Shown: positions 1 through 64,000 of the stretch, piece after piece
Layout: every line of letters begins with the position of its first letter
Numbering within the stretch: position 1 is the stretch's first letter
Source of the DNA: Polyangium mundeleinium
GTDB taxonomy: Bacteria > Myxococcota_A > Polyangia > Polyangiales > Polyangiaceae
Direction: 5' to 3'
Length of the DNA: 64,000 bases
Assembly (NCBI RefSeq): GCF_028369105.1
Contig: NZ_JAQNDO010000001.1
Span: 6,106,501 to 6,170,500 of the forward strand
Notes under the pieces: generated by a model
What the model saw: only the letters and a program-made list of their open reading frames with translations
Database searches by the model: none
Told to the model about the DNA's origin: nothing
Translations under genes and position numbers: made by a program

Positions 1-1
1 G

Positions 2-1021
2 ATGAACGACCTCGCCCACGAGGTGATGCTGCCGATCTACGACGAGCTCGAAAAAGAGGCGCTCCCGCTGCCTCCCGCCGTCGCGGCGTTCTGCGACGCG
101 CCGACGGAGGCGACGCTCACGGCGGCGCAGGCGGCGTGGCGGGCGGCGCGCGTGCCGTGGAAACATGCCGAGGCGTTCCGGTTCGGCCCCGTCGAAGACC
201 TCCGCATCGGCAGCGCCATCGACTTCTGGCCCGCGCGCACCGACTCCATCGAGTCCGCGATCACCGCCGCGCCCGAGCCCGTCATGGCCACGCACATCGC
301 CTCGCTCGGCGTGAGCACGAAGGGCTTGCCGGCGCTCGAATTCCTGCTCTTTGATCCGGCGGGCGGCAATGCCGCGGTCCTCGCGTCCCTCGGGGGCGCG
401 GATGCGGCGGGGAAAAAGCGCTGTACGTATGCGCGCGCGCTCGCCGAGGCGATTGCCATGAACACGACCACGGCGCAGGATGCGTGGAGCCTGGAGGGCG
501 GCGCGTTCGTGGATCAGGTCGCGAAGGCGGGCTCGGGCAGCTCGCTCTTTTTGACGGGGCAAGACGGCATTGCGCGGGTCGTCAACCTGCTCATCTCCGC
601 CATGATTGCGGTGAGCGAAAACCGGGTCTCGGGCCCGCTCGGCATCGTGAGCGGCACCGGCCCGGATCCCACGCTCGTCGAATCGCGTTTCAGCGACAAC
701 TCGATCGATGACTTGCTCGGCACGCTCCGCGGCGTCGAGGACGTCTACCTCGGCCGCCACGGCGATCGCAGCGGGCGTGGCATCTCGGAGCTCGTCGCCG
801 CGCGCAGCCCTGCCATCGATTCCTCCGTCAAGAAGGCCTTCACGGACGCGATGGCCGCGACCTCGGCGATCCCGGCGCCCCTGCGCACCGCGATCACGGA
901 GAATCCCGCGGCCGTCACCAAGGCGCAGGACGCATTGCGCGTCGTGCGGCGGCTGCTCTCCACCGACGTCGCCAGCGTCCTCGGTGTCGCCGTCACCTTG
1001 AGCGACAATGACGGCGACTGA
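2..1021 (+). CDS. Imelysin (peptidase M75)-like protein, 5' end cut by window edge
   Basis: The frame is open from the window edge, so the first visible Met (base 2) is probably internal and the usual signal peptide or lipobox lies outside. Visible are the imelysin N-terminal pattern (LAHEVMLPIYDELEK), AWRAARVPWKHAEAFRFGPV at about residues 45-65, and KGLPALEFLLFD near residue 107. Imelysins are periplasmic or outer-surface helical-bundle proteins often linked to iron uptake; proteolysis was reported for early members but is doubtful for many. The family GxHxxE motif reads GLPALE here, so the His is replaced by Pro. The stop overlaps the start of the HTTM gene by 14 nt, suggesting translational coupling. 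The family call is firm; the exact role is not. Confidence 0.85.
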   Translation: MNDLAHEVMLPIYDELEKEALPLPPAVAAFCDAPTEATLTAAQAAWRAARVPWKHAEAFRFGPVEDLRIGSAIDFWPARTDSIESAITAAPEPVMATHIASLGVSTKGLPALEFLLFDPAGGNAAVLASLGGADAAGKKRCTYARALAEAIAMNTTTAQDAWSLEGGAFVDQVAKAGSGSSLFLTGQDGIARVVNLLISAMIAVSENRVSGPLGIVSGTGPDPTLVESRFSDNSIDDLLGTLRGVEDVYLGRHGDRSGRGISELVAARSPAIDSSVKKAFTDAMAATSAIPAPLRTAITENPAAVTKAQDALRVVRRLLSTDVASVLGVAVTLSDNDGD

Positions 1022-2417
1022 CGGCGCGGCGCGGGAGAGCCTCGTCGAGAGGCTCTTCCGCCCCGTCGACATCGCGTCCCTCGCCGCGTTCCGCATCCTC
1101 TTCGGCGCGCTCATGCTGGTGAGCATCGTCCGGTTCTGGGCGAACGGCTGGATCCGCGATTTTTACATCACCCCCCCGCTCCACTTTCATTACTTCGGTT
1201 TCTCGTGGATCTCGCCCTGGACGAGCTGGGGCATGTACGCCCATTTCGTGGTCCTCGGCCTCGCGAGCGCCCTCGTGATGGTCGGGCTCTTTTACCGCGC
1301 CGCGGCGGCCGTCCTGTTCGTCGCGTTCACGTACGTCGAGCTCCTGGAGAAGGCGACCTACCTCAATCACTATTACCTCATCAGCATCCTCTCCTTTTTG
1401 ATGATCTTCCTGCCGCTCCACCGGGCGGCGTCGATCGATGCATGGAGAAACCCGGTGCTCGCGAGCCGGACGGCGCCCGCCTGGGTGCTCGTACTTTTGC
1501 GTTTCCAGATCGGGGTCGTGTACGTCTTCGCGGGGATCGCGAAGCTCGGGCCGGATTGGCTCCTGCGCGGCGAACCGCTCGGAATCTGGCTCTCGGCGCA
1601 CACGGACATCCCGCTCGTCGGCCCCTTCCTCGCCGAGCGCTGGGTCGCGCGCGCGGCGAGCTTCGCGGGCGCCGCGTTCGACCTCACCGTGGTGTTTTTC
1701 CTGCTGCGCGACCGCACGCGGCGCTTCGCTTATGCCGCGGTGCTCGGGTTTCATTTCGTGACGGGCATGCTCTTCCCGATCGGGGTCTTCCCGTGGATCA
1801 TGTCTGCGTCGGCGCTGATCTTCTTCCCGCCGAGCTGGCCGCGGCCGCTCCTCGCGCGCATCTCGCGCCGGTTTGTCCGTTCGCTCCCCGAGGATCTCAC
1901 CGCACAGCCGCCCCCGCGGCCGCTCGGGACGCGGCAGCGCATCGGGATCGCCCTCGTCGCGGCGCACGTGATCGTGCAGATTGCGCTCCCGCTCCGCCAT
2001 TTCTTTTACCCCGGGAACACGGCCTGGACCGAGGAAGGGTTTCGGTTTGCCTGGAGGGTCATGCTCGTGGAGAAGCTCGGCTTCGTCGAGCTCCGGATCC
2101 ACGACCACGCGACGGGCCGGACGATCCACGCCGAGCCGTCTCGATGGCTCACGCCGCTCCAGACGAAGATGATGGCGCAGAGCCCGGACATGATCCTCGA
2201 ATTCGCGCACCACGTCGCCGACGACTACGCGCGCCGGGGCAAACACGTGGCCGTGTACGCGGACGCGTGGGTGACCATGAATGGCCGGCCGAGCCGGCGG
2301 ATCATCGATCCGAACGTGGATCTCACGACCGTCCAGGATTCCTTGCTCCCCAAACCCTGGATCCTCCCTCTCGACGACAACGCCGCGCCGAGCGCCACAG
2401 CCTCCTCGCAGCATTGA
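1008..2417 (+). CDS. HTTM / vitamin K-dependent gamma-carboxylase-like membrane protein
   Basis: A 469-residue protein with hydrophobic segments over roughly residues 25-290 and a soluble C-terminal third. The start (RPVDIASLAAFRILFGALML) and the LEKATYLNHYYL segment near residue 120 match the HTTM domain of bacterial homologues of vitamin K-dependent gamma-carboxylase. Eukaryotic members carboxylate glutamates; the substrate of the bacterial proteins is generally unknown. The start codon lies inside the imelysin gene, and this pairing of an imelysin with an HTTM protein suggests both act at the envelope. The ATG at 1008 is the first suitable start and gives a full-length N-terminus. Family confident, substrate unknown. 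Confidence 0.85.
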   Translation: MTATDGAARESLVERLFRPVDIASLAAFRILFGALMLVSIVRFWANGWIRDFYITPPLHFHYFGFSWISPWTSWGMYAHFVVLGLASALVMVGLFYRAAAAVLFVAFTYVELLEKATYLNHYYLISILSFLMIFLPLHRAASIDAWRNPVLASRTAPAWVLVLLRFQIGVVYVFAGIAKLGPDWLLRGEPLGIWLSAHTDIPLVGPFLAERWVARAASFAGAAFDLTVVFFLLRDRTRRFAYAAVLGFHFVTGMLFPIGVFPWIMSASALIFFPPSWPRPLLARISRRFVRSLPEDLTAQPPPRPLGTRQRIGIALVAAHVIVQIALPLRHFFYPGNTAWTEEGFRFAWRVMLVEKLGFVELRIHDHATGRTIHAEPSRWLTPLQTKMMAQSPDMILEFAHHVADDYARRGKHVAVYADAWVTMNGRPSRRIIDPNVDLTTVQDSLLPKPWILPLDDNAAPSATASSQH

Positions 2418-2458
2418 GATCTGGTGATTCGGCCTCGGCCCAGCGTACCCTCTCGCCG

Positions 2459-3514
2459 ATGCCGCGCCTCCCGCTCGCCCTCGCTTTCGTCCTTGCCTCG
2501 TGCGGCACGCCGGCCGCGCCCCCCGCGGCCCCGCCTGCGCCGCCTGCGGCTTCCACGCCTCCAGCGCCCGCGCCTCCGCCCATTCAGCCTGCGTGCGCCG
2601 TCGCGGCCGACTTCCCGCCGCTCCTTCCGCCGCGCCTCGACCTTCGCGCGCCCGAGCCTTCGCGGGGAAACCTCCGCGCGTGGGTCGATCTCCTCGCCGA
2701 TCCCGCCCTCCACGGCCGCGCCGCCGGCTCGGCCGACAACCGCCGTGTCGCCGATCTGCTCGCGCGCGCCTTCCTCTCGTTCGGTTTTTCCCCGCCCGAG
2801 GGCCACGACCCTTGTGTCCCCTTCGAGCGCGACGGCGTCCGCGATCAGAACGTCATCGCCCATCTCCGCGGAAAAACTCCCCCCGACGGCCCCGTCGTCC
2901 TCGTCGGCGCCCATTACGATGCGCAGGGCGAACGCGACGGCGAGGTCTATCCCGGCGCCGACGACAATGCCTCTGGCGTCGCCGCTTTGCTCGAAATTGC
3001 GCGCGTCCACGCCTTACGCGGATCCGACCTCGACCTCGTCGTCGTCGCGTTCGGCGCCGAGGAGCGCGGCGTGCTCGGGGCCGAGGCCTTCGTCGAGGCG
3101 CCCACGGTCCCGCTCGCGCGGCTCGCGCTCATGGTGAACCTCGACATGGTGGGCAGGCCCTTGCTCGACGGCTCGCCGCTCCGTCTCGTCGTCCCCCGCG
3201 CGGCCGAGGCGCTCGGGTTCGTCGTCGGCGCGCGGGACGGCGAAAAGACACGCGCGCTCCTCGATCGCGCCGCCGCGCGCGAGGACCGGCCCCTCTTCGG
3301 CATTCCCGAGGCCGCGTTCAGGCGCCTCGGATACGCCTCCGACAGCGTCCCGTTTGGCCCGCACACGCCCACGATTTTTCTCTCCGACGCCGCGCTCGCC
3401 GATTACCACCAGCCCACGGACACGCCCGACCAGATCGATCTCGACCAGATCGGGCGCGCCGCGCGCCTCGCGCTCACCCTCGTCGATGAAGTGCAAAAAG
3501 AGCGGCGGGAATGA
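2459..3514 (+). CDS. M28-family zinc peptidase, lipoprotein
   Basis: The 351-residue protein starts with a short lipoprotein signal ending in the lipobox LASC at about residue 15, followed by an Ala/Pro-rich linker. The M28 metal-binding set is complete: AHYDA (about 151), GADDNASG (about 165), GAEERG (about 199), NLDMVGR (about 227) and a late YHQPTD His (about 315). These bind two zincs and carry the catalytic Glu in M28 aminopeptidases and carboxypeptidases. It probably trims peptides at the cell surface or periplasm. The same frame stays open far upstream through the HTTM gene, but the signal peptide fixes ATG 2459. It ends 12 nt from a convergent gene. Peptide preference cannot be read. 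Confidence 0.88.
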   Translation: MPRLPLALAFVLASCGTPAAPPAAPPAPPAASTPPAPAPPPIQPACAVAADFPPLLPPRLDLRAPEPSRGNLRAWVDLLADPALHGRAAGSADNRRVADLLARAFLSFGFSPPEGHDPCVPFERDGVRDQNVIAHLRGKTPPDGPVVLVGAHYDAQGERDGEVYPGADDNASGVAALLEIARVHALRGSDLDLVVVAFGAEERGVLGAEAFVEAPTVPLARLALMVNLDMVGRPLLDGSPLRLVVPRAAEALGFVVGARDGEKTRALLDRAAAREDRPLFGIPEAAFRRLGYASDSVPFGPHTPTIFLSDAALADYHQPTDTPDQIDLDQIGRAARLALTLVDEVQKERRE

Positions 3515-3526
3515 CGAGCTGCGCGC

Positions 3527-4837
3527 TCACCAGGCGAGGGCGACGCGCACCCGCGCGCTGCTCCCGTCGTCCGTGCAGACGAACGCGCCGCGGCCGAGGG
3601 CTTTGTCGATACACGCGGAAAGCTCGCGATCGGCCGTCCCGGCGACGACCTTGCCGAGGGCGGGCACGCCGTCCTCGCGGATATCGAGATCCGCCACGAT
3701 CACGCTGCCGGCAGGAGCCGCGCAACGCGCGAGCGGCGCGGCGAGCGAATCGACGTTGTCGACCACGAGCCGCTTGACGGCCGTGTATCGCTTTTTCCCG
3801 TCGACCACCTGATCCATCGAATGCCAGTCGTCCTCGACGTGGATGTTCGTGCTCGCCTCGATCACGCGCACCTCCGGCCGCGGCTTTCCGGTGAGATCCG
3901 GAGCCTCGTACCGCACGTGGATCGTGCGCCGCCCGGGCCGCTTGCCCATCGCCGCCGAGCCGACGAGCGCCTGGCACACGCACGCCTCGCGCGCGCCCTC
4001 GCGACCGTCCCGCAGGTCGAGGTTTTCCTGTTCGCAATACCGCCCGCCCGCGTCGCCCTGCACGAGGAAATCGCGGCGCACGTCGTCGTCATTCGAAAAA
4101 CACGCGACGAGGCTGCCTGCGCGGTCTTTCCAGTCCACCGAGCCGGCGTCACACTGGCCAAAAGGTTTGTCCTCGCAGATCGTGATGGGGCCTTCGCGGA
4201 GCGCGTTTCCCTCGGTCCCCCGCGCCATGAGGCCGCCGACCACGCCTGCGCGTTCTTTCCGGACCAGCGAAGCGAACGCCGCGCGATACCGATCCACGAG
4301 CCCGAGCTGCGGATTCCAGGGCCCTTCGAACGTCACATCGGGGGCGCCGAAGCGCGCGCCGAGGTTGATCCAGAGCACCTCGCCGCGTTCCCTGCCGACC
4401 CCGCTGATCCGCATCACGTCGGTCGTCAACCAGCCCTCGTCGTGGGCGCGCCGCGACAGGGGTTCGCCCTCGTAAGCGCATCGGTGCCCGGTTTTCTGGG
4501 AGACGGGCCTGAGCTTGGGATCGACCATGGCCGGCCCGAGGATCAGGTAATCAGGCGCGATCCGGGCGAGGTGCGCCGCGAGCTCCGCGCGGAGGGCCGC
4601 ACGCTCGGCGCGGAAGAGCTGGTCGTCCTCGATCGGCAGCACCGCGACCTCGGGCCGGTGGGCCTCTGCCGGCGGCTGCGCGGCGGCCTGTGCCGGCGGA
4701 GGCGGCTGCGGCGCCGGCGCGAACTGCGGGTCCGAGACGACGGTCGCTTGAAGCGGAGATTGGGCTATGCAGGAGACGCTGAAGAGCGCGCTCCCGAGGG
4801 GCAGGAGCGCGGCGCGCGGGCGGGCGGAGGTCTTCAT
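3527..4837 (-). CDS. Lipoprotein with AgmX/TonB-like C-terminal domain, unknown function
   Basis: A 436-residue protein beginning MKTSARPRAALLPLG with lipobox SVSC, then a Pro/Ala-rich linker (about residues 35-60) and a Cys-containing globular region. The last about 70 residues (VIVADLDIREDGVPALG, then a conserved CIDKALG and a terminal FVC..VRVALAW) resemble the TonB-like C-terminal domain of myxobacterial AgmX/PglI proteins. ATG 4837 was chosen because it gives the signal sequence; longer versions run antisense through the next gene. It lies 11 nt downstream of the small lipoprotein 4849-5202 on the same strand, so both are probably one transcript. Its role is unknown. Confidence 0.7.
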   Translation of the reverse strand: MKTSARPRAALLPLGSALFSVSCIAQSPLQATVVSDPQFAPAPQPPPPAQAAAQPPAEAHRPEVAVLPIEDDQLFRAERAALRAELAAHLARIAPDYLILGPAMVDPKLRPVSQKTGHRCAYEGEPLSRRAHDEGWLTTDVMRISGVGRERGEVLWINLGARFGAPDVTFEGPWNPQLGLVDRYRAAFASLVRKERAGVVGGLMARGTEGNALREGPITICEDKPFGQCDAGSVDWKDRAGSLVACFSNDDDVRRDFLVQGDAGGRYCEQENLDLRDGREGAREACVCQALVGSAAMGKRPGRRTIHVRYEAPDLTGKPRPEVRVIEASTNIHVEDDWHSMDQVVDGKKRYTAVKRLVVDNVDSLAAPLARCAAPAGSVIVADLDIREDGVPALGKVVAGTADRELSACIDKALGRGAFVCTDDGSSARVRVALAW

Positions 4838-4848
4838 GGGAAAACGCC

Positions 4849-5202
4849 TCAATCGAGCGTCATCGTGAGGGATTGTCCGATGACGTGACACTCGTCGGCC
4901 GTCACGGTGACGTTCGCGCTCTTCGTCGCCATGTCGCGCGTCGCCGTAATGACGAAGTTGCCCGACTCCTCCACGCCACAATCGTAGCTATTCTCGACCA
5001 CCTGCTCGCAGGGCTTCGACGGGCCGCCGTTCACCGTGTACGTCAGATCGGCGTCGGTGACGGGCGCGCCGGTGCTGTCGACGACGTCGACCGTCACGGA
5101 GATGGCCGCGATCGTGGTGCAGGCGACCTCGTCGGAGCTCGGGCTACAGGCCGCGAGCGAGATCAGGCAGAGCGACAGAAGGGACGCGGGGAGGAGGCGC
5201 AT
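4849..5202 (-). CDS. Small secreted lipoprotein with Ig/carboxypeptidase-regulatory-like fold
   Basis: A 117-residue protein with a clear lipoprotein signal (MRLLPASLLSLCLISLAAC). The mature part contains SVTVDVVDSTGAPVTDADL, the typical opening of a carboxypeptidase regulatory-like or bacterial Ig-like beta sandwich, and several Cys residues (CEQ, CGVE, ECH) that may form disulphides. It is the first gene of a two-gene minus-strand unit with 3527-4837. The 131-nt region between its start and the peroxidase start at 5334 must hold divergent promoters. A surface accessory protein is likely; no specific function can be assigned. Confidence 0.7.
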   Translation of the reverse strand: MRLLPASLLSLCLISLAACSPSSDEVACTTIAAISVTVDVVDSTGAPVTDADLTYTVNGGPSKPCEQVVENSYDCGVEESGNFVITATRDMATKSANVTVTADECHVIGQSLTMTLD

Positions 5203-5333
5203 GCCCGACGGCTTTACCGAGCGCTCGCCGGCCGGGCAAATTCTCGGCGGAGACCGGCCTTTTTCTCCGTTGGCACCTGATTTGCTCTGTCTCGCCGTCG
5301 AGCTTTCCCCCTGGCGACGACGAGAGGTGCCTT

Positions 5334-6550
5334 GTGCGCAAGACGACGACGATTGGCTTGATCACCTTGACCTGCATGGTTGCCCTTGCCGCTTGCGAGG
5401 GCCCCGCGGCCGAGACGCCCGATCCGATCGATCCCCGGGGACGACCGACGACGACGGGCTCGATCTCCCCGAGACCCCGTACAACTACGCCGCGATCGAG
5501 CTCCCTGCGCATTTCCAGGGCCAGCTCGCGCAAGATCAGGACAACACACCCGCGGAAAACCCCATCACCGACGACGGCGCGACGCTCGGCCGCGTGCTCT
5601 TCTACGACACGGCCCTTTCGCAAAACGGCGCCGTCGCCTGCGCTTCTTGCCACAAGCAGAAGGACGCATTCTCCGACACGACGCGCCTGAGCCTCGGCTT
5701 CGAGGGCGGCGAGACCGGGCGCAACTCGATGAGCGTCGAAGGCGCCCGCTACTACCGCGACGGCCGCTTCTTCTGGGACGAGCGCGCGGCCACGCTCGAA
5801 GATCAAGTCCTCCGCCCGATCCAGGATCCCGTGGAGATGGGCCTCACGCTCGACGAGCTCGTCGCGAACGTCTCGGCGCAGAGCTACTACCCGAAGCTCT
5901 TCGAAAAAGCTTTCGGCGACCCTGCGATCACCTCGGACCGCATCTCCCGCGCCCTCGCGCAGTTCGTCCGATCGATCGTCTCGTACCGCTCTCGCTTCGA
6001 CGAGGGCATCGAGGCCGCGGGCGGCGACATCCAGGCAAACTTCTCCACCTTCACGCCCGAGGAAAACGCGGGCAAGGCCCTCTTCCTCGGCCCTGCGGGC
6101 GGCTGCGCGGCTTGCCACCTCGACGAGGGCCCGCCCCATCCGCCGCCGCGCCGGAACAACGCGTTCTTTTTCATCGCCATCCCCACGAACAACGGCCTCG
6201 ACGCCACGACCGACGTCGAAGACAACGGCCTCGGCGAGATCACCGGCAACCCGCAGGACAACGGCCGCTTCAAGTCGCCCTCGCTCCGCAACGTGGCGCT
6301 CACCGGCCCGTACATGCACGACGGGCGCTTCGAGACCCTCGCCGAGGTCGTCGAGCATTACAACGCCGGCGTGAAACCCCACCCGAACCTCGACCCGCGC
6401 CTGCGCGTCCAGGGCTCGACCGAGCCGCGCAAGCTGAACCTCTCGCCCGAGCAAAAAGCCTCGCTCGTCGCGTTCTTGAAGACGCTCACCGACGAGAAGC
6501 TGCTCGTCGATCCGATGTACGCAGACCCCTTCGAAAAGGACGCGCCCTGA
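5334..6550 (+). CDS. MauG/cytochrome c peroxidase-like dihaem lipoprotein, apparent 1-nt frameshift
   Basis: The catalytic part carries two c-type haem motifs, CASCH (about residue 102) and CAACH (about 257), plus RNSMSVEGARYYRDGRFFWD and SPSLRNVALTGPYMHDGRF, which are diagnostic for dihaem cytochrome c peroxidase/MauG proteins. It reads in one frame from about 5440. The start lies in another frame: GTG 5334, with an AGAGG ribosome site just upstream, encodes a lipoprotein signal (RKTTTIGLITLTCMVALAAC). Adding one base in the CCCCGGGG run at 5433-5440 joins both into a 405-residue protein. Either the assembly lost a homopolymer base or the gene is broken. If intact, it is a surface-anchored periplasmic peroxidase or oxidase taking electrons from small cytochromes. 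Confidence 0.82.
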
Positions 6551-6590
6551 GCGCTCGCCGCGCCGCGGGGAGCTGGTACGATCGGGGCGC

Positions 6591-8039
6591 ATGACGCCCT
6601 CCGACCTCTCCCTTCGGCTCGACGTCCTCCGCGGCAAGGGCCGGTTTTCCGTGGGCACCCTCGACGATTTCGCGGCGTACGTCACGAGCGCGCCGGACGA
6701 GGCCCTCTTCCGCATGAGCCCCCTCCGGTACGCGGCGACCCACGGCCTCGACGAGCAAGAGGGCATCGAGCTTTTTCTCCACGCGACGCACGTCGGCATC
6801 CTCGATTTCGCGTGGGGCATGCTTTGCCCCGGCTGCATGGCCTTCCTCACGACGGCCGGCGGATTGCGCTCGCTCCAGTCGCAACACTGCAACTTCTGCA
6901 ACCTGAACCTCGAAGGATCCATCGACGATCGCGTCGAGGTCGCGTTCACCGTGGCCCCTTCCGCGCGACGCATCCGCTTTCATGCGCCCGACACCATCGA
7001 TCTGCGCGAGGACGCCATCCGGCTCTACTTCTCGTCGAGCGTCGCCCCTGCCTCACGCCCGCACCGCGCGCTCGGCGAGAGCATCCTCGCTGCGGGCCGC
7101 GCGCGCCCGGGCGAGGCCCACACGGCGACCATCGACTTCGTCGAGAGCGGCCAGTTCGTCCTGCTCGCGCCCGCGGGCCACGTCGCCGTGTACGTCCGCG
7201 TGCAGGAAGGCGGCCCGCGCGAAGCGTCCTTCGACATCCTCGACGGCCGCGCGATCCCACACCGCGTCGACGTCGGCACCGGGCGTGTCGATCTCCGCAT
7301 GTTGAACCGCACCACGCACGCCGTCGGGTATTTCGTCTCGCCCGTCGGCCGCACCTGGCCCGATCCGGCCGAGCCTGGCAAACCACTCAATCATCCGCTC
7401 CTCCCGTACCTCACGGGGGCGCGGCTCGTCTCGTCGCAGTCGTTCCGCGACCTCTTCCGGGCCGAGAGCATCCCGTCCGAGGGCGGGCTCGAGCTCAAGC
7501 GCGTCACTGTGCTCTTCACCGACCTCACCGGCTCCACAGCCCTTTACGAGCGCGTGGGCGACCTCCGCGCCTACGACCTCGTCCGCAAGCATTTTTCCGT
7601 GCTCCGCTCGATCGCCGCGGCCCAGGGCGGCGCCATCGTGAAGACCATCGGCGACGCGGTCATGGCGAGCTTCGCCGAGCCGATCCACGCGATGCGCGCC
7701 GCGATCCTCATGAACCGCGCGATCGCCGAGCTCAAAGAGGCGGACCTCCTGCTCAAGATCGGCCTGCACACGGGCCCGTGCATCGCGGTCGAGCTCAACG
7801 AGCGGCTCGATTATTTCGGCCGGACCGTGAACATCGCGGCGCGCGTCCAGGGCCTCGCGCGGGCCGGGGAGATCGTGTGCACGAGCGAGGTGTTCGATGC
7901 GCCCGACGTCGCTCCTGCCGTGAACGCGGCCGAGCTCGTCACCACCCGCGGGGCTGCGCCGCTCAAGGGCATCACGGGCGAGGTGCCCGTCGTCCGGATG
8001 GTCCGGGCTGGAGCGGAGGCGCCTCTGTCCATTGCGTAA
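6591..8039 (+). CDS. Class III adenylate/guanylate cyclase with N-terminal DUF5939-like domain
   Basis: A soluble 482-residue protein. The N-terminal about 290 residues contain a zinc-ribbon-like pair (CPGC about 79, CNFC about 103) and match the architecture of DUF5939 regions found before cyclase domains. The cyclase homology domain starts near residue 300: RVTVLFTDLTGST gives the first metal Asp, KTIGDAVMASF the substrate Lys and second Asp, and DYFGRTVNIAARVQ the Asn/Arg transition-state pair. All catalytic residues are present, so it should make cAMP (or cGMP). It begins 40 nt after the peroxidase stop and may be co-transcribed. The regulatory signal sensed by the N-terminus is unknown. 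Confidence 0.87.
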   Translation: MTPSDLSLRLDVLRGKGRFSVGTLDDFAAYVTSAPDEALFRMSPLRYAATHGLDEQEGIELFLHATHVGILDFAWGMLCPGCMAFLTTAGGLRSLQSQHCNFCNLNLEGSIDDRVEVAFTVAPSARRIRFHAPDTIDLREDAIRLYFSSSVAPASRPHRALGESILAAGRARPGEAHTATIDFVESGQFVLLAPAGHVAVYVRVQEGGPREASFDILDGRAIPHRVDVGTGRVDLRMLNRTTHAVGYFVSPVGRTWPDPAEPGKPLNHPLLPYLTGARLVSSQSFRDLFRAESIPSEGGLELKRVTVLFTDLTGSTALYERVGDLRAYDLVRKHFSVLRSIAAAQGGAIVKTIGDAVMASFAEPIHAMRAAILMNRAIAELKEADLLLKIGLHTGPCIAVELNERLDYFGRTVNIAARVQGLARAGEIVCTSEVFDAPDVAPAVNAAELVTTRGAAPLKGITGEVPVVRMVRAGAEAPLSIA

Positions 8040-8062
8040 CGGAGGGCGGGGCCTCGCGCCTC

Positions 8063-8108
8063 GGATGGAGGTTCCAGCCTCCATCCCTGGAGGCGCGAAC
8101 CTCCATCC
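8063..8108 (+). terminator. Hairpin cluster after the cyclase gene, possible terminator
   Basis: GGATGGAGG at 8063-8071 pairs perfectly with CCTCCATCC at 8078-8086 across a 6-nt loop; a second CCTCCATCC copy at 8100-8108 can pair with the same arm. The structure sits 24 nt after the cyclase stop and before the next gene. There is no U-run, so this could be a factor-assisted terminator or a switch between two hairpins. Confidence 0.4.
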
Positions 8109-8179
8109 TCCGGAGCGCCGGCACCTTGTCCCGCCGCCCGCCGTGGGGGTAGCGTGGCGCGCTCGAACGAGGCACGCGA

Positions 8180-9349
8180 ATGCACCGATTTCTGAAGCGC
8201 CTGTTTTCCTGGGCCGCTGCGCCGACGGCCCTCCTCGCGGCGGCCTGCGGCGGCGCGAGCTCCTCGGCCCCTGCACCTGCTCCGGCCGCGGCGCCGGTCG
8301 AATCTGCGCCCGTGGTCGTCGTCCCTGCGCCCACGGCGACGGAAGAAAAGCCGCGCGCGCCCGAACCGACGCCTGCGCCTCCGCTCCAGGCCAAACCGCC
8401 GAGCTCCATGGCTTTGATCCTGCTCGACGGCCCGCCCGGCACCTGGACTGGCGAGCATGGCAACTACGATTCGCCGGTGCGAGAGGTATGGGGCGCCGGC
8501 GACCTCGTCTTTGCCGCCACCGTCAACGAATTTTTGCAATCAAACGATCGGGGCCTCACGTGGCGGCCCGTCAACCTTCCCCCAAAGACCACCCCCATGA
8601 GTGTATGGGGCACCTCGCCCGACGAGGTATGGGTGGGCGCGCGAGACCTCATCCTCCGCTCGACGGATCGCGGCACCACGTGGAAACCCACCGCGGTCCC
8701 GGCGAATGCTTATTACAACGGGTTTTGGGCCGATGATCGGGACGTGTATGCCGTCGGCTCGGACGGCGTGATCCTCCACTCCTCGGATCGCGGGGACACG
8801 TGGGAGCGCCAAGGCGAAGCGCTGGGCCTTCGCTGGCTCCACGGCGTATGGGGCAAAGGCCGCGACGTATGGGCGTTCGGCGAAGGTGCCCCGAAAGATG
8901 GCTCCTGGATGAGCACGACCGCGCTCGTGCACACGAAGGACCGTGGAAAGACCTGGACGACCGTGGCCCTCCAAGCCGCGCCCCTCCGTGGCATTTGCGG
9001 CACCGGCGACGGGGTGATGCACGTCATCGACGCCAGCGGCTCGATCCATCAGTCGAAGGATCGGGGCAAGACCTGGACGAAGGCGCATTCGTTCGGCTCG
9101 ATGGAGCTTTGCGCGCTCGCTTGTCGCGGCAAGAGTGAAATCTTCGTGGGTGGCCGGAATCGAACATTCCAGCACTCGGAGGATGGGGGAAAGACCTGGA
9201 CCGACGAACTCGCCGCGCAAAACAAGTGGACACAACCCGCGTTCAGCATGGTGGACACGATTTTCGCCCTCCCGAGCGGCGAGGTCTTCGTGGGCGGCGA
9301 GGGCGTTTACGTGCCACGACCCACGGGCACCTTGTTTCGCCGCCGTTGA
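8180..9349 (+). CDS. Lipoprotein with BNR/Ycf48-like beta-propeller repeats
   Basis: A 389-residue lipoprotein: signal and lipobox in MHRFLKRLFSWAAAPTALLAAAC, then an Ala/Pro-rich linker to about residue 75. The rest is a repeated propeller pattern with Asp-box signatures: SNDRGLTW, STDRGTTW, SSDRGDTW, TKDRGKTW, SKDRGKTW and SEDGGKTW, each followed by a strand such as VWGTSPDEVWV. This is the BNR/Ycf48-like exo-alpha-sialidase fold. In bacteria such surface propellers are mostly binding scaffolds, and no sialidase active-site residues can be recognised. It stands alone between a hairpin cluster and the beta-helix gene. Confidence 0.8.
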   Translation: MHRFLKRLFSWAAAPTALLAAACGGASSSAPAPAPAAAPVESAPVVVVPAPTATEEKPRAPEPTPAPPLQAKPPSSMALILLDGPPGTWTGEHGNYDSPVREVWGAGDLVFAATVNEFLQSNDRGLTWRPVNLPPKTTPMSVWGTSPDEVWVGARDLILRSTDRGTTWKPTAVPANAYYNGFWADDRDVYAVGSDGVILHSSDRGDTWERQGEALGLRWLHGVWGKGRDVWAFGEGAPKDGSWMSTTALVHTKDRGKTWTTVALQAAPLRGICGTGDGVMHVIDASGSIHQSKDRGKTWTKAHSFGSMELCALACRGKSEIFVGGRNRTFQHSEDGGKTWTDELAAQNKWTQPAFSMVDTIFALPSGEVFVGGEGVYVPRPTGTLFRRR

Positions 9350-9367
9350 ACCCGTTACCATGTGGGT

Positions 9368-10975
9368 ATGCCCTCCTCGAAACACGCCCGCACCTCGCTC
9401 GCCCTCTCTGCCTGCACGGCCCTCTCGCTCCTGATCCTCGATCCAGCCTCCGCGTCAGCCGCCGATTGCGGCTGCAATCACGAGATCACGCCCGGTACCT
9501 GGTCCGTGAACGGCACCGAACTCGGCGTCAAACCCGGCGACGTCGTCTGCGTCATGGCCGGAGATTACGAGTACATCCGCTTCCGCGAGATCCGCGGCAC
9601 GGAGGAGGCGCCCGTCGTCGTGAAGAACTGCGGCGGCGTCGTCAACGTGCGCAACCTCGATCGTGCCTACTCCGTCGATTTCCAGGGTAGCTCCCACCAT
9701 TTTCATCTCACCGGAACCGGGGAAGCCGGCGTCGAGTACGGCTTCCGGGTCAGCGCGCCGGACAAGGAACCGTATCCCGGCGTGGGCCTCTGGTTCCTCG
9801 ACAAGAGCACCGACTACGAGGTCGATCACATCGAGGTCTACGAGACCGGCTTCGCGGGCGTCGTGTCGAAGACCGACCCCCTCTGCGACGGCAGCGCCGA
9901 TCAGGACAAGTTCATCCAGAAAAACGTGCGCCTGCACCACCTCTGGATCCACGACACCGGCGGCGAAGGGTTTTACGTGGGAAGCACCCAGGGCGCCGGC
10001 CACACCATCACCTGCAATGGCCAGCAGGAGGTGCGCATGCCGCATTTCCTGGAGGGCATCGAGATCGACCACTGCCTCGTGGAAGACACGGGCTGGGACG
10101 GCGCGCAGGTCGGCATGGCCCGCGAGGGCTGCAGCGTCCACGACAACATCATCCGCCGCGTCGGCGGCGAGATGGTGCTCTACCAGTGGATGGGCCTGCA
10201 GATCGGGGGCCCCTCGAAGTGCGACATCCGCCGGAACATCATCTCCGACGGCCCGGTGAACGGCATCTTCGTGTTCGGCGCGAACGACACCACCGTCGCC
10301 GACAACGTCGTGCTGCGCTTCGGCGAGACGAACATTTACGCGAACATTCAAAACAACCCGGGGCCCGTGTCCTACCGCATCGCCCACAACACGCTGGTCG
10401 GCTTCGGCAAGGCCGCGGTGCAGGTCTTCGGCGACAAGATCGAAGGCGCGTTCGCGTACAACAATTTCGTCGTGGGGCCGAGCTCGGCCATCGGCGCAGG
10501 CAACGACGTGGGCTGGGCGGCCGAGGGCAACCTCTTCGTGCCCACGGTCGCCGAGGCCGGGTTCGTCGCGCCCGACGCGGACGATTACCACCTCACGGAA
10601 AGCTCGCCCGCGCGCGGCGCCGGCATCGACCACAGCGCTGACGGGTTTACCACGGACCTCGATGGATATCTCCGCGCCAAACCCCCCGCGGTGGGCGCGT
10701 ACGAGTTCGTCATGGATTCGCCCACGGGCGGTGTGGGCGGCGGTTCGAGCAGCTCGGGCATCGGCGGCGGAGGCGGCGCGGGCGCATCCGGCAGCGGCGC
10801 GAGCGCGTCCGGCGGCGCGGGCGGCGCCTCGGCGGACGATCCCGGGGCCGAGGGCGACTGCGGCTGCCGCGTGGCCGGAACGACGGACCCCGCGGGCAAC
10901 CACGGAGGCCTCTTCCTCGTAGCCGGCGCCTTCCTGGCGACCCGCATGCGCCGCCGTTTGCGCGCCTCGCGCTGA
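9368..10975 (+). CDS. Secreted right-handed parallel beta-helix protein with MYXO-CTERM anchor
   Basis: About 535 residues. A signal peptide (MPSSKHARTSLALSACTALSLLIL, cleavage near ASASA) is followed by a right-handed beta-helix core with repeated short strand-turn units (IDHCLVEDTGWDGAQVG, CSVHDNIIRRVGGEMV, TVADNVVLRFGETN). A Gly/Ser linker leads to a MYXO-CTERM tail: CGCRVAG, a hydrophobic stretch (LFLVAGAFLA) and basic RMRRRLRASR. In myxobacteria this tail is cut and sorted to the cell surface. The fold is shared by pectate lyases and other polysaccharide-acting proteins, but no catalytic set is certain. A GTG at 9362 is an alternative start two codons upstream. Confidence 0.85.
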   Translation: MPSSKHARTSLALSACTALSLLILDPASASAADCGCNHEITPGTWSVNGTELGVKPGDVVCVMAGDYEYIRFREIRGTEEAPVVVKNCGGVVNVRNLDRAYSVDFQGSSHHFHLTGTGEAGVEYGFRVSAPDKEPYPGVGLWFLDKSTDYEVDHIEVYETGFAGVVSKTDPLCDGSADQDKFIQKNVRLHHLWIHDTGGEGFYVGSTQGAGHTITCNGQQEVRMPHFLEGIEIDHCLVEDTGWDGAQVGMAREGCSVHDNIIRRVGGEMVLYQWMGLQIGGPSKCDIRRNIISDGPVNGIFVFGANDTTVADNVVLRFGETNIYANIQNNPGPVSYRIAHNTLVGFGKAAVQVFGDKIEGAFAYNNFVVGPSSAIGAGNDVGWAAEGNLFVPTVAEAGFVAPDADDYHLTESSPARGAGIDHSADGFTTDLDGYLRAKPPAVGAYEFVMDSPTGGVGGGSSSSGIGGGGGAGASGSGASASGGAGGASADDPGAEGDCGCRVAGTTDPAGNHGGLFLVAGAFLATRMRRRLRASR

Positions 10976-10994
10976 ACCCGCACGACGAGGCGCG

Positions 10995-11026
10995 ATTCCC
11001 GGGTTTTCTCGGCAAACCGGGAGAAT
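10995..11026 (+). terminator. Putative terminator after the MYXO-CTERM gene
   Basis: An imperfect stem (ATTCCCGGGTTT against AAACCGGGAGAAT) with a 7-nt loop starts 20 nt after the stop codon. No clear T-run follows. Confidence 0.4.
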
Positions 11027-11101
11027 GGCCTCGCGACACACCGAAAAAACGTTTTCCCCCTGTGGACGTCCGGCCGTCGCGGCACGACGTACAGCTTGCC
11101 T

Positions 11102-11120
11102 GCCCGGGATCGTCCCGGGC
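11102..11120 (+). promoter_or_regulatory. Perfect 8-bp hairpin in the leader of 11139-11543
   Basis: GCCCGGGA and TCCCGGGC pair around a TCG loop, ending a few bases before the G-rich ribosome site of the next gene (ATG 11139). It could slow initiation, stabilise the mRNA 5' end or end upstream transcription. Confidence 0.4.
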
Positions 11121-11138
11121 GCAGGGGGGGGATGTTCG

Positions 11139-11543
11139 ATGAATGTGATCAAATCGTTGTTCTTCGCCGTGATGTCGCTGGGCCTCGTCGGGACCGCCAG
11201 CGTGGCCCGCGCGGAACAGCCGGTGGAGGAAGGGATCGTCGCCGAGGCCGAGGGCGCGCTCATGGACGAGGAAGCCACCGAGGAGCGCAACATCACGGAG
11301 TCCGACGAGGCGCTGACGAGCCAGGACTGGACCCCCTTCGATTACGATGATTACTTCCGTCGTGGTGGGCACCATCGTTGTATCGACTTCTGCCAGGACG
11401 ATTACCGCGACTGTCTCCGGTACAGCTTCCGGTGGAGGCGCCATGGTTACCCGGAGCGTATGTCGTTCCGCCGCAACCGGTGCGAGCGCGAGTTCAACTT
11501 CTGCCTGCGCGGCTGCTTGCGCCGCGACCGTGGTCCCTTCTGA
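11139..11543 (+). CDS. Small secreted Cys-rich protein, unknown
   Basis: A 134-residue protein with a signal peptide (MNVIKSLFFAVMSLGLVGTASVARA) and an acidic segment (about 25-65), followed by a basic C-terminal region with paired Cys motifs: CIDFCQDDYRDC and CEREFNFCLRGC. The regular C-x3-C spacing implies two disulphide-linked helices. ATG 11139 was chosen because it gives the signal peptide and has the G-rich ribosome site; frames extending upstream do not. It resembles in style, not clearly in sequence, the secreted Cys-rich proteins at 16.1-18.6 kb. No function is recognisable. Confidence 0.7.
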   Translation: MNVIKSLFFAVMSLGLVGTASVARAEQPVEEGIVAEAEGALMDEEATEERNITESDEALTSQDWTPFDYDDYFRRGGHHRCIDFCQDDYRDCLRYSFRWRRHGYPERMSFRRNRCEREFNFCLRGCLRRDRGPF

Positions 11544-11546
11544 GGT

Positions 11547-11579
11547 GATTCGAGCCGCGCTTTTCGCGCTTCGCGAATC
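11547..11579 (+). terminator. Putative terminator after 11139-11543
   Basis: GATTCG at 11547-11552 pairs with CGAATC at 11574-11579, and an inner CGCGC/GCGCG stem closes a TTTT loop. It begins 4 nt after the stop codon. A further dyad (GCTCCCC/GGGGAGC) and the palindrome GGGGCCGCGGCCCC follow at about 11599-11634. Confidence 0.45.
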
Positions 11580-11677
11580 GTGAAATCGCCCGGCCCTCGC
11601 TCCCCCGCTTCCGGGGAGCGGGGCCGCGGCCCCATCTTGAGAAGCGAGGCGCGCGCCTCGCGCCGGGAGGGCATTTC

Positions 11678-12601
11678 ATGGCGTCTTCGTGCGCGATCCA
11701 GGGGTCCGTGGTGGTCATCACCGGCGCGTCGAGCGGCATCGGGCTCGCGACGGCCGAGGCGTTCGCCCGGCGCGGGGCGCGGCTCGTGCTCGCGGCGCGA
11801 GAGGAGGACGCTCTCGCGGAGGCGGCGCGCGCGTGCGAGGTGCTCGGCGCCGAGGCGCTCGCCGTGCCGACCGACGTGAGCGACGAGGCCGCGGTCGAGG
11901 CGCTCGCGCAGGCGGCGGTCGCCCGCTTCGGCCGGATCGACGTGTGGATCAACAATGCGGCGCTCCTGCTCTTCGGCGCGCTGCTCGACACGCCGAGCGC
12001 CGCCTGGAAGCGGGTCGTCGAGACGAACCTCTTTGGGTACCTCCACGGGGCGCGGGCGGCGTTGCCGGTCTTCCTCGCGCAGCGCCGTGGCATTCTCATC
12101 AACAACGCCTCCGGCTGGGGCCTCGTGGGCGCGCCGTTCGTGAGCTCGTACGCAGCGAGCAAGTTCGCGATCCTCGGCCTCTCGGAGAGCCTGCGCCTCG
12201 AGCTCGCGGCCTACCCGGACATCCACGTGTGCGTGGTGCTCCCGCCCGCGGTGGACACGCCCATTTACGAGCGCGCCGGCAACCTCACGGGCCACGAGGT
12301 CGGGCCGGTCCCGCCGGTCTCCTCGGCGAACGACGCGGCCGAGATCTTCGTCGGCCTCGCCGAACGGCCGCGCCCGCGGCGCACCATCGCTTTTGCTGGC
12401 GCCTTCCTTTCCCTTTTGAGCCGGGTTTCCCCGACCTTCTCGGCGCGCCTCATGGGATGGCTCACGCGTCGCTTCTCGATTCGCAGGGAGCCCTCGCCGC
12501 CCACGCTCGGCAATCTCTTCGAGCCGAAGGAGCCCCACGCGAGAAGCGGCGGATTCGACCGGCTCGGCGTGCACCGCGGGGGGAGGGGGCCGCTCGTTTG
12601 A
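11678..12601 (+). CDS. Short-chain dehydrogenase/reductase (SDR)
   Basis: A 307-residue classical SDR. The Rossmann motif TGASSGIG lies near residue 15, the NNA motif near 90 (WINNAALLL), the catalytic Ser in INNASGWG near 145, and the Tyr/Lys pair in SSYAASKF near 160. The tail of about 80 residues past the core (from KEPTFSARLMG-like hydrophobic sequence to GGRGPLV) fits the longer SDRs that use a C-terminal hydrophobic segment. It should oxidise or reduce an alcohol/ketone with NAD(P); the substrate is unknown. It is convergent with the DUF2231 gene, 11 nt away. Confidence 0.87.
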   Translation: MASSCAIQGSVVVITGASSGIGLATAEAFARRGARLVLAAREEDALAEAARACEVLGAEALAVPTDVSDEAAVEALAQAAVARFGRIDVWINNAALLLFGALLDTPSAAWKRVVETNLFGYLHGARAALPVFLAQRRGILINNASGWGLVGAPFVSSYAASKFAILGLSESLRLELAAYPDIHVCVVLPPAVDTPIYERAGNLTGHEVGPVPPVSSANDAAEIFVGLAERPRPRRTIAFAGAFLSLLSRVSPTFSARLMGWLTRRFSIRREPSPPTLGNLFEPKEPHARSGGFDRLGVHRGGRGPLV

Positions 12602-12612
12602 AAAGGGAGCGG

Positions 12613-13170
12613 CTACCTGTCCGTGTCGCCTCGATCTTCCGAAATACGCCCGACGCCTGCGCCGTAATGGTACGCGAGCTCCCCGCCGAGCCAGGCGCCT
12701 ACGCCGAGGACCACGAAGCCGAGCGTCGAGACCACCATTCCCGCGCCGCGGAGCTCCATCCCTCGCAGGATCACCGATCCCACCATGAGCTTCGTGCTTG
12801 CCACGTTCGACGCTGCGTGCACGAACGCCGCGCGCCGCGATTTTCCTTCGAGATAACTCCACTCCGTGAGCCCCGTGAGCGCTGCGGGCACGGCGGCCAC
12901 GAGCCCGAGCGTGAAGGCGAGATCCGCCCCGCGCGCGGCCCACGTGCACCCGAGGAGCGTCGCGGCATCGAGGACGAGGCCCGTCGTGAAGGCCCCGATC
13001 GGCACGGGGATCAGCGCTGGATGCAGCGGATGCCCGAGCCACGATCCATCGAGCGCCCTTCGCACGCGCGGGTGCCGCGCGAGGAAACCACGCAAAGGCA
13101 CGTGAAACACATCGACGATTTCATCGAGCGGGAGCCGCTCGACGACACGCAGGAGCCACGGAGCTTTCAT
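12613..13170 (-). CDS. DUF2231-family membrane protein
   Basis: A 185-residue protein with HPLHPALIPVPIGAFTTGLV near residue 48, the hallmark of DUF2231, and four hydrophobic segments. A preceding soluble region (LPLDEIVDVFHVPLRGFLARHP) may be cytoplasmic. The conserved His residues suggest haem or metal binding, as proposed for related four-helix membrane proteins, but this is not shown here. ATG 13170 is preceded by GGAGG at good spacing. It is convergent with the SDR gene. Function unknown. Confidence 0.8.
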   Translation of the reverse strand: MKAPWLLRVVERLPLDEIVDVFHVPLRGFLARHPRVRRALDGSWLGHPLHPALIPVPIGAFTTGLVLDAATLLGCTWAARGADLAFTLGLVAAVPAALTGLTEWSYLEGKSRRAAFVHAASNVASTKLMVGSVILRGMELRGAGMVVSTLGFVVLGVGAWLGGELAYHYGAGVGRISEDRGDTDR

Positions 13171-13333
13171 CTTGCCTCCTCCGCAATGCGGCGGAAGCAA
13201 CGCTCGGGCCGCTCGGCCCCCGGATCGTCCCCTCTGGAATCGAGGGCGCGCCGGGAGAGCGCCCGAAAAGCGGTTTTCAGGCGCGAGGATCCCGTGGTTT
13301 CATGGGCCCCGGACAAGGAAGGGGAGGGATTTC

Positions 13334-13891
13334 ATGGCCACGACGATGTCGGCGAAGGACACCGGGGAGCGCGGCGGGGGAGCCGTGCTCGTGCGACACT
13401 TGGACGATCTCGCGAAGCTCTCGAGCGCGGAGCTCGATCGACTCTACCGCGGCGCCCCCGCGCCCCTGAGCGTCGAGCGCCTCGTCGGAACCCCCAAAGG
13501 CCGCATGCTCGCCGTGCGCGGCACCGACGGCACGAAGCTTTTCTCCGTGATCAAGTTCCTCGCGTCGCGCCGGCGTTTTCCCTGGGATGGGAAAAGCTTC
13601 GGCGCGCTCAGCCAGAGCGAGGGCACGGGCATCAACCGCGTAAAACTTCTCCCGCTCCGGTTCGACTGGTTTCCGTTTCGCACGCGGATCGAGCCCTCCG
13701 CGGTCGACGGCCGCCCCTGCGTCTACCTCGACTACGAGCAACCGGAGAACCCGTTTTTCATCGCCCGCATCCGCGACGAGATCCGTGAGGTCGCGCCCGA
13801 TCTCTGGCTCGGCCCGGCCATGGTGAAGACGAAAAAGGGCGCCGTCCACGTGCTCTGGTTCGCCGTCGACTTCGGGCAGCCCTCGTCCTGA
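13334..13891 (+). CDS. Conserved soluble hypothetical protein
   Basis: A 185-residue protein with no signal peptide or membrane segment. ATG 13334 has a GGGGAGGG ribosome site about 6 nt upstream. Features include LYRGAPAPLSVERLVGTPKGRML, a WDGKSF segment, a VDGRPCVYLDYEQPENP segment and an IRDEIREVAPDLWLGPA block near the C-terminus. The alternating pattern suggests a beta-barrel (lipocalin-like) fold, but I cannot place it in a named family. A hairpin (GAAGCA/TGCTTC, 13905-13919) follows the stop. Confidence 0.6.
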   Translation: MATTMSAKDTGERGGGAVLVRHLDDLAKLSSAELDRLYRGAPAPLSVERLVGTPKGRMLAVRGTDGTKLFSVIKFLASRRRFPWDGKSFGALSQSEGTGINRVKLLPLRFDWFPFRTRIEPSAVDGRPCVYLDYEQPENPFFIARIRDEIREVAPDLWLGPAMVKTKKGAVHVLWFAVDFGQPSS

Positions 13892-13999
13892 CGGCGCCCG
13901 CGCGAAGCAGCTTGCTTCGGTCCGCGGAAGGGGAGACGATCGAGCGCGCCGTTCGTTTGTAGTCAAAACAACCCGCTTCGACCTTACGTCCTACCTCCG

Positions 14000-16048
<2,049 letters not shown>

Positions 16049-16080
16049 CGCGGCCGCGCGCGAGGGACGGCGCCTGCGCC

Positions 16081-16692
16081 TCAATCGTAGCTGCACTGCT
16101 CGCCGCGGGCCTCTTCCCACGCGGAGGAGAAATCTCCTTCGGTGTAGGCTTTGCAGCTTTGCCCTTCGTCGTCGGTGTACGCGCGCGTGAATTCGGAAAA
16201 CTGCGCATCGCAGCAGGTCTGGAAGGCCTCGCCGCAGAACGCCTGCACCGGACGCGGGATGAATTCGTCCGCGTCGACGCCCCCAAGATCGATCGAGAGA
16301 TCACAATAAAGCTGGCCCGTGATCTCCGCGATGAGCTGCCCCTCGCGGCAGCAGGCCGTTCCGCAGCGCGCCCATATCCCGTGGAGCTCCTCGATCACGC
16401 CGGCGACGTTGCCGGCGTGTTTGCACGCGGCGCCGCGATTCCTGCGCATTCCGCGAGGCGGCCGGAGGCGGCGGGACTTGCGGAGGATACGCTCGGCGAC
16501 TTGTTCGAGGTGCGCGCAACGCTCCTCGCCTGCGGCGCCTCGCGTGAGGGCGCGGCCGGGCGCGCGCCCCTCCTCGAATGCGCCTCGCTCCTCCGTGCCC
16601 CGGCAAGCGCGGGGGGGATGCCCCGGTTGTGCCGAGGCCTCCCCCCCGAACCCCAAGAGCGCCACGAACAAGCTACCCAATGCCCACTTCAT
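16081..16692 (-). CDS. Secreted Cys-rich protein, paralogue 1 of 3
   Basis: A 203-residue protein with signal peptide MKWALGSLFVALLGFGGEASA. It shares with its two downstream-numbered neighbours the order: an ERGAFEEG start, a C..LEQV helix, a W..CGTACCREGQLIAEI block, the core GQLYCDLSIDLGG (near residue 128), an FCGEAFQTCCDAQF block and a C-terminal QSCKAYTEGDFSSAW...QCSY. The Cys positions match across all three, implying conserved disulphides. It is the most divergent copy, with an Arg-rich middle. It ends facing the antiporter gene and lies 19 nt from paralogue 2. No known family is recognised. Confidence 0.75.
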   Translation of the reverse strand: MKWALGSLFVALLGFGGEASAQPGHPPRACRGTEERGAFEEGRAPGRALTRGAAGEERCAHLEQVAERILRKSRRLRPPRGMRRNRGAACKHAGNVAGVIEELHGIWARCGTACCREGQLIAEITGQLYCDLSIDLGGVDADEFIPRPVQAFCGEAFQTCCDAQFSEFTRAYTDDEGQSCKAYTEGDFSSAWEEARGEQCSYD

Positions 16693-16711
16693 TGGCGGGT
16701 GCTCCTCGCTT

Positions 16712-17320
16712 TTACTGGCGGTAGGCGCACACGCTGTCCCGCGATTGCGACCACGTCGCGCGGAACATGCCCTGCGTGTACGGCCTGCACGACCCGAAGA
16801 GCCCCTGGTACGACGGCGTGATGCTCGTGAATTCGCTTCTGCAGCACGCCTGCGCCGTCGAGCCGCAGAAGCCCATGGGCCGCTGCACCAGGAAATTCGT
16901 CAGACGCACCCCGCCGAGGCAGATCGAGAGATCACAGTACAGCTTGCCCATGATCCACCCGACGAGCTCGCCCTCGTCGCAACACGCGGTCGCGCAGAGG
17001 CCCCAGATCTCGTCGACCTGATCCACGGCGCCCGCGAGCGTGCCCACCGTCCGGCAGACGACGTAATCGTCGGATCCGGGCGGCAGGCTGACGTTTTGCA
17101 AGGTCTCCATGACCACGGAGGAGAACCTCTCCAGGTTCCCGCACGAGGCCACCGAGTTCCACGCCTGCTGCACGAGGCTCTTGCCGGATTGCAGGCCCGA
17201 CTCGAAGGCCCGCGCCTCGCGCGGCGCGCTGCACCCGAGCGGCGCGTTTTGCGCCATGGCCGTGCCGGAGAGCCCGAGCCCCACCAGCAGCACCCCGAAC
17301 ATGGAAGCTTTGCCTTTCAT
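16712..17320 (-). CDS. Secreted Cys-rich protein, paralogue 2 of 3
   Basis: A 202-residue secreted protein: MKGKASMFGVLLVGLGLSGTAMA signal, then EARAFESGLQSGKSLVQQAW, C..LERFSSVVMETL, SDDYVVCRTVGTLAG, ATACCDEGELVGWIMGKLYCD, LSICLGG, a CGSTAQACCRSEF block and a CRPYTQGMFRATW...CAY end. ATG 17320 has a GGAGG site at ideal spacing and gives the signal peptide. It is the middle gene of a tandem trio and most like paralogue 3. The shared core and even Cys count suggest a helical, disulphide-rich secreted protein; its role is unknown. Confidence 0.78.
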   Translation of the reverse strand: MKGKASMFGVLLVGLGLSGTAMAQNAPLGCSAPREARAFESGLQSGKSLVQQAWNSVASCGNLERFSSVVMETLQNVSLPPGSDDYVVCRTVGTLAGAVDQVDEIWGLCATACCDEGELVGWIMGKLYCDLSICLGGVRLTNFLVQRPMGFCGSTAQACCRSEFTSITPSYQGLFGSCRPYTQGMFRATWSQSRDSVCAYRQ

Positions 17321-17346
17321 CGGAAACCTCCTTTTCCCCTCCGGAT

Positions 17347-17949
17347 TCACGGGGCGGGGTTGTAGACGCATTGGTTGTTCCGTGTCTGGTTCCACACCGG
17401 CGTGAAGGGATCCCGCGTGAACGTCCCGCACATGGGATAGTTCTGCGTGTACCCGATGAACTCGGCGTCACACCCGATCTGGAAGGCAAGCCCGCAGGTC
17501 CGCACCGGCAGCCGGATGATGTCCGACGCGAGGCCGAGGCCCCCGAGGCTGATCGACAGGTCGCAATAAAGCTTTCCGCCGATCCGCGCCATGAGCTCGC
17601 CTTCCTTCCGGCACTCCCAGTCGCAGCGATTCCAGGTATGATCGACCACCTCCTCGGCGCCCTGCACGATCCCGGCCACGCGACAGAGCACGTAATCGCT
17701 CGATTCTCGCGGGATCTCGATGCTGTCCAGGTTGTTCATCACGAGGTCGGCGAACCGCTCCACCTGATCACAATCGTTCACCGCATTCCAGGCCGACTCC
17801 ACGAGGCTCGCGCCGGACCGCACCCCTGCGTCGAAGGCCCGCCGCTCGCGCGGCTGCCTGCAGCGCGCGGGCGGGAACACCGCGAGCGCCTCGCCCGCGA
17901 AGCAGAGCCCGACCAGAAACACGCCCAGCGATACTGCGTTCAGCTTCAT
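17347..17949 (-). CDS. Secreted Cys-rich protein, paralogue 3 of 3
   Basis: A 200-residue protein with signal MKLNAVSLGVFLVGLCFAGEALA. It shares the family pattern: ERRAFDAGVRSGASLVESAWN, CDQVERFADLVMNNL, SSDYVLCRVAGIVQG, CRKEGELMARIGGKLYCDL, SISLGG, CGLAFQIGCDAEF and CGTFTRDPFTPVWN...QCVY. Compared with paralogue 2, the CC pair before EGEL is a single C here. It is the first of the trio in the direction of transcription, 48 nt below the stop of 17998-18582, so four secreted proteins may form one operon. Function unknown. Confidence 0.78.
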   Translation of the reverse strand: MKLNAVSLGVFLVGLCFAGEALAVFPPARCRQPRERRAFDAGVRSGASLVESAWNAVNDCDQVERFADLVMNNLDSIEIPRESSDYVLCRVAGIVQGAEEVVDHTWNRCDWECRKEGELMARIGGKLYCDLSISLGGLGLASDIIRLPVRTCGLAFQIGCDAEFIGYTQNYPMCGTFTRDPFTPVWNQTRNNQCVYNPAP

Positions 17950-17997
17950 GAACTCCCCCTCTCTCGCTCGTCCACCGAAATTCCCGCGCGCCCACCT

Positions 17998-18582
17998 TCA
18001 CCGGGGCGTGCAGATTCGTGCCTCGATCACGTCCAGATACCGCGTGTACACCTGTACTTCCATCCCGAGGATCTCGCGCTCCGCGCTCTCGACCTCCTGC
18101 CTGCACGCGCGCAGCTCGGGCGCCCCGAGAAATCTGTAATCCATGTCGAACACGTTCCACGTGTTCGACGTCGTGACGAGGCCCTCGCCGGTGTCGATCA
18201 TGGCGACGAAGGTCGCCACGGCGACCCGGGAGACCGTCGCCAGCGAGGGACCCTCGAACGCCGGGCCGCTGCATTGCGCGTAATCACGCCGCAGCCGATC
18301 GATGGCGTTCTTGTAGATCCCCTCGTAATAACAGCGCTTGATGTCGGTGGTCCCGGTCCAGGTCGCGACGAGGTGTTGCAGGGCGGCCACGAGGGAGTCC
18401 TCCGCCCCCGGGAGCATGGAGGCATTGCAATTCACGCGCGCCATGACTTGCCCCACGGCCACTTCGCTGATGTTCTTGCCGTAGTTCCGCGCATCCATGC
18501 ACGTCTCGAAGGCCTGCGCGAGCCCGATCGCGGAAACTGCCGTCAATGCCGCCGCCGTCGCGGCGCCCACGAGCTTCTTCAT
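17998..18582 (-). CDS. Secreted helical protein at head of the Cys-rich cluster
   Basis: A 194-residue protein with signal peptide MKKLVGAATAAALTAVSAIGLAQA. The mature part has scattered Cys residues (FETCMDARNYG, ARVNCNAS, IKRCYYEG, DYAQCSG, LRACRQE, ARICTPR) and is predicted mainly helical. It does not carry the KLYCDLSI core of the three following genes, so it is not a fourth copy. ATG 18582 is chosen for its GGAGG site 6 nt upstream; an in-frame ATG lies two codons earlier. It probably leads the four-gene minus-strand transcript. Function unknown. Confidence 0.7.
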   Translation of the reverse strand: MKKLVGAATAAALTAVSAIGLAQAFETCMDARNYGKNISEVAVGQVMARVNCNASMLPGAEDSLVAALQHLVATWTGTTDIKRCYYEGIYKNAIDRLRRDYAQCSGPAFEGPSLATVSRVAVATFVAMIDTGEGLVTTSNTWNVFDMDYRFLGAPELRACRQEVESAEREILGMEVQVYTRYLDVIEARICTPR

Positions 18583-18742
18583 GACCATCCTCCGATCCGC
18601 CGTCCGGATTGCAGGCGTCATGCCCGGAACGCTGCGCGGATGGGTTCCACGGGCCTTCCGGAGGCGCACCGGGCGTCGCAGGTTTCAGCCAGGACAGCCA
18701 AATGGGCTTTCACCCAAAGGCGGAAGGGGAGGGGATGTCATC

Positions 18743-19288
18743 ATGAAGAAGGTATTCATGGTTGCCGCGCTCGCGGCGATGGCGATGTCGTCCGTACCGG
18801 TACCGGCGCTGGCGGAGACGCCGGACGAGGAAGCGACGGCCGATCTGTCGGTCGCGCACGACGACGCGAAATTCGTGGGGGAGGCGGCGAAGAGCAATCT
18901 CTGGTCGGTGAAGGCCGCGAGGCTCGCCGTGCTGCTCGCGCGGAACTCCAAGGTCGAGGCGCTCGCGCTGCAGGAGCTCGCCGAGCACGTCCACGTGACC
19001 GAGGGGATCGAGGCGCTCGCGGAGAAGCTCGGCGTCCCGATGCCGACGGCGTTTGATCCGGTGCTCGGGAACCTCTTCCAGCGTCTCGCGCGCCTCCGGG
19101 GAAATCGATTCGACCGGGTTTACCTGCACACGGTCATCGAGGCGCACCGGTTCGACGTGGAGAACCTGTCGCAGGCGCTCGCCTCGCAGGACGCGGACGT
19201 GAAGGCATTCGCGGAGAAAAACCTCCCCGTTTTGCGGGGGCACCTCGAGGCGGCGCAGGAGATCCTCCGGATGTTGCCCGGCGAATGA
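18743..19288 (+). CDS. DUF4142-family secreted protein
   Basis: A 181-residue protein with signal MKKVFMVAALAAMAMSSVPVPALA. The mature part matches DUF4142: DDAKFVGEAAKSNLWSVKAARLA, ARNSKVEALALQELAEH, FDRVYLHTVIEAHRFDVENL and a long terminal helix ending in LRGHLEAAQEILRM. Family members are periplasmic four-helix ferritin-like proteins with no established reaction. The AGGGGAGGGG ribosome site 8 nt before ATG 18743 supports this start. It is divergent from the Cys-rich cluster, so the about 160 nt between 18582 and 18743 hold both promoters. Confidence 0.8.
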   Translation: MKKVFMVAALAAMAMSSVPVPALAETPDEEATADLSVAHDDAKFVGEAAKSNLWSVKAARLAVLLARNSKVEALALQELAEHVHVTEGIEALAEKLGVPMPTAFDPVLGNLFQRLARLRGNRFDRVYLHTVIEAHRFDVENLSQALASQDADVKAFAEKNLPVLRGHLEAAQEILRMLPGE

Positions 19289-19352
19289 CGCGCGAAGGCG
19301 ACCCACGAAAAAGGTGACGGCGCGCCTCGCGCGCGGCTACCCTCGTCGGCCG

Positions 19353-20993
19353 ATGGAGACGAGGCGCATGCATCGGCAGGGAACATGGTTCAAGGCACGT
19401 CGCGGCGTGTGCGCAGCGCTCTTCGCCGCGACGCTCGCCGCGGGCTGCGCGGGGCCGGCGAACGAAAAACCTCCGGCCTCGGCGAGCACACCGCCCGGCG
19501 CCGGGGCCTCCACGTCCCACGCGCCCACGTCGACCGCGCAGATGCTCCTGCGTGAGGAGGTCGTGCCGGGAAAACTCTCGGTCACGGTGTATTCGCATTC
19601 GCTCGTGGCGCCCGACGGCGCGCTGCACTTCTGGACCTACGTGAGCGAGGGCCTCTGGCCGCTCGGGCAACGCGAGATCCGCTTCACCATCAAGCGTGAG
19701 CCCGGCGATGCGGAGGGCGCCTTCGATCGCGAGCTCTTCAAGCTCTACGGGCTCATCTACGAGCTCGCGCAGCAGGGGCAGTTCGTCGACGTCCACGGCC
19801 GATCGCTGCTCGCCGGCCCGCCGCTCCTCGGGCGCGACGACTTTCATTGCATCATCTATGGACCGCCGCAGCCAGTGGAGGGAATCACGGCCAACGCGCC
19901 GTTCCTCACGGCCGTGATCGTCACGAACGAGGAGGAGGAGGTGGGGGGGCAGGCCGGCTATGCGCGCATCCTGGCGCGGCTCGGCGCCGACGCGAGGTTT
20001 TATCCGACCCCGTTCTGGACCGACCGGAAGCGCCCTTCCGTGGCCCGGCCCGGGGAGGTCGGCAAGACCTTGATCACGCGGACCTCGCGGCAGCATCTGC
20101 GCGGCGTGTCCGTGCGCCTGGAGCGAAAGGGCGGCCTCGCGAACGTCTCCAAGACGAAGAGCTTTTTCATTCCGGGTGATCGCATCGTCCTGCGCGTGCT
20201 GCCCCGCGGCCAAGGCGATTTGAAGGAGGCCGCGGCGGCGAAGGGGAACGAGGACGGGCTCGTCATGCTCCTCGAAATGGATCCGAGGGCGGGCACGGGC
20301 CTCTTCTGGTATCCGGGACAAACATCCCCCTCCGCGATCACGGGCCATGCGGCCGGGAGCGAGCATCTCACGGGCAACTTCCTGATCCTCACCGGCAAGA
20401 ACCAGGAGAACGAGGCCGCGGTGACCGAGGACGGGTTCGTCATGATGTTCCCCGAAGCCACGTGGAAGCGGATCCGCGAAGCGCTCCTCGCGGGCAAAGA
20501 GATCACGATTCCGGGGCAGGGCGAGATACCGGCGTTTGCCGTGGAGCACGTCCCGACGACCTACGAGAATCCCATCGACGGCAAGCGATACGAAGCCGAA
20601 TCGGGCTGGGACACGGTCCGACCCCAGGGCGACGGCGCGGCGCCGAAGCAGAGCGGGCAGGTCGATGCCGCGGTCGTTCTCCTGACGAGCGAGCAGGAGA
20701 TCGCGCAACGGACCACGGTGGACGACGCGGCCGGGGTCATCAAGCAGATCATTGCCATCGTCGAGGCGCAGGTGGGCACGTCGAAGGGGCCGGGCAGCGA
20801 CCTGCTCGTCGAATGCGAGCTCCTGCCCGGCAAGAAGAAGAACTTCGAGATGGCCCAGCGGCCGGTCGTGGATCAGCCGTTCGCGCAGGCCATCTACGAG
20901 AAACTGGAGAAGATCGTGATCCCCGAGGTGAAAGGCCCCGTGAAGTTCCAGGTGGTCTTCAAAATCCGGGGCGGCAGCAATCCGGGGCGGTGA
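19353..20993 (+). CDS. Large lipoprotein of unknown function
   Basis: About 546 residues, with a lipobox in FAATLAAGCAGP near residue 33 followed by a Pro/Ser/Thr linker. The remainder is mixed alpha/beta with no recognised domain: REIRFTIKREPGDAEGAFDRELFKLYGLIYE, FVDVHGRSLLAGPPLLGRDDF, a central FFIPGDRIVLRVLPRGQGD and a C-terminal FAQAIYEKLEKI. Two starts are possible, ATG 19353 and ATG 19368; the second has a GAGACGAGG just upstream. It stops 4 nt from the convergent VOC gene. A paralogue or partner in the window is not seen. Confidence 0.65.
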   Translation: METRRMHRQGTWFKARRGVCAALFAATLAAGCAGPANEKPPASASTPPGAGASTSHAPTSTAQMLLREEVVPGKLSVTVYSHSLVAPDGALHFWTYVSEGLWPLGQREIRFTIKREPGDAEGAFDRELFKLYGLIYELAQQGQFVDVHGRSLLAGPPLLGRDDFHCIIYGPPQPVEGITANAPFLTAVIVTNEEEEVGGQAGYARILARLGADARFYPTPFWTDRKRPSVARPGEVGKTLITRTSRQHLRGVSVRLERKGGLANVSKTKSFFIPGDRIVLRVLPRGQGDLKEAAAAKGNEDGLVMLLEMDPRAGTGLFWYPGQTSPSAITGHAAGSEHLTGNFLILTGKNQENEAAVTEDGFVMMFPEATWKRIREALLAGKEITIPGQGEIPAFAVEHVPTTYENPIDGKRYEAESGWDTVRPQGDGAAPKQSGQVDAAVVLLTSEQEIAQRTTVDDAAGVIKQIIAIVEAQVGTSKGPGSDLLVECELLPGKKKNFEMAQRPVVDQPFAQAIYEKLEKIVIPEVKGPVKFQVVFKIRGGSNPGR

Positions 20994-20997
20994 CGGG

Positions 20998-21768
20998 TCA
21001 GCGGCGTTTTTCCTCGTACACCGAGAACTGCGCGCCTTGCGGGTCGCTGAGCACGGCGAACCTGCCCCCGCTGCCGATCTCCTTCGGCGGGATGTACACC
21101 TTGCCGCCGAGCTCGCGCACCTTGGCCACCGTGGCGTCCGCGTTCTCGACCGTGAAATACGCGCTCCAGTTCGGCGGCACCGGGCCCCAGCTCGGGTCGA
21201 TCTTCAAAACCCCGCCCACGTGCTCGCCGTTCACGATCCACTCCCCGTACGTCGCGTCGCCGCCGGTCGACCAGCCGAAGAGCGCTGTGTAAAACGCTTT
21301 TGCCTTCTCCGGATCCGTGGTCTGCAGCTCGAACCAGGAGGGCGCGCCCGGCTCGCCCCACAAGGTCGCGCCGATGTGTTTTCGCGGTTGCCAGAGGAAA
21401 AACACGGCGCCCGTGGGATCGGCGAGGATCGCCATGCGCCCGGAATCCATCACGTCGAACGCGGGCGCGTGGAGGGTCGCTCCCAGGGAGACGGCCTTGG
21501 CAGACACGGCCTCGGCGTCGTCCACCGAAATGTACACGTTCCAGTGCGGCGGGATCCCGCGCGACGACTCCTCGGGCGGTTGTCCGCCGAGCCCCGCCAC
21601 GTCGTGCTCGCGCGTCTGGAACATCGTGTACGCGCCGCCGGGGTACGGCGTCTCCTCGGCCCTCCAGCCGAACAGCGTCGTGTAAAACGCCTTGGCGGCC
21701 GCGGGATCCGTGGTCATCAGGTCCGTCCAGCAAAACTGGCCGGGTGCGTACGAGCTCTTCACCGTCAT
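20998..21768 (-). CDS. Two-domain VOC (glyoxalase/bleomycin-resistance fold) protein
   Basis: A 256-residue protein made of two tandem VOC modules. The first opens CWTDLMTTDPAAAKAFYTTLFGW (about 12) and closes ILADPTGAVFFLWQ; the second opens WFELQTTDPEKAKAFYTALFGW (about 135) and closes VLSDPQGAQFSVYE. This is the common duplicated VOC arrangement of hydroxylase/antibiotic-binding-like proteins. Metal ligands cannot be assigned with confidence, so enzyme versus binding protein is open. ATG 21768 has an excellent AGGGAGGAGA site. It is divergent from the Rieske oxygenase gene. Confidence 0.87.
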   Translation of the reverse strand: MTVKSSYAPGQFCWTDLMTTDPAAAKAFYTTLFGWRAEETPYPGGAYTMFQTREHDVAGLGGQPPEESSRGIPPHWNVYISVDDAEAVSAKAVSLGATLHAPAFDVMDSGRMAILADPTGAVFFLWQPRKHIGATLWGEPGAPSWFELQTTDPEKAKAFYTALFGWSTGGDATYGEWIVNGEHVGGVLKIDPSWGPVPPNWSAYFTVENADATVAKVRELGGKVYIPPKEIGSGGRFAVLSDPQGAQFSVYEEKRR

Positions 21769-21799
21769 GGTCTCCTCCCTTCGTGTCGGGGCCCATTCT

Positions 21800-21819
21800 A
21801 CACGGCGAGCCCGCCGTGT
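21800..21819. promoter_or_regulatory. Dyad in the VOC/Rieske divergent promoter region
   Basis: ACACGGCG and CGCCGTGT form a perfect 8-bp inverted repeat with a 4-nt centre, 32 nt upstream of the VOC start. It could be an operator or an RNA hairpin of the VOC leader. Confidence 0.3.
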
Positions 21820-21981
21820 CATCTGAAGAGTTTGGCGCCGCGAAACCAGCCGAGGCGGCTCACGGGTCGAACTGGCTCGCGAAGGTCCGCTTGACACGCG
21901 CCTCGGCGCTCCCGTCTACTCGATGCGCGGCATTGCCGCATTGAATCGACGATCGCAGACGAAGGACGGAGACGACGTACG

Positions 21982-23004
21982 ATGGAAACCAAGAGCCATG
22001 GGGGATCGGGCGCGGCGACCGGCGCGAGGAGGAGGCTCCTCGGCAAGCCGATCCCGGCCGAAGGGGAGGGCGGGGTCTTCACGCAATCGTGGTATCCCGT
22101 CTGCATGTCGAGCGAGCTCGCGCCGGGGAAGATCCTCGGCACGAGCTTCCTCGACGGACGTATCGTGGTGTTTCGAGGCGAGAGCGGCAGGGTGCAAGCG
22201 CTGAGCGCCTACTGCCCGCACCTCGGCGGCGACCTCGCCGCGGGATCGATCGTCGGGGACGCCGTCCGCTGCGCGTTCCACCACTGGGAATACAGCCAGG
22301 AGGGGACCTGCCTGAAGACCGGCCTCGGCGACCCGCCGCCGCCCGGCGCTTGCCTCTTCCGCTTCCCGACCGTCGAGCGATACGGGATGATCTGGGCCTT
22401 CAACGGCGAAACACCGCTCTTCGACCTCCCGGACTTCCCTTATCCCGACGACGATCTCGTCTTCCGCGTGGAGGCGCATGAAGAGGTCTTTCCCGTCGAT
22501 CCCTGGGTCGTCTGCTGCAATACGCCGGACGTGCAGCACATCCGCGTCGTGCACGGCTTCAAGTTCGACAAGGGCGAGCCCGCCGAGAACATGGTGATCA
22601 CCGACCATTCGATGATGTACGACTTCGACGGCATCCACCCCGCGGGCCCGCGCGTCACGTTCCGGGTCGGTATCTTCGGGACGACGCTCTTTTATCAGAG
22701 CAGCTTCTTCAACGGCCGCTGGTATGGATACATCGCCCCGTTCGGCATGCCCGCGCCGGGGCAGACGAAGGTGTACTACGTCCTGGCCACGCGGAAGTCC
22801 GAGGGAGACGAGGCCTCGCAGAAGGAGCTGCTCGACTTCGCGATGGGCGTGCAGCGACAGATCCTCGCGGACGACGCCCCCATCCTCCGTGGCGTCCACT
22901 TCCGCCCCGGTACCCTGACGAAGAGCGACACCGCGCTCGCGCGCTTCCTCGAATACCTGCGGAAATTCCCCCGCGCGCACCCGTCGGCCGAGTTCATTCG
23001 TTGA
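21982..23004 (+). CDS. Rieske non-haem iron oxygenase
   Basis: A 340-residue oxygenase alpha-subunit-like protein. The [2Fe-2S] Rieske pair is CPHLGGDL (about residue 74) and CAFHHW (about 95). The mononuclear iron site fits the CCNTPDVQHIRVVHGF segment (about 174-190) with two His and an upstream acidic residue. No hydrophobic ligand-binding START-like assignment can be narrowed further. Such enzymes hydroxylate, demethylate or desaturate small organic substrates using electrons from a separate reductase, which is absent here. It overlaps or abuts the next gene's upstream region (methyltransferase at 23223) and may be co-transcribed. Confidence 0.87.
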   Translation: METKSHGGSGAATGARRRLLGKPIPAEGEGGVFTQSWYPVCMSSELAPGKILGTSFLDGRIVVFRGESGRVQALSAYCPHLGGDLAAGSIVGDAVRCAFHHWEYSQEGTCLKTGLGDPPPPGACLFRFPTVERYGMIWAFNGETPLFDLPDFPYPDDDLVFRVEAHEEVFPVDPWVVCCNTPDVQHIRVVHGFKFDKGEPAENMVITDHSMMYDFDGIHPAGPRVTFRVGIFGTTLFYQSSFFNGRWYGYIAPFGMPAPGQTKVYYVLATRKSEGDEASQKELLDFAMGVQRQILADDAPILRGVHFRPGTLTKSDTALARFLEYLRKFPRAHPSAEFIR

Positions 23005-23222
23005 CGCCCCTCCGCGCGCGCCCCGCCGTGCTGCTGCGCCGCGCGCGGTGGTTCTCTAGCCAAACCTCCCTCCGTCCCGATGTCCAGATACCTCCTCGCG
23101 GCTCGTGGTCGAACTCACCCGCGCGCGCGCGTCGCTCGTGGGCTGCTGAAGGGTTGTCAGAAGGGGGGTTTTTCGGCGATGCTCTGCGGCAGTTCGTAGA
23201 GGACAAGGACAGGAGCCCGGCC

Positions 23223-24323
23223 ATGGCCCAGCAGCTTGCCAGGGAGAGCATCGCGAAAGGGGCCGAGGAACCGGCCTCGGTAGAACCGTCAGCCACGCGA
23301 CGGTCGCGTGAGTTTGTGGAAGACGAGGTCGAAGGACCTCCCGTCTCCTCGGATTGCGAGCGGCGGCTCGCCGAGCTTGCCGCCTGGTGCAGGGAGCTCG
23401 AGGGCTCCCCCCGGTGTGCGTTGCCCCCGTCGCCAGAGGATTGCGCCCGGCTCGGGAACATGCTGCGGGGCATCTGGGCGGCGAGCGACGCCCTCAGCCC
23501 CGACGGCCTCCTGCGGAACTCCCCCGCACAGCGCCGCTTCCAGGAGGTCCTGGGACCATTTTTCTGGCAGAGCCCCATCATCCACCGCTGCTTCGCCAAA
23601 CCCCGGGGCTACGCCGGCGACTTCTTGATGATGGACGACGTCTATCGGAATCGCCCCAAGGGCGAGACGGTCCTCGGGCGCTGGATGGACCGATGGGTGC
23701 TCGAGCAGCCCGGCTTCGTGGCGGTCCGAAACCGCCGGGAGAAGCTCGTGGCGCTCCTCCGCGAGGAGTGGACCCACGGTGCCCGGCACGCCATGAACGT
23801 CGCCTCGGGCTCCGCGTCGGAGCTCGCCGACGTGGTCGCGACGAACCCGTTCCAGGAAGTCACGCTGCTCGACCAGGATCAGGGCGCCTTGTTCGCCGCG
23901 ACCACCGCGCTCGGGCGCCAGATGGATCCCGCCCGCGTGCGCACCTGGTCCGGCTCCGTCTTCACGCTGATCCGCGGCAAGACCACGCTGGTCCCCGGCG
24001 ACCAGGACTTCATTTATTCGATCGGCTTGTACGACTACCTGTCGCCGCGATTCGCGACGGCGCTCACGGCGCGGCTCTGGCTCAACCTTGCGCCGGGGGG
24101 CCTCCTGGCGATCGGCAACTTCAACGGCCACGACCCCATGCGCCGCTTCATCGAGGCGGCGATGGACTGGTACCTCATCTACAGGGACGAGCCCGACATG
24201 CTGGCGCTGGCGGCGGGGCTCCCGGACGTCGAGGGGGCGGAGGTCTGGACGGACCCGACCGGCTGCCTGCACCTGCTCTTGGTACGCAAGCGGGGGGCGC
24301 GGCCGGGCCTTTCACCAGCGTGA
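23223..24323 (+). CDS. SAM-dependent methyltransferase of the PhcB-like (fatty-acid methyl ester) type
   Basis: A 366-residue protein. The KPRGYAGDFLMMDDVYRNR segment (about residue 127) and a class I SAM-binding core (HAMNVASGSASELADVV about 190, VTLLDQDQGAL about 213, FIYSIGLYDYL about 262) match the family that includes Ralstonia PhcB, which makes 3-hydroxy-fatty-acid methyl esters as signals. ATG 23223 has an AGGAG site; longer in-frame starts back to 23001 lack family sequence. Its place after a Rieske oxygenase suggests a two-step modification of a lipid or small molecule. Substrate is inferred from the family only. Confidence 0.75.
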   Translation: MAQQLARESIAKGAEEPASVEPSATRRSREFVEDEVEGPPVSSDCERRLAELAAWCRELEGSPRCALPPSPEDCARLGNMLRGIWAASDALSPDGLLRNSPAQRRFQEVLGPFFWQSPIIHRCFAKPRGYAGDFLMMDDVYRNRPKGETVLGRWMDRWVLEQPGFVAVRNRREKLVALLREEWTHGARHAMNVASGSASELADVVATNPFQEVTLLDQDQGALFAATTALGRQMDPARVRTWSGSVFTLIRGKTTLVPGDQDFIYSIGLYDYLSPRFATALTARLWLNLAPGGLLAIGNFNGHDPMRRFIEAAMDWYLIYRDEPDMLALAAGLPDVEGAEVWTDPTGCLHLLLVRKRGARPGLSPA

Positions 24324-24336
24324 TTCACCAGCGTGA
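24311..24336. repeat. 13-bp tandem duplication across two convergent stop codons
   Basis: TTCACCAGCGTGA occurs twice back to back (24311-24323 and 24324-24336). The first copy supplies the TGA of the methyltransferase; the second supplies the stop of the DUF2378 gene on the other strand. Confidence 0.9.
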
Positions 24337-24909
24337 GTGGATGATGAAGTCGGTCCCGGCGTCGTTGGCGACCGTGGCGGTGACGTTCGCGTCCACGTTG
24401 CTCACGAGCTTGTAGGCCACCCGGTAGACAGCGACGGTGAAGGCGGGGCCGAACAGGTCGCGCGTGAAGACCACGTCGGCCGAGCGTTCGCTCGTCTTCG
24501 TGTACTCGCGTTCGCCGAAGCTCACGGCCAGCGTATAGGCATAGGGGCCGTTGGCGCAGAGGGCCTGCGGGTTGCCCTGGCCGAACCGGGCGAGCATCTT
24601 GCCGACGGGGGACTCGAGCAGGGAGCTGAAGGCGTGCTCGCCGCAGCCCGTCATGATCTCGTTGCAGGTCAGGCCGAGGCTCGGCTCGTCGACCAGGCGC
24701 CGCGCGACCTTGAGCAGCGAGCTCACCGGGTACCAGAAGAACGAGCGGATGGTCTTGTCCCCCATCACCTGCGTGCGAATGGAGCCTACCTTCGCAGGCC
24801 CGTAGGCCTTGCCGAGGTGGTTCAGCGCGCCGTCGAGCACCATCCCGAGCATGTTGTCGGTGCTCGTTGCAAGCGCGATCCGTTTGTCAAGCATCTCCTT
24901 GGAGTCCAT
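24325..24909 (-). CDS. DUF2378/TIGR02265 family protein (myxobacterial paralogous family)
   Basis: A 194-residue soluble protein. The pattern LATSTDNMLGMVLDGALNHLG, SFFWYPVSSLLKVARRL, ESPVGKMLARFGQGNP, ALCANGPYAYTLAVSFGERE, VVFTRDLFGPAF and a final strand ending HSRW follows the DUF2378 consensus seen in large copy numbers in myxobacteria. The fold is similar to haem-NO-binding-like helical/beta proteins, but ligand and role are unknown. ATG 24909 was chosen; an in-frame start at 24978 would add 23 residues without family similarity. It ends 1 nt from the convergent methyltransferase. Confidence 0.8.
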   Translation of the reverse strand: MDSKEMLDKRIALATSTDNMLGMVLDGALNHLGKAYGPAKVGSIRTQVMGDKTIRSFFWYPVSSLLKVARRLVDEPSLGLTCNEIMTGCGEHAFSSLLESPVGKMLARFGQGNPQALCANGPYAYTLAVSFGEREYTKTSERSADVVFTRDLFGPAFTVAVYRVAYKLVSNVDANVTATVANDAGTDFIIHSRW

Positions 24910-25252
24910 CGCCCGTCGAGGTCCTTTCCCAGGAACGAAGTGCTCGCAGCTTACACGAACCCTCACGTCCGTCACCATCCCCGGATGGTGTCCTTCGTGC
25001 TCGTCCTTCGAGGTGCGCGAGCCGTTATCGGTTCTTCACGCCAAGCTCCCCATCCCCTCCGCCCCGTTCGCCATGGCACGTTCTCGCGGGCGCGTCCATA
25101 TCACGCGGCCTTTCGTTCGGTCGAGGCCGCCATAATCGTCGAGCCTTCCGCTTTTCCGCAAACGACAACAGGAATCTTCGGCGCTTGCCTTTGCGTTTCT
25201 GCCTGCACGTCCGGATTTCACTCGGCTGTCCGATCCGTGATAGCCTCCTTCC
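24910..25252. other. Divergent intergenic region before the selenoprotein gene
   Basis: This 343-nt stretch separates the DUF2378 start from ATG 25253. No convincing small ORF, RNA gene or repeat is visible. It must hold promoters for both genes. The bases before 25253 lack a purine-rich ribosome site, so the selenoprotein mRNA may be leaderless or poorly initiated. Confidence 0.5.
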
Positions 25253-26281
25253 ATGCCCCACATCCGGATCGTCGAGGCCCACGAAGCAGACGCCCCCCTG
25301 CGCGCCGTCTACGACGCCATGTTGTCCCGCCCGATCCCCGCGGTCTACCGCGCGCCGCATGGCGGCCCGGCGGGCATCATCCGCGCGCACAGCCTCGATC
25401 CCGATCTGCTCCGGATCACCTTCGCCGCGACCGGCACGTTCCACCGCGGCGACGGGCTCTCGTGGGCAGAGCGTGAGCTCATCGCCGCGTCCGCTTCGCG
25501 GACGAACCAGTGCTTTTACTGAACGTCAGCTCACGCAGAGTTTCTGCGTGTCGCTTCGGAGGATGAGGCTCTCGCCACGGACGTCGTGACGGGGACCGAC
25601 ATGCAGCGCGCTTCCCCGCGGCAGCGCGCCCTCAGCGGGTTCGCGGTCGTCATGACCGAGGCGCCGTGGTCCATCGACGCCGCGGATCTCGACCGCCTCC
25701 GCGCCGTGGGGGTCTCCGAGGACGGTGTCGAGCAAGCCATCTGCGTCGCGTCTTTCTTCAACTACTACACGCGCGTCGCGGACGGCACGGGCATCCTGTT
25801 CGATTACGAGTCGCCGCTCCCGCGCCTCTCCATCGACCTCGCGCGCGAGGCCCTCCCGCGGCCTCCGCCGAGCGACTGGAACCCCGCCGTCGACGGCTCC
25901 CGCGTCCCCGTGTTTCCGCGTCGCGCCTTTGCCCATGCGCTCCTCGAAGAGTGGCACGCGTATCACTTCGAACGTGATGTGCTGCTCTCCTGCCGCGAGC
26001 GCCGGATCCTCGCGCGCGCCGCCGCCGCCGAGCTCTGTGATGCCGGCGCCGTCGCTCGCCACGAGGACATGATCCCGCAAGATCCGCGCGAGCGCGCCCT
26101 CGCGGTGTACGCGACGAACCTCACCCGCACGCCTTGGGCCGTCGGCGCCGCCGAGGCCGCGACGCTCCGGGCGCACGGCCTCGACGATCCCGCGATCCTC
26201 GCGGCGATCACGCTCGTCGCGCACCAGAACACGTTTTCCCGCATGCACCATGGCCTCGCGGCGCTCGCGACGGCGGGATGA
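25253..26281 (+). CDS. Probable selenoprotein: AhpD/carboxymuconolactone-decarboxylase-fold peroxidase-like protein with in-frame TGA (Sec)
   Basis: Read straight through TGA 25520-25522, the frame gives 342 residues. The motif SRTNQCFY-U-TSAH places Cys 87, Sec 90 and His 94 exactly at the C-x2-C-x3-H redox motif of AhpD-like enzymes. Family sequence continues after the TGA in the same frame: HAEFLRVASEDEAL, then LRAVGVSEDGVEQAICVASFFNYYTRVADGTGI, as in peroxidase-related CMD proteins. A second CMD-like half (about 215-330) has RAAAAELCDAGAVARHED, with one Cys and no CxxC. A SECIS-like hairpin follows the TGA. Such proteins reduce peroxides with a thiol/selenol relay in the cytoplasm. The alternative, a Cys codon mutated to stop, would leave an 89-residue fragment. 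Selenocysteine genes (selA-D) are not in this window. Confidence 0.8.
25528..25555 (+). promoter_or_regulatory. Bacterial SECIS-like hairpin after the in-frame TGA
   Basis: A perfect 7-bp stem (CACGCAG 25532-25538 with CTGCGTG 25544-25550) closes the loop AGTTT, extended below by AGC/GCT (25528-25530, 25553-25555) across a small internal loop. The loop starts 16 nt after the TGA and has G at its second position followed by U, as expected of SelB-binding bacterial SECIS elements. Confidence 0.7.
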
Positions 26282-26872
26282 TCAGCCGCCGAGCTTCGCG
26301 ACGAGCCGCTCTTTCGCGGCGGGCCACTCGTCCTCGACGAGGCTGAACATCACCGTATCGCGCAGGTACCCGCCCCGCGTCTTCTGAAACTTGCGCAGCA
26401 CGCCCTCGCGCACGCCGCCGATGCGCTCGATCGCGGCCTGCGATTGCAGGTTTCGCGCGTCCGTCTTGAGCTGCACGCGCGCGGCGCCGAGCACCTCGAA
26501 GGCGTGTTGCAAGAGGAGAAATTTGGCCTCCGTGTTGATCGCCGTGCGTTGCCAGCGCTTGCCGATCCACGTCCAGCCGATCTCCAGGCCACGATCGAGC
26601 CGGCTGATGCTCAGGTATCGCGTCGCGCCACACACGCGCCCGTCGGCGAGGCTCACCTGCACGAACGCGACCGTCGTCCCCGCCGCCTGCGCCTCCAGCG
26701 CCGACGTGATGTGCGCTTCCATCGCTTCGAGCGAGAGCGGCGGCTCGATCGACATCCACCGCCAGATCGATTCGTCCTCCGCGAGCGCGGCGAGCAGCGC
26801 CGGCGCATGCGCGAGGGTAAGGGGTTCGAGGCGCACGTGGCGGCCTTCGAGGGTGACGGGGCGCGGATCCAT
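26282..26872 (-). CDS. GNAT N-acetyltransferase, RimJ/RimL type
   Basis: A 196-residue acetyltransferase. The start MDPRPVTLEGRHVRLEPL, the strand GATRYLSI, the segment LEIGWTWIGKRWQRTAINTE (about 104-123) with the acetyl-CoA-binding region, and ARNLQSQAAIERIGGVREGVL (about 148-168) are characteristic of RimJ/RimL-like GNATs. These acetylate protein N-termini or small amines; the target is unknown. The frame is open far upstream on this strand, but ATG 26872 gives the family N-terminus. It abuts the selenoprotein stop with no gap (convergent). Confidence 0.87.
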   Translation of the reverse strand: MDPRPVTLEGRHVRLEPLTLAHAPALLAALAEDESIWRWMSIEPPLSLEAMEAHITSALEAQAAGTTVAFVQVSLADGRVCGATRYLSISRLDRGLEIGWTWIGKRWQRTAINTEAKFLLLQHAFEVLGAARVQLKTDARNLQSQAAIERIGGVREGVLRKFQKTRGGYLRDTVMFSLVEDEWPAAKERLVAKLGG

Positions 26873-26910
26873 GCCGCCTTGTACCGCGAACGGTCGGGGG
26901 CGGGGAGGCG

Positions 26911-28158
26911 TCAGCGGGTTTCGAGGAGGATCGTCGTCTCGTACGTGCCTTTTGCCGTCCGCACGGTATGCCATCCGCGGCCGATCGAGGTCGCGGCGAT
27001 GTGCCAGAAGAACCAGTCGCCGTAATGCTCGATGGCCCCCTGCGAAATGCCCCAGCCGGCCGTGGGCGAGGGCTCGCGCGAGGCTTGCTCCTTCCACGAG
27101 GGCACGCGGATGTGAAACCCGCCGTCCGTGATCACCGGCTCGTCGATCTTGCCGATCGCCGTGAACGGCCCCTTTTCGTCGTGCGTCGCTCGAAAAAAGC
27201 CGAGCTCGTCCCCCCGGAACGCGACGAAATGCGCGGGCTCCCCTGCCTCCCCCGAGGGCCAGGAAAAACCGTTGATCGAGGCCGTCTGGAGCTCTCTCCC
27301 GTCGTCGGACCCGCGGACCCGCGACAGCCGCATGGCGACAATCGAGCCGAGGTGCGCGCAGAGCTCGCGCCGTAGGGTCGTGGAGACCTCGATCCGCACG
27401 GTGGACGCGCCCAGGATCTCGACCTCGCCGAACACCTCGAAATCGGCGTTCTCCCCGGCGAACACGATCCGAGCGCCCTCGCGGCCGGCGCGAAACGGCG
27501 GGCGCCTCGCCGCGCGATGGTCGAGGACCGTGAGCCCGCAGCCGTCCGCCACGGCGTCGTAATCGAACGAGGGCACGATCTCCGCCCGATGCATGCCGGC
27601 CTCGACGATGACCGACGTCCCCTCGACCCGCACGCGGAGCTCGCCCTTCCCGAGCGCCGGTTCGCCCTCGGGAACCGTGCCGCTCTTCGGTGCATTTTTC
27701 GAAGGAAACGTCGACGCCCTCGGGGCGCGCGCCGAGGCCCATACCCCGGCGCCGACCAGCGCGCCCGCGAGGGCCGGGATCACGATCACGATGGCACGCC
27801 GGTGCATTTGATGGGCGAGGGCGGCGAGCAGGAATGCCGCTGCAAAAGGGAACACGAGCAGGCGCGCATACGCGGTCGTGCCCGTGAACAACCCGAAGGC
27901 CGCCACGACGAACCAGAACCCCGCGAGCGCAGCCGTCACCGCAGCGCCGAGCTTCTCCCGGCGCGTCACGAGCGCAACACCGAGGACGAGCGCGAGCACG
28001 ACGACGAGGGGCCCGAGGACCTGATGCTCGAAAAAGGCCGCCGACGGCACGGAAAATCCCCGCGGCTGCGAGAGCGCGTACGCGACGCCTCCCGCGGCGT
28101 GACAGAAGGCCGTGATCCCGAGCAGCCCCCGCACCGCGGCGTCCCCCGTTCTTGCCAT
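26911..28158 (-). CDS. Membrane protein with four N-terminal helices and a soluble beta-rich domain
   Basis: A 415-residue protein. Residues about 10-150 hold four or five hydrophobic segments (LLGITAFCHAAGGVAYAL, VLGPLVVVLALVLGVALV, AALAGFWFVVAAFGLFTG, AIVIVIPALAGALVGAGVW). The rest is a soluble domain with many strands (VSTTLRRELCAHLG, FHIRVPSWKEQ, WGISQGAIEHYGDWFFWHIA). The arrangement suggests the soluble part lies outside the membrane. ATG 28158 was chosen because it places the first helix at the N-terminus. It lies 38 nt upstream of the GNAT gene on the same strand. No family is recognised. Confidence 0.65.
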   Translation of the reverse strand: MARTGDAAVRGLLGITAFCHAAGGVAYALSQPRGFSVPSAAFFEHQVLGPLVVVLALVLGVALVTRREKLGAAVTAALAGFWFVVAAFGLFTGTTAYARLLVFPFAAAFLLAALAHQMHRRAIVIVIPALAGALVGAGVWASARAPRASTFPSKNAPKSGTVPEGEPALGKGELRVRVEGTSVIVEAGMHRAEIVPSFDYDAVADGCGLTVLDHRAARRPPFRAGREGARIVFAGENADFEVFGEVEILGASTVRIEVSTTLRRELCAHLGSIVAMRLSRVRGSDDGRELQTASINGFSWPSGEAGEPAHFVAFRGDELGFFRATHDEKGPFTAIGKIDEPVITDGGFHIRVPSWKEQASREPSPTAGWGISQGAIEHYGDWFFWHIAATSIGRGWHTVRTAKGTYETTILLETR

Positions 28159-28243
28159 CCCGCCCACGGTATCCCGCGATGCCGCCGGGATCCAGGGCGC
28201 ACGTGATTGCCTGCGGCCCGAGCGCCGCGGTAGCGTTCGTTCT

Positions 28244-30580
28244 GTGATACGTCGCCGCGCGTTTCGCCTCGCCCTCCTGGCCCTCGCCGCCTGCGGCCCC
28301 ACGAGCGTCCCTTCGCCGCGCCTCACGGAGCCACCACGCGAGGCGCCCGAAGACGCGCCCCCGCCGTGGCCTTTCGCCGATACGATCTTGCCCGCGCCGC
28401 CGGCCCAGGGAACACCGACCGAGCCAGGCCCGCGCCCGGGTTTGCCCGAGGGCCTCGTTCGCGCCGTGGAGACGCTGTTTCGAAGCGGGCTCGCCGATCC
28501 GCGAGGACTGCCGTATCACGAGGTCTCGATCACGCTCACGACGCAGCCGGAAGGGCCTGGCGAGGTCGTCGCGACGAAAGGCTTCGTGCTCCCGGGGCCG
28601 GAGCACAAGCCGCGCTTCGGCGTCCTGTGGAATGGCCTCGTATATCCGCTTGTCTCCGTCGGCCCCGCGGCGGACCTGCGCGCCGACATCGAGGCGCTCC
28701 GGGCGAGCGACAAGCGCATCTGCGAACAGCAGACCGCGCATTTCCCGGACATGCCTTGCATCCGGGCGCACGCGCCCCGGCCGGAGATTCATTCCCACCG
28801 GCTCGAAGAGATCCTGCCGATGCACGTCGCGATCCTCGTGCAGCTCGGCGAGGACACGCTCACGCGCTCGGTATGGGAGCGCTGGGCCAGGGGCGGCGAG
28901 CTCGACGCCGTCCCCGAAATCGCGGGGCGCGAGCGGGACATTTTCGCGCGCCTCGCCGAGCATTTTCTGCATGGGCTGCGGGACCGCGGGTTCTGGGCCC
29001 ACGTGCGCGGGGACGACGCGCTCGCGCTCGCGAGCTTGCGTGGCCTCGGCCGAATCTCGCCTGCGCTTTCCGCGCGCGCCGCCGCGCTCGGGGCCAGCGA
29101 ACAAACCATAAACACTCTCGCAGAGCCACCGGGGCCCTTGCTCGTGGACCAGGAGAAACGTGCCGCGCGACCGGCCCCGAAGGGTCTGCCGTCGCCCTTG
29201 CCCGCGGATCCAGCGGCGCGCGTGACGACGCTCGTCGCCGCGCTCGGCGAGGTGCGAGAGCCTGCGTTCGGGCGGTCTGGCGTGCAGGCCCAGGTCTTCG
29301 AAGACCCGATCTTGCAGGCCCTGCTCGCGGAAGGTGAAGCCGCTGTCCTGCCGCTCGCGGAGGCGCTCGCGAACGACGAACGCTACACGCGATCGATATG
29401 GTACGAGCCGCACGGCATCGTGCTGCTCACGGTGCGCGACGTCGCGGAGCTCGCCCTCGACACGCTCGCCGCGGATCTCCCGCTCGCGCCCGCGCCGCCG
29501 AACGAGACGAAGACCCAAAAGGCCGAACGATTCAAGCAGGCTGCGGAAACGTACAAATCTCTCCCCGTGGACGAGCGCTGGTTCCGCGATCTCGCGGACG
29601 AGACCGCGGGGCCGGGGCGGTGGGTCCAGGCTGCCACGCGAATCGTCGGGCCCACGGACGCGCCCGGCCGGAGCCCCGACGCCTCCGATTTCCTCGCGCT
29701 CTTCGTGCGCGTCGACGGTCCGCCCAAACCTCGCTTCGCGGGACTTGTATCCCGAAAAAATCCCTCGGTCACCGAGCTCCTCGCGCAGCGCATGAAGCAG
29801 CTCGCCGTGATGAAATCACCCGCGCACCTGCGGGCCTCGTGCGAGATGGGCCTGCTCCTCGCGTTGTGGGACCCGAAGGGCGCCGCGCGCCCGCTCCGCG
29901 AGGGGACCGACCCTTTGCGCAAAGCGTGGAAGGACCTCAAGGACCCGAGCGCCGACGACGAGCTTGGCCCATGCCTCGCCGTGCTCTTCGCGGCGCGAGG
30001 CGCCTTGGGCGACGAACGAGCGTTCGACGAATACGCCTCGTGGATCCGCGCGATCGATCCCGCGACCGTGCCCCCGAAGGCAGGCACGCTCCGCACGCTC
30101 CTCGCGCCCCTGGCCCTCCGCCCCACGCGCCCTTCGATCGTCGCGGCCGGCCGCGCGATGTTCGGGACGAAGACCTCGCTTTGGGCCGTCCGCTTCCGCC
30201 GCGGCGAGCGCGACGATCTGCTCGATCCCGCCTTGCTCCCGATTCCCGGCATGCGAGAGCTCGCCCTCGCGGCCCTGGAGGATCGGTCGGCGGTCGGCAC
30301 CATCGAGCTCGGCGCCTACGGCGAAGTCGAGTGGGGCCTCGACGGAGCGGGCGAATTCGACCGCGAGCACGAGCAAGTCGATCCGCGGGATCCCGGCGCC
30401 GCGCCGTCCTCCACGAAAATGCCCCTCCGCGCCTGTGATCGTGTCGCGGCGGGGCTCGCGCGGCGTATCGGATCGGCCGCGCCCTTCCGGATGTACTGGA
30501 TCGAGACGCGGCGCGACGACGCCATCTCCGCGCTCCGGGCCTTCGTCGTGACGAAGTCCGAGCCGCCCCGCGCCCCCTGA
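28244..30580 (+). CDS. Large lipoprotein of unknown function
   Basis: A 778-residue protein starting at GTG 28244 (IRRRAFRLALLALAACG: lipobox LAAC). After a Pro-rich linker (about 20-65) comes a long, mostly helical protein with AKGLPSPLPADPAARVTTLVAALGEVR and LALAAL-type repeats reminiscent of HEAT-like scaffolds, though no clear repeat period can be fixed by eye. An upstream in-frame extension to 28112 runs antisense through the neighbouring gene's start and is rejected. It is divergent from 26911-28158. A surface scaffold is a reasonable guess only. Confidence 0.65.
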   Translation: MIRRRAFRLALLALAACGPTSVPSPRLTEPPREAPEDAPPPWPFADTILPAPPAQGTPTEPGPRPGLPEGLVRAVETLFRSGLADPRGLPYHEVSITLTTQPEGPGEVVATKGFVLPGPEHKPRFGVLWNGLVYPLVSVGPAADLRADIEALRASDKRICEQQTAHFPDMPCIRAHAPRPEIHSHRLEEILPMHVAILVQLGEDTLTRSVWERWARGGELDAVPEIAGRERDIFARLAEHFLHGLRDRGFWAHVRGDDALALASLRGLGRISPALSARAAALGASEQTINTLAEPPGPLLVDQEKRAARPAPKGLPSPLPADPAARVTTLVAALGEVREPAFGRSGVQAQVFEDPILQALLAEGEAAVLPLAEALANDERYTRSIWYEPHGIVLLTVRDVAELALDTLAADLPLAPAPPNETKTQKAERFKQAAETYKSLPVDERWFRDLADETAGPGRWVQAATRIVGPTDAPGRSPDASDFLALFVRVDGPPKPRFAGLVSRKNPSVTELLAQRMKQLAVMKSPAHLRASCEMGLLLALWDPKGAARPLREGTDPLRKAWKDLKDPSADDELGPCLAVLFAARGALGDERAFDEYASWIRAIDPATVPPKAGTLRTLLAPLALRPTRPSIVAAGRAMFGTKTSLWAVRFRRGERDDLLDPALLPIPGMRELALAALEDRSAVGTIELGAYGEVEWGLDGAGEFDREHEQVDPRDPGAAPSSTKMPLRACDRVAAGLARRIGSAAPFRMYWIETRRDDAISALRAFVVTKSEPPRAP

Positions 30581-30726
30581 ACGGCATTTTCATCCACAAT
30601 CGACAAAACCCGGAGAAGATGCGGCCGAGCGCGTCCGCGACGGAAATGTTTTCTCTTCGGGGACGGCTCGCCCAAGGGGCTGTTCATCCGCTATGCTTCG
30701 TGCGGGCGAAGGCCCCCCCACGCGCC

Positions 30727-31797
30727 ATGACGAACGTCGCATTGCTCGGGTACGGCCGCTTCGGCGCGGCCATGGCCTCGCTCCTCCGGGACGCGGACGT
30801 CGACGTGCGGGCCTTCGATCCTCGCTCCCCCGTGCCGGACGAAATGCGCGTCGCGTCGATCCCGGATCTCGTTCGAGACCGCGATTTCGTGATCGTCGCC
30901 GTCCCCGTCACCGCCATGCCCCGCGCATTCGCGACGATGCGGCCGCTCCTCTCGCCCTCGCAGATCGTCGTCGACGTGGGTAGCGTCAAGCTCGGCCCCT
31001 CGGCTGCCATGAACGAATGCTTCGGCGCCGCGATCCCCTGGGTCGCCACGCATCCCCTGTTCGGCCCGATCAGCCTCTCGCGGGGCGAGCGCCCACTCGT
31101 CGCGGTGGTATGCCCGAACGCGACGCACCCGAGCGCCGTCGAGCGGGTCGTCGCGCTCTACGAGCGCATCGGCTGCACGGTCGTCCTGGAGCACGAGGCC
31201 ACGCACGATCGCAACATGGCCTGGACGCACGCGCTCGCATTCTTCGTGGCCAAGGGTATGCTCGACGCGTCCGTGCCCCTCGACATCCCGTACGCGCCTC
31301 CCTCCTTTCAAGCGCTCGCGCGGACCGTGGAGGCCGCCCGGTCGGACGCGGGGCACCTTTATGCCGCGCTCCACCGCGAAAATCCCTATGCCGCCGAGGC
31401 CCGCCGGAAGCTCGTCGAAGCGCTCCTCGCCGCCGATCAGAATCTCTCCGGATCGGACGGGATGGCTCCGCCGCCGTCGTCCTCGCTCGTCCTCTTGCCC
31501 TCCGCGGCGGGCTCGCAGGCCTTGCGCGAGACGCGCGACCTCATCGACGACCTCGATCGCGAAATCGTGGAGCTCCTCGGGCGCAGGGCCCAGCTCGCAC
31601 GGCGCGCGGCGCGCGAAAAGGCGAAGCTCGGACGCCCTGTGCGGGATCCCGAACGCGAGGCGGAGCTTTTCGAAGCGCGGCGGCGCTGGGCGGCCGAGCG
31701 TGATCTCGATCCGGCGTCGGTGCACGAAATCTTCGACGCCATTCTCCGATTCTCCAGGCGCCTCCAGCACGACGAACCCATCGACGAGGCGGACTGA
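30727..31797 (+). CDS. tyrA: Prephenate dehydrogenase-chorismate mutase fusion (TyrA type)
   Basis: A 356-residue bifunctional enzyme. Residues 1-about 240 are the NAD-binding prephenate dehydrogenase: LLGYGRFGAAMASLL, VIVAVPVTAMP, VDVGSVK, THPLFGP. Residues about 275-345 are an AroQ-type chorismate mutase: LRETRDLIDDLDREIVELLGRRAQLARRAAREKAK. It converts chorismate to prephenate and then to 4-hydroxyphenylpyruvate on the path to tyrosine. The domain order is reversed relative to E. coli TyrA, where the mutase is N-terminal. It opens a three-gene cluster with DAHP synthase (66 nt gap) and prephenate dehydratase, and supplies prephenate to both branches. Confidence 0.87.
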   Translation: MTNVALLGYGRFGAAMASLLRDADVDVRAFDPRSPVPDEMRVASIPDLVRDRDFVIVAVPVTAMPRAFATMRPLLSPSQIVVDVGSVKLGPSAAMNECFGAAIPWVATHPLFGPISLSRGERPLVAVVCPNATHPSAVERVVALYERIGCTVVLEHEATHDRNMAWTHALAFFVAKGMLDASVPLDIPYAPPSFQALARTVEAARSDAGHLYAALHRENPYAAEARRKLVEALLAADQNLSGSDGMAPPPSSSLVLLPSAAGSQALRETRDLIDDLDREIVELLGRRAQLARRAAREKAKLGRPVRDPEREAELFEARRRWAAERDLDPASVHEIFDAILRFSRRLQHDEPIDEAD

Positions 31798-31863
31798 TCT
31801 TTTTCCGGGCCGGCTGAGGCCGCCACAGCATCCAACAGAACAGGGACCATAGGGGGAACTTAC

Positions 31864-32997
31864 ATGATTGTCACGCTCGAGCCCGACGCGCCCGAGTCGC
31901 GCGCCGAGGCGGTCGTTCGCCTCGCAGCGCGGTATCCGGGGGTCTCGGTCCAGAAATTCGTCTTCCGGGGCGAATCCACCTCCATCATCGAGGTGCACCT
32001 CATCGGCTCGACGCGCGCCGTGCCGACGGAGCCCTTCGAAAGCCTGCCCGGCGTGCACAAGGTCGTCCGCGTCTCCCGGAAATACCGGCTCATCGGCCGG
32101 CACCACCCGGACGCCGAGACGCACGGGTTCGAGTACAACGGCATCCATTTCGACGAGAAGCGTGTCCACGTCTTCGCCGGCCTCTGCGCCGTCGACACGC
32201 GCGAGCACGTCGCCCACATGATGGCCGCGCTCGAAAAGGCGGGCATCCGGACGACGCGCATGGGCGCGTACAAGCCGCGCACGAGCCCCTACGATTTCCA
32301 GGGCCTCGGCAAAACCTGTTTGCCCTGGGTCTTCGAGCTCGCGGGCAAGCACGGCATCCAGGTGATCGCCATGGAGGTCACCGACGCGCGCCAGATCGAC
32401 GAGATCAACACGGCGCTCGCCTCCGCGGGCGAGCCGACCGGCGTCATGCTCCAGATCGGCACGCGCAACACGCAGAACTTCGAGCTCCTGAAGCAAGTGG
32501 GCCAGCAGCGCCGTTTCCCGGTCCTCTTCAAGCGCGGCATGGGCATCTCGCTCGAAGAGTCCTTGAACGCGTGCGAATACGTGGCGAGCGAGGGGAACCC
32601 GAACATCGTGTTTTGCCTGCGCGGCGTGAAGACACACCTCGGCGATCCCCACCGGAACCTGGTGGACTTCTCGCACGTGCCCGTCCTCCGCCGGCAGACG
32701 CGCCTGCCCGTGTGCATCGATCCCTCGCACGCCGTGGGCCGCATGGACAACGCGCCCGACGGCCTGCCGGACATTTTTCACGTGGTGGGGCAGGGGATCA
32801 TCGCGGGCGCATCCATGGTGCTCGTCGATTTCCACCCGCGGCCGGACGAGGCGCTCTGCGACGGCCCGCAAGCCTTGGACCTCTCGGCCTTGCCGCGGTT
32901 CGCGCGGTACGTGGAGAGCGTGCGGCACGCGTACGAAGGGATCGTCCGCGAGGTCGGCGCGGGCGCGGCGGCGGCGACCGAGCCTCACGCCGCTTGA
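31864..32997 (+). CDS. aroF: 3-deoxy-7-phosphoheptulonate synthase (DAHP synthase), type I beta
   Basis: A 377-residue enzyme making DAHP from phosphoenolpyruvate and erythrose 4-phosphate, the first step of the shikimate pathway. The N-terminal about 90 residues form the regulatory ferredoxin-like domain of the type I beta class. The catalytic barrel shows AGLCAVDTREH, TRMGAYKPRTSPYDFQGLG (the KPRTS phosphate/PEP site), MLQIGTRNTQNFELLK, VLFKRGMG and VCIDPSHAVGR. An AGGGGG site precedes ATG 31864. It lies between the tyrosine and phenylalanine branch enzymes, so flux into and through the pathway is probably co-regulated. The gene symbol follows common usage for this class. Confidence 0.9.
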   Translation: MIVTLEPDAPESRAEAVVRLAARYPGVSVQKFVFRGESTSIIEVHLIGSTRAVPTEPFESLPGVHKVVRVSRKYRLIGRHHPDAETHGFEYNGIHFDEKRVHVFAGLCAVDTREHVAHMMAALEKAGIRTTRMGAYKPRTSPYDFQGLGKTCLPWVFELAGKHGIQVIAMEVTDARQIDEINTALASAGEPTGVMLQIGTRNTQNFELLKQVGQQRRFPVLFKRGMGISLEESLNACEYVASEGNPNIVFCLRGVKTHLGDPHRNLVDFSHVPVLRRQTRLPVCIDPSHAVGRMDNAPDGLPDIFHVVGQGIIAGASMVLVDFHPRPDEALCDGPQALDLSALPRFARYVESVRHAYEGIVREVGAGAAAATEPHAA

Positions 32998-33014
32998 TCG
33001 GAGCCCGGGGCGCC

Positions 33015-33836
33015 GTGGAGGGGATTTCGGTCGCTTGCCTCGGCCCCGCGGGCACGTTCAGCGAGGAGGCGGCCTCGCGCCATTTCGGGCAAGACGCCCG
33101 TCCCGTCTTCTGCACCTCGATCGACGACGTCTTCGACGGGATGGAGGCGCGCGCCGCCCGCTTCGGCGTCGTGCCCGTGGAAAACTCCCTCGAAGGCGCG
33201 ATCGGCCATACCCTCGACCGGCTCGTCGCCTCGCCGCTCCGCATCTCCGGCGAGGTCGCGCTCCCCATCCGCCAGCACCTGCTCCGGCGCGAGGGGCGGC
33301 TCGAAGGGATCACGCGGGTCTACGGGCACGCGCAATCCCTCGCGCAATGCCAGCGATTCTTGAAAGATACACTCCCGCTGGCCGAGCGCGTCGCGGTCTC
33401 CAGCAACGCCGAAGCCGCGCGCCTCGCCGCGCGGGAGCCGGGGACCGCGGCCCTCGCGGGCAAACGCGCGGCGGCGATCCACGCGCTCACCATCCTCGCC
33501 GAGGGAGTCGAGGACGATCCGACGAACACCACACGCTTCCTGGTGATCGGCGAAACGAGCGCCGCGCCCTCGGGTCACGACAAAACCTCGCTCGTCATGT
33601 CAGCGCCGAACCGCCCAGGCTCGATGCTCGCGCTGCTCCGCCCCTTCTCGCGGCACGGCGTCAGCATGACCAAGCTCGAATCCCGCCCCTCGCGGCGAGG
33701 TCTTTGGGATTACCTCTTTTTCGTCGACGTCGAGGGCCACGCGAAGGACGTCAACGTGCGCCACGCGCTCGTCGAGCTGGAAGCGCGCGCGGGTTACCTC
33801 AAAGTCCTCGGCTCGTACCCGATGGCGCGCCCCTGA
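33015..33836 (+). CDS. pheA: Prephenate dehydratase with ACT domain
   Basis: A 273-residue enzyme converting prephenate to phenylpyruvate. The catalytic domain begins VACLGPAGTFSEEAA and contains VVPVENSLEGAIGHTLDRL and NTTRFLVIG (the TRF motif). The C-terminal ACT domain (GSMLALLRPFSRHGVSMTKLESRP, about 205-228) binds phenylalanine for feedback inhibition. No chorismate mutase is fused; that activity comes from the TyrA fusion upstream. Two starts are possible: GTG 33015, used here, with GGAG 11 nt upstream, or TTG 32994, which overlaps the DAHP synthase stop. Either way translation is coupled to the preceding gene. Confidence 0.88.
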   Translation: MEGISVACLGPAGTFSEEAASRHFGQDARPVFCTSIDDVFDGMEARAARFGVVPVENSLEGAIGHTLDRLVASPLRISGEVALPIRQHLLRREGRLEGITRVYGHAQSLAQCQRFLKDTLPLAERVAVSSNAEAARLAAREPGTAALAGKRAAAIHALTILAEGVEDDPTNTTRFLVIGETSAAPSGHDKTSLVMSAPNRPGSMLALLRPFSRHGVSMTKLESRPSRRGLWDYLFFVDVEGHAKDVNVRHALVELEARAGYLKVLGSYPMARP

Positions 33837-33875
33837 GCGGAACTTCCTCGCCCCGGCTCCGGCTCCTCGCGTACC

Positions 33876-35360
33876 ATGGAAACCATGGAATACGCGCACG
33901 GTCGGCCGAGGTCTGGATCCAGCATGAGCGCACCTGCATCGCTCGTCGTTCTCGTCTCTTCGCTTGTGATCGTCGCGGCGCCGGCGTGCGTCGCGCCCGA
34001 CGAGGACGAGCCGTTCGTCGACACGGCGAGCTTTGCGTACACGGTCCCGGCAAAGGGGACAGCAACGACGCTCGACGTGGCCGGCTGGAACCTGGAGTGG
34101 TTCGGTGATACGAGCCGCGGGCCCACGAACGACACGCTGCAGCGGCAGAACGCATACGACGTGATCAGCGGCGCCGACATGGATCTCTGGGGCGTGCAAG
34201 AGATCGTGAGCGTCTCGCAGTGGAACACGCTCAAATCACAGCTCGTCGGGTACGCCGGCATCTTGTCGAACGATCCGATCGTGACGAGCGGCTCCTCGTA
34301 TTACACCACGTCCGAGCAGAAGCTCGGCTTCCTCTACAAAACCTCGGTCGCCACGGTGCAAAGCGCGCGCGTCATCCTGACCGCCTACGACTACGAGTTC
34401 GCCGGACGGCCGCCGCTCGAAGTGAAGCTCTCGGTCACGCTGAACGGCACGACGGAGAACGTGGTCGTCATCATCCTCCACATGAAGGCGCTCGCCGATT
34501 CCGCGAGCTACCTGCGCAGGGTCGACGCATCCACCGCACTGAAATCCTATCTCGACACGAACCACCCGACGCAAAAGGTATTCGTCATCGGCGATTTCAA
34601 CGACGACCTCGACGGTTCGATCTCGGGCAACACGACGCCCTACGCCAATTTCCTCTCCGACACGGCCGATTACCATTTCGCCACGAAAGCCCTGACGGAC
34701 GCAAACATCTCCTCGACGTCGAGCGGCGGCGCGACGCTGGATCATCACCTCGTGACGAACGAGCTCGCCCTGGCCCTCGTCCCCGGCTCCGTCGAAGCCT
34801 ACAAGGTCTCCACGTTCATCCCAAGCTACGCCTCCACGACAAGCGACCATTTCCCGATCCTGAGCCGCTACACCTGGGCCGCCGCCAAGCCCGCGCAGGT
34901 CGTGATCAACGAGATCTGCGCAAACGAGCCCGGCAGCAGCGTCACCGGCGAATTCGTAGAGGTCGTCAACATCGGCGGCCTGCCCGCCACACTCGACGGC
35001 TGGACAATCTCGGACACAACCTCCGTGCGGCACACCTTCGCCGCAGGCACGACGCTCGCCCCGGGCAAAAGCCTCGTCATCTTCGGCGCAACCTCCGCCA
35101 TCCCCGCAGGCACACCCAACGCGCTCGGGAGCTCCACAAGCAACCTGGGCCTCGCAAACGGCGGCGACGCCGTCTACCTGCGCGACGCCGCAGGCACGAC
35201 AAAAGACTCCTTCAGCTACCCCGCATCCCTGGCCGCCGTCGACGGCGTTTCCATGAACCGCAGCCCCGACGCCGCCGAAAGCGCAACGTTCGTCCTACAC
35301 ACGGCGCTCGTCGCCGCTGGGAGTTCGCCAGGCACACGCGCGAACGGGACGGCGTTCTGA
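33876..35360 (+). CDS. Secreted endonuclease/exonuclease/phosphatase-fold protein with lamin-tail domain
   Basis: Up to 494 residues, with a hydrophobic signal (APASLVVLVSSLVIVAAPAC) near the N-terminus. The EEP catalytic set is present: VAGWNLEWFGD (about 70), LWGVQEI (about 105), ILHMKAL (about 203), VIGDFNDD (about 238) and STTSDHFPI (about 320). These bind Mg and cut phosphodiesters, as in secreted DNases. A C-terminal lamin-tail domain (VINEICANEPGSSVTGEFVEVVNIGG, about 340-450) often accompanies secreted nucleases. ATG 33924 is an alternative start that would make the lipobox C-terminal end nearer the N-terminus. It probably degrades extracellular DNA or a related phosphodiester. Confidence 0.83.
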   Translation: METMEYAHGRPRSGSSMSAPASLVVLVSSLVIVAAPACVAPDEDEPFVDTASFAYTVPAKGTATTLDVAGWNLEWFGDTSRGPTNDTLQRQNAYDVISGADMDLWGVQEIVSVSQWNTLKSQLVGYAGILSNDPIVTSGSSYYTTSEQKLGFLYKTSVATVQSARVILTAYDYEFAGRPPLEVKLSVTLNGTTENVVVIILHMKALADSASYLRRVDASTALKSYLDTNHPTQKVFVIGDFNDDLDGSISGNTTPYANFLSDTADYHFATKALTDANISSTSSGGATLDHHLVTNELALALVPGSVEAYKVSTFIPSYASTTSDHFPILSRYTWAAAKPAQVVINEICANEPGSSVTGEFVEVVNIGGLPATLDGWTISDTTSVRHTFAAGTTLAPGKSLVIFGATSAIPAGTPNALGSSTSNLGLANGGDAVYLRDAAGTTKDSFSYPASLAAVDGVSMNRSPDAAESATFVLHTALVAAGSSPGTRANGTAF

Positions 35361-35366
35361 GTCGAG

Positions 35367-35682
35367 GGCGTCGCGCCGGGGCTCTGCCCCGGACCCCGCG
35401 GGGGGCTGTCCGCCCCCTCGACCCCGGACCAGGCACAGCCTGGACCGGTGATTGAAAAACTGCGCTCCGCGCAGTTTTTCAAACGGGCCGACGAAGAAGC
35501 CGGGTTGCCAGCCGAACCAGCAGCGCGGCTGTTTTGGTTGGCAACGCCGCTGCTGGTCTTCACCGGGCCTGTTCGATGAGCTGCGCGGAGCGCAGTTCAT
35601 CGAGCTTGGGTCCAGCCCCTGGCTGGTCCGGGGTGGAGGGGGCGGACAGCCCCCTCCTGGGGCCGGGGGCAACGCCCCAGCG
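35367..35682 (+). repeat. Mirror-ordered multi-hairpin intergenic element, copy E1
   Basis: The stretch is a train of hairpins: GCCGGGGC/GCCCCGG, GGGGGC/GCCCCC, GGACCAGGC/GCCTGGACC, then a perfect 14-bp stem at 35452-35465/35469-35482 with a TCC loop; a variable core with its own hairpin (TTGCCAGCC..GGTTGGCAA); then the series in reverse order with a 14-bp stem at 35573-35586/35590-35603, a CCAGC/GCTGG stem and GGAGGGGGC/GCCCCCTCC. It fills the gap between two convergent genes. Copy E2 at 55600-55946 has the same plan on the other strand. No protein-coding signal is credible. Confidence 0.85.
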
Positions 35683-35689
35683 AAGCGGC

Positions 35690-36613
35690 TCAGAGGATAG
35701 GCCCCACCGCCGTCAGCTTCCTCGTCGCCAGCACCCAATAAATCGCACGGATTGCCCCGTCCTCGCCGATCTCGCATTGCACCACCGATCGTGGCGCCAG
35801 CTTCCGCCCTGGCGCGTGCTCCAGCACCACGGCGGGCATCCCGTTCATCATCCGAAATGCGAATTGCGTGTCCATGCCGCGCCGCTTGGCGAGACCCACC
35901 ATCAAACGCCCCACCCGATCTCGCCCCAGGATGGGCAACCGCGCCGCAAAAAACTCGCCTCCGCCGTCGCTCAGGTGCCGCACCTCGGCGTCCAGGATCG
36001 ATTCGAGCGCTTTTCCATCCGCGCTCCCGAGCGCGAGCAGAAACCGCCCGAGCGCTTCGCGTGTCTTCTCCACCAGCTCGGGCGTGCGACGCGTTCGGCT
36101 CGCCTCGTAGGCCGAGAGCGCTCGCCGTGCCCGGTGGTGCATCGTCTTCACGGCTGCCTCCGTCATCCCGAGTGCGTCGGCTGCCTCCTTCACCGACCAG
36201 TCGAATACGTCGCAGAGCAGCACGATCGCCCGCTGCCGCGGCGTCAGCGCCTCCAGCGCCACGAGGAACGCCATCGACACGCTCTCCAGAAGATCGTAAC
36301 GCCCCTCGGTCTCGACCGGCTCGATCCCGATCTCCGGCGCGAAATCGCCCTCCGTCTCGACCGGCGAGGGCAGCCACGGCCCGTCGTATGCGCGTCGCCG
36401 CCGCGCGCGCAGCCGGTCGATCCCGAGGTTCACGGCCACGCGCGTGAGCCACGGCCGCACGGGCTCCTCCGTGCGGGCGGGGGGACGCTCGATCACGCGC
36501 AGGAGCGTCTCCTGCACGAGATCATCCGCGTCCGCTGCCGACCCGGTCAGCCGATAGCAGAGACCCCACAGATATTGCCGGTGCTCCCGCGCGAGCCCAT
36601 CTCCGTCCGTCAT
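35690..36613 (-). CDS. ECF41-type RNA polymerase sigma factor with SnoaL-like C-terminal domain
   Basis: A 307-residue sigma-70 family protein. Region 2 is YLWGLCYRLTGSAADADDLVQET (about 17-40) and region 4 is LTPRQRAIVLLCDVFDWSVKEAADALGMTEAAVKT (about 125-160). The C-terminal half is a SnoaL/NTF2-like domain with LSDGGGEFFAARLPILGRDRV, the signature of ECF41 factors, where this domain replaces an anti-sigma factor in controlling activity. ECF41 genes are typically paired with carboxymuconolactone-decarboxylase, oxidoreductase or epimerase genes; here the oxidoreductase lies 8 nt upstream in the same operon. ATG 36613 was chosen; GTG codons lie just before it. Confidence 0.88.
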   Translation of the reverse strand: MTDGDGLAREHRQYLWGLCYRLTGSAADADDLVQETLLRVIERPPARTEEPVRPWLTRVAVNLGIDRLRARRRRAYDGPWLPSPVETEGDFAPEIGIEPVETEGRYDLLESVSMAFLVALEALTPRQRAIVLLCDVFDWSVKEAADALGMTEAAVKTMHHRARRALSAYEASRTRRTPELVEKTREALGRFLLALGSADGKALESILDAEVRHLSDGGGEFFAARLPILGRDRVGRLMVGLAKRRGMDTQFAFRMMNGMPAVVLEHAPGRKLAPRSVVQCEIGEDGAIRAIYWVLATRKLTAVGPIL

Positions 36614-36621
36614 CACCACGT

Positions 36622-37950
36622 TCACGCCCTCGCATCCAAGCCCTTTCTGCCCACCTCGCCAAGCCCCTTCGCCTCCCGCCGCGTCGCCGCCTGCGCTGCG
36701 GCCCTGCCGCTCGCGAGGCTCACGTCCGCGAGCATGCCCACGGGCCCCACCCAGTCGCCGGCCACGAACACCCCCGGCGCGCCCGGCACCGCAGGACCGG
36801 GCCGGCCACGCGCGCCGCCGCGCGCCGCTTGCGGGAAATCGTGCGCCACCGTGATCGAAGGCAAGTACCGCCGCTCGACCACGAGGTGCTTCGCGCCCGG
36901 TTGCAGCATCTCGAGCACCTCTTCGAGCTCGCGCTCGCCCGCGCGCGGATCGTCCGGCGCGCCGTACCGCGCCACGTGGATCACGGCGCCGCCCTCGGGT
37001 GCGAGCCGCGCGGACGCCGAGTGCACCGAGAAATAAAGCGGCTGGTCGATCCCGAGCGCGAACGTGTTCCGCGGCTGCGGCAAGCGCGAGAGTGCGACGT
37101 CGAGGCACGCGGCCGTGACCGGGATCGCCGCCGCGGCCCACTCCGCGAGGGCCGGGACGTCGGGCAAAAGCGACGACGCGAGCGACGGGCTCGCAGCGAG
37201 GATCACCATGTCGGCGGGGATCTCCGCGCCGTCCGCGAGGCGGACCGCCTTCACGCGCCCGTCCTCCCGGACGACGGACACGGCCTTCGCGCTCGCGACG
37301 ATCTCGGCCCCCGCGGCTCGCGCAACGTCGGCGAGCCCTTTCACCAGCGTCCGCCAGCCGTCGTGCAGGTAGATCACGCCGCGCGTCGTCGCAATCTTGA
37401 ACTGTTCGAGGGCCGCGTCCGCCGCGAGCCGGTCCAGATCCGACGTGTACGTCGAGAGCCGGATGAGCGCGCGGATCACATCCCGCGCCTCGGGCGTACG
37501 AACCTTCGCCGTGAGGAACGCCTCGAAGCTCGTCCCCGCGAGCGACGCGACATCGAGCGAATCAAGGCGCGCGAGCAAGCGCGCGACCTCGATCTTCCCG
37601 ACGAGCGGCAAGAGCGACGACGTCAAGAGCGACACAGGCCCCGTCGGCAGAGCCCGGAGCAGGCCCCCGTGGAGCGCATAAGCGCCGCTGCTGGTCGGCG
37701 GCGGGCTCCCTTTCGTCTCCACGCCAAGCTCCGCGAGCACATGCTCGGCCTCACCCCCTCGGTAGAGCGCATGAGGCCCGATGTTCAGCGAAAATCCCTT
37801 CTTCTCATGCGTCGCCGCGCGCCCCCCGAGCTCCGTCGCCTTCTCCAGCACCGTCACCCGCCGGCTCGCCCGCGCCGCATACGCCGCCGCCGTGAGCCCC
37901 GCGAGTCCACCGCCCACCACCACCACCCGAGCCGCCGTGTTCGTCGTCAT
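36622..37950 (-). CDS. FAD-dependent oxidoreductase of the phytoene-desaturase/amine-oxidase type
   Basis: A 442-residue flavoprotein. The N-terminal dinucleotide fold is VVVVGGGLAGLTAAAYAARA, followed by VLEKATELGGRAATH, the FAD-ribose motif. The C-terminal GVFVAGDWVGPVGMLADVSLASGRAAA closes the FAD domain, as in phytoene desaturases and protoporphyrinogen-type oxidases. The substrate is unknown. ATG 37950 has a GAGAGG site 8 nt upstream. It precedes the ECF41 sigma gene with an 8-nt gap and is therefore the likely target of that factor. Confidence 0.85.
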   Translation of the reverse strand: MTTNTAARVVVVGGGLAGLTAAAYAARASRRVTVLEKATELGGRAATHEKKGFSLNIGPHALYRGGEAEHVLAELGVETKGSPPPTSSGAYALHGGLLRALPTGPVSLLTSSLLPLVGKIEVARLLARLDSLDVASLAGTSFEAFLTAKVRTPEARDVIRALIRLSTYTSDLDRLAADAALEQFKIATTRGVIYLHDGWRTLVKGLADVARAAGAEIVASAKAVSVVREDGRVKAVRLADGAEIPADMVILAASPSLASSLLPDVPALAEWAAAAIPVTAACLDVALSRLPQPRNTFALGIDQPLYFSVHSASARLAPEGGAVIHVARYGAPDDPRAGERELEEVLEMLQPGAKHLVVERRYLPSITVAHDFPQAARGGARGRPGPAVPGAPGVFVAGDWVGPVGMLADVSLASGRAAAQAATRREAKGLGEVGRKGLDARA

Positions 37951-37972
37951 GGTTCGCACCTCTCAGGGGAGG

Positions 37973-37998
37973 CACGTTCGGGGGTCGCGAAAGGTTAC
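37973..37998 (-). promoter_or_regulatory. Candidate ECF-type promoter upstream of the oxidoreductase-sigma operon
   Basis: On the minus strand, GTAACC at 37998-37993 is followed, 16 nt later, by CGTG at 37976-37973, about 23 nt before ATG 37950. This resembles the AAC-type -35 and CGT-type -10 of ECF promoters. Match quality is modest. Confidence 0.3.
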
Positions 37999-38032
37999 GC
38001 GAAATCGATCGGCGTCGATCGTGGGGGGCAGA

Positions 38033-38320
38033 TCACTTCCGTGCGAGCCACTCCAGCAGGGCGACGAGGACGCCGAGCCCGGCGATCGGGAGGGCAATCC
38101 AGCCGAGGAGGGTGATCCAGCCGCGGCGGAGGGAGCGACCGCCGCGGTCCTCGCAGGCGAGACAGATGGCCCAGACCCGGGTGCCGCCCTCGGTGAGGAC
38201 GCAGCAATCGCCGCAGACGGGCGCTTGGCAACGGGCGCAGGGACCGGCGGCCACGGCGCTGCAACGGACGCAGCGCGCGATGGGAGGGCCGTCGTCGTGG
38301 GGGATCAGGCCGCCGGACAT
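38033..38320 (-). CDS. Small zinc-ribbon membrane protein
   Basis: A 95-residue protein. Residues about 17-57 hold four CxxC-like units (CVRCS, CARCQ, CGDCC, CLACE), a B-box or double zinc-ribbon pattern. A single hydrophobic segment (WITLLGWIALPIAGLGVLVALLEWLA) follows. It would bind two zinc ions on the cytoplasmic side of the membrane. It starts 10 nt after the stop of 38331-38963 and probably shares its transcript. Function unknown. Confidence 0.7.
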   Translation of the reverse strand: MSGGLIPHDDGPPIARCVRCSAVAAGPCARCQAPVCGDCCVLTEGGTRVWAICLACEDRGGRSLRRGWITLLGWIALPIAGLGVLVALLEWLARK

Positions 38321-38330
38321 GGCGAGGACT

Positions 38331-38963
38331 TTAGTCGTCCGAGGGGCCCATCACTGTCAAGATCAAATCAAGGTGGTCGCCGGCATCCGTGATGTCAGCC
38401 TGCACGAGTTGGTGCGCTGAGAATGCTTCAGCCTTCCATCGCGGAATACCACCGATGGGCGGCGACCAGACCCCACCTGGACGAAGCCCCATTTGCGTGA
38501 GCGAATCGTGCATCAACGAGGCAACTTTGTCCGCCGCGCAATCGTACATGCGCCATTCTGCGCTCCACGAGGTGGACCCGGGATCATGTCGCTCACGGCC
38601 GGGCTCGACCCGTGCTCCCTCGGGAATGGGGAGCATGATGCCCGCGAGGCGGATGCCCTGCTCGACGACATGTGCGAAGGGCAGCGCCTCGGCATCATCG
38701 ACGCGTATTCCGAGGCCCGCGGACTGTATGTCGTAGATTTCGATGCGTCGTTCCCCGCGTCGAAGATAGCTTATGCGATTGATCTGCCTGAGATCGTATC
38801 CGATCTTTGTCGCTTCCCTCTCGAGTGCCGTGCGCACCTCTTGGACAGATGGACCGTCGAGGGTATGCGTGATCCAGCATTCCTTCGGCGTATCTGTTGT
38901 CCAAGATGTGCCCTGGGGCAGGCGGACGACGATGTCGAGGATTCGCAGTGTAGCCATATGCAT
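38331..38963 (-). CDS. Hypothetical soluble protein
   Basis: About 210 residues without signal peptide or membrane segment. The sequence mixes strands and helices (LRILDIVVRLPQGTSW, VQEVRTALEREATKIGYDLRQI, ERRIEIYDIQSAGLGIRVDD, SAEWRMYDCAADKVASLMHD, LDLILTVMG). No family is recognised. Two Met codons, 38963 and 38957, are possible starts; neither has a strong ribosome site. The base composition is less GC-rich than its neighbours, hinting at a different origin. It runs into the zinc-ribbon gene. Confidence 0.55.
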   Translation of the reverse strand: MHMATLRILDIVVRLPQGTSWTTDTPKECWITHTLDGPSVQEVRTALEREATKIGYDLRQINRISYLRRGERRIEIYDIQSAGLGIRVDDAEALPFAHVVEQGIRLAGIMLPIPEGARVEPGRERHDPGSTSWSAEWRMYDCAADKVASLMHDSLTQMGLRPGGVWSPPIGGIPRWKAEAFSAHQLVQADITDAGDHLDLILTVMGPSDD

Positions 38964-39149
38964 GGGATCCGGAATATGGGGAACCGTGGGGGCTCGGCCG
39001 GCTGCGGATCGGGGCCTACGGACGCTGTCATCATGCCACGCAGCGCACGCCCCTGTCATCACGCTGGAGGCGGGCCGGTCGCTCGCCGGCTACGCCCGCG
39101 GATGGACACGTCCAAAACTTGCTCGCGTCGCCGCGCTCTCCTTGTTTTC

Positions 39150-39173
39150 CATCAACTACCATGGTAGTTGATG
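39150..39173. promoter_or_regulatory. Perfect 24-bp palindrome between divergent genes
   Basis: The half-site CATCAACTACCA is followed directly by its reverse complement. It lies in the 417-nt gap 38964-39380, about midway between the starts at 38963 (minus) and 39381 (plus). The rest of that gap holds no credible gene. It is AT-richer than its surroundings. An operator for a dimeric winged-helix or TetR-type repressor is the simplest reading. Confidence 0.6.
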
Positions 39174-39380
39174 TCCGTCCTGGCCGCGGCGTCATGACAA
39201 CCTCGGGCGGCGCGGCGCCTTCTCGTCGCCCTTTGCGACCTTCTCGACGATTGCCTCGGTGACGTCCTCGCGCGCCGAGAATCGGATCGCATGGATACGT
39301 GCGCCCGTCGCGCGCGCACGCCCAGGGTCGGCAACCGCAGGGCCGCCGCCACGCCAAACGACACGCAAAGGACTCGAACC

Positions 39381-40454
39381 ATGCAAGGACGAACGATTCC
39401 AAGACCCCTGGCGGGTTTTCTCTTTTCGGTTTCGACGATGGCGTGCGCCGCGGCCCAACCGGCCGACGTTCCCGTGGGGAACAAGATCAACACCCACGCC
39501 GCGGCCCCACCCGCCGACGTGCTCGTGGTGAACAAGAGCAAGACCAACGGGAACCTCCCGGGCAGCCTCTCCTTCCTGGACCTCACCTCCGGCAAAGTCG
39601 CCGCCCACGTCCCCGTCGGCCGGGAGCCCCACGAGGTGGCCGTCTCCGCGGACGGGCGTTACGCCGTCGTCAGCAACACCGGCAGCAACAAAGAACCGGG
39701 CAACAGCCTCTCGGTCTTCGATGTCGCTAAACGCGAAGAGATCCATCGCGTCGACCTCGGACCGCTCTGGAACCCGCACGGTCTTCTGGCAAGCAACGGT
39801 TTCTTCTACTTCACCGCCGAAGGAGCCCGCGCCATCGGCGCCTACGACCCCGTAAGAAACCGTTTGGCCTGGGTGATGGGCACAGGCCAAGACCAAACCC
39901 ACATGCTGGCCGCGACCAAAGACGGAAAGACCCTGGTCGCAACGAACCGCGGCTCAGGCACCGTCTCCATCTTCCAATTGACGAAGCCCGACCCGCTTGC
40001 CGCAGAAGCCTGGAAGGAGACCATCCTCCCCGTCGGCCGAAACCCCGAAGGGATCGACGTCAACCCCGAAGGAACCCAAGCCTGGGTCGGGTGCCGCGGA
40101 GGCAACGAAATCGCCATCGTCGACCTCGCCCAGCAAAAGGTGGTCGACCGCTTCACAACGCCCAACCAACCTATTGCCCGCGTCAAATTCGCCCTCGAAG
40201 GCAAACTCCTGCTGGCCACCGACCCCTGGCACGGCGATCTCTTGTTCATCGACCCCACAAGCCACCAAACCCTCAAGAGCGTCCCCATGGGCCGCGGCTG
40301 CGAAGCCATTTTCGTCGAGCCAGACGGCAAGCACGCGCTCATCGGCGTGACGAACGAAGACAACGTCGCCGAAGTCGATCTCGCGACGATGTCGGTGGTG
40401 CGGCGGCTCTCGGCCGGTCAAGGGCCGGACGGGATGGCCTGGATCGGCAAGTAG
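39381..40454 (+). CDS. Secreted YVTN/YncE-like seven-bladed beta-propeller protein
   Basis: A 357-residue protein with a signal peptide (QGRTIPRPLAGFLFSVSTMACA). The mature part is a repeated blade pattern: LSFLDLTSGKVAAHVPVGREPHEVAVSADGRYAVV, PEGIDVNPEGTQAWVG, AIVDLAQQKVVDRFTTPNQP, AIFVEPDGKHALIGVTNEDNVAEVDLATMSVV. This is the YVTN/YncE type of 40-residue propeller repeat. ATG 39381 has an AAGGA site. Such proteins are often binding platforms; no enzyme site is visible. Convergent with the next gene. Confidence 0.83.
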   Translation: MQGRTIPRPLAGFLFSVSTMACAAAQPADVPVGNKINTHAAAPPADVLVVNKSKTNGNLPGSLSFLDLTSGKVAAHVPVGREPHEVAVSADGRYAVVSNTGSNKEPGNSLSVFDVAKREEIHRVDLGPLWNPHGLLASNGFFYFTAEGARAIGAYDPVRNRLAWVMGTGQDQTHMLAATKDGKTLVATNRGSGTVSIFQLTKPDPLAAEAWKETILPVGRNPEGIDVNPEGTQAWVGCRGGNEIAIVDLAQQKVVDRFTTPNQPIARVKFALEGKLLLATDPWHGDLLFIDPTSHQTLKSVPMGRGCEAIFVEPDGKHALIGVTNEDNVAEVDLATMSVVRRLSAGQGPDGMAWIGK

Positions 40455-40479
40455 GCTGAGGAGGGGCGCCGAAGCGCGC

Positions 40480-41967
40480 TCATTCCGCGGCGCAGGGCAT
40501 CGCGCGGAAGATACGGACCGTGTTGTTTTTCGTGCCCTTCGCGGCGAAGGCGACGCTGCCGTCGGGGAAGGCGCGGAAGGCCTGGTAGCGATTGCCGGGC
40601 ACACCGGCGTCGAGCACGGCGCTCACGGCCTCGCCGGTGGTCGCGCTCAGGACCTGCACGTGCATTTTTCGGTTTCCGTCGAAGGGGGTGAGATCTCCCG
40701 TGGCGGTCGACGTCTCCCAGCCGGCGAGGAGGAACTTTTCGCCGTAGTTTGCGAGGTAGGGCGCGCGTGCGTTTTCCCCGGCCTTCCCGGCGATCACGAT
40801 GTCCTTGTCGGCCTCCCCGCTGTTGAAATGGAGGAGGTGAACCTCGGCGAGACCGTTCGCGAGGGCGGGCTGGCCGTCTTGACGGTCGCTCGTCAGGGCC
40901 CAGGAGCCGCCGTTCGGGTCGCGGGCCACGTCGCTCAAATTCGAGTAGGCCAGGTCGACCGGCTTGATCGTCGAGACGGCTGGGGCGTAGGCGATGCGGT
41001 TGTTGTTGTCGGTTTTGCAGATGCTGACGTATTTCTTTGCGGCCGGATCCCAGGTGATGCGCTCGTAGCCGCTGTGGCTGCAACCCCAGTCGAATCCGCC
41101 CGCGAAAAGCTCGCCGGTCGGGGAGACGACCTTCATGCGATCGCCTTGGTGGATGTTGATGCAGCCGCCTTGCGAGACGCTGATCGCTGCGCCGAAATAA
41201 CCGGCGAAGTTCGTACCGTCGGAGGCGATGCGGCCGTGGTGCGCGTACCACCAGATCATGAAGACGTCGGGACCGGTCTTGCCGGTCGAATACGGGGGCA
41301 GGGCGGCGCTCGAGCTCGTGAGCTTCGTCGCCCAGGATTCGCTCGTGCCGTCGAAACGCACCATGTACATGTCGTGACATGCGACGGGCGGGCTCGGCGG
41401 GTTGCCGCAGAGGTTTGTCGGGTTTCCGCAGTTGAGTGTCCCGCCGCCTTGGGCGTCGCGCGTGAGGAGGAGGACGCCGCCTTTGTCGTCGGCGTAGAGG
41501 TCGGCGAAATCGTGGGCGTTGATATCGACGAGTTCGCCGACGAGTTTGTCGCTCACGTCGAGCTCGGCGACGTGGACTTTGTCGTCGGCGCCCATGAAGG
41601 CGAGGCGGGAGCCGCCGGAGGGCCTTGGTGAGATTGCGAGGGGGCGGAGATTGACCTCGTCTTCGTTTTGTTCGACGGCGATGGGGAGCTCGACCTCGGT
41701 GACCGTCAGCGTCGGAGTGCTGCACTGGCCTTGCATGGGGTTTCCAGTCATGCCACCGTTACCGCCGGAGCCGGAAGAACTCCCTGCACCTGCGCCCGAG
41801 CTGCTCGCGCTTCCTCCCCCTGCGCCGGCGCCGTTTCCGCCGCTGCCGCCGCTTGGATCTCCGGGGTTGTTTTCGCCGCTGCATGCGACGACGAACACGA
41901 GGGGCAATGCGAGGAGGATACCTGTGGCTGTGAGGGAACGTGCGTGGGGAAAAATGTTCCTCTTCAT
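40480..41967 (-). CDS. Lipoprotein with Gly/Ser linker, unknown beta-rich domain
   Basis: A 495-residue lipoprotein (signal with lipobox VVAC near residue 28) followed by a long Gly/Ser/Ala linker (about 32-73), typical of myxobacterial surface lipoproteins. The globular part reads like a propeller or repeat fold (LAFMGADDKVHVAELDVS, FADLYADDKGGVLLLTRDA, FRAFPDGSVAFAAKGTKNN). An isolated Cys set (CGNP, CGNPP, CHDM) lies near 175. No upstream AGGAGG occurs on the coding strand, since the bases before ATG 41967 are its complement (CCTCCT). GTG 41979 is an alternative start. Confidence 0.7.
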   Translation of the reverse strand: MKRNIFPHARSLTATGILLALPLVFVVACSGENNPGDPSGGSGGNGAGAGGGSASSSGAGAGSSSGSGGNGGMTGNPMQGQCSTPTLTVTEVELPIAVEQNEDEVNLRPLAISPRPSGGSRLAFMGADDKVHVAELDVSDKLVGELVDINAHDFADLYADDKGGVLLLTRDAQGGGTLNCGNPTNLCGNPPSPPVACHDMYMVRFDGTSESWATKLTSSSAALPPYSTGKTGPDVFMIWWYAHHGRIASDGTNFAGYFGAAISVSQGGCINIHQGDRMKVVSPTGELFAGGFDWGCSHSGYERITWDPAAKKYVSICKTDNNNRIAYAPAVSTIKPVDLAYSNLSDVARDPNGGSWALTSDRQDGQPALANGLAEVHLLHFNSGEADKDIVIAGKAGENARAPYLANYGEKFLLAGWETSTATGDLTPFDGNRKMHVQVLSATTGEAVSAVLDAGVPGNRYQAFRAFPDGSVAFAAKGTKNNTVRIFRAMPCAAE

Positions 41968-42212
41968 AGGAGGTGTCACTTTCGGGGTTCAGAAAGACGA
42001 GGAGCCGAAGGCGCGAAGGAAGGAGAAGCGCGCCCCATAAAAAGACTCTACCACCACATGGCAGAGGGGAATAGAGACGCCTCGTGACGCGAGAAAGAGA
42101 AAGGCGCGTCGTAACACGAGAAAGATTGACTCCTCCTGGAAGGCACGAAACGGGAGAACCATCAGGTGGTGCGCGCACGATCGCGCGCTGCCATAACACG
42201 GAAGGTGCGAAC

Positions 42213-42695
42213 ATGACGACGAACCGAGACGCCGGGTTTCTGTGGCTGTTCAAAGACAAGGCCAATGTTCGCACCCTTCCGTCCAAGGAATGGTTCGAAG
42301 GGTACATGAAGGCAGTCCTCCTCTGCGCCAATGGAGATGGAAAATTGGCGCCCGAAGAGAGAGACTGGGCGGTCGGCCACGCGGCTGCTTTTGGTGCCGC
42401 GGATGCGCTGGTGGACGAGCTCAAATCGTACAAAGCGGACGAGGATATCGAGATGCTCGTCGCTGCAACGCCGGCGTCGAGTGCTTCACGGCGTTTCCTC
42501 GTCTACGACGCAATTCGAGCTTGCACCGCGGATGGACAATACTCGGACCTGGAGCGGGCCACGGTGACCCGCATGGCCGCGAAGCTCGGGATCACGGAAG
42601 AGCTGGTCAGGCAGATCGAAGACGTCTGTCTCGAAGAAGCCCGGCTGCGGGAGAAACGACTGAAGCTGATGTATCCGGAGGGCGCGCCTCTGTAG
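42213..42695 (+). CDS. TerB-like (tellurite-resistance/DjlA-type) helical protein
   Basis: A 160-residue helical protein. EGYMKAVLLCANGDGKLAPEERDWAVGHAA (about 29-58) and YDAIRACTADGQYSDLERATVTRMAAKLGI (about 98-127) are two copies of the acidic-loop TerB-like unit with DGKL and DGQY metal-type loops. TerB-like domains act in stress response at the inner membrane; binding partners vary. GGAAGG before ATG 42213 fixes the start. A second start further upstream is unsupported. Confidence 0.75.
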   Translation: MTTNRDAGFLWLFKDKANVRTLPSKEWFEGYMKAVLLCANGDGKLAPEERDWAVGHAAAFGAADALVDELKSYKADEDIEMLVAATPASSASRRFLVYDAIRACTADGQYSDLERATVTRMAAKLGITEELVRQIEDVCLEEARLREKRLKLMYPEGAPL

Positions 42696-42732
42696 GCGGA
42701 CGGTCTCCCCGCCGCCGCCACCTCCTCCCTCT

Positions 42733-43113
42733 CTCACGGCGGCCCGATCCCCATCCAAGCCGCCTCCACGCCCTCGCAACGCCCCCGGAACCGCCGCGCG
42801 TCCGCTTCCCCCTTGTCGGAACGCCCCCGCTTCCGCCCCCACGCCGATTCCTCCTTTCCGGAACGCGCGTCGATCCACCTCCCGAACCGTTTTCCCTTTC
42901 TCGGAGCGCACCCCGCTTCGCCTCCGAGCGGCTTCCGCTTTTTCGCAACGCCGATCGACGCCGCATCTGTGCCCGCTCCCGAACCGTGCAACGCTCCGGG
43001 ATCCACGTCCGGGCACGTTCCCATCCCCCGGAAGCGCGGTTTCTTTCGCCGCGTGGCTCGTTCCGAACTTCGGGAGCGAGCGTTTCACCGTTTCCGGGCG
43101 GGCTCCCGACGTT
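42733..43113 (-). repeat. Degenerate 42-43 bp tandem repeat in the gap between 42696 and 43223
   Basis: A conserved CG(G/C)AACGC-like core recurs at 42775, 42817, 42859, 42902, 42944, 42987, 43029 and 43071, spacings of 42 or 43 bp. On the minus strand a unit begins GCGTTCCGNNAAGGGGGAA. Because the period is not always a multiple of three, it is not a coding repeat. It fills most of the gap between the TerB-like gene and 43224; nothing else is visible there. Confidence 0.8.
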
Positions 43114-43223
43114 TTCGTGCTTTGGGGTTCCCTCACGGCGATGATTGATCCTCGGCGCACGTCCAAAACGCGAACCCATGACCACCCCGCCGCTTCTTGC
43201 AAGCGGTAGGGAAGAGAGGATCC

Positions 43224-43922
43224 ATGCGACATCTTCGTGAGAAGGATGGAAGCCCCGTGTATCGCCGCCACATTCATTTTCATATGACGACCTGCAAGGA
43301 CGTGAGCCCGCTTCACGACATCCTGCACGCCGAGGCGAGCGCCGCGTACACGAAGCTACGAGACAGCCAGCGCGCCCGCGAAGACGCCGAGGACGGGGCC
43401 ACCGCCGCGTCCGCCGGGCTCCAGCGCACGGAGGTGATGGTCGAAAATGCGATCCGGGAGATCGACGCCGCGGCCAAGAAGCTCGACCGCAAGGCGCCCG
43501 CCCTCGCGGCGCAACGCACGATCTTCCCGGCTGGCATCAGCCCGGTGATCAAGCCCGACGGCCAGGCGCAACTCGACGTCTTGCCCGCCGTGCGCATTCG
43601 GATGGCGCCCTTCGCAGAGAAAGGCGACATGGGCGACGCCCTCGCGAGCCTCGATTACGCGGAGATGCTCCACCGCGCCGCCCTCGACGCCCTGGACCTG
43701 GCCGTGGCCGAGGTCGATCTGCGGTTCGCCGAGGAGCGCGAGGCGCGCCGGGCCGTTCGCGAGCAGCTCGCCAGCGCCCACGGCCGTCTGCGCGACCATT
43801 ACAAGGCAAAACCGGCCGCCGCCGAGGCATTTTTCCTCCGCGAGAAGGCGGCCGCATCGTTGAAAACCAAACAGCCCACGACGCGCGCCAAGCAGCCCAT
43901 CGCCCCCGGCTCCACCACGTAG
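43224..43922 (+). CDS. Coiled-coil hypothetical protein
   Basis: A 232-residue soluble protein. Long helices with heptad spacing dominate (about 35-110 and 145-215): AYTKLRDSQRAREDAEDGATAASAGLQRTEVMVENAIREIDAAAKKLDRKAPALAAQRT and LRFAEEREARRAVREQLASAHGRLRD. Only a Lys/Thr/Pro-rich tail breaks the pattern. ATG 43224 has an AGAGAGGA site. No family is recognised. It could be a structural or phage-like scaffold protein, but neighbours do not support either. Confidence 0.65.
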   Translation: MRHLREKDGSPVYRRHIHFHMTTCKDVSPLHDILHAEASAAYTKLRDSQRAREDAEDGATAASAGLQRTEVMVENAIREIDAAAKKLDRKAPALAAQRTIFPAGISPVIKPDGQAQLDVLPAVRIRMAPFAEKGDMGDALASLDYAEMLHRAALDALDLAVAEVDLRFAEEREARRAVREQLASAHGRLRDHYKAKPAAAEAFFLREKAAASLKTKQPTTRAKQPIAPGSTT

Positions 43923-43989
43923 CCGTCCTGATTCGCGCGGCCGGCCAAATCCTTCGGCGGTCGCTGTCCCCTGCGGTACAGTGACCGCC

Positions 43990-46131
43990 ATGCGCCGCGC
44001 ATTCGCCCCCGCCTCCGCCCTCGTCCTCGTCGGCTGCACGACCGGCGCGCCGCCGCCGCCCACCGCGCGTGACCTCACGCCCGCGCCTTCCGCCTCGATC
44101 GCCGCCCCGGCCCCCACCGCCAAGGCCGCCCCGGTCGCGCTATCCGCACAGGATTCCACGTTCGTCGAGGTCCGCACCGGGTACGGCACCTTTTGCGCCC
44201 GCACGGAGCGCGGCTTTCTCCATTGCTGGGGCCTCGTGGTCCTCCCCGGCGAAATGGCCAAACGCACGCACTACCGCCCCACGCTCATGCCGGGCTTCAC
44301 CAACCTGAAAGGCTTCACCATCCTCAAGGAGGGGCAAATCGTCGGCTGGAACGCGGCCGGCACGGTGATTCGCTTGGTGCGAGAGGACCCGACAAAACCC
44401 TTCTACATCACGCGTGGCTTCCTTTCGGTGCAGCCCACGCCCGAGGAGATCGCGAAGTTCTCCTTGGGCGTGCCGGCCCAGGTGACCTCACGCATCGTCG
44501 CCGGCAGCCACGATTGCTTGCTCTCCGACAAGGGCGAGGTCTTTTGCCAAATCGGCGGCGATTTCACGAACTCGCCGTTCTTGCGGGTGCCGGTCCCGCC
44601 CATGCGCACCCTCGCCGATACCACATGCGGCGTGGGCGTGGACGGCGGGTTCCATTGCTGGAACCTCGACAGACAGGAAACGACGCTCCTCGACAAGCCC
44701 GCCCCCGGTTACGGCGTGGCGTCCGTGCCCCTGAAAGGGCCCGTGGCAGAAGCGCTCCTCGCCCGCTTCCAGCCGGGCAAGCCGCAGGTATGCGCGCGGC
44801 GGCCCGACGGCACCGTCTTCTGCCACGATTGGCTCGTCGACCAGAAGCTCCGGGAGATCGCCGAGGGCAAGCTGGTGACGCGGCTCTTCACCCTCCCGGG
44901 GCAGAGCCTGTGCGTGAGCCGCGAGGACGGTGTGTCGCGCTGCACCTGCGACGTCGCGCAGCCCTGCGGAGACACGCAGACGACGTTCGACGTACTCCCG
45001 TCGGTCGATGCGTCGCTCGGGGTGGCGGTGTCCGTAGGAAACATCTGCGCGCTCGGGAAGGATCATCGCGTGCGGTGCTTCGGCGAGCGCATGGGGGGCC
45101 GGCTCGGCGACGGCCAGGAGATCGAGCTCGAACGGGCCACAAAGGCCCCCGGGATCACGGGAGCGAGCGAGATCAGCGCCGACGACGGCGTCGTCTGCGC
45201 GCGCTTCGGGACGACCCGCGTCTCCTGCTGGGGCGCGATCGCCGGCGTCGAGCACGTGCCCCGGCACGATCTCGTGCTGCCCGAGCCAGCCGTCGACGCA
45301 ATCGTTGGCGGCGTGGGGCTCTGCGTGCGCGGCGCAAAGTCAGGCCGCTGGTACTGCCGGAACAAGGCATTTTTCCCAGGGAACCTGAAGGACGACTTCA
45401 CCTTGCTCGTCGACACCGGCGGCGCACCGGTGAAAGACGTCACCCTGTCCATCGACAACGGGAGCGGCATCGCAGTCGCCAAGCGCAGCGGCGGCGCAGG
45501 GAGGTTCCATTACGCGGGAAGCCCGAAGCCCCTCCGCGTGCAATGGATCGACCCGAAGGACGAGCTGGCAAACGCCACCTACCTCGACCTGAGCAGCAAC
45601 GCCATCCTCGCCGACGGGACGGCCATCCTCCAGAAGGACACGAGCGGCGATCATGAGCGAGTCCCCGCGAAGTTCCGCGCCGTGAAGCTAGCCAACGGGA
45701 CAACCTTCCTCCGGAAGGACACGAGCGGCGATCATGAGCGGGTCCCTGGGAAGTTCCGCGCCGTGCTGCGCTCAGCCCATTGCGCCGTCGACGCGAGCGC
45801 GCGTCTCCTCTGCATGGGCGCACCCGAGGGGCCCAAGGTCGTCCTGACCGACGTCGCAGACGTCGACGCCGATTGCGTGAGCACCACCCGAGGCGAAGTC
45901 TTTTGCTTCGACCGCATGCCAAAGAAAAAAGGCGAGATCGCCTCCTTCCGTCGCATCGAGGGGCTCCCCGACGGCGCGATCGTACAACTCGGGGGCGACT
46001 GCGGCCGCACACGAGAGGGAGAGGTGTATTGCTGGGGGAGCGTGTTCGATCTCGGCGACCGCGATCCCGTGCAGCGCACGCCCGTGGAGATCGCCAAGCC
46101 CGAAAGCATATTTCAACATTATGGGTGGTGA
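43990..46131 (+). CDS. RCC1-like repeat lipoprotein with internal 81-nt duplication
   Basis: A 713-residue lipoprotein (signal RRAFAPASALVLVGC). Many short repeats of the RCC1/regulator-of-chromosome-condensation type are present (CARTERGFLHCWGL, CGVGVDGGFHCWNL, CALGKDHRVRCFGE, CARFGTTRVSCWGA, CGRTREGEVYCWGS), each ending in a Cys-x-Trp/Gly unit, giving a large propeller. Near residues 545-600 a 27-residue segment (KDTSGDHERVPxKFRAV) is repeated in tandem because 81 nt are duplicated. RCC1-like domains in myxobacterial lipoproteins are surface scaffolds. ATG 43990 was chosen over the upstream GTG. Enzyme activity is not evident. Confidence 0.78.
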   Translation: MRRAFAPASALVLVGCTTGAPPPPTARDLTPAPSASIAAPAPTAKAAPVALSAQDSTFVEVRTGYGTFCARTERGFLHCWGLVVLPGEMAKRTHYRPTLMPGFTNLKGFTILKEGQIVGWNAAGTVIRLVREDPTKPFYITRGFLSVQPTPEEIAKFSLGVPAQVTSRIVAGSHDCLLSDKGEVFCQIGGDFTNSPFLRVPVPPMRTLADTTCGVGVDGGFHCWNLDRQETTLLDKPAPGYGVASVPLKGPVAEALLARFQPGKPQVCARRPDGTVFCHDWLVDQKLREIAEGKLVTRLFTLPGQSLCVSREDGVSRCTCDVAQPCGDTQTTFDVLPSVDASLGVAVSVGNICALGKDHRVRCFGERMGGRLGDGQEIELERATKAPGITGASEISADDGVVCARFGTTRVSCWGAIAGVEHVPRHDLVLPEPAVDAIVGGVGLCVRGAKSGRWYCRNKAFFPGNLKDDFTLLVDTGGAPVKDVTLSIDNGSGIAVAKRSGGAGRFHYAGSPKPLRVQWIDPKDELANATYLDLSSNAILADGTAILQKDTSGDHERVPAKFRAVKLANGTTFLRKDTSGDHERVPGKFRAVLRSAHCAVDASARLLCMGAPEGPKVVLTDVADVDADCVSTTRGEVFCFDRMPKKKGEIASFRRIEGLPDGAIVQLGGDCGRTREGEVYCWGSVFDLGDRDPVQRTPVEIAKPESIFQHYGW

Positions 46132-46217
46132 TGTGTTTGGCGGGGGCGCCTCGCTGGGGCTTTGCCTTGGGCCCCACCGGGGCTATCTTCTTCTCTCTGA
46201 ACGGAGAGCGTTCAATC

Positions 46218-48883
46218 ATGGAACCCATCACGATCCTCACGACGCTCGGCAAGGTCTTCGCCGCGGGGGCGCTCAGCTACCTTGGCGAGGCCAAACAGGG
46301 GTTTGACGAGTCGGACGTCAGCGCGATCAGCGCCGTCGTCGAGGCCCTCGGCGCCGTGCACGGGGTGGCGACGGCCAAGCCGCGGACACGGATGACGGCG
46401 CTGCATACGGCGCTCGTGCTCCAGGCGTTCGGCACGGCATTTTACGAGCACTGGGCGGGGGACGAGCGGATGGCGCCCGGGTTGCAGGAGCGGTCCTGGA
46501 TTCATCGGGCCCTCCGGTCGAACGACAAGGCTGCGCGGGAGGAGGAGATCCAGACGCGGCTCCGGCTCGCGTTGGGGTGGCTGCGGTCGGAATTCGAGGA
46601 GCGGGCCGCGGGGGAGAGACTTTCGGCGATGCATGCGATGCATCCCGATCCGATGGCCACGCCGATTTATCAGGCGTTGTACACGGCGTTCGCCGATGGG
46701 CGGTTCGAGGGGGGCGAGGACACGGCATTGCTCGACATGCGGCGCGAGGGGGCGCGGCTCCAGTTCGAGGGCGCGTTTCAGATGGCGTATGCCGAGCTGC
46801 TGGTGACGGGGGCGGGGCAGGAGCTGGGGCGGTTTTTGCTGGAGGTCGACAAGGATCGCGGGAGGCAGCTTCGGCGACGGTTGATGGAGGAGGGGTCGAT
46901 TTCGGACAGGCGGCACGTCTTCGGGACGGCCACGCCGGGCGTGCCGATGATGCCGCTCGGTTTCATGTATGTGGAGCCGAACGGCGAATCGGGAACGACG
47001 CGCAAGCCTCTTCGCGAGTTCATTGGTGACCTGCTCGGGAAGCATCCCATCGTCGTCGTGCGTGGGGATTTCGGTATGGGCAAGTCCCTCACCGCGCGGA
47101 TGCTCGCCTTTGAGTGGGCGCAGAGGTACATGCGGGTCGTCGACCAACCGTCCGCGGAGCTCGTGTATCCGATCTTCATCAAGTGCGCGCGAGACTTTCA
47201 GCGCGAGTCTTTTGCTGCGACGGTCCGGGAGGCGGTCCGCAACCAGGCCGAGGCGATCGGGATCTCTTTGCTGCGGAGTGACGAGGCTTTGGCGATGCCG
47301 CCCGATACGATGCGTGTCGTGTACATTGTGGATGGGCTGGACGAGGTCGCGTTGTCGCATGCGGAGGTGGAGCAGCTTTTTCGGGAGCTGAAGGGGGCGA
47401 CGAGTGATCGGCATCGGGTGGTGGTGTTCTCGCGAAAGGGCGCGTTGCCACAGGAGGACAAGCTCAAGGGCATTCCCGTCATCGATGTGCAGCCCTTCCG
47501 TGAGGAGGATCAGATCGGGGCTTGGCTCGATCGCTGGAACCAAATCAGCGGAAGCGAGCCCGTCACGGTCGAGGGACTAAAAAACGCCAAACTTCTGGAG
47601 CTGGCGACGACGCCCATCCTGCTCTTCATGATCGCCGTCACCTGGGATCCTACCCGGATTGAGGAGGACCAAACGAGCCAGGTGGCGATCTACGAGCATT
47701 TCTTCAAGCAGATCGCCGCCGGGAAGTGCAAGCACGACCGGGATCGGCATCCTCGCGTGGCGGAGGCGTCCGAGAAACTCCGGGAGAAGCTGCGCGAGCA
47801 TGGCCACATCGGGAAGGAATCCTCGCTGGAGGATGCGATGTTGTGGCTCATGTCGCGTCTTGCGTGGGAGCACCGGAGGCGTGAAGCGCGGGGCGAGCAT
47901 CTCGATTTGCAGGACGTCAACAACCTCCTCCGGAAGGTGCTCGACCTCCGCGGAGAGTCGCAGGTGCAGGAGATGATCCGCATGGGAGCGATGCTCGTGT
48001 TGCAGGCCGACCTGCGGGATCAGAATCACGTGATCCTGTTCGGCCACAAGAGCTTCGGGAGTTCTTGGTGGCGCGCTGGTGGGCGGATCGGCTGCGGGCG
48101 ATTCTCCAGGAACGCAGGGAATCGAGGCAGAGGAGCCTGGAGCGTGAGCTTTATGGTGCGATGTTGATCGAAGAAGACAACCGCAGCTTCGAGTTTTTGA
48201 TGGCCATTCTCAACGGCGTCCAGTGGAGGGAGGACGAAAGAAAGAACCTTGGGGGTTGGGCGGAGGGCTGCTTCGTCGATGAACGGCCGGATTTTGACGA
48301 AGGCAAGCACGAGGAGGAACGGTCATGGCGAGATGACCAGCGCGTTCAACTTCGACATGCTGCGTTGGCGATCCGGTGCTCCCTTCACGGACTGGAACCA
48401 TTGAAGGTCAAGACGTCGGCGCTGCGTTCCATGCTGGCATGGTTTTGGATGCGTCAGGAGTGGGTGTGCTTGTACGCGACAGGGATCAGCGCAGAGGGTG
48501 TTAGCCTGGAACGTACGGACCTCAGACGTGCGGAGCTCAGCGGTGCGGACCTCAGCGGTGCGAACTTCAGCGAGGCGAACCTTAGTGAGGCGTACCTCTT
48601 CGGTGCGGACCTCAGCGGTGCGTACCTCTTCGGTGCGCACCTCCGAGGTGCGTACCTGATCGGCGCGAACCTGATCGGCGCGCACCTCCGAGGTGCGGAC
48701 CTCATCGGCGCGCACCTCAGCGGTGCGCACCTGATCGGCGCGGACCTCATCGGCGCGCACCTCAGCGGTGCGAATCTCAGCGGCGCTCTCTACAATGCGC
48801 TTACTCGCTGGCCCGAATCCTTCGACCCAAGCTTCCGAGGGGCAATCGATGTCGACATTTCAGGAAGGTCGGCGCGAGATTGA
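46218..48883 (+). CDS. NACHT (STAND) NTPase with C-terminal pentapeptide repeats, apparent 1-nt frameshift
   Basis: The protein reads in one frame to about 48060 and continues in another to 48883; adding one G in the GGG at 48058-48060 joins GHKSFG to EFLVARWWADRL and gives about 888 residues. NACHT features: Walker A VVVRGDFGMGKSLTARML (about 281-295), Walker B VVYIVDGLDEV (about 368-377). The C-terminal about 100 residues are pentapeptide repeats (AELSGADLSGANFSEANL...), a right-handed beta helix. STAND NTPases with such tails are regulators or, in many bacteria, antiviral sensors (bNACHT/Avs-like). The ribosome site GGAGAG is partly in a 5-bp hairpin (46193-46208). The frameshift could be an assembly homopolymer error. 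Confidence 0.78.
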
Positions 48884-49400
48884 CCAGTTTTTCCCGCGCT
48901 AGATGCAGCCGCGCGTAGGCCGTCTTCAACCGTATCCGCAACCTGCGGGCAATCTCCACCATCGAGCGTCCCTCGATCTCGTACGCAATCAGCACAGCGG
49001 CGACCTTCCGGCCGAGCCTGCCGAGGACCCTCGCCAGGAGGCGGGTCGCCTCCATGGCCTGGATCATTCGTGGAAAGACTGGCGGCTCGGGGAGATCGGC
49101 CCTGAGGTCCTCGACTCGGTTCCGGGCGAGTTTGCGATGGTTCGAGGCCATGTAGAGCGCGACCGTGTAGAGCCAGGGTCGTGCTTGATCGCCGAGCGCG
49201 AGGCGATCGTGGCGCTGCCAGGCGAGCACGAAGACCTCCTGCACGAGATCGTCAGCCTCGCGATCCGAGACGCCGCGGGCGCGGAGGATGGAGCGGACGA
49301 ACCCCCGGCATTCGCGGTAAAACCCCGCGAAGGACGCCTCGGGGGAGGGAAGGAGTGTAGGTTTCTTGGCGGATTCAGGATGGACGTCTACGTTGCTCAC
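48801..49400 (-). CDS. ECF-type RNA polymerase sigma factor
   Basis: A 199-residue sigma factor starting at GTG 49400. Region 2: FVRSILRARGVSDREADDLVQEVFVLAWQRHDRL, with the core-binding DLVQEVF. Region 4: ATRLLARVLGRLGRKVAAVLIAYEIEGRSMVEIARRLRIRLKTAYARLHLARE, helix-turn-helix for -35 contacts. No anti-sigma gene is adjacent. The 3' end overlaps the end of the NACHT gene by 83 bp in convergent orientation, so transcription of one could interfere with the other. The upstream in-frame extension to 49847 is not credible. Confidence 0.83.
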   Translation of the reverse strand: MSNVDVHPESAKKPTLLPSPEASFAGFYRECRGFVRSILRARGVSDREADDLVQEVFVLAWQRHDRLALGDQARPWLYTVALYMASNHRKLARNRVEDLRADLPEPPVFPRMIQAMEATRLLARVLGRLGRKVAAVLIAYEIEGRSMVEIARRLRIRLKTAYARLHLAREKLVNLAPTFLKCRHRLPLGSLGRRIRASE

Positions 49401-49604
49401 AGCTCGTGAACTCCAGGTGGTTTGGTGTTTGCGGGTCAGACGCCGGTCGGTGTTGCAAGCGCCGGCTGGCGTCGCTTCTTTGTCGCACAGGTTGGCGGGG
49501 AAGAAAATCCCCAAACGCAGAGATTGGTTCGTCGCGGGAAACCCCGCGAACCCAAGGGAATGGGGCGAGGGACCTTGGAATGGGGGCCGTGATCCTGGCG
49601 GAAC

Positions 49605-49638
49605 GGGCGGGCCGACCTGAAGGGAGGTCGGCCCGCCC
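49605..49638 (-). terminator. Strong 14-bp hairpin terminator below the four-helix gene
   Basis: GGGCGGGCCGACCT (49605-49618) pairs perfectly with AGGTCGGCCCGCCC (49625-49638) around a 6-nt loop, 6 nt from the stop of 49645-49974. T-rich bases follow on the plus strand side, so it may work in both directions. Confidence 0.6.
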
Positions 49639-49644
49639 TTGGTT

Positions 49645-49974
49645 TCACGATGCGCGGCGGTAGACGAGGCGGCCGAGGGTGGCGATGACGTGGTCCATTC
49701 GGTCCAGTGCCTGCGCGTCGACGCTGCCGATGTAGCGCATGGCCTGGGCGACCTGGACGCAAGCGAGCACTTCCCTTGCCGAGCCGAGTGCGGAGGCGTA
49801 GCGCTGCCGTTTCGTCCCGCCCTGATTGCCCATTCCCTCCGCCACATTCAGCGCGACGCTATGCGTGGCCCTGCGCATTTGCCGAGCCAGATCCGAATCC
49901 CGCCGTTCGATCTGCTCCGCAATGCCTGCCGCGTCCCCCGCCATGGCCAGAACGACCTCGTAAATCCTCAGCAT
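49645..49974 (-). CDS. Four-helix bundle protein (S23/IVS family)
   Basis: A 109-residue helical protein: LRIYEVVLAMAGDAAGIAEQIERRDSDLARQMRRATHSVALNVAEG (about 1-46) with the conserved S/N-V-x-N-AEG end, then YASALGSAREVLACVQVAQ. This is the four-helix bundle family found in 23S rRNA intervening sequences and also as Avd in diversity-generating retroelements. No reverse transcriptase is near, and no intervening-sequence rRNA is present. ATG 49974 has a GGAGG site. Function of stand-alone copies is unknown. Confidence 0.8.
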   Translation of the reverse strand: MLRIYEVVLAMAGDAAGIAEQIERRDSDLARQMRRATHSVALNVAEGMGNQGGTKRQRYASALGSAREVLACVQVAQAMRYIGSVDAQALDRMDHVIATLGRLVYRRAS

Positions 49975-50033
49975 AAAGAACCTCCGCCCGACGACCCTTT
50001 CGCCGGGACCCCCGTCCCACACCGTCGCGCGCA

Positions 50034-50127
50034 GGCCTCTTCAAGGCTGCGCAGCACCGCGCGGAGCCGCGCGGAGCAGCACGCAGTGCTGCGAGCACGG
50101 CGAGCACGGCCTGGCCTTGAAGAGGCC
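50034..50127. other. Structured intergenic element closed by a perfect 14-bp inverted repeat
   Basis: GGCCTCTTCAAGGC (50034-50047) and GCCTTGAAGAGGCC (50114-50127) are exact reverse complements, enclosing 66 nt with an inner GCAGCAC/GTGCTGC hairpin at about 50076-50092 and a CCGCGCGG direct repeat. It lies between the four-helix and ABC-F genes. Confidence 0.7.
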
Positions 50128-50173
50128 GAGCACGACGGTACGCTGGCCGTCCCCGAGCGGGATCTCCTGAACA

Positions 50174-50262
50174 CGGCTCCCGCCTGCGCTTGCGCTTGCG
50201 CTCCCGCTTGCGCTCCCGCTCCCGCTTGCGCTTGCGCCCCCGCTTCCGCTCCCGCTCGTCGA
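50174..50262. repeat. Hexanucleotide low-complexity tract
   Basis: The plus strand is a run of GCTTGC and GCTCCC-type hexamers, reading as Ala/Gly/Ser-rich repeats in every minus frame. The minus-strand frame 50041-50424 that crosses it lacks a start codon after the ABC-F gene, so no gene is claimed. The 335-nt gap 49975-50308 holds this tract and the structured element 50034-50127. Confidence 0.6.
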
Positions 50263-50308
50263 GATGGCCGCGGACCGACGCCTTCGACGCAGCGGAGCAC
50301 GAAAGAGG

Positions 50309-51850
50309 CTACCCGACGATATCGACCCGCCCCGGCTGCGCCCCGGTGTCGACGTCGCTCTCGTGGACGCGACCTCCCTCGATCCGCCACACCACACGCG
50401 TCGCGCGTCGGGCGAACGAGGCATCGTGGCTGACCATCACGATGGCCCCGGGATACCCTTCCAGGGCTCGTTCGAGACGTTCGAGGGAGGGCAAGTCGAG
50501 GTGGTTTTCGGGCTCGTCGAGGAGGAGGGCGGCGGCTCTTCGGCTGAGACCGAGGGCGATGGCGAGCTTGCGGGATTCGCCGGGGGAGGGCTCGGCGGAG
50601 GCCAGGATTTGCTCGGGGTCCGTGCCCAATGCGGCGACGAGGGCGAGGGTGCGCCCGCGGGCCTCGGGGCTCTGGGCGCGAACGTCCGCGAGCAGGGCGC
50701 GCCGGGCTTCTGCGGGGAGGTCCTGCGGCAGATAGAGCACCTGGTCCCGGGGGATACGCGCGGCGGCGGCGAGGGCGCCGAGCAATGTGCTTTTGCCTGC
50801 GCCGTTGCGGCCTTCGATGCGGATGCGACCGTCGCGGGGGACGGAGAGACGCACGTCGTGGAGTAGCTCCGCTTCGCCTGCGCGCAGGACGGGCAGATCC
50901 AGGAGGAAGGGCCAGGGCTGGGTTGGCCGCTCCCAGCCGACGTAGATTTCGCCGCCGTGCTCCTTTTCGATGCGGTGACGTGCGAGCTCGGCGCTGGCGC
51001 GCGCGAGATCGGCGCGTGCCACGCCGACGTGGCGCCCGGCGCTTTTTTCTGCGGATTCGATCGCGATTTTTCGGAGCATGCCCCGGCCGTCGTGATCGTT
51101 CTTGTTTTTCATCTGGCTCTTCATGCTTCGCGCCGCGTCGACCATTGCGTGCTCGCGCCTCGCTTGGTCGAGCCTGCGCGCGGCGCGCTTCTCCTCGCCT
51201 TTGGCGGCTTCGCGCTCGCCCTGGGCGTGGGCGGCTTCGGCTTCCCACGCTGCGCGTGCGTCGGCATAACGACCGCGGTAGACGTGCACGTGACCTTGGT
51301 GAATGCGCAGCGTCGTCGTGGTGAGTGCGTCGAGCAGCGTTCGATCGTGCGACACCAAGAGCCCGAGGCCGTCGAAACGACGGAGGGCGCCGACGAGGAG
51401 CCGCCGCGCTTCGACGTCGAGGTGGTTTGCGGGCTCGTCGAGCAGCAGGATGTCGGGCGCTTCGAAGAGCGCGGCGCCGATTTGCCAACGCTTCCGCTCG
51501 CCGGGGGAGAGCGTGGGCCAGCGCTCGAGGTCTTCGACGATGAGATCGAGCCTGCCGCGGAGTGCGACGGCTTCTCCGTCGAGATCCTCGGCGAATCGGA
51601 GGATTGCATCGGAGAGGGAATCGACGGTCTGCGGGCAGAGCACGACGCGTGCTTCGGCGGGATCACGCCGCACGTGGCCGCGCTCGGGGCGCAAATCGCC
51701 TGCGAGCAGACGGAGCAGCGTGGTCTTGCCGGCGCCGTTTTCGCCGACGATCCCGGCCCATCCGGGCCCGAGGTGCAGCTCGACGTCTTCGAGCAGCGAC
51801 GTGGCATCCCCATGGGAAAACGCCATGCGAAGCGCATGAAGCGATAACAT
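50309..51850 (-). CDS. ABC-F family ATPase (ribosome-associated, possible antibiotic resistance)
   Basis: A 513-residue protein with two ABC ATPase domains and no membrane segment. First domain: Walker A GENGAGKT (36-43), signature LSPGERKR (about 113-120), Walker B ILLLDEPANHLD. Second: GRNGAGKST (about 345-353), signature EPSPGESRKL, Walker B LLLDEPENHLD. A charged linker (about 195-300, KNKNDHDGRGMLRK) joins them. This is the ABC-F layout of translation factors and of Vga/Lsa/Msr-type proteins that dislodge antibiotics from the ribosome. ATG 51850 has an AGGAG site 8 nt upstream, which a leader arm can hide. Resistance role is inferred from layout and leader, not shown. Confidence 0.87.
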   Translation of the reverse strand: MLSLHALRMAFSHGDATSLLEDVELHLGPGWAGIVGENGAGKTTLLRLLAGDLRPERGHVRRDPAEARVVLCPQTVDSLSDAILRFAEDLDGEAVALRGRLDLIVEDLERWPTLSPGERKRWQIGAALFEAPDILLLDEPANHLDVEARRLLVGALRRFDGLGLLVSHDRTLLDALTTTTLRIHQGHVHVYRGRYADARAAWEAEAAHAQGEREAAKGEEKRAARRLDQARREHAMVDAARSMKSQMKNKNDHDGRGMLRKIAIESAEKSAGRHVGVARADLARASAELARHRIEKEHGGEIYVGWERPTQPWPFLLDLPVLRAGEAELLHDVRLSVPRDGRIRIEGRNGAGKSTLLGALAAAARIPRDQVLYLPQDLPAEARRALLADVRAQSPEARGRTLALVAALGTDPEQILASAEPSPGESRKLAIALGLSRRAAALLLDEPENHLDLPSLERLERALEGYPGAIVMVSHDASFARRATRVVWRIEGGRVHESDVDTGAQPGRVDIVG

Positions 51851-51854
51851 ATTC

Positions 51855-51958
51855 TGTTCTCCTGAATCGGTGGCCGGCGCGTTCCCCGCGGTTCGTCTCG
51901 TCGGGGTGGGGCGCCGGGCGTCACGGCACGTCTATGAACGGCTGGATTCAGGAAAACA
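51855..51958 (-). promoter_or_regulatory. Putative translational attenuator of the ABC-F gene
   Basis: On the mRNA strand, TGTTTTCCTGAATC (51958-51945) can pair with GATTCAGGAGAACA (51868-51855): 13 Watson-Crick pairs and one G-U. The second arm contains the ribosome site of the ABC-F gene, ending 4 nt before its ATG. Upstream lies a possible leader ORF whose stop falls in the first arm. This is the layout of antibiotic-inducible attenuators. Confidence 0.6.
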
Positions 51959-51965
51959 GGCGCAA
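51948..51965 (-). CDS. Possible leader peptide MRLFS ahead of the ABC-F gene
   Basis: TTG 51965-51963 followed by CGC CTG TTT TCC TGA gives a five-codon ORF. GGAGG at 51979-51975 sits 9 nt upstream. The stop codon lies within the anti-SD arm, so a stalled ribosome would free the ABC-F ribosome site. The TTG start and tiny size make this tentative. Confidence 0.4.
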   Translation of the reverse strand: MRLFS

Positions 51966-52093
51966 GGGCGGAATCCTCCGAAGGGGGCGAGCAAGATAGC
52001 AGCCTCGTTCATGCTCGCAAGAAAGAATTTCCGGCTGTACCCTCGCGCTCGTCTGCTCCGGCGGATGTGTTTCGGCTTCACCTAGGAGGAAAT

Positions 52094-52996
52094 ATGCTTT
52101 TACGACAGGCGGCCCTGACCCTCACCTTCACCTCGTCGCTCCTGCTGATCGGCGCCGCGATGGGCTGCAGCGGCGGCAGCGGCGACAGCAGCGGCAGCGC
52201 GGCCGGCGGCCAGGGCGCTGGCAGTTCTTCCTCTCTGAGTGGCTCGGGAGGCCAGGGAGGCCTCGGCGGCATGGGCGGCCAGGGCGGTGACGGTGGCATC
52301 GTGTTCGTCGGCTCCGGCGGCTCGGGCGGCGGCGGCGGCGCGGGCGGCAACTGCACGCCGGAGCTCGTCGGCATCGTACGCGATTTCAAGGGGTATCCGA
52401 ATGGCCACCCTGATTTCGAGCATTTCGGCGGCGACGGCCTGAAGGGCCTCGTGAAGTTCGATCTCGGCCCCGACAAGAAGCCCGTCTACGCGCCCGACGG
52501 CCCCACCGCGCACACGACCGGCGCTGCGGAGTTCGACCAGTGGTACCGCGACGTCGAAGGCGTGAACATGCCGATGCCGTTCAAAGTCACGTTGACCGAG
52601 GACCCGGCGACCGGGATTGCCACCTTCGAGAGCACCGCGTTTTTCCCGATCGACAATCAGCTCTTCGGCAACGAGGGCTTCGACCACAACTACGGGTTCA
52701 CGTACGAGCTCCACATGACGTTCAAGTACAAGGGCGGCGAGACGTTCGCGTTCAGCGGCGACGACGACCTTTGGGTCTTCGTGAACAACCGCCTCGCCAT
52801 CGATCTCGGCGGCCTGCACCCGCCGCAGACCGACACGCTGAACCTCGACGCGAAGGCCGCCGAGCTCGGGATCGTGCCCGGCGGCGAGTATGCGCTCGAC
52901 TTCTTCCACGCCGAGCGGCACAGCACGGGGTCGAACTTCAAGGTGCAATCGACCCTGAGCTTCACGAACTGCGATCCGATCATCATTCCGAAGTAG
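52094..52996 (+). CDS. Fibro-slime domain lipoprotein
   Basis: A 300-residue lipoprotein (lipobox AAMGC near residue 26) with a Gly/Ser linker (about 27-90). The globular region carries fibro-slime/PA14-like motifs: VGIVRDFKGYPNGHPDFE, FSGDDDLWVFVNNRLAIDLGGLH (about 215-237) and GGEYALDFFHAERHSTGSNF. Fibro-slime proteins are extracellular matrix or adhesion proteins in Dictyostelium-like and bacterial surface contexts. TAGGAGGAAAT before ATG 52094 fixes the start. The ribosome site and length fit well. Its 3' end overlaps the convergent STAS-like gene by 14 nt. Confidence 0.87.
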   Translation: MLLRQAALTLTFTSSLLLIGAAMGCSGGSGDSSGSAAGGQGAGSSSSLSGSGGQGGLGGMGGQGGDGGIVFVGSGGSGGGGGAGGNCTPELVGIVRDFKGYPNGHPDFEHFGGDGLKGLVKFDLGPDKKPVYAPDGPTAHTTGAAEFDQWYRDVEGVNMPMPFKVTLTEDPATGIATFESTAFFPIDNQLFGNEGFDHNYGFTYELHMTFKYKGGETFAFSGDDDLWVFVNNRLAIDLGGLHPPQTDTLNLDAKAAELGIVPGGEYALDFFHAERHSTGSNFKVQSTLSFTNCDPIIIPK

Positions 52997-53414
52997 GCGC
53001 GTGCTCGGCGCGCTCGGCCTCCACCCAGGCAAGCGCCTCGGCGTCGCGCTCGAAAAACTCCATCCGGAAGGTCCAGCCGCGATAAAAGAGCCCGAGGGCC
53101 TTGACGAACATCCCCATGAGCACGCGCATGTGGAAGTTCGCGCCGAGGACGGTGAGACCCGCGACGCGTTGCGCCCGCGGATCCGTCGCCGCAGCCTTGC
53201 GCGCGGCCGCCGTCATCGTCTGGAGGCGCGACATGTCGGCGATCACGAAATGGCGCACGCGCGCCGGGACCACCTCGTCCGTCCACGTGTAGAGGGTCTC
53301 GATGTCCTCGGCCGTCATCGTGCCGATCCAGAAGACGCGGACGACGTCGGGGGGATAGAGCCGCGCGTGATGGGGGCCAAATACGAGGGTTCGACCTCGT
53401 TCGTCATCCGTCAT
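52983..53414 (-). CDS. STAS/SpoIIAA-like small protein
   Basis: A 143-residue soluble protein. The strand-helix order (LVFGPHHARLYPPDVVRVFWIGTMTAEDIETLYTWTDEVV, RHFVIADMSRLQTMTAAARKAAATD, GLTVLGANFHMRVLMGMFVKAL) resembles STAS/SpoIIAA-like anti-sigma-antagonist domains common in myxobacteria. The phosphorylatable Ser/Thr position reads ADMSRL. It shares 11 bp with the stop of the gene upstream (53404), implying translational coupling. Confidence 0.65.
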   Translation of the reverse strand: MTDDERGRTLVFGPHHARLYPPDVVRVFWIGTMTAEDIETLYTWTDEVVPARVRHFVIADMSRLQTMTAAARKAAATDPRAQRVAGLTVLGANFHMRVLMGMFVKALGLFYRGWTFRMEFFERDAEALAWVEAERAEHAPTSE

Positions 53415-54771
53415 GATTCGGGCTCCGGGTTCGTGAGGGAGGGGGGCGGGCCCCCGGCTCGTGGTGGTCTTCTTCGGCCGCGCGGCGTCGGGCCTCCTCG
53501 GCGAGGAGCGTTGCCGCGGTCTGCCGCACCTCGGGCAGCGGGCTCGACGCGGTGAGGGCCCGGTCCAGGAGATAAAGCTGATTCGTGGCGGCGAGCGCGC
53601 GGAGCATCGTGCAGGCGTCGGCCGCGTCGCTCACGCAGGCGCGGCGAAAGCGGGCCAGGAGCCGGGCCCGCGCCTGATCGGACGGGCTGTTCAGCGCCGC
53701 GCCCATCGCGAGGCCGCGGAGCTCGAGGTCTTCGTGGTGGAGCCACGGCTCGATCGTGTGGAACAAGGTATACGTCGGCGCCGCCCCGCGCCCGAGCGCG
53801 CGGAGGACGTCCCGCGCGAGGGCTTCGTTCGCCGATGCGAGGAGCTGGCACAAGGTCGGCGTGAGCTCGTAGCAGGTGTCTCGATCGAGGTCCGGCAGGA
53901 TCTTCGCCAGCGCCGCGCGGGGATCGGTTGCGAGGTCACGGCGCATCGCCGCGATCTGCGCGCGAATTTCGAGCGCCAGCGCTCCCTCCTCCTCGGACTC
54001 CTCGATCGCGATGCGGAGCTCGGTGAAGGGGTACCCCATACCGTTCTCGTGATCCTCGTCCCGCGGAAATCCTTTCGGCAGCGCGTCGCGGATGCGGCGG
54101 GCGGCGTGGAGGTGGCGGACGGGATCGTGCCAGAGGAGCGCGGTCGCGACGGGGATCGCCTCGTCGGGCGCGAGTTTTTCCAGGGCGCGGAGGAGCGCCT
54201 CCTCGGCAGGCTGCACGCGATACACGCCGAGGAGGCGGCTCGCCTCGACGCGCTCGTTGCACGTCACCCGGTCCCGGCCGGGCACGAGGCGTTTTCCCAT
54301 GGCAGCGATGAGCGTCGTGTCCGTGGCGCGAAGGTCCTCCACGACATGGCGGAGCGCCCAGTACATCCACATGGGCAGCTCCGGGTGGGTGGGATGATCG
54401 AGGCGCTCGAGGAGCAGCGGGATGTCCTTCGGCTTCGCGGTCCGTGCGACGATCTGCGCAGCCGCCGCGTGTTTTCTGCCGTCGTGGTCGTCGGGCCGCC
54501 GGAGGATCGCCATGGCCTTCACCCGCATCGGGCCGACCAGCTCGTCGAGGAGATTCGAGGCACCCCAGCGTGAATCCATGGCCATGCGCTGGTAGACATC
54601 AAAGAGCATGCAATGCGCCGTGACGATGTCCTGCGCCAGGATCTTCCGGGCGATCCGGACGCGCTCCTCGTCCGCGACGTCGTCCGCGAAGAGCCGGTCA
54701 AATGCGTCGCGCACCGGGCCGGGCTGGAGCTCCTTCCAGTTGAAGTGGAGGAGCACGTTGGGCAAGGGCAT
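53404..54771 (-). CDS. Helical-repeat hypothetical protein
   Basis: A 455-residue soluble protein dominated by helices with HEAT-like character (LADDVADEERVRIARKILAQDI, VKAMAILRRPDDHDGRKHAAAAQIVA, LLGVYRVQPAEEALLRALEKLAP, ARLLARFRRACVSDAADACTMLRALAA). ATG 54771 was chosen for its AAGGA site; ATG 54792 would add 7 residues. It follows the DJ-1-like gene by 42 nt and overlaps the STAS-like gene, so all three likely share a transcript. A protein-binding scaffold is plausible; no family is certain. Confidence 0.7.
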   Translation of the reverse strand: MPLPNVLLHFNWKELQPGPVRDAFDRLFADDVADEERVRIARKILAQDIVTAHCMLFDVYQRMAMDSRWGASNLLDELVGPMRVKAMAILRRPDDHDGRKHAAAAQIVARTAKPKDIPLLLERLDHPTHPELPMWMYWALRHVVEDLRATDTTLIAAMGKRLVPGRDRVTCNERVEASRLLGVYRVQPAEEALLRALEKLAPDEAIPVATALLWHDPVRHLHAARRIRDALPKGFPRDEDHENGMGYPFTELRIAIEESEEEGALALEIRAQIAAMRRDLATDPRAALAKILPDLDRDTCYELTPTLCQLLASANEALARDVLRALGRGAAPTYTLFHTIEPWLHHEDLELRGLAMGAALNSPSDQARARLLARFRRACVSDAADACTMLRALAATNQLYLLDRALTASSPLPEVRQTAATLLAEEARRRAAEEDHHEPGARPPPSRTRSPNHDG

Positions 54772-54813
54772 GCGTGTCGCATCCTTGCACATCCGCGCCC
54801 CCGAGGACGAGGG

Positions 54814-55509
54814 CTACGGCGCGAACTTCGCGAGGAGCTCCGGCTTTTCGCGGAGAATCGTGGGGAGCTTCTGCGCGACGACGCCGCCCATGGCCTGGAG
54901 GAGGGGCGCGCTGCCCTCCCAGGCGATCGGCCCAAAGGGCGGCTGGGGCTCATATTCGAGGATGAGCTGGGCCGCCTTCGCAGCCGACTCGTTCGTGAGG
55001 CGGGCGGCAAGCGCAAGCGCCATGTCGATGCCCGCCGAGACGCCGGCCGCCGTGATCACGTTGCCGTCCTCGACCCAGCGCCCCTTGACGGGCGTCGCCC
55101 CGAAGCGCGCGAGGTGCGGCAGGAACGACCAATGCGTCGTGGCCTTCTTGCCTTCGAGCAGGCCGAGCGCCGCGAGCACGAGCGAGCCAGTGCAAACCGA
55201 GCTGACGAAGGAGGCCTTCGAAGCGGCTCGCTGGAGCCAGCCCATGAGTCGATCGCTGGCCATCGCATGAAAGGGTCCGAGGAGGCCCCCCGGGACGACG
55301 ATGCCGTAGGGTTCCGGGACCTCATCGAGCGTACGCGCAGGGACGATATGAAAAGGCAGGTCCGTCGCGACAGGCTCGATGCGCTCGCCCACGGTGACGG
55401 TCCGGAGATCGGACGAGCCTTCGAGGGCCTGGAGCACCTGCAAGGGCCCGACGAGGTCGAGGGGCGTAATCTCGGGGAAGACGAGGAAAGCGATGGTCCG
55501 TTCGGGCAT
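54814..55509 (-). CDS. DJ-1/PfpI family protein, isonitrile-hydratase-like
   Basis: A 231-residue protein. The opening RTIAFLVFPEITPLDLVGPLQVLQAL and VSSVCTGSLVLAALGLLEGKKATTHW (nucleophile Cys about residue 106) match the InhA/ThiJ branch of the DJ-1/PfpI superfamily. The Cys nucleophile, the upstream Glu/Asp and the oxyanion-forming Gly residues are in place. Substrate is uncertain; isonitrile hydratase activity is known for related proteins. ATG 55509 has a GGAGG site. It leads a minus-strand run with 53404-54771 and 52983-53414. Confidence 0.86.
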   Translation of the reverse strand: MPERTIAFLVFPEITPLDLVGPLQVLQALEGSSDLRTVTVGERIEPVATDLPFHIVPARTLDEVPEPYGIVVPGGLLGPFHAMASDRLMGWLQRAASKASFVSSVCTGSLVLAALGLLEGKKATTHWSFLPHLARFGATPVKGRWVEDGNVITAAGVSAGIDMALALAARLTNESAAKAAQLILEYEPQPPFGPIAWEGSAPLLQAMGGVVAQKLPTILREKPELLAKFAP

Positions 55510-55599
55510 GGGGGTTCCTCCAGGGGTGGGCGCTGACGAGTAGCACGGCGTCAACCGCGCGCGCCGCGCTCGTCGCGCCGCGTTCGTGCCTCGCTTGGG

Positions 55600-55946
55600 G
55601 GCGCAGAGCCGGGGTTTCACCCCGGACCCCGACCAGGGGTTGTCCACCCCTGGACCCGGACCAGCGCAAGCGCTGGACGCGGGGTCGATGAACTGCGCGA
55701 TGCGCAGTTCATCGACCAGCCAGGTCAAGACTGCCACGACCCTGCCCACCAAGGCCGCAGCGCTGCAGGTTCAACCGGCGACGTGCCCGTCGCCAGCTTG
55801 AACCCCACCTCCATGGTCTTGCCACGGGCCCGTTGGAAGAACTGCGCACCGCGCAGTTCTTCCATCACCGGTCCAGGCCGTGCCTGGTCCGGGTCGAGGG
55901 GCGGACAGCCCCCGCGGGGTCCGGGGCAGCGCCCCGGCGCGACGCC
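55600..55946 (-). repeat. Mirror-ordered multi-hairpin intergenic element, copy E2
   Basis: Same plan as E1 but on the minus strand. The conserved end GGCGTCGCGCCGGGGC lies at 55946-55931; next come GGGGGC/GCCCC and CCAGGC/GCCTGG stems and a 14-bp stem (55834-55847/55851-55864). A variable core with an AGCTGGCGACGGG/CGTCGCCGGTT hairpin follows, then a 14-bp stem (55685-55698/55702-55715), CCAGCGC/GCGCTGG and CCAGGGG/CCCCTGG. The first 125 nt are nearly identical to E1 apart from compensatory stem changes. It fills the 453-nt gap 55510-55962; nothing else is seen there. Confidence 0.85.
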
Positions 55947-55962
55947 TTCGATCCTCGCCCGG

Positions 55963-58227
55963 TCAGGACGCCTCGATTCGCTCGATTCGTGCTGGCACGT
56001 GCTTGTGCCATGGCGTGCCTGCGAGCCAATCTCGCTGTGCGTGGTGGGTGAGCTCGTTTGGTGCTGTGCCGTGCTTGCGCTCGCTGCCGGCTTCGTCGGG
56101 GTACAGGAGACCGCCTCCATTGGGCAGGCTCACGTGGCCGGCTCGCATGCCGTCGTTTACTTCTACCGTTGCGGTTGCGCTGCCGCCCTCCGTCACGATT
56201 CGTACGACGCTGCCTGTGGAGAGGCCGAGCTCCGCTGCGTCTGCTGGGCTCATGCGAAGGGCGCCTTCGAGGTCGACCTTGCGCCATGCGGGGTCGCGGA
56301 AAATGGTGTTCGCCGAGGAGGATCTTCGCTCGCCGGCGGCGAGGATGAACGGATAGTGCGCGTCGCGGGCTCGGGCGGGCTCCGTCGCCAGGCCGAGCAG
56401 CTCGGGCAGGAGCTCCGGGACTGTGAGGCGAATTCGTTTGTCCGGGGTGTCGAGCCGCGCCCACGTCTCTTCGTAGGGGTCGACGGTGAAGGTGATGCCG
56501 GAGCGCTCCCGGAGAATCGCGTCGAAGAGTGCGTCGGCGTCGGGGAAGCCTGCGCGCTGCACGCTCTCCGGGAAGGTCATGAAGCATGTTTGCGCGATGC
56601 CCCAGAGCACGGCGGTGGCCTTGGCGCCCTCGGGCAACGTTGGGCCGAGCGTCTCGTAGAGGATCACGGGCGCGAGCGCCATGAGGTCGGGCCGCGCTCC
56701 GACGAGGCCCATGAAGGCCATGGCGAATTCGCCTCGTGAGGACCGCGCGGCTTCGGCGAGCGGGGTGAGATCCACGCCGTCGAGCGCGCCCGTTGCGCGC
56801 ACGAGGCGGCGATGGATCTCGGGCTCGGGCAACGTCCCCGGGAGCGGCGCGAGGAGGGGGGCGCGGAGCTGGAAGGCGTTGCGCGGGAACTCCAGCGTGA
56901 AGAACGTTGCTTCCCATTTCTCGAACTGCGACGCGGTGGGTAGCACGTAATGGGCGAGCCGCGCCGTCTCCGTGAGCGCGACGTCGATCACGACGAGACA
57001 GTCGAGCGCGGCGAAGGCCTCGCGGAAGCGCTTGGAATCGGCGAGCGAGTGCGCGGGGTTCGCGCTCTCGACGATCATCGCCCGGAACCGCTTCGGGTGG
57101 TCCGTCAGGATCTCGTCCGGGATCACGTTGCAGGGCACGAGCCCTGTGATGATACGCGCGCCGGTGACGGGCGTGGTGCTCCCGCGCTTGCCGCCGCCGC
57201 CGCCTCCGCCGAGCGAGGCCATGCGGGAATGGATGTTCATTCCGCCCTCTTTGGCGAAGCTTCCGACGAGGAGGTAGACGAGCTTCTCCAGCCACGAGTC
57301 GAGCGTGGAATGGGGCGCCTGCTGGACGCCGAGATCCTCCTGGATGGCGACGCTCTTCGCGCGGGCGATGCGGCGCGCGACCTCGCGCACGAGGGCCTCC
57401 TCGACGCCGGAGCGCCGCGCGAATTCGGCGACGGGCACGCGCGCGAGGGCGTCGAGGATGGGCTCCGCGTCGGTCGTGTGCTCGGCGAGGAAGGAGTGAT
57501 TGACGAGGTCTTCTTGCACGAGCGTGCCGAGGATCGCGGCGAGGCAAAAGGCGTCCGTGCCGGGATGGACGGCGAGGTGGTACTGCGCGAGCCGTGCGGT
57601 CTCGGAGCGCCGGGGATCGATGACGACGAGCGCGCGCGTGGGGTCGGCTGCGATCTCCTTGAGCACGTGGCGGGCGCGGGGAAAGCCGTGCGAGTGCCAG
57701 GGGTTCTTCCCGACGAAGACGGCGACCTCGGCGTGCTCGAAATCGGGCGCGGTGTGGCAGCGGGGGCGGCCGAAGAGCTTGCCGTCGACCCAGAACTCGC
57801 CGGTCTTTTCCTGGGCGAGGGCGTTCGAGCGGTAGACCGCGCCGAGCGCCGCGAGCGTCGCGGTGGCGTAGGTGCCGCAGAGGTGATTGCCCTGGCCGCC
57901 GCCGCCGTAATAAAAGATGGAGCTGCCGCCGTGGGTATCGCGGATGCCGACGAGCTTCGCCGTGATCTCGCGGATCGCTGTGTCCCAGTCGATCGGCTCG
58001 AACGATCCGTCGGGACGGCGGCGGAGCGGCGTGCGCAGGCGGTCCTTGGCGTTCTGGTAATGGTCGAGCCGCTGGGCCTTCTCGCAGAGATATCCGTGCG
58101 ATCCTGGGTGCTTTCGATCGCCGCGCACGCGCGTGAGCCTGCGATCCTCGACGAGCACCTCGATGCCGCAGTTCAGGCTGCAGAGGATACACGCGGTCTT
58201 CTGGAACGTCCCGGCTTCGGTCGTCAT
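55963..58227 (-). CDS. Molybdopterin-dependent oxidoreductase (Mo/W-bisPGD, formate-dehydrogenase-like)
   Basis: A 754-residue catalytic subunit. The N-terminal iron-sulphur ligands CILCSLNCGIEVLVE...GYLCEKAQRLDHYQN bind a 4Fe-4S cluster. The domains of a Mo-bisPGD enzyme follow (WDTAIREITAKL, GGGGQGNHLCGTY, VVIDPRRSETARLA, FRAMIVESANPAHSL, VVIDVALTETARLAHYVLPTASQFEKWE) and the C-terminal barrel (YPFILAAGERRSSSANTIFRDPAW, GHVSLPNGGG). The Mo ligand position could not be assigned: no Cys, Ser or TGA is clear near EKTGEFWVDGKLFG. Cytoplasmic, with no signal peptide; a partner subunit is not visible. ATG 58227 has a GGAGG site. Confidence 0.85.
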   Translation of the reverse strand: MTTEAGTFQKTACILCSLNCGIEVLVEDRRLTRVRGDRKHPGSHGYLCEKAQRLDHYQNAKDRLRTPLRRRPDGSFEPIDWDTAIREITAKLVGIRDTHGGSSIFYYGGGGQGNHLCGTYATATLAALGAVYRSNALAQEKTGEFWVDGKLFGRPRCHTAPDFEHAEVAVFVGKNPWHSHGFPRARHVLKEIAADPTRALVVIDPRRSETARLAQYHLAVHPGTDAFCLAAILGTLVQEDLVNHSFLAEHTTDAEPILDALARVPVAEFARRSGVEEALVREVARRIARAKSVAIQEDLGVQQAPHSTLDSWLEKLVYLLVGSFAKEGGMNIHSRMASLGGGGGGGKRGSTTPVTGARIITGLVPCNVIPDEILTDHPKRFRAMIVESANPAHSLADSKRFREAFAALDCLVVIDVALTETARLAHYVLPTASQFEKWEATFFTLEFPRNAFQLRAPLLAPLPGTLPEPEIHRRLVRATGALDGVDLTPLAEAARSSRGEFAMAFMGLVGARPDLMALAPVILYETLGPTLPEGAKATAVLWGIAQTCFMTFPESVQRAGFPDADALFDAILRERSGITFTVDPYEETWARLDTPDKRIRLTVPELLPELLGLATEPARARDAHYPFILAAGERRSSSANTIFRDPAWRKVDLEGALRMSPADAAELGLSTGSVVRIVTEGGSATATVEVNDGMRAGHVSLPNGGGLLYPDEAGSERKHGTAPNELTHHAQRDWLAGTPWHKHVPARIERIEAS

Positions 58228-58328
58228 GGAGGGCCTCCCGCGGAGGGGACGATACCACGAAGCGGTTTGCCCTGCCCGAGAGCTTCTCTCTTCCCGCCCG
58301 GCGCCGCTCTGGTAGAAGGCTTCTCGTG

Positions 58329-59390
58329 ATGACACGTTTTTCTCTCCTCATGGCCACGGTCGCCTCGTTCGCCGCGGCGGGTTGCTTCAATCCGTACGCG
58401 GGCCTCTTCGATCCCGCGGCGATGCAGGCGCAGCAGGCGCAGGTGATGGCCGACGCGCAGGCGCAGAACGACGCGCAGATCCTCGCGCAGCTCGAAGATT
58501 CACGCGCTGCCGTGAAAGCGAGCCCGGGCGACATGAACGCGGCGCGGGTGCTCGCGCAGCGCGTGGGGGCTTGTTTCATCCTGGGGCTCGTCGATCGGAA
58601 GAAGATCGATGGCGAGGCGGCGATCGCCGAGGTGGATGTGGCGCTCGAAGAGGCCACGAAGAAAAACCCCGACCAGAAGGCCGAGGCGCTCGCGTCGAAG
58701 GGGATCTTGTTCCTCCACGCGAAGCGAAACGCGGAGGCCCTCACGACGCTCGAGGCCTCGATGGCCGTGCGGCCCACGGTGTTCGCGTGCGTGCCGCTCC
58801 TCAAGGAGCTCGACGACGCGGGGCGATCCGGGGAGGTCGTCGGCCATTGCAAGAAGGCGCGGCCGGCGGCGCGCGATGACGAGGAGCGGTACACGTTGCT
58901 CGATAGTTGCCTCCAGCATTCGCATGGCGGCGCCGCGGAGAAGGGGCTCGCGTGGGCGGGGCAGGCGGACATCGATTTCTACAACCAGAAGACGGACGAG
59001 ATCGTCCGGGAAAAGGCGGCGTACCGGGCCGAGCAGGAGGCGCACTCGGCGCAGATGCAGGCGGACTTCGACGCGAGCCGCAGGCGCTCGGAGCAGGAGC
59101 GGGCCGCGCGGGCAGGGGCGGGGAGCACGGGCGGTGGCGGGTCCACGTATTCGCTCCGGCTGCACAACAGTTGCTCGCGAACGATCAAATTGTTCTTCGG
59201 GGACAACCCGAAGTTCGGCAGCGGGACGCGGACGTCGCTCGGGTCGAACTCGACGTCGTCGTATTCGGGCGCGGGGCCGAAGACGGTGTGGATCGTGGAC
59301 GATCGGGATCAGGGCATTTCGAGCTTCGTGGCGAGCGGTTCGCAGTCGATGCAGATCACGTCGAGCTGCGCTGGGTTCTCGACGTACTGA
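58329..59390 (+). CDS. Lipoprotein with TPR-like helices
   Basis: A 353-residue lipoprotein (MTRFSLLMATVASFAAAGC). A Gln/Ala-rich coiled segment (about 30-60) is followed by TPR-like helical repeats (AEALASKGILFLHAKRNAEALTTLEASMAVRP) and a Cys pair-containing tail with a Gly/Ser linker and a beta-rich end (YSLRLHNSCSRTIKLFFG, KTVWIVDDRDQGISSF). GTG 58326 precedes ATG 58329. The 3' end overlaps the convergent DUF2243 gene by 35 nt. Function unknown. Confidence 0.68.
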   Translation: MTRFSLLMATVASFAAAGCFNPYAGLFDPAAMQAQQAQVMADAQAQNDAQILAQLEDSRAAVKASPGDMNAARVLAQRVGACFILGLVDRKKIDGEAAIAEVDVALEEATKKNPDQKAEALASKGILFLHAKRNAEALTTLEASMAVRPTVFACVPLLKELDDAGRSGEVVGHCKKARPAARDDEERYTLLDSCLQHSHGGAAEKGLAWAGQADIDFYNQKTDEIVREKAAYRAEQEAHSAQMQADFDASRRRSEQERAARAGAGSTGGGGSTYSLRLHNSCSRTIKLFFGDNPKFGSGTRTSLGSNSTSSYSGAGPKTVWIVDDRDQGISSFVASGSQSMQITSSCAGFSTY

Positions 59391-59856
59391 GGGCGCGCCC
59401 CTTTCGAATGAGCGCCCACCCGAGGCCGCCGAGCAAAAGCCCGGAGCCGAGGAAGCCGATGTCCCAGAGCAGCGCGTGCGCGCCGGGCCGGACGTGGTGG
59501 ATGCCGAAGAGCTGATGGTCGATGAGGCCCTCCACGAAGTTGAAGAGGCCCCAGCCGAGCGACATCGCGCCCACGAAGGTCGGCGTCGAGCGGGGGATCG
59601 TGTCCTTCTTGATGCCACGCCAGAGCACGGCGAGGCCGATCACGGTCGTCAGCCACGCGATCGCGTGGAAGAGGCCGTCGAAGAACATGTTGATCTTCAT
59701 GTCCCGGAGGTTCGTCGGAGGCAGGATCGACGAGAGCATGTTGTGCCACTGGAGGAGCTGGTGGAGCACGATGCCGTCCACGAATCCCCCGAGCCCTACG
59801 CCGAGCAGGATCCCCGCCGCGACGAGGCCCCCGTCCTTTTGATTGTCTCGTCCCAT
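59356..59856 (-). CDS. DUF2243-family membrane protein
   Basis: A 166-residue protein with four hydrophobic segments (AAGILLGVGLGGFVDGIVLHQLLQWH, MFFDGLFHAIAWLTTVIGLAVLW, FVGAMSLGWGLFNFVEGLIDHQLFGIHH, LLWDIGFLGSGLLLGGLGWALI). Conserved His residues in LHQLLQWH and DHQLFGIHHV define DUF2243 and suggest metal or haem binding. It lies 4 nt after a small membrane protein gene (59861-60091), so both should be made together. It overlaps a convergent lipoprotein gene. Function unknown. Confidence 0.85.
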   Translation of the reverse strand: MGRDNQKDGGLVAAGILLGVGLGGFVDGIVLHQLLQWHNMLSSILPPTNLRDMKINMFFDGLFHAIAWLTTVIGLAVLWRGIKKDTIPRSTPTFVGAMSLGWGLFNFVEGLIDHQLFGIHHVRPGAHALLWDIGFLGSGLLLGGLGWALIRKGRALSTSRTQRSST

Positions 59857-59860
59857 CACG

Positions 59861-60091
59861 TCACCCGTCCTTTCCCGTTCCCGCGGTTCGTCCGCGCTTG
59901 TGCAACACGAAAGCCACGAGCCAGACGACCAGGAAGGGAAGGAGCAGGAGAGCAAGGTGGTCCCACGTATTCGGATCCTCCCGGATGAATGCGCGTGTCC
60001 TCCGCGCGAGCGCGCAGTCCGGACACGCGAGCGCGAGGGCAGGGTGCGCACCGAGGAGACAGGCGAGCACGAGGGCGACGGTCGCTGGCAT
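59861..60091 (-). CDS. Small membrane protein with CPDC motif, partner of DUF2243 gene
   Basis: A 76-residue protein with a signal-like N-terminus (PATVALVLACLLGAHPALALA), a CPDCALARRTRAF segment directly after, and a C-terminal membrane helix (LALLLLPFLVVWLVAFVLHKRG). The CPDC looks like a redox or metal motif facing the periplasm. ATG 60091 was preferred to upstream in-frame Met codons because of the signal peptide. The 4-nt gap to the DUF2243 gene links the two. Function unknown. Confidence 0.6.
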   Translation of the reverse strand: MPATVALVLACLLGAHPALALACPDCALARRTRAFIREDPNTWDHLALLLLPFLVVWLVAFVLHKRGRTAGTGKDG

Positions 60092-60176
60092 GCGCGCCCA
60101 GGTTGCAACGGCGGTGCCCGCCTCTCCGCTGCGGAGAAGGTGCGCCGAGCGTGCGAGCTCGTGTAGAATCGCGCGC

Positions 60177-60845
60177 ATGCTTTTTCCCATCGCTCGCGCT
60201 TTTTTCCTTGTCCTTCCCATCCTCGTGGCCTGCAGCGGGAAGGTCGACGTCGATCACACCTCGACAAGCACCGGCGGCGGGGGCCAGGGCGGCTCGGGTG
60301 GCGCCGGTGGCGCCGGCGGCTCCGGCGATTGCCCCGCCGAGCTCCCCGTCGCCGGCGCGCCTTGTGACGTGCCGGAAAACCAACCCTGCTCGTACGGCGA
60401 ATGTTGCCCGCAGATGTTCACCTGCGAGGCGGGGAGCTGGGTCGAGACCCTCGTCGCGTGTGAGGCGCCGCTGCCGTGCCCCGCGTCACCGCCGCTCGAC
60501 GGCGCGGCTTGCGCAGGTCCGTGTGGGCAAACCTCGCCGTGCACCTATGCCTGCGAGGCGGGCGGCGCGTCGTTCACCGTGACGTGCGGGGACGACAATC
60601 TCTGGCACAGCGACATGCCGACCTTGTGCCAGGGCGCCATGACCTGCGGCGACATGCTCCAATGCCTCGAGGGGTATATCTGCGTCACGAAGCAGGCCTT
60701 CGTGGCCACGTACGAATGCGCCCTCGATCCTTGCGGGCCGGAGCCGCTTTCGTGCGCCTGCGCGGAGTCTCTCTGCGGGGACAGCTTCGCCTGCATCCAG
60801 GCCTCGGGCAAGAACGTCCTGTGCGAGTGCCCGAATTGCAAGTGA
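60177..60845 (+). CDS. Cys-rich lipoprotein
   Basis: A 222-residue lipoprotein (LFPIARAFFLVLPILVAC) with a Gly linker and about two dozen Cys residues in regular short spacings (CSYGECCPQMFTC, CAGPCGQTSPCTYAC, CGDMLQCLEGYIC, CACAESLCGDSFAC, CECPNC), suggesting several small disulphide-knotted modules. A surface-exposed protein is likely. ATG 60177 starts the signal. It is convergent with endonuclease III, 15 nt away. No named family is recognised. Confidence 0.72.
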   Translation: MLFPIARAFFLVLPILVACSGKVDVDHTSTSTGGGGQGGSGGAGGAGGSGDCPAELPVAGAPCDVPENQPCSYGECCPQMFTCEAGSWVETLVACEAPLPCPASPPLDGAACAGPCGQTSPCTYACEAGGASFTVTCGDDNLWHSDMPTLCQGAMTCGDMLQCLEGYICVTKQAFVATYECALDPCGPEPLSCACAESLCGDSFACIQASGKNVLCECPNCK

Positions 60846-60860
60846 ACCGAGGCGGCCCGG

Positions 60861-61694
60861 TCATCCGGGCGGATCGGCCTCGGGCTCGCCCTGGGCCTTG
60901 ATACGAAGCGCTTCGAGCGCCGCGCGCGCGTCCAGCGTGCCCTCGGGGGCGGCCCGCTTGCTCGGGCAGAGCTCGTTCAGCGGGCAATGGCGACAATCGG
61001 GGGCACGCGCGGTGCAGACGTAACGCCCGTGGAGCTGGAGGCGCAGCCCCACGTCGATCCATTCGTTCGTCGGGAACGAGCGGCAGAGATCGACCTCCAC
61101 CGCCGCAGGATCTTCTTCTTCCGTGAGCACGAGCCTGCGCGCGACCCGGGCCGTGTGGCGATCGACGGCGATGCCCTCCGCGATCCGGTAGGCGTTCGCG
61201 AGCACGACGTTCGCGGTCTTGCGCGCCACGCCGGGCAACGTGATCAACGCGTCGAGCGTGCGCGGGACCTCGCCGCCGAAGTGCTCTGCGATGGTGCGGC
61301 TCGCCTCGCGGATCGCGCGGGCCTTGTTCCGGAAGAAACCGGTCTCGTGCACGAGGCGCTCGACCTCGTCTTGCGGCGCGGCGCCGAGCGCGGCCGGCGT
61401 GGGGTAGGATTGAAAGAGCGCTGGCGTGACGAGGTTGATCTTCCGGTCCGTGCTCTGCGCCGCGAGGATGGTCGCGACGAGGAGCTCCCACGGATTGCGG
61501 AAATCCAGCTCGATCCGCGGCGCCGGGATCGCCCGGGCGAGCCGCGCGTGGATCTCCGTGGCGCGCAGTCGATGCGACGACGGAGCAACGCCCGACGGCG
61601 GCGGCCCCTCCGGCTGCGCCGCGCCCCGCCGCACCTCGACACGCCTGGGTTTGCCCACGTCGTCCTCGGGATGCAATCGGCGGGCCCTGCGCAT
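60861..61694 (-). CDS. nth: Endonuclease III (DNA glycosylase/AP lyase)
   Basis: A 277-residue enzyme removing oxidised pyrimidines and nicking the resulting abasic site. The helix-hairpin-helix LPGVARKTANVV carries the catalytic Lys (about residue 156), and AVDRHTARVARRL carries the catalytic Asp (about 177). The 4Fe-4S cluster ligands are CTARAPDCRHCPLNELC with spacing C-x6-C-x2-C-x5-C. The first about 50 residues are an extra N-terminal extension with basic and Pro residues, absent from short family members. ATG 61694 is the first in-frame start. It stands alone between a convergent lipoprotein gene and the kinase/ATPase fragment. Confidence 0.9.
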   Translation of the reverse strand: MRRARRLHPEDDVGKPRRVEVRRGAAQPEGPPPSGVAPSSHRLRATEIHARLARAIPAPRIELDFRNPWELLVATILAAQSTDRKINLVTPALFQSYPTPAALGAAPQDEVERLVHETGFFRNKARAIREASRTIAEHFGGEVPRTLDALITLPGVARKTANVVLANAYRIAEGIAVDRHTARVARRLVLTEEEDPAAVEVDLCRSFPTNEWIDVGLRLQLHGRYVCTARAPDCRHCPLNELCPSKRAAPEGTLDARAALEALRIKAQGEPEADPPG

Positions 61695-61760
61695 GCGTGG
61701 GCCCGGCGCGCGGACGGTCTCGGACGTGTCACGCGGCTCGGCAGGGTCGTCGTGGGACGT

Positions 61761-64000
61761 CTAGCGTTCGGCCCAATCTCGTTCGAGCTCCCGTAGACGC
61801 ACGTGCTCGGGGATCGCTCCATGAAGCGCACGCATCGCCGGGTCCTCGATCCTTTCGAGCCGCCATGCGAGCCGGCGAATCGCCTGCGCGAGCGCCTCGC
61901 GGGCGGCGGGCATGTCCCCGGTCGCGGCGCGCGCCTCGGCCATCGCGAGGCGCAGGGGGATTTCCGCGTACCCGGCGCTGCCGCCTTCCGCCTCCATTCG
62001 GCCCGCGACCTCCTCGGCGACGCGGCGCGCTTCGTCCGGGCGCCCTTCGCGGAGCCACGCGACGATCAGCGTCCTCTCGATGTGCGGTCGCCAGCAACGG
62101 ACGTTTTGCAGGATCGAGAGGGCCTTCTCCGCGGCCTCTCGGGCCTCCACGACGCGCCCCTCGGCCAGGAAAACCCGGGCGAGCGCGCCGTACGAGACCG
62201 CGACCGTGTCTTCCATCGCGCCCTGCTCGATGAGCAGCCTGGCGAGGCCCTCGATTTCCGCCCGCCGATCCGCTGCACATCGCTCCGCGAGGACGAGCAT
62301 TCGATAAAAGCGCGCCGTGGACGCGAGGAACATGTCGTTCCTGCGGAGGGCGCTCTCCAGAACCTCGTCGATCCCTCGCTCCGCCGCGGCTTCGTCCCCG
62401 AGCGCCGCGAGCGTCGCGCTGTGCAGGCACAAGGCCATGCCCCACCAGTTCGAGGAGCACGCCGCCGTATACAGCTCGACGCAGACACGCAAGGACGTGT
62501 GGGTCGCCCAGAGATCCCCCTCGATGAGGAACGTGAAAATCGCCCGCGCCTGGTGAATGTGGCCGCCGGCGAGCAGCTCCCCCTCCGGCAGGCGCGGCGC
62601 GAGCGCCTCCAGCCGCGAGAGCAGGCGCGCCGCGGGCTCGCGGCTCCCCAACATGCCGAACGCGGACGTCGTCGCCGCGAGGAGCAGGAGGAACGAGGCG
62701 ACCGCATCCGGCGGGGGCGCGAGGTCCTGGAGGACACGGGCGAGCATGGCCATCTCGTCCCGCAGGTTCCTGTTCACCGCGATGACGAGGAAGGACGCCG
62801 CCGCCTGGTTCCAGGCGACGCTCCCGACAGGCAGGAGCGAGAGCGCTTCCTTGCCGAGACGAATGCCCGTTTCCCAGTCGAGGCGCCAGACACAAACCTC
62901 GAACTCGAGCGCGAGGAGTTTTCCCCGGACCTCGCCGGAGGCGCCGCACTGGAGGCCGCGCTCGGCGCGGATCCCCATCCCGTCGATATCGTCCTGCTGG
63001 TAGGATTGCTGCGCCGCGCGGAAGTAATGGGCGGCGGCCCGCGCGAGGTCGCCGCCCGCGCGGGCGTGCTCGGCGAGCACCATCGGATCCGTCTCGCCGA
63101 TCTGCTCCAGGTACGCACACGAAAGCCGATGCCCGAGCGCCCGATCCGCGTCGGTCAAGAGTCCATACGCGGCGTCGCGCAGGAGCACGTGGCGGAACCC
63201 GTACTCCGTCTCGCCGGAAAAACGGCATTGCGCGCGGCGCTCGAGGATCTCGGCATGAAGCAGCTCTTCGAGCCGCTCGTCCGTCGACGCGGCGTCGCGT
63301 GTTCGTCCGAGGAGCGTGAGCAGGCCGCCGCGCCAGAAGGTTTGTCCGAAGATGCTCGCCGCGGAGAGCGCGCGGCGGGAGGCCGGTTCGAGGCACGAGA
63401 GCCGCGCCTGGAGCATCGCCAGCACCGTCTCCGGCTGTCCTTCCGCTTTGCCGTCGGCGGCGGCGCGGATGAGCTCCTCCAGGAACAACGCATTGCCCGC
63501 GGCCTGCTCGACGATCCGCTTGACCGAGGCCGCGGGCACCTCGGGGCCGAGCACGGCCTTGACCAACTCGCCGGCCGCGCCGTCGCGGAGCCCGCCGAGC
63601 CGGACGCGGTGGACGATGCGGCCCTCCCATAACCGCGGGAACACTTCGACCACCTCGGGGCGGCCGAACGCCAGCACGAAAAAGGGCAACTCCCGCCGCT
63701 CCACGAGGGCCGCGTCGACGAGCTTCACCGTCGCGGGGTCTCCCCAGTGGAGATCCTCGAGCACCAGGAGGACGGGGTGTTGCGCGCATTCGGCGGCGAG
63801 GAGATCCAGAAAGGCCCGCTGGATCTGCTCGTTCATGATTTTCGGATCCCGAAAGGCCGCGCGGAGCAGGGCGCTCGGCTCTTCCACGGCGACGCCGCAC
63901 ATCGTGGCCAGAAATTCGCTCACCCGCCGCTGCTCCGCGGGCGCCACGGAGAGCCCGATGCGCTGGCGGATCTTTTCCGCTTTTCGAACCGGCGTATCTA
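61761..64000 (-). CDS. C-terminal part of a PknK-like serine/threonine kinase/AAA ATPase, 5' end outside window
   Basis: The frame is open to the window edge at 64000, so the start lies beyond it; the first visible sequence is ...VRKAEKIRQRIGLSVAPAEQRRVSEFLA. The AAA part shows PVLLVLEDLHWGDPATVKLVD (Walker B), FVLAFGRPEV, QAAGNALFLEELIRAA and RALSAASIFGQTFW. The rest is tetratricopeptide-like helical repeats (HARAGGDLARAAAHYFRAAQQSY, AREAAEKALSIL, DEARRVAEEVAGRM). This is the usual C-terminal half of myxobacterial PknK-like kinase-ATPase regulators; Walker A and the kinase domain would be outside. About 746 residues are visible. Confidence 0.83.
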   Translation of the reverse strand, partial: DTPVRKAEKIRQRIGLSVAPAEQRRVSEFLATMCGVAVEEPSALLRAAFRDPKIMNEQIQRAFLDLLAAECAQHPVLLVLEDLHWGDPATVKLVDAALVERRELPFFVLAFGRPEVVEVFPRLWEGRIVHRVRLGGLRDGAAGELVKAVLGPEVPAASVKRIVEQAAGNALFLEELIRAAADGKAEGQPETVLAMLQARLSCLEPASRRALSAASIFGQTFWRGGLLTLLGRTRDAASTDERLEELLHAEILERRAQCRFSGETEYGFRHVLLRDAAYGLLTDADRALGHRLSCAYLEQIGETDPMVLAEHARAGGDLARAAAHYFRAAQQSYQQDDIDGMGIRAERGLQCGASGEVRGKLLALEFEVCVWRLDWETGIRLGKEALSLLPVGSVAWNQAAASFLVIAVNRNLRDEMAMLARVLQDLAPPPDAVASFLLLLAATTSAFGMLGSREPAARLLSRLEALAPRLPEGELLAGGHIHQARAIFTFLIEGDLWATHTSLRVCVELYTAACSSNWWGMALCLHSATLAALGDEAAAERGIDEVLESALRRNDMFLASTARFYRMLVLAERCAADRRAEIEGLARLLIEQGAMEDTVAVSYGALARVFLAEGRVVEAREAAEKALSILQNVRCWRPHIERTLIVAWLREGRPDEARRVAEEVAGRMEAEGGSAGYAEIPLRLAMAEARAATGDMPAAREALAQAIRRLAWRLERIEDPAMRALHGAIPEHVRLRELERDWAER

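Follow-up and report, generated by a model that had tools for sequence, protein, structure and literature searches.

A two-domain AhpD-like protein of Polyangium mundeleinium with a probable selenocysteine in its active site

The soil myxobacterium Polyangium very probably decodes an apparent stop codon as selenocysteine (Sec) in the active site of an enzyme that handles peroxides or disulfides. The gene lies in the window, a stretch of 64,000 nucleotides of the P. mundeleinium genome, and positions given below are window positions unless the genome is named. We hold with good confidence that it encodes an AhpD-like selenoprotein of the TIGR01926 type, into which SelB and a hairpin in the message would insert Sec. 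Sec90 and Cys87 would then form the redox pair of the first domain, and the tandem domain behind it, which lacks the motif, would be a probable packing partner.

An in-frame TGA at the AhpD redox motif

Reading the sequence confirmed the original prediction that the frame starting at ATG 25253 is interrupted up to 26281 by a single stop, TGA 25520-25522 (codon 90). With U at this codon, the surrounding peptide is NQCFYUTSAHAEFLRV, and the translation gives Cys87, U90, and His94 the C-x2-C-x3-H spacing that had been claimed, here as C-x2-U-x3-H, the TGA occupying the second of the two redox positions in the AhpD motif. The frame continues across the TGA far beyond chance. The TIGR01926 match (3.6e-41) has its best stretch at residues 43-177, which includes codon 90, and homologs are conserved downstream, in agreement with the family sequence predicted there. 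The same TGA is present in four other Polyangium assemblies, those of P. fumosum DSM 14668 and three Polyangium isolates, whose full-length proteins are 87-92% identical. Because these four assemblies also have TGA, a sequencing error at 25520 is excluded, and the TGC that had been named as a possible reading of this position was not borne out. The genome holds four CMD-family matches, and this gene is the only one of the four with a TGA. The features are listed in Table 1.

Table 1. Features of the gene, in window positions
Feature	Position	Strand	Description
Whole gene	25253..26281	+	342 residues with codon 90 TGA read as Sec; terminal TGA at 26279-26281
Codon 90, Sec decoding strongly supported	25520..25522	+	In-frame TGA; at homologous loci, TGA in 17/30 and a Cys codon in 13/30
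First domain, AhpD-like, TIGR01926 type	25253..25849	+	Residues 1-199; E75, C87, Y89, U90, H94
Hairpin of the SECIS model	25532..25550	+	8 bp with loop GTT, or 7 bp with loop AGTTT
Second domain, AhpD-type	25853..26278	+	Residues 201-342; lacks CxxC and the matching His; residues 239-334 match the first domain by profile

Selenocysteine machinery and codon 90 in homologs

The original prediction named a genome without selenocysteine genes as evidence against itself; selA, selB, selC, and selD were all found. The 13.25-Mb genome (two contigs) has selA and selD matches above their cut-offs, together with a selB match at genome positions 9171495-9172592 (minus strand) that adjoins a tRNA-Sec at 9172652-9172745 (plus strand), to which ARAGORN assigns the anticodon UCA. 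The ARAGORN call and the position beside selB matter because the Rfam threshold for tRNA-Sec is loose, with 5 of 14 control genomes passing it. One genome of the same genus, G152, has selA and lacks the homolog.

An order-wide search of 183 genomes found a homolog in 46 at 1e-3. Codon 90 was read at 30 loci, one per genome, and the remaining 16 genomes stand outside the counts. What homologs carry at this position had been posed as a check on the prediction: the aligned codon is TGA at 17 of the 30 loci and a Cys codon at 13, with conserved sequence downstream. A selA match was found in 16/17 CxxU genomes and in 2/13 CxxC genomes (G012 and G014), an association with a Fisher p of 1.5e-5 among genomes that are not independent. 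Among the CxxU genomes, the selA match is above the cut-off in 15 of 17, partial and below it in G004, and absent in G037. In a second set, selA was found in seven of eight CxxU genomes, the miss again being G037, and not in the one CxxC genome (G257). The CxxU gene of G037 (L038) has the same hairpin bases and lies on a 3.1-kb contig of a bin that is ~90% complete. Its occurrence where no selA match was found could reflect a binning error, missing sequence, or a recent arrival.

The hairpin downstream of the TGA

The hairpin was present with the stem, loop, spacing, and G that had been claimed. Its stem, CACGCAG paired with CTGCGTG, begins at the 10th base past the TGA and closes the loop AGTTT, which lies 16 nt past the TGA with G at its second position. 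As given in the available text of PMC13188914, SECIS elements have a loop of 3-9 nt, an upper stem of 4-16 bp, a spacing of 16-37 nt, G within the first two positions of the loop, and an MFE of at most -7.5. Checked by script, the hairpin satisfies the constraints stated in that text (8-bp stem, -10.8 kcal/mol, loop G, spacing 16-17), as do 9182 of 20000 synonymous recodings. Recoding the 57 bases past the TGA synonymously produced a qualifying hairpin of equal or greater stability in 4265 of 20000 cases, and dinucleotide shuffles folded as well in 4/200 (25520-25557), 14/200 (25523-25570), and 54/200 (25505-25580). Following the recoding control, we rejected the presence of the hairpin as proof. 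In this GC-rich DNA its presence is insignificant and makes weak evidence; the strong part of the argument is its conservation at synonymous sites.

This conservation was measured in seven sequences, from the five Polyangium genomes, G130, and G070. Where the amino acid is invariant, the codon is the same throughout in seven of seven cases at +3 to +9, compared with 29 of 95 elsewhere. This holds even though GCA makes up 12 of the 303 Ala codons, and CGT 17 of the 214 Arg codons, in the sample used with the SECIS script. The sequence ACGCAGAGTTTCTGCGT is found again in L055-L057, which belong to the other family, and in the single-domain genes L038, L059, and L062, and one C-G pair is swapped to G-C in L060 and L035. 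When the SECIS criteria were applied by script across homologs, 22/23 CxxU rows and 0/12 CxxC rows passed. L035 falls short at -5.8, L033 and L034 qualify only by virtue of a more distant downstream hairpin, and the CxxC locus L052 narrowly misses at -7.4; no comparable hairpin was found in L036. Covariation among 14 sequences gave no compensated pair. Adding L060 and L035 gave one, in two sequences, and 205 of 500 shuffles equaled this result in pair number, 22 of 500 in cells; this count leans towards structure because the two were added after their sequences had been seen. A search of the window against Rfam returned no match at the gathering score. Kept near letter-for-letter across distant proteins, the hairpin is a good probe for further members.

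Sec decoding at codon 90 is strongly supported by these comparative data, and two other readings of the TGA were weighed against it. One is a nonsense mutation that has left a pseudogene, or else two products: a fragment of 89 residues and, from a restart at GTG 25586, a separate downstream protein. Standard translation does stop at codon 89, an open reading frame runs from GTG 25586 to 26281, and the Sec machinery of the genome could serve other genes. However, a restart at 25586 would omit both U90 and His94, and the same TGA is found in 10/10 full-length two-domain copies. In addition, the TIGR01926 match spans the TGA, the TGA tracks selA, and purifying selection is seen on both sides of it, and we regard a nonsense mutation as very improbable. 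We also consider it very unlikely that the UGA is read through by near-cognate decoding with another amino acid, such as Trp or Cys. The inserted residue is not nameable from sequence alone, and the Cys homologs show that Cys would work, but this reading sits poorly with a complete Sec pathway, with the link between CxxU and selA, and with a SECIS-like hairpin conserved at synonymous sites. The selenoprotein interpretation is supported overall, and none of the observations named in advance as counting against it came true.

The first domain and its active site

The first domain matches Pfam CMD at residues 51-129 (4.4e-9) and scores 140.9 bits against TIGR01926, above the cut-off of 81.8. The TGA at the second CxxC position, with Cys homologs at the same place (17 CxxU, 13 CxxC), is likewise as expected for a member of this type. 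Solved structures related to the protein by sequence profile comparison include 3c1l, 6k40, and 2oyo. Fold relations were drawn from such comparisons rather than from an AlphaFold2 model, which was built on the five Polyangium sequences and was too poor for use (mean pLDDT of 42.3).

E75, C87, Y89, U90, and H94 are invariant in all seven aligned two-domain sequences, with Glu and His at relay spacing. In the text available from PMC3141380, the proton relay of PA0269 from Pseudomonas aeruginosa consists of Glu36, Cys48, Tyr50, Cys51, and His55, which correspond to these five residues with equal spacing. PA0269 and the AhpD of Mycobacterium tuberculosis are Cys enzymes, whereas the Polyangium protein would use Sec. 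PA0269 is also described there as a single-domain protein that forms a hexameric ring, in contrast to the two-domain protein here, and the peroxidase residues of AhpD are given as Cys130 and Cys133 (PMC3141380). From its sequence, the Polyangium protein is likely an AhpD-type selenol/thiol peroxidase or disulfide reductase.

The second domain

Profile comparison supports the prediction of a degenerate second domain. Residues 201-342 match TIGR01926 at 7.9e-11, below the cut-off, and gave no match in Pfam. Profile alignment relates them to the first domain (4.1e-12) and to 6k40 (7.9e-18), and none of the copies read has the CxxC or the matching His. These profile relations show the second domain as a tandem copy of the first that has lost the redox motif. 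Across ten Polyangium pairs, dN/dS is 0.01-0.23 upstream of the TGA, 0.15-0.97 for residues 91-200, and 0.13-0.27 for the second domain, which indicates purifying selection on the latter; the high values in some pairs at residues 91-200 arise because few synonymous changes fall there.

That the second domain has a chemistry of its own, at Cys262 or another site, and is not merely a structural partner seems to us rather unlikely. It is under purifying selection, and Cys262 is kept in 5/5 Polyangium copies and in G130, which speaks for such a role. However, Cys262 is absent in G070, L055, L056, and L057, and neither the CxxC nor the matching His occurs in the copies read. We propose the second domain instead as a probable ring partner. 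AhpD-like relatives are most often hexamers according to the available text of PMC3141380, and three two-domain chains would form the ring that is made in several of these relatives by six single-domain subunits.

Distribution of the two-domain form

Seven full-length two-domain copies were found in the order (the five Polyangium genomes, G130, and G070). When 377 genomes of the phylum were searched with a profile, 44 gave a match at 1e-15, and three further full-length copies emerged, in G426, G486, and G488. These three belong to another family of the same class and carry the TGA at CLYUT. The TGA is present in all ten full-length homologs found, from two families of one class, and each of the ten genomes has selA. 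The original prediction placed the novelty in this organism and its two-domain layout; the layout proved not to be confined to P. mundeleinium. A copy in G109 (L032/L058) has CLYUT and the same hairpin, and is cut off shortly past the Sec codon, where unrelated sequence takes over; this is a decayed or truncated gene. A candidate in G266 (match 1-284) was rejected, having proved to be a CxxU gene with one domain and a match that overran its stop.

A midpoint-rooted tree of the Sec-domain region, built from 40 rows and moderately supported, places all 11 two-domain rows together (87/85; recovered in 86% of bootstrap trees) and NF041238 next to them (92/90). In G263, two AhpD-like CxxU genes on different branches of the tree lie ~900 bases apart on the same strand (L059:1654-1701 and 2553-2600).

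Relation to known selenoproteins

AhpD-like or CMD selenoproteins with CxxU have been reported in PMC1088965, PMC2398784, and PMC9312934, and PMC13188914 lists both TIGR01926 and NF041238, to judge from the portions available of each. With the TIGR01926 type in print, the phenomenon itself is therefore known, and the caveat to this effect in the original prediction was right. In the available portions of PMC13188914, PMC1088965, and PMC2398784, TIGR01926 CxxU selenoproteins have Sec at the second CxxU position, as in the first domain here. The TIGR01926 model covers 178 positions, or one domain, whereas in the Polyangium protein a second, motif-less copy follows. In the open-access literature searched, which falls short of proving absence, we found no AhpD-type selenoprotein from Polyangium or other myxobacteria, and no description of an N-terminal Sec domain joined to a C-terminal AhpD-type domain without CxxC...H.

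NF041238, an AhpD-related (seleno)protein family, corresponds to hypothetical protein 1 of the Sargasso Sea set in the accessible part of PMC13188914. Like the Polyangium protein, its members have a CFYUT motif, ~350 residues, and one Sec, and the Sec domains of the two are related (2.5e-18). The Polyangium protein nevertheless scores 80.7 bits against the NF041238 cut-off of 175 and falls outside the family. Judged by sequence comparison, this nearest tandem family has the opposite domain order: its Sec domain stands at the C-terminus, preceded by a part in which CxxC lacks the matching His (10/10 loci read), whereas the Polyangium Sec domain is N-terminal. A circular permutation is unsupported, as the Polyangium second domain has no detectable profile match to the NF041238 N-terminal part. 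That part matches the Polyangium first domain weakly (6.7e-5, probability 64%). NF041238 is above its cut-off in 57/377 genomes of the phylum, with one internal TGA in each among the matches listed, and no match was found in the P. mundeleinium genome at 1e-20. Several genomes of the phylum have two to four NF041238 matches each.

Proposed mechanism and significance

Given the parts present, SelB carrying Sec-tRNA would bind the hairpin and insert Sec at codon 90. Alignment shows that the first domain, which would act as a redox enzyme, has the five residues of the AhpD proton relay in place, as Glu75, Cys87, Tyr89, Sec90, and His94. By analogy with AhpD, Sec90 would attack the peroxide or disulfide, and Cys87 would resolve the Se-S bond. 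Behind the choice of Sec90 as attacker stands the member of the AhpD Cys130/Cys133 pair that we take to be the attacking one.

More tentatively, the two-domain proteins may constitute a separate, obligately Sec group of tandem AhpD proteins in one class of Myxococcota, each with a Sec-active half and a catalytically dead structural half, in mirror order to NF041238. Obligately Sec here means that no Cys form occurs among the full-length two-domain copies found. If such a group exists, one phylum would hold two tandem Sec-AhpD designs, which would suggest that an asymmetric pair of a Sec and a non-Sec partner is advantageous. The pairing of a live with a dead site would offer a natural case for asking what is gained over a symmetric Cys ring. 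The case also documents probable Sec decoding in Polyangium and adds a group of two-domain selenoproteins with one live and one dead site. Standard gene calling would truncate the gene at codon 89 or place its start too far downstream, losing the active site.

Genomic neighborhood

The divergent gene at 24325-24978 is kept in the four Polyangium relatives (88-95%), as is a convergent acetyltransferase (87-95%) at varying downstream distance. Both neighbors were absent at the five other two-domain loci searched (L030, L031, and L055-L057). A mobile origin was considered and set aside; viral contigs were scanned and gave 12 matching stretches, of which none is a relative. Immediately 5' of the start codon, window 25232-25255 reads TGATAGCCTCC, which is identical in all five Polyangium sequences and is without a Shine-Dalgarno-like AGGAG. 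At G000:C1:6609326-6611367 (L068), a formate-dehydrogenase-like gene has a match that shifts frame near model position 134-141, which is either a frameshift or a sequence error.
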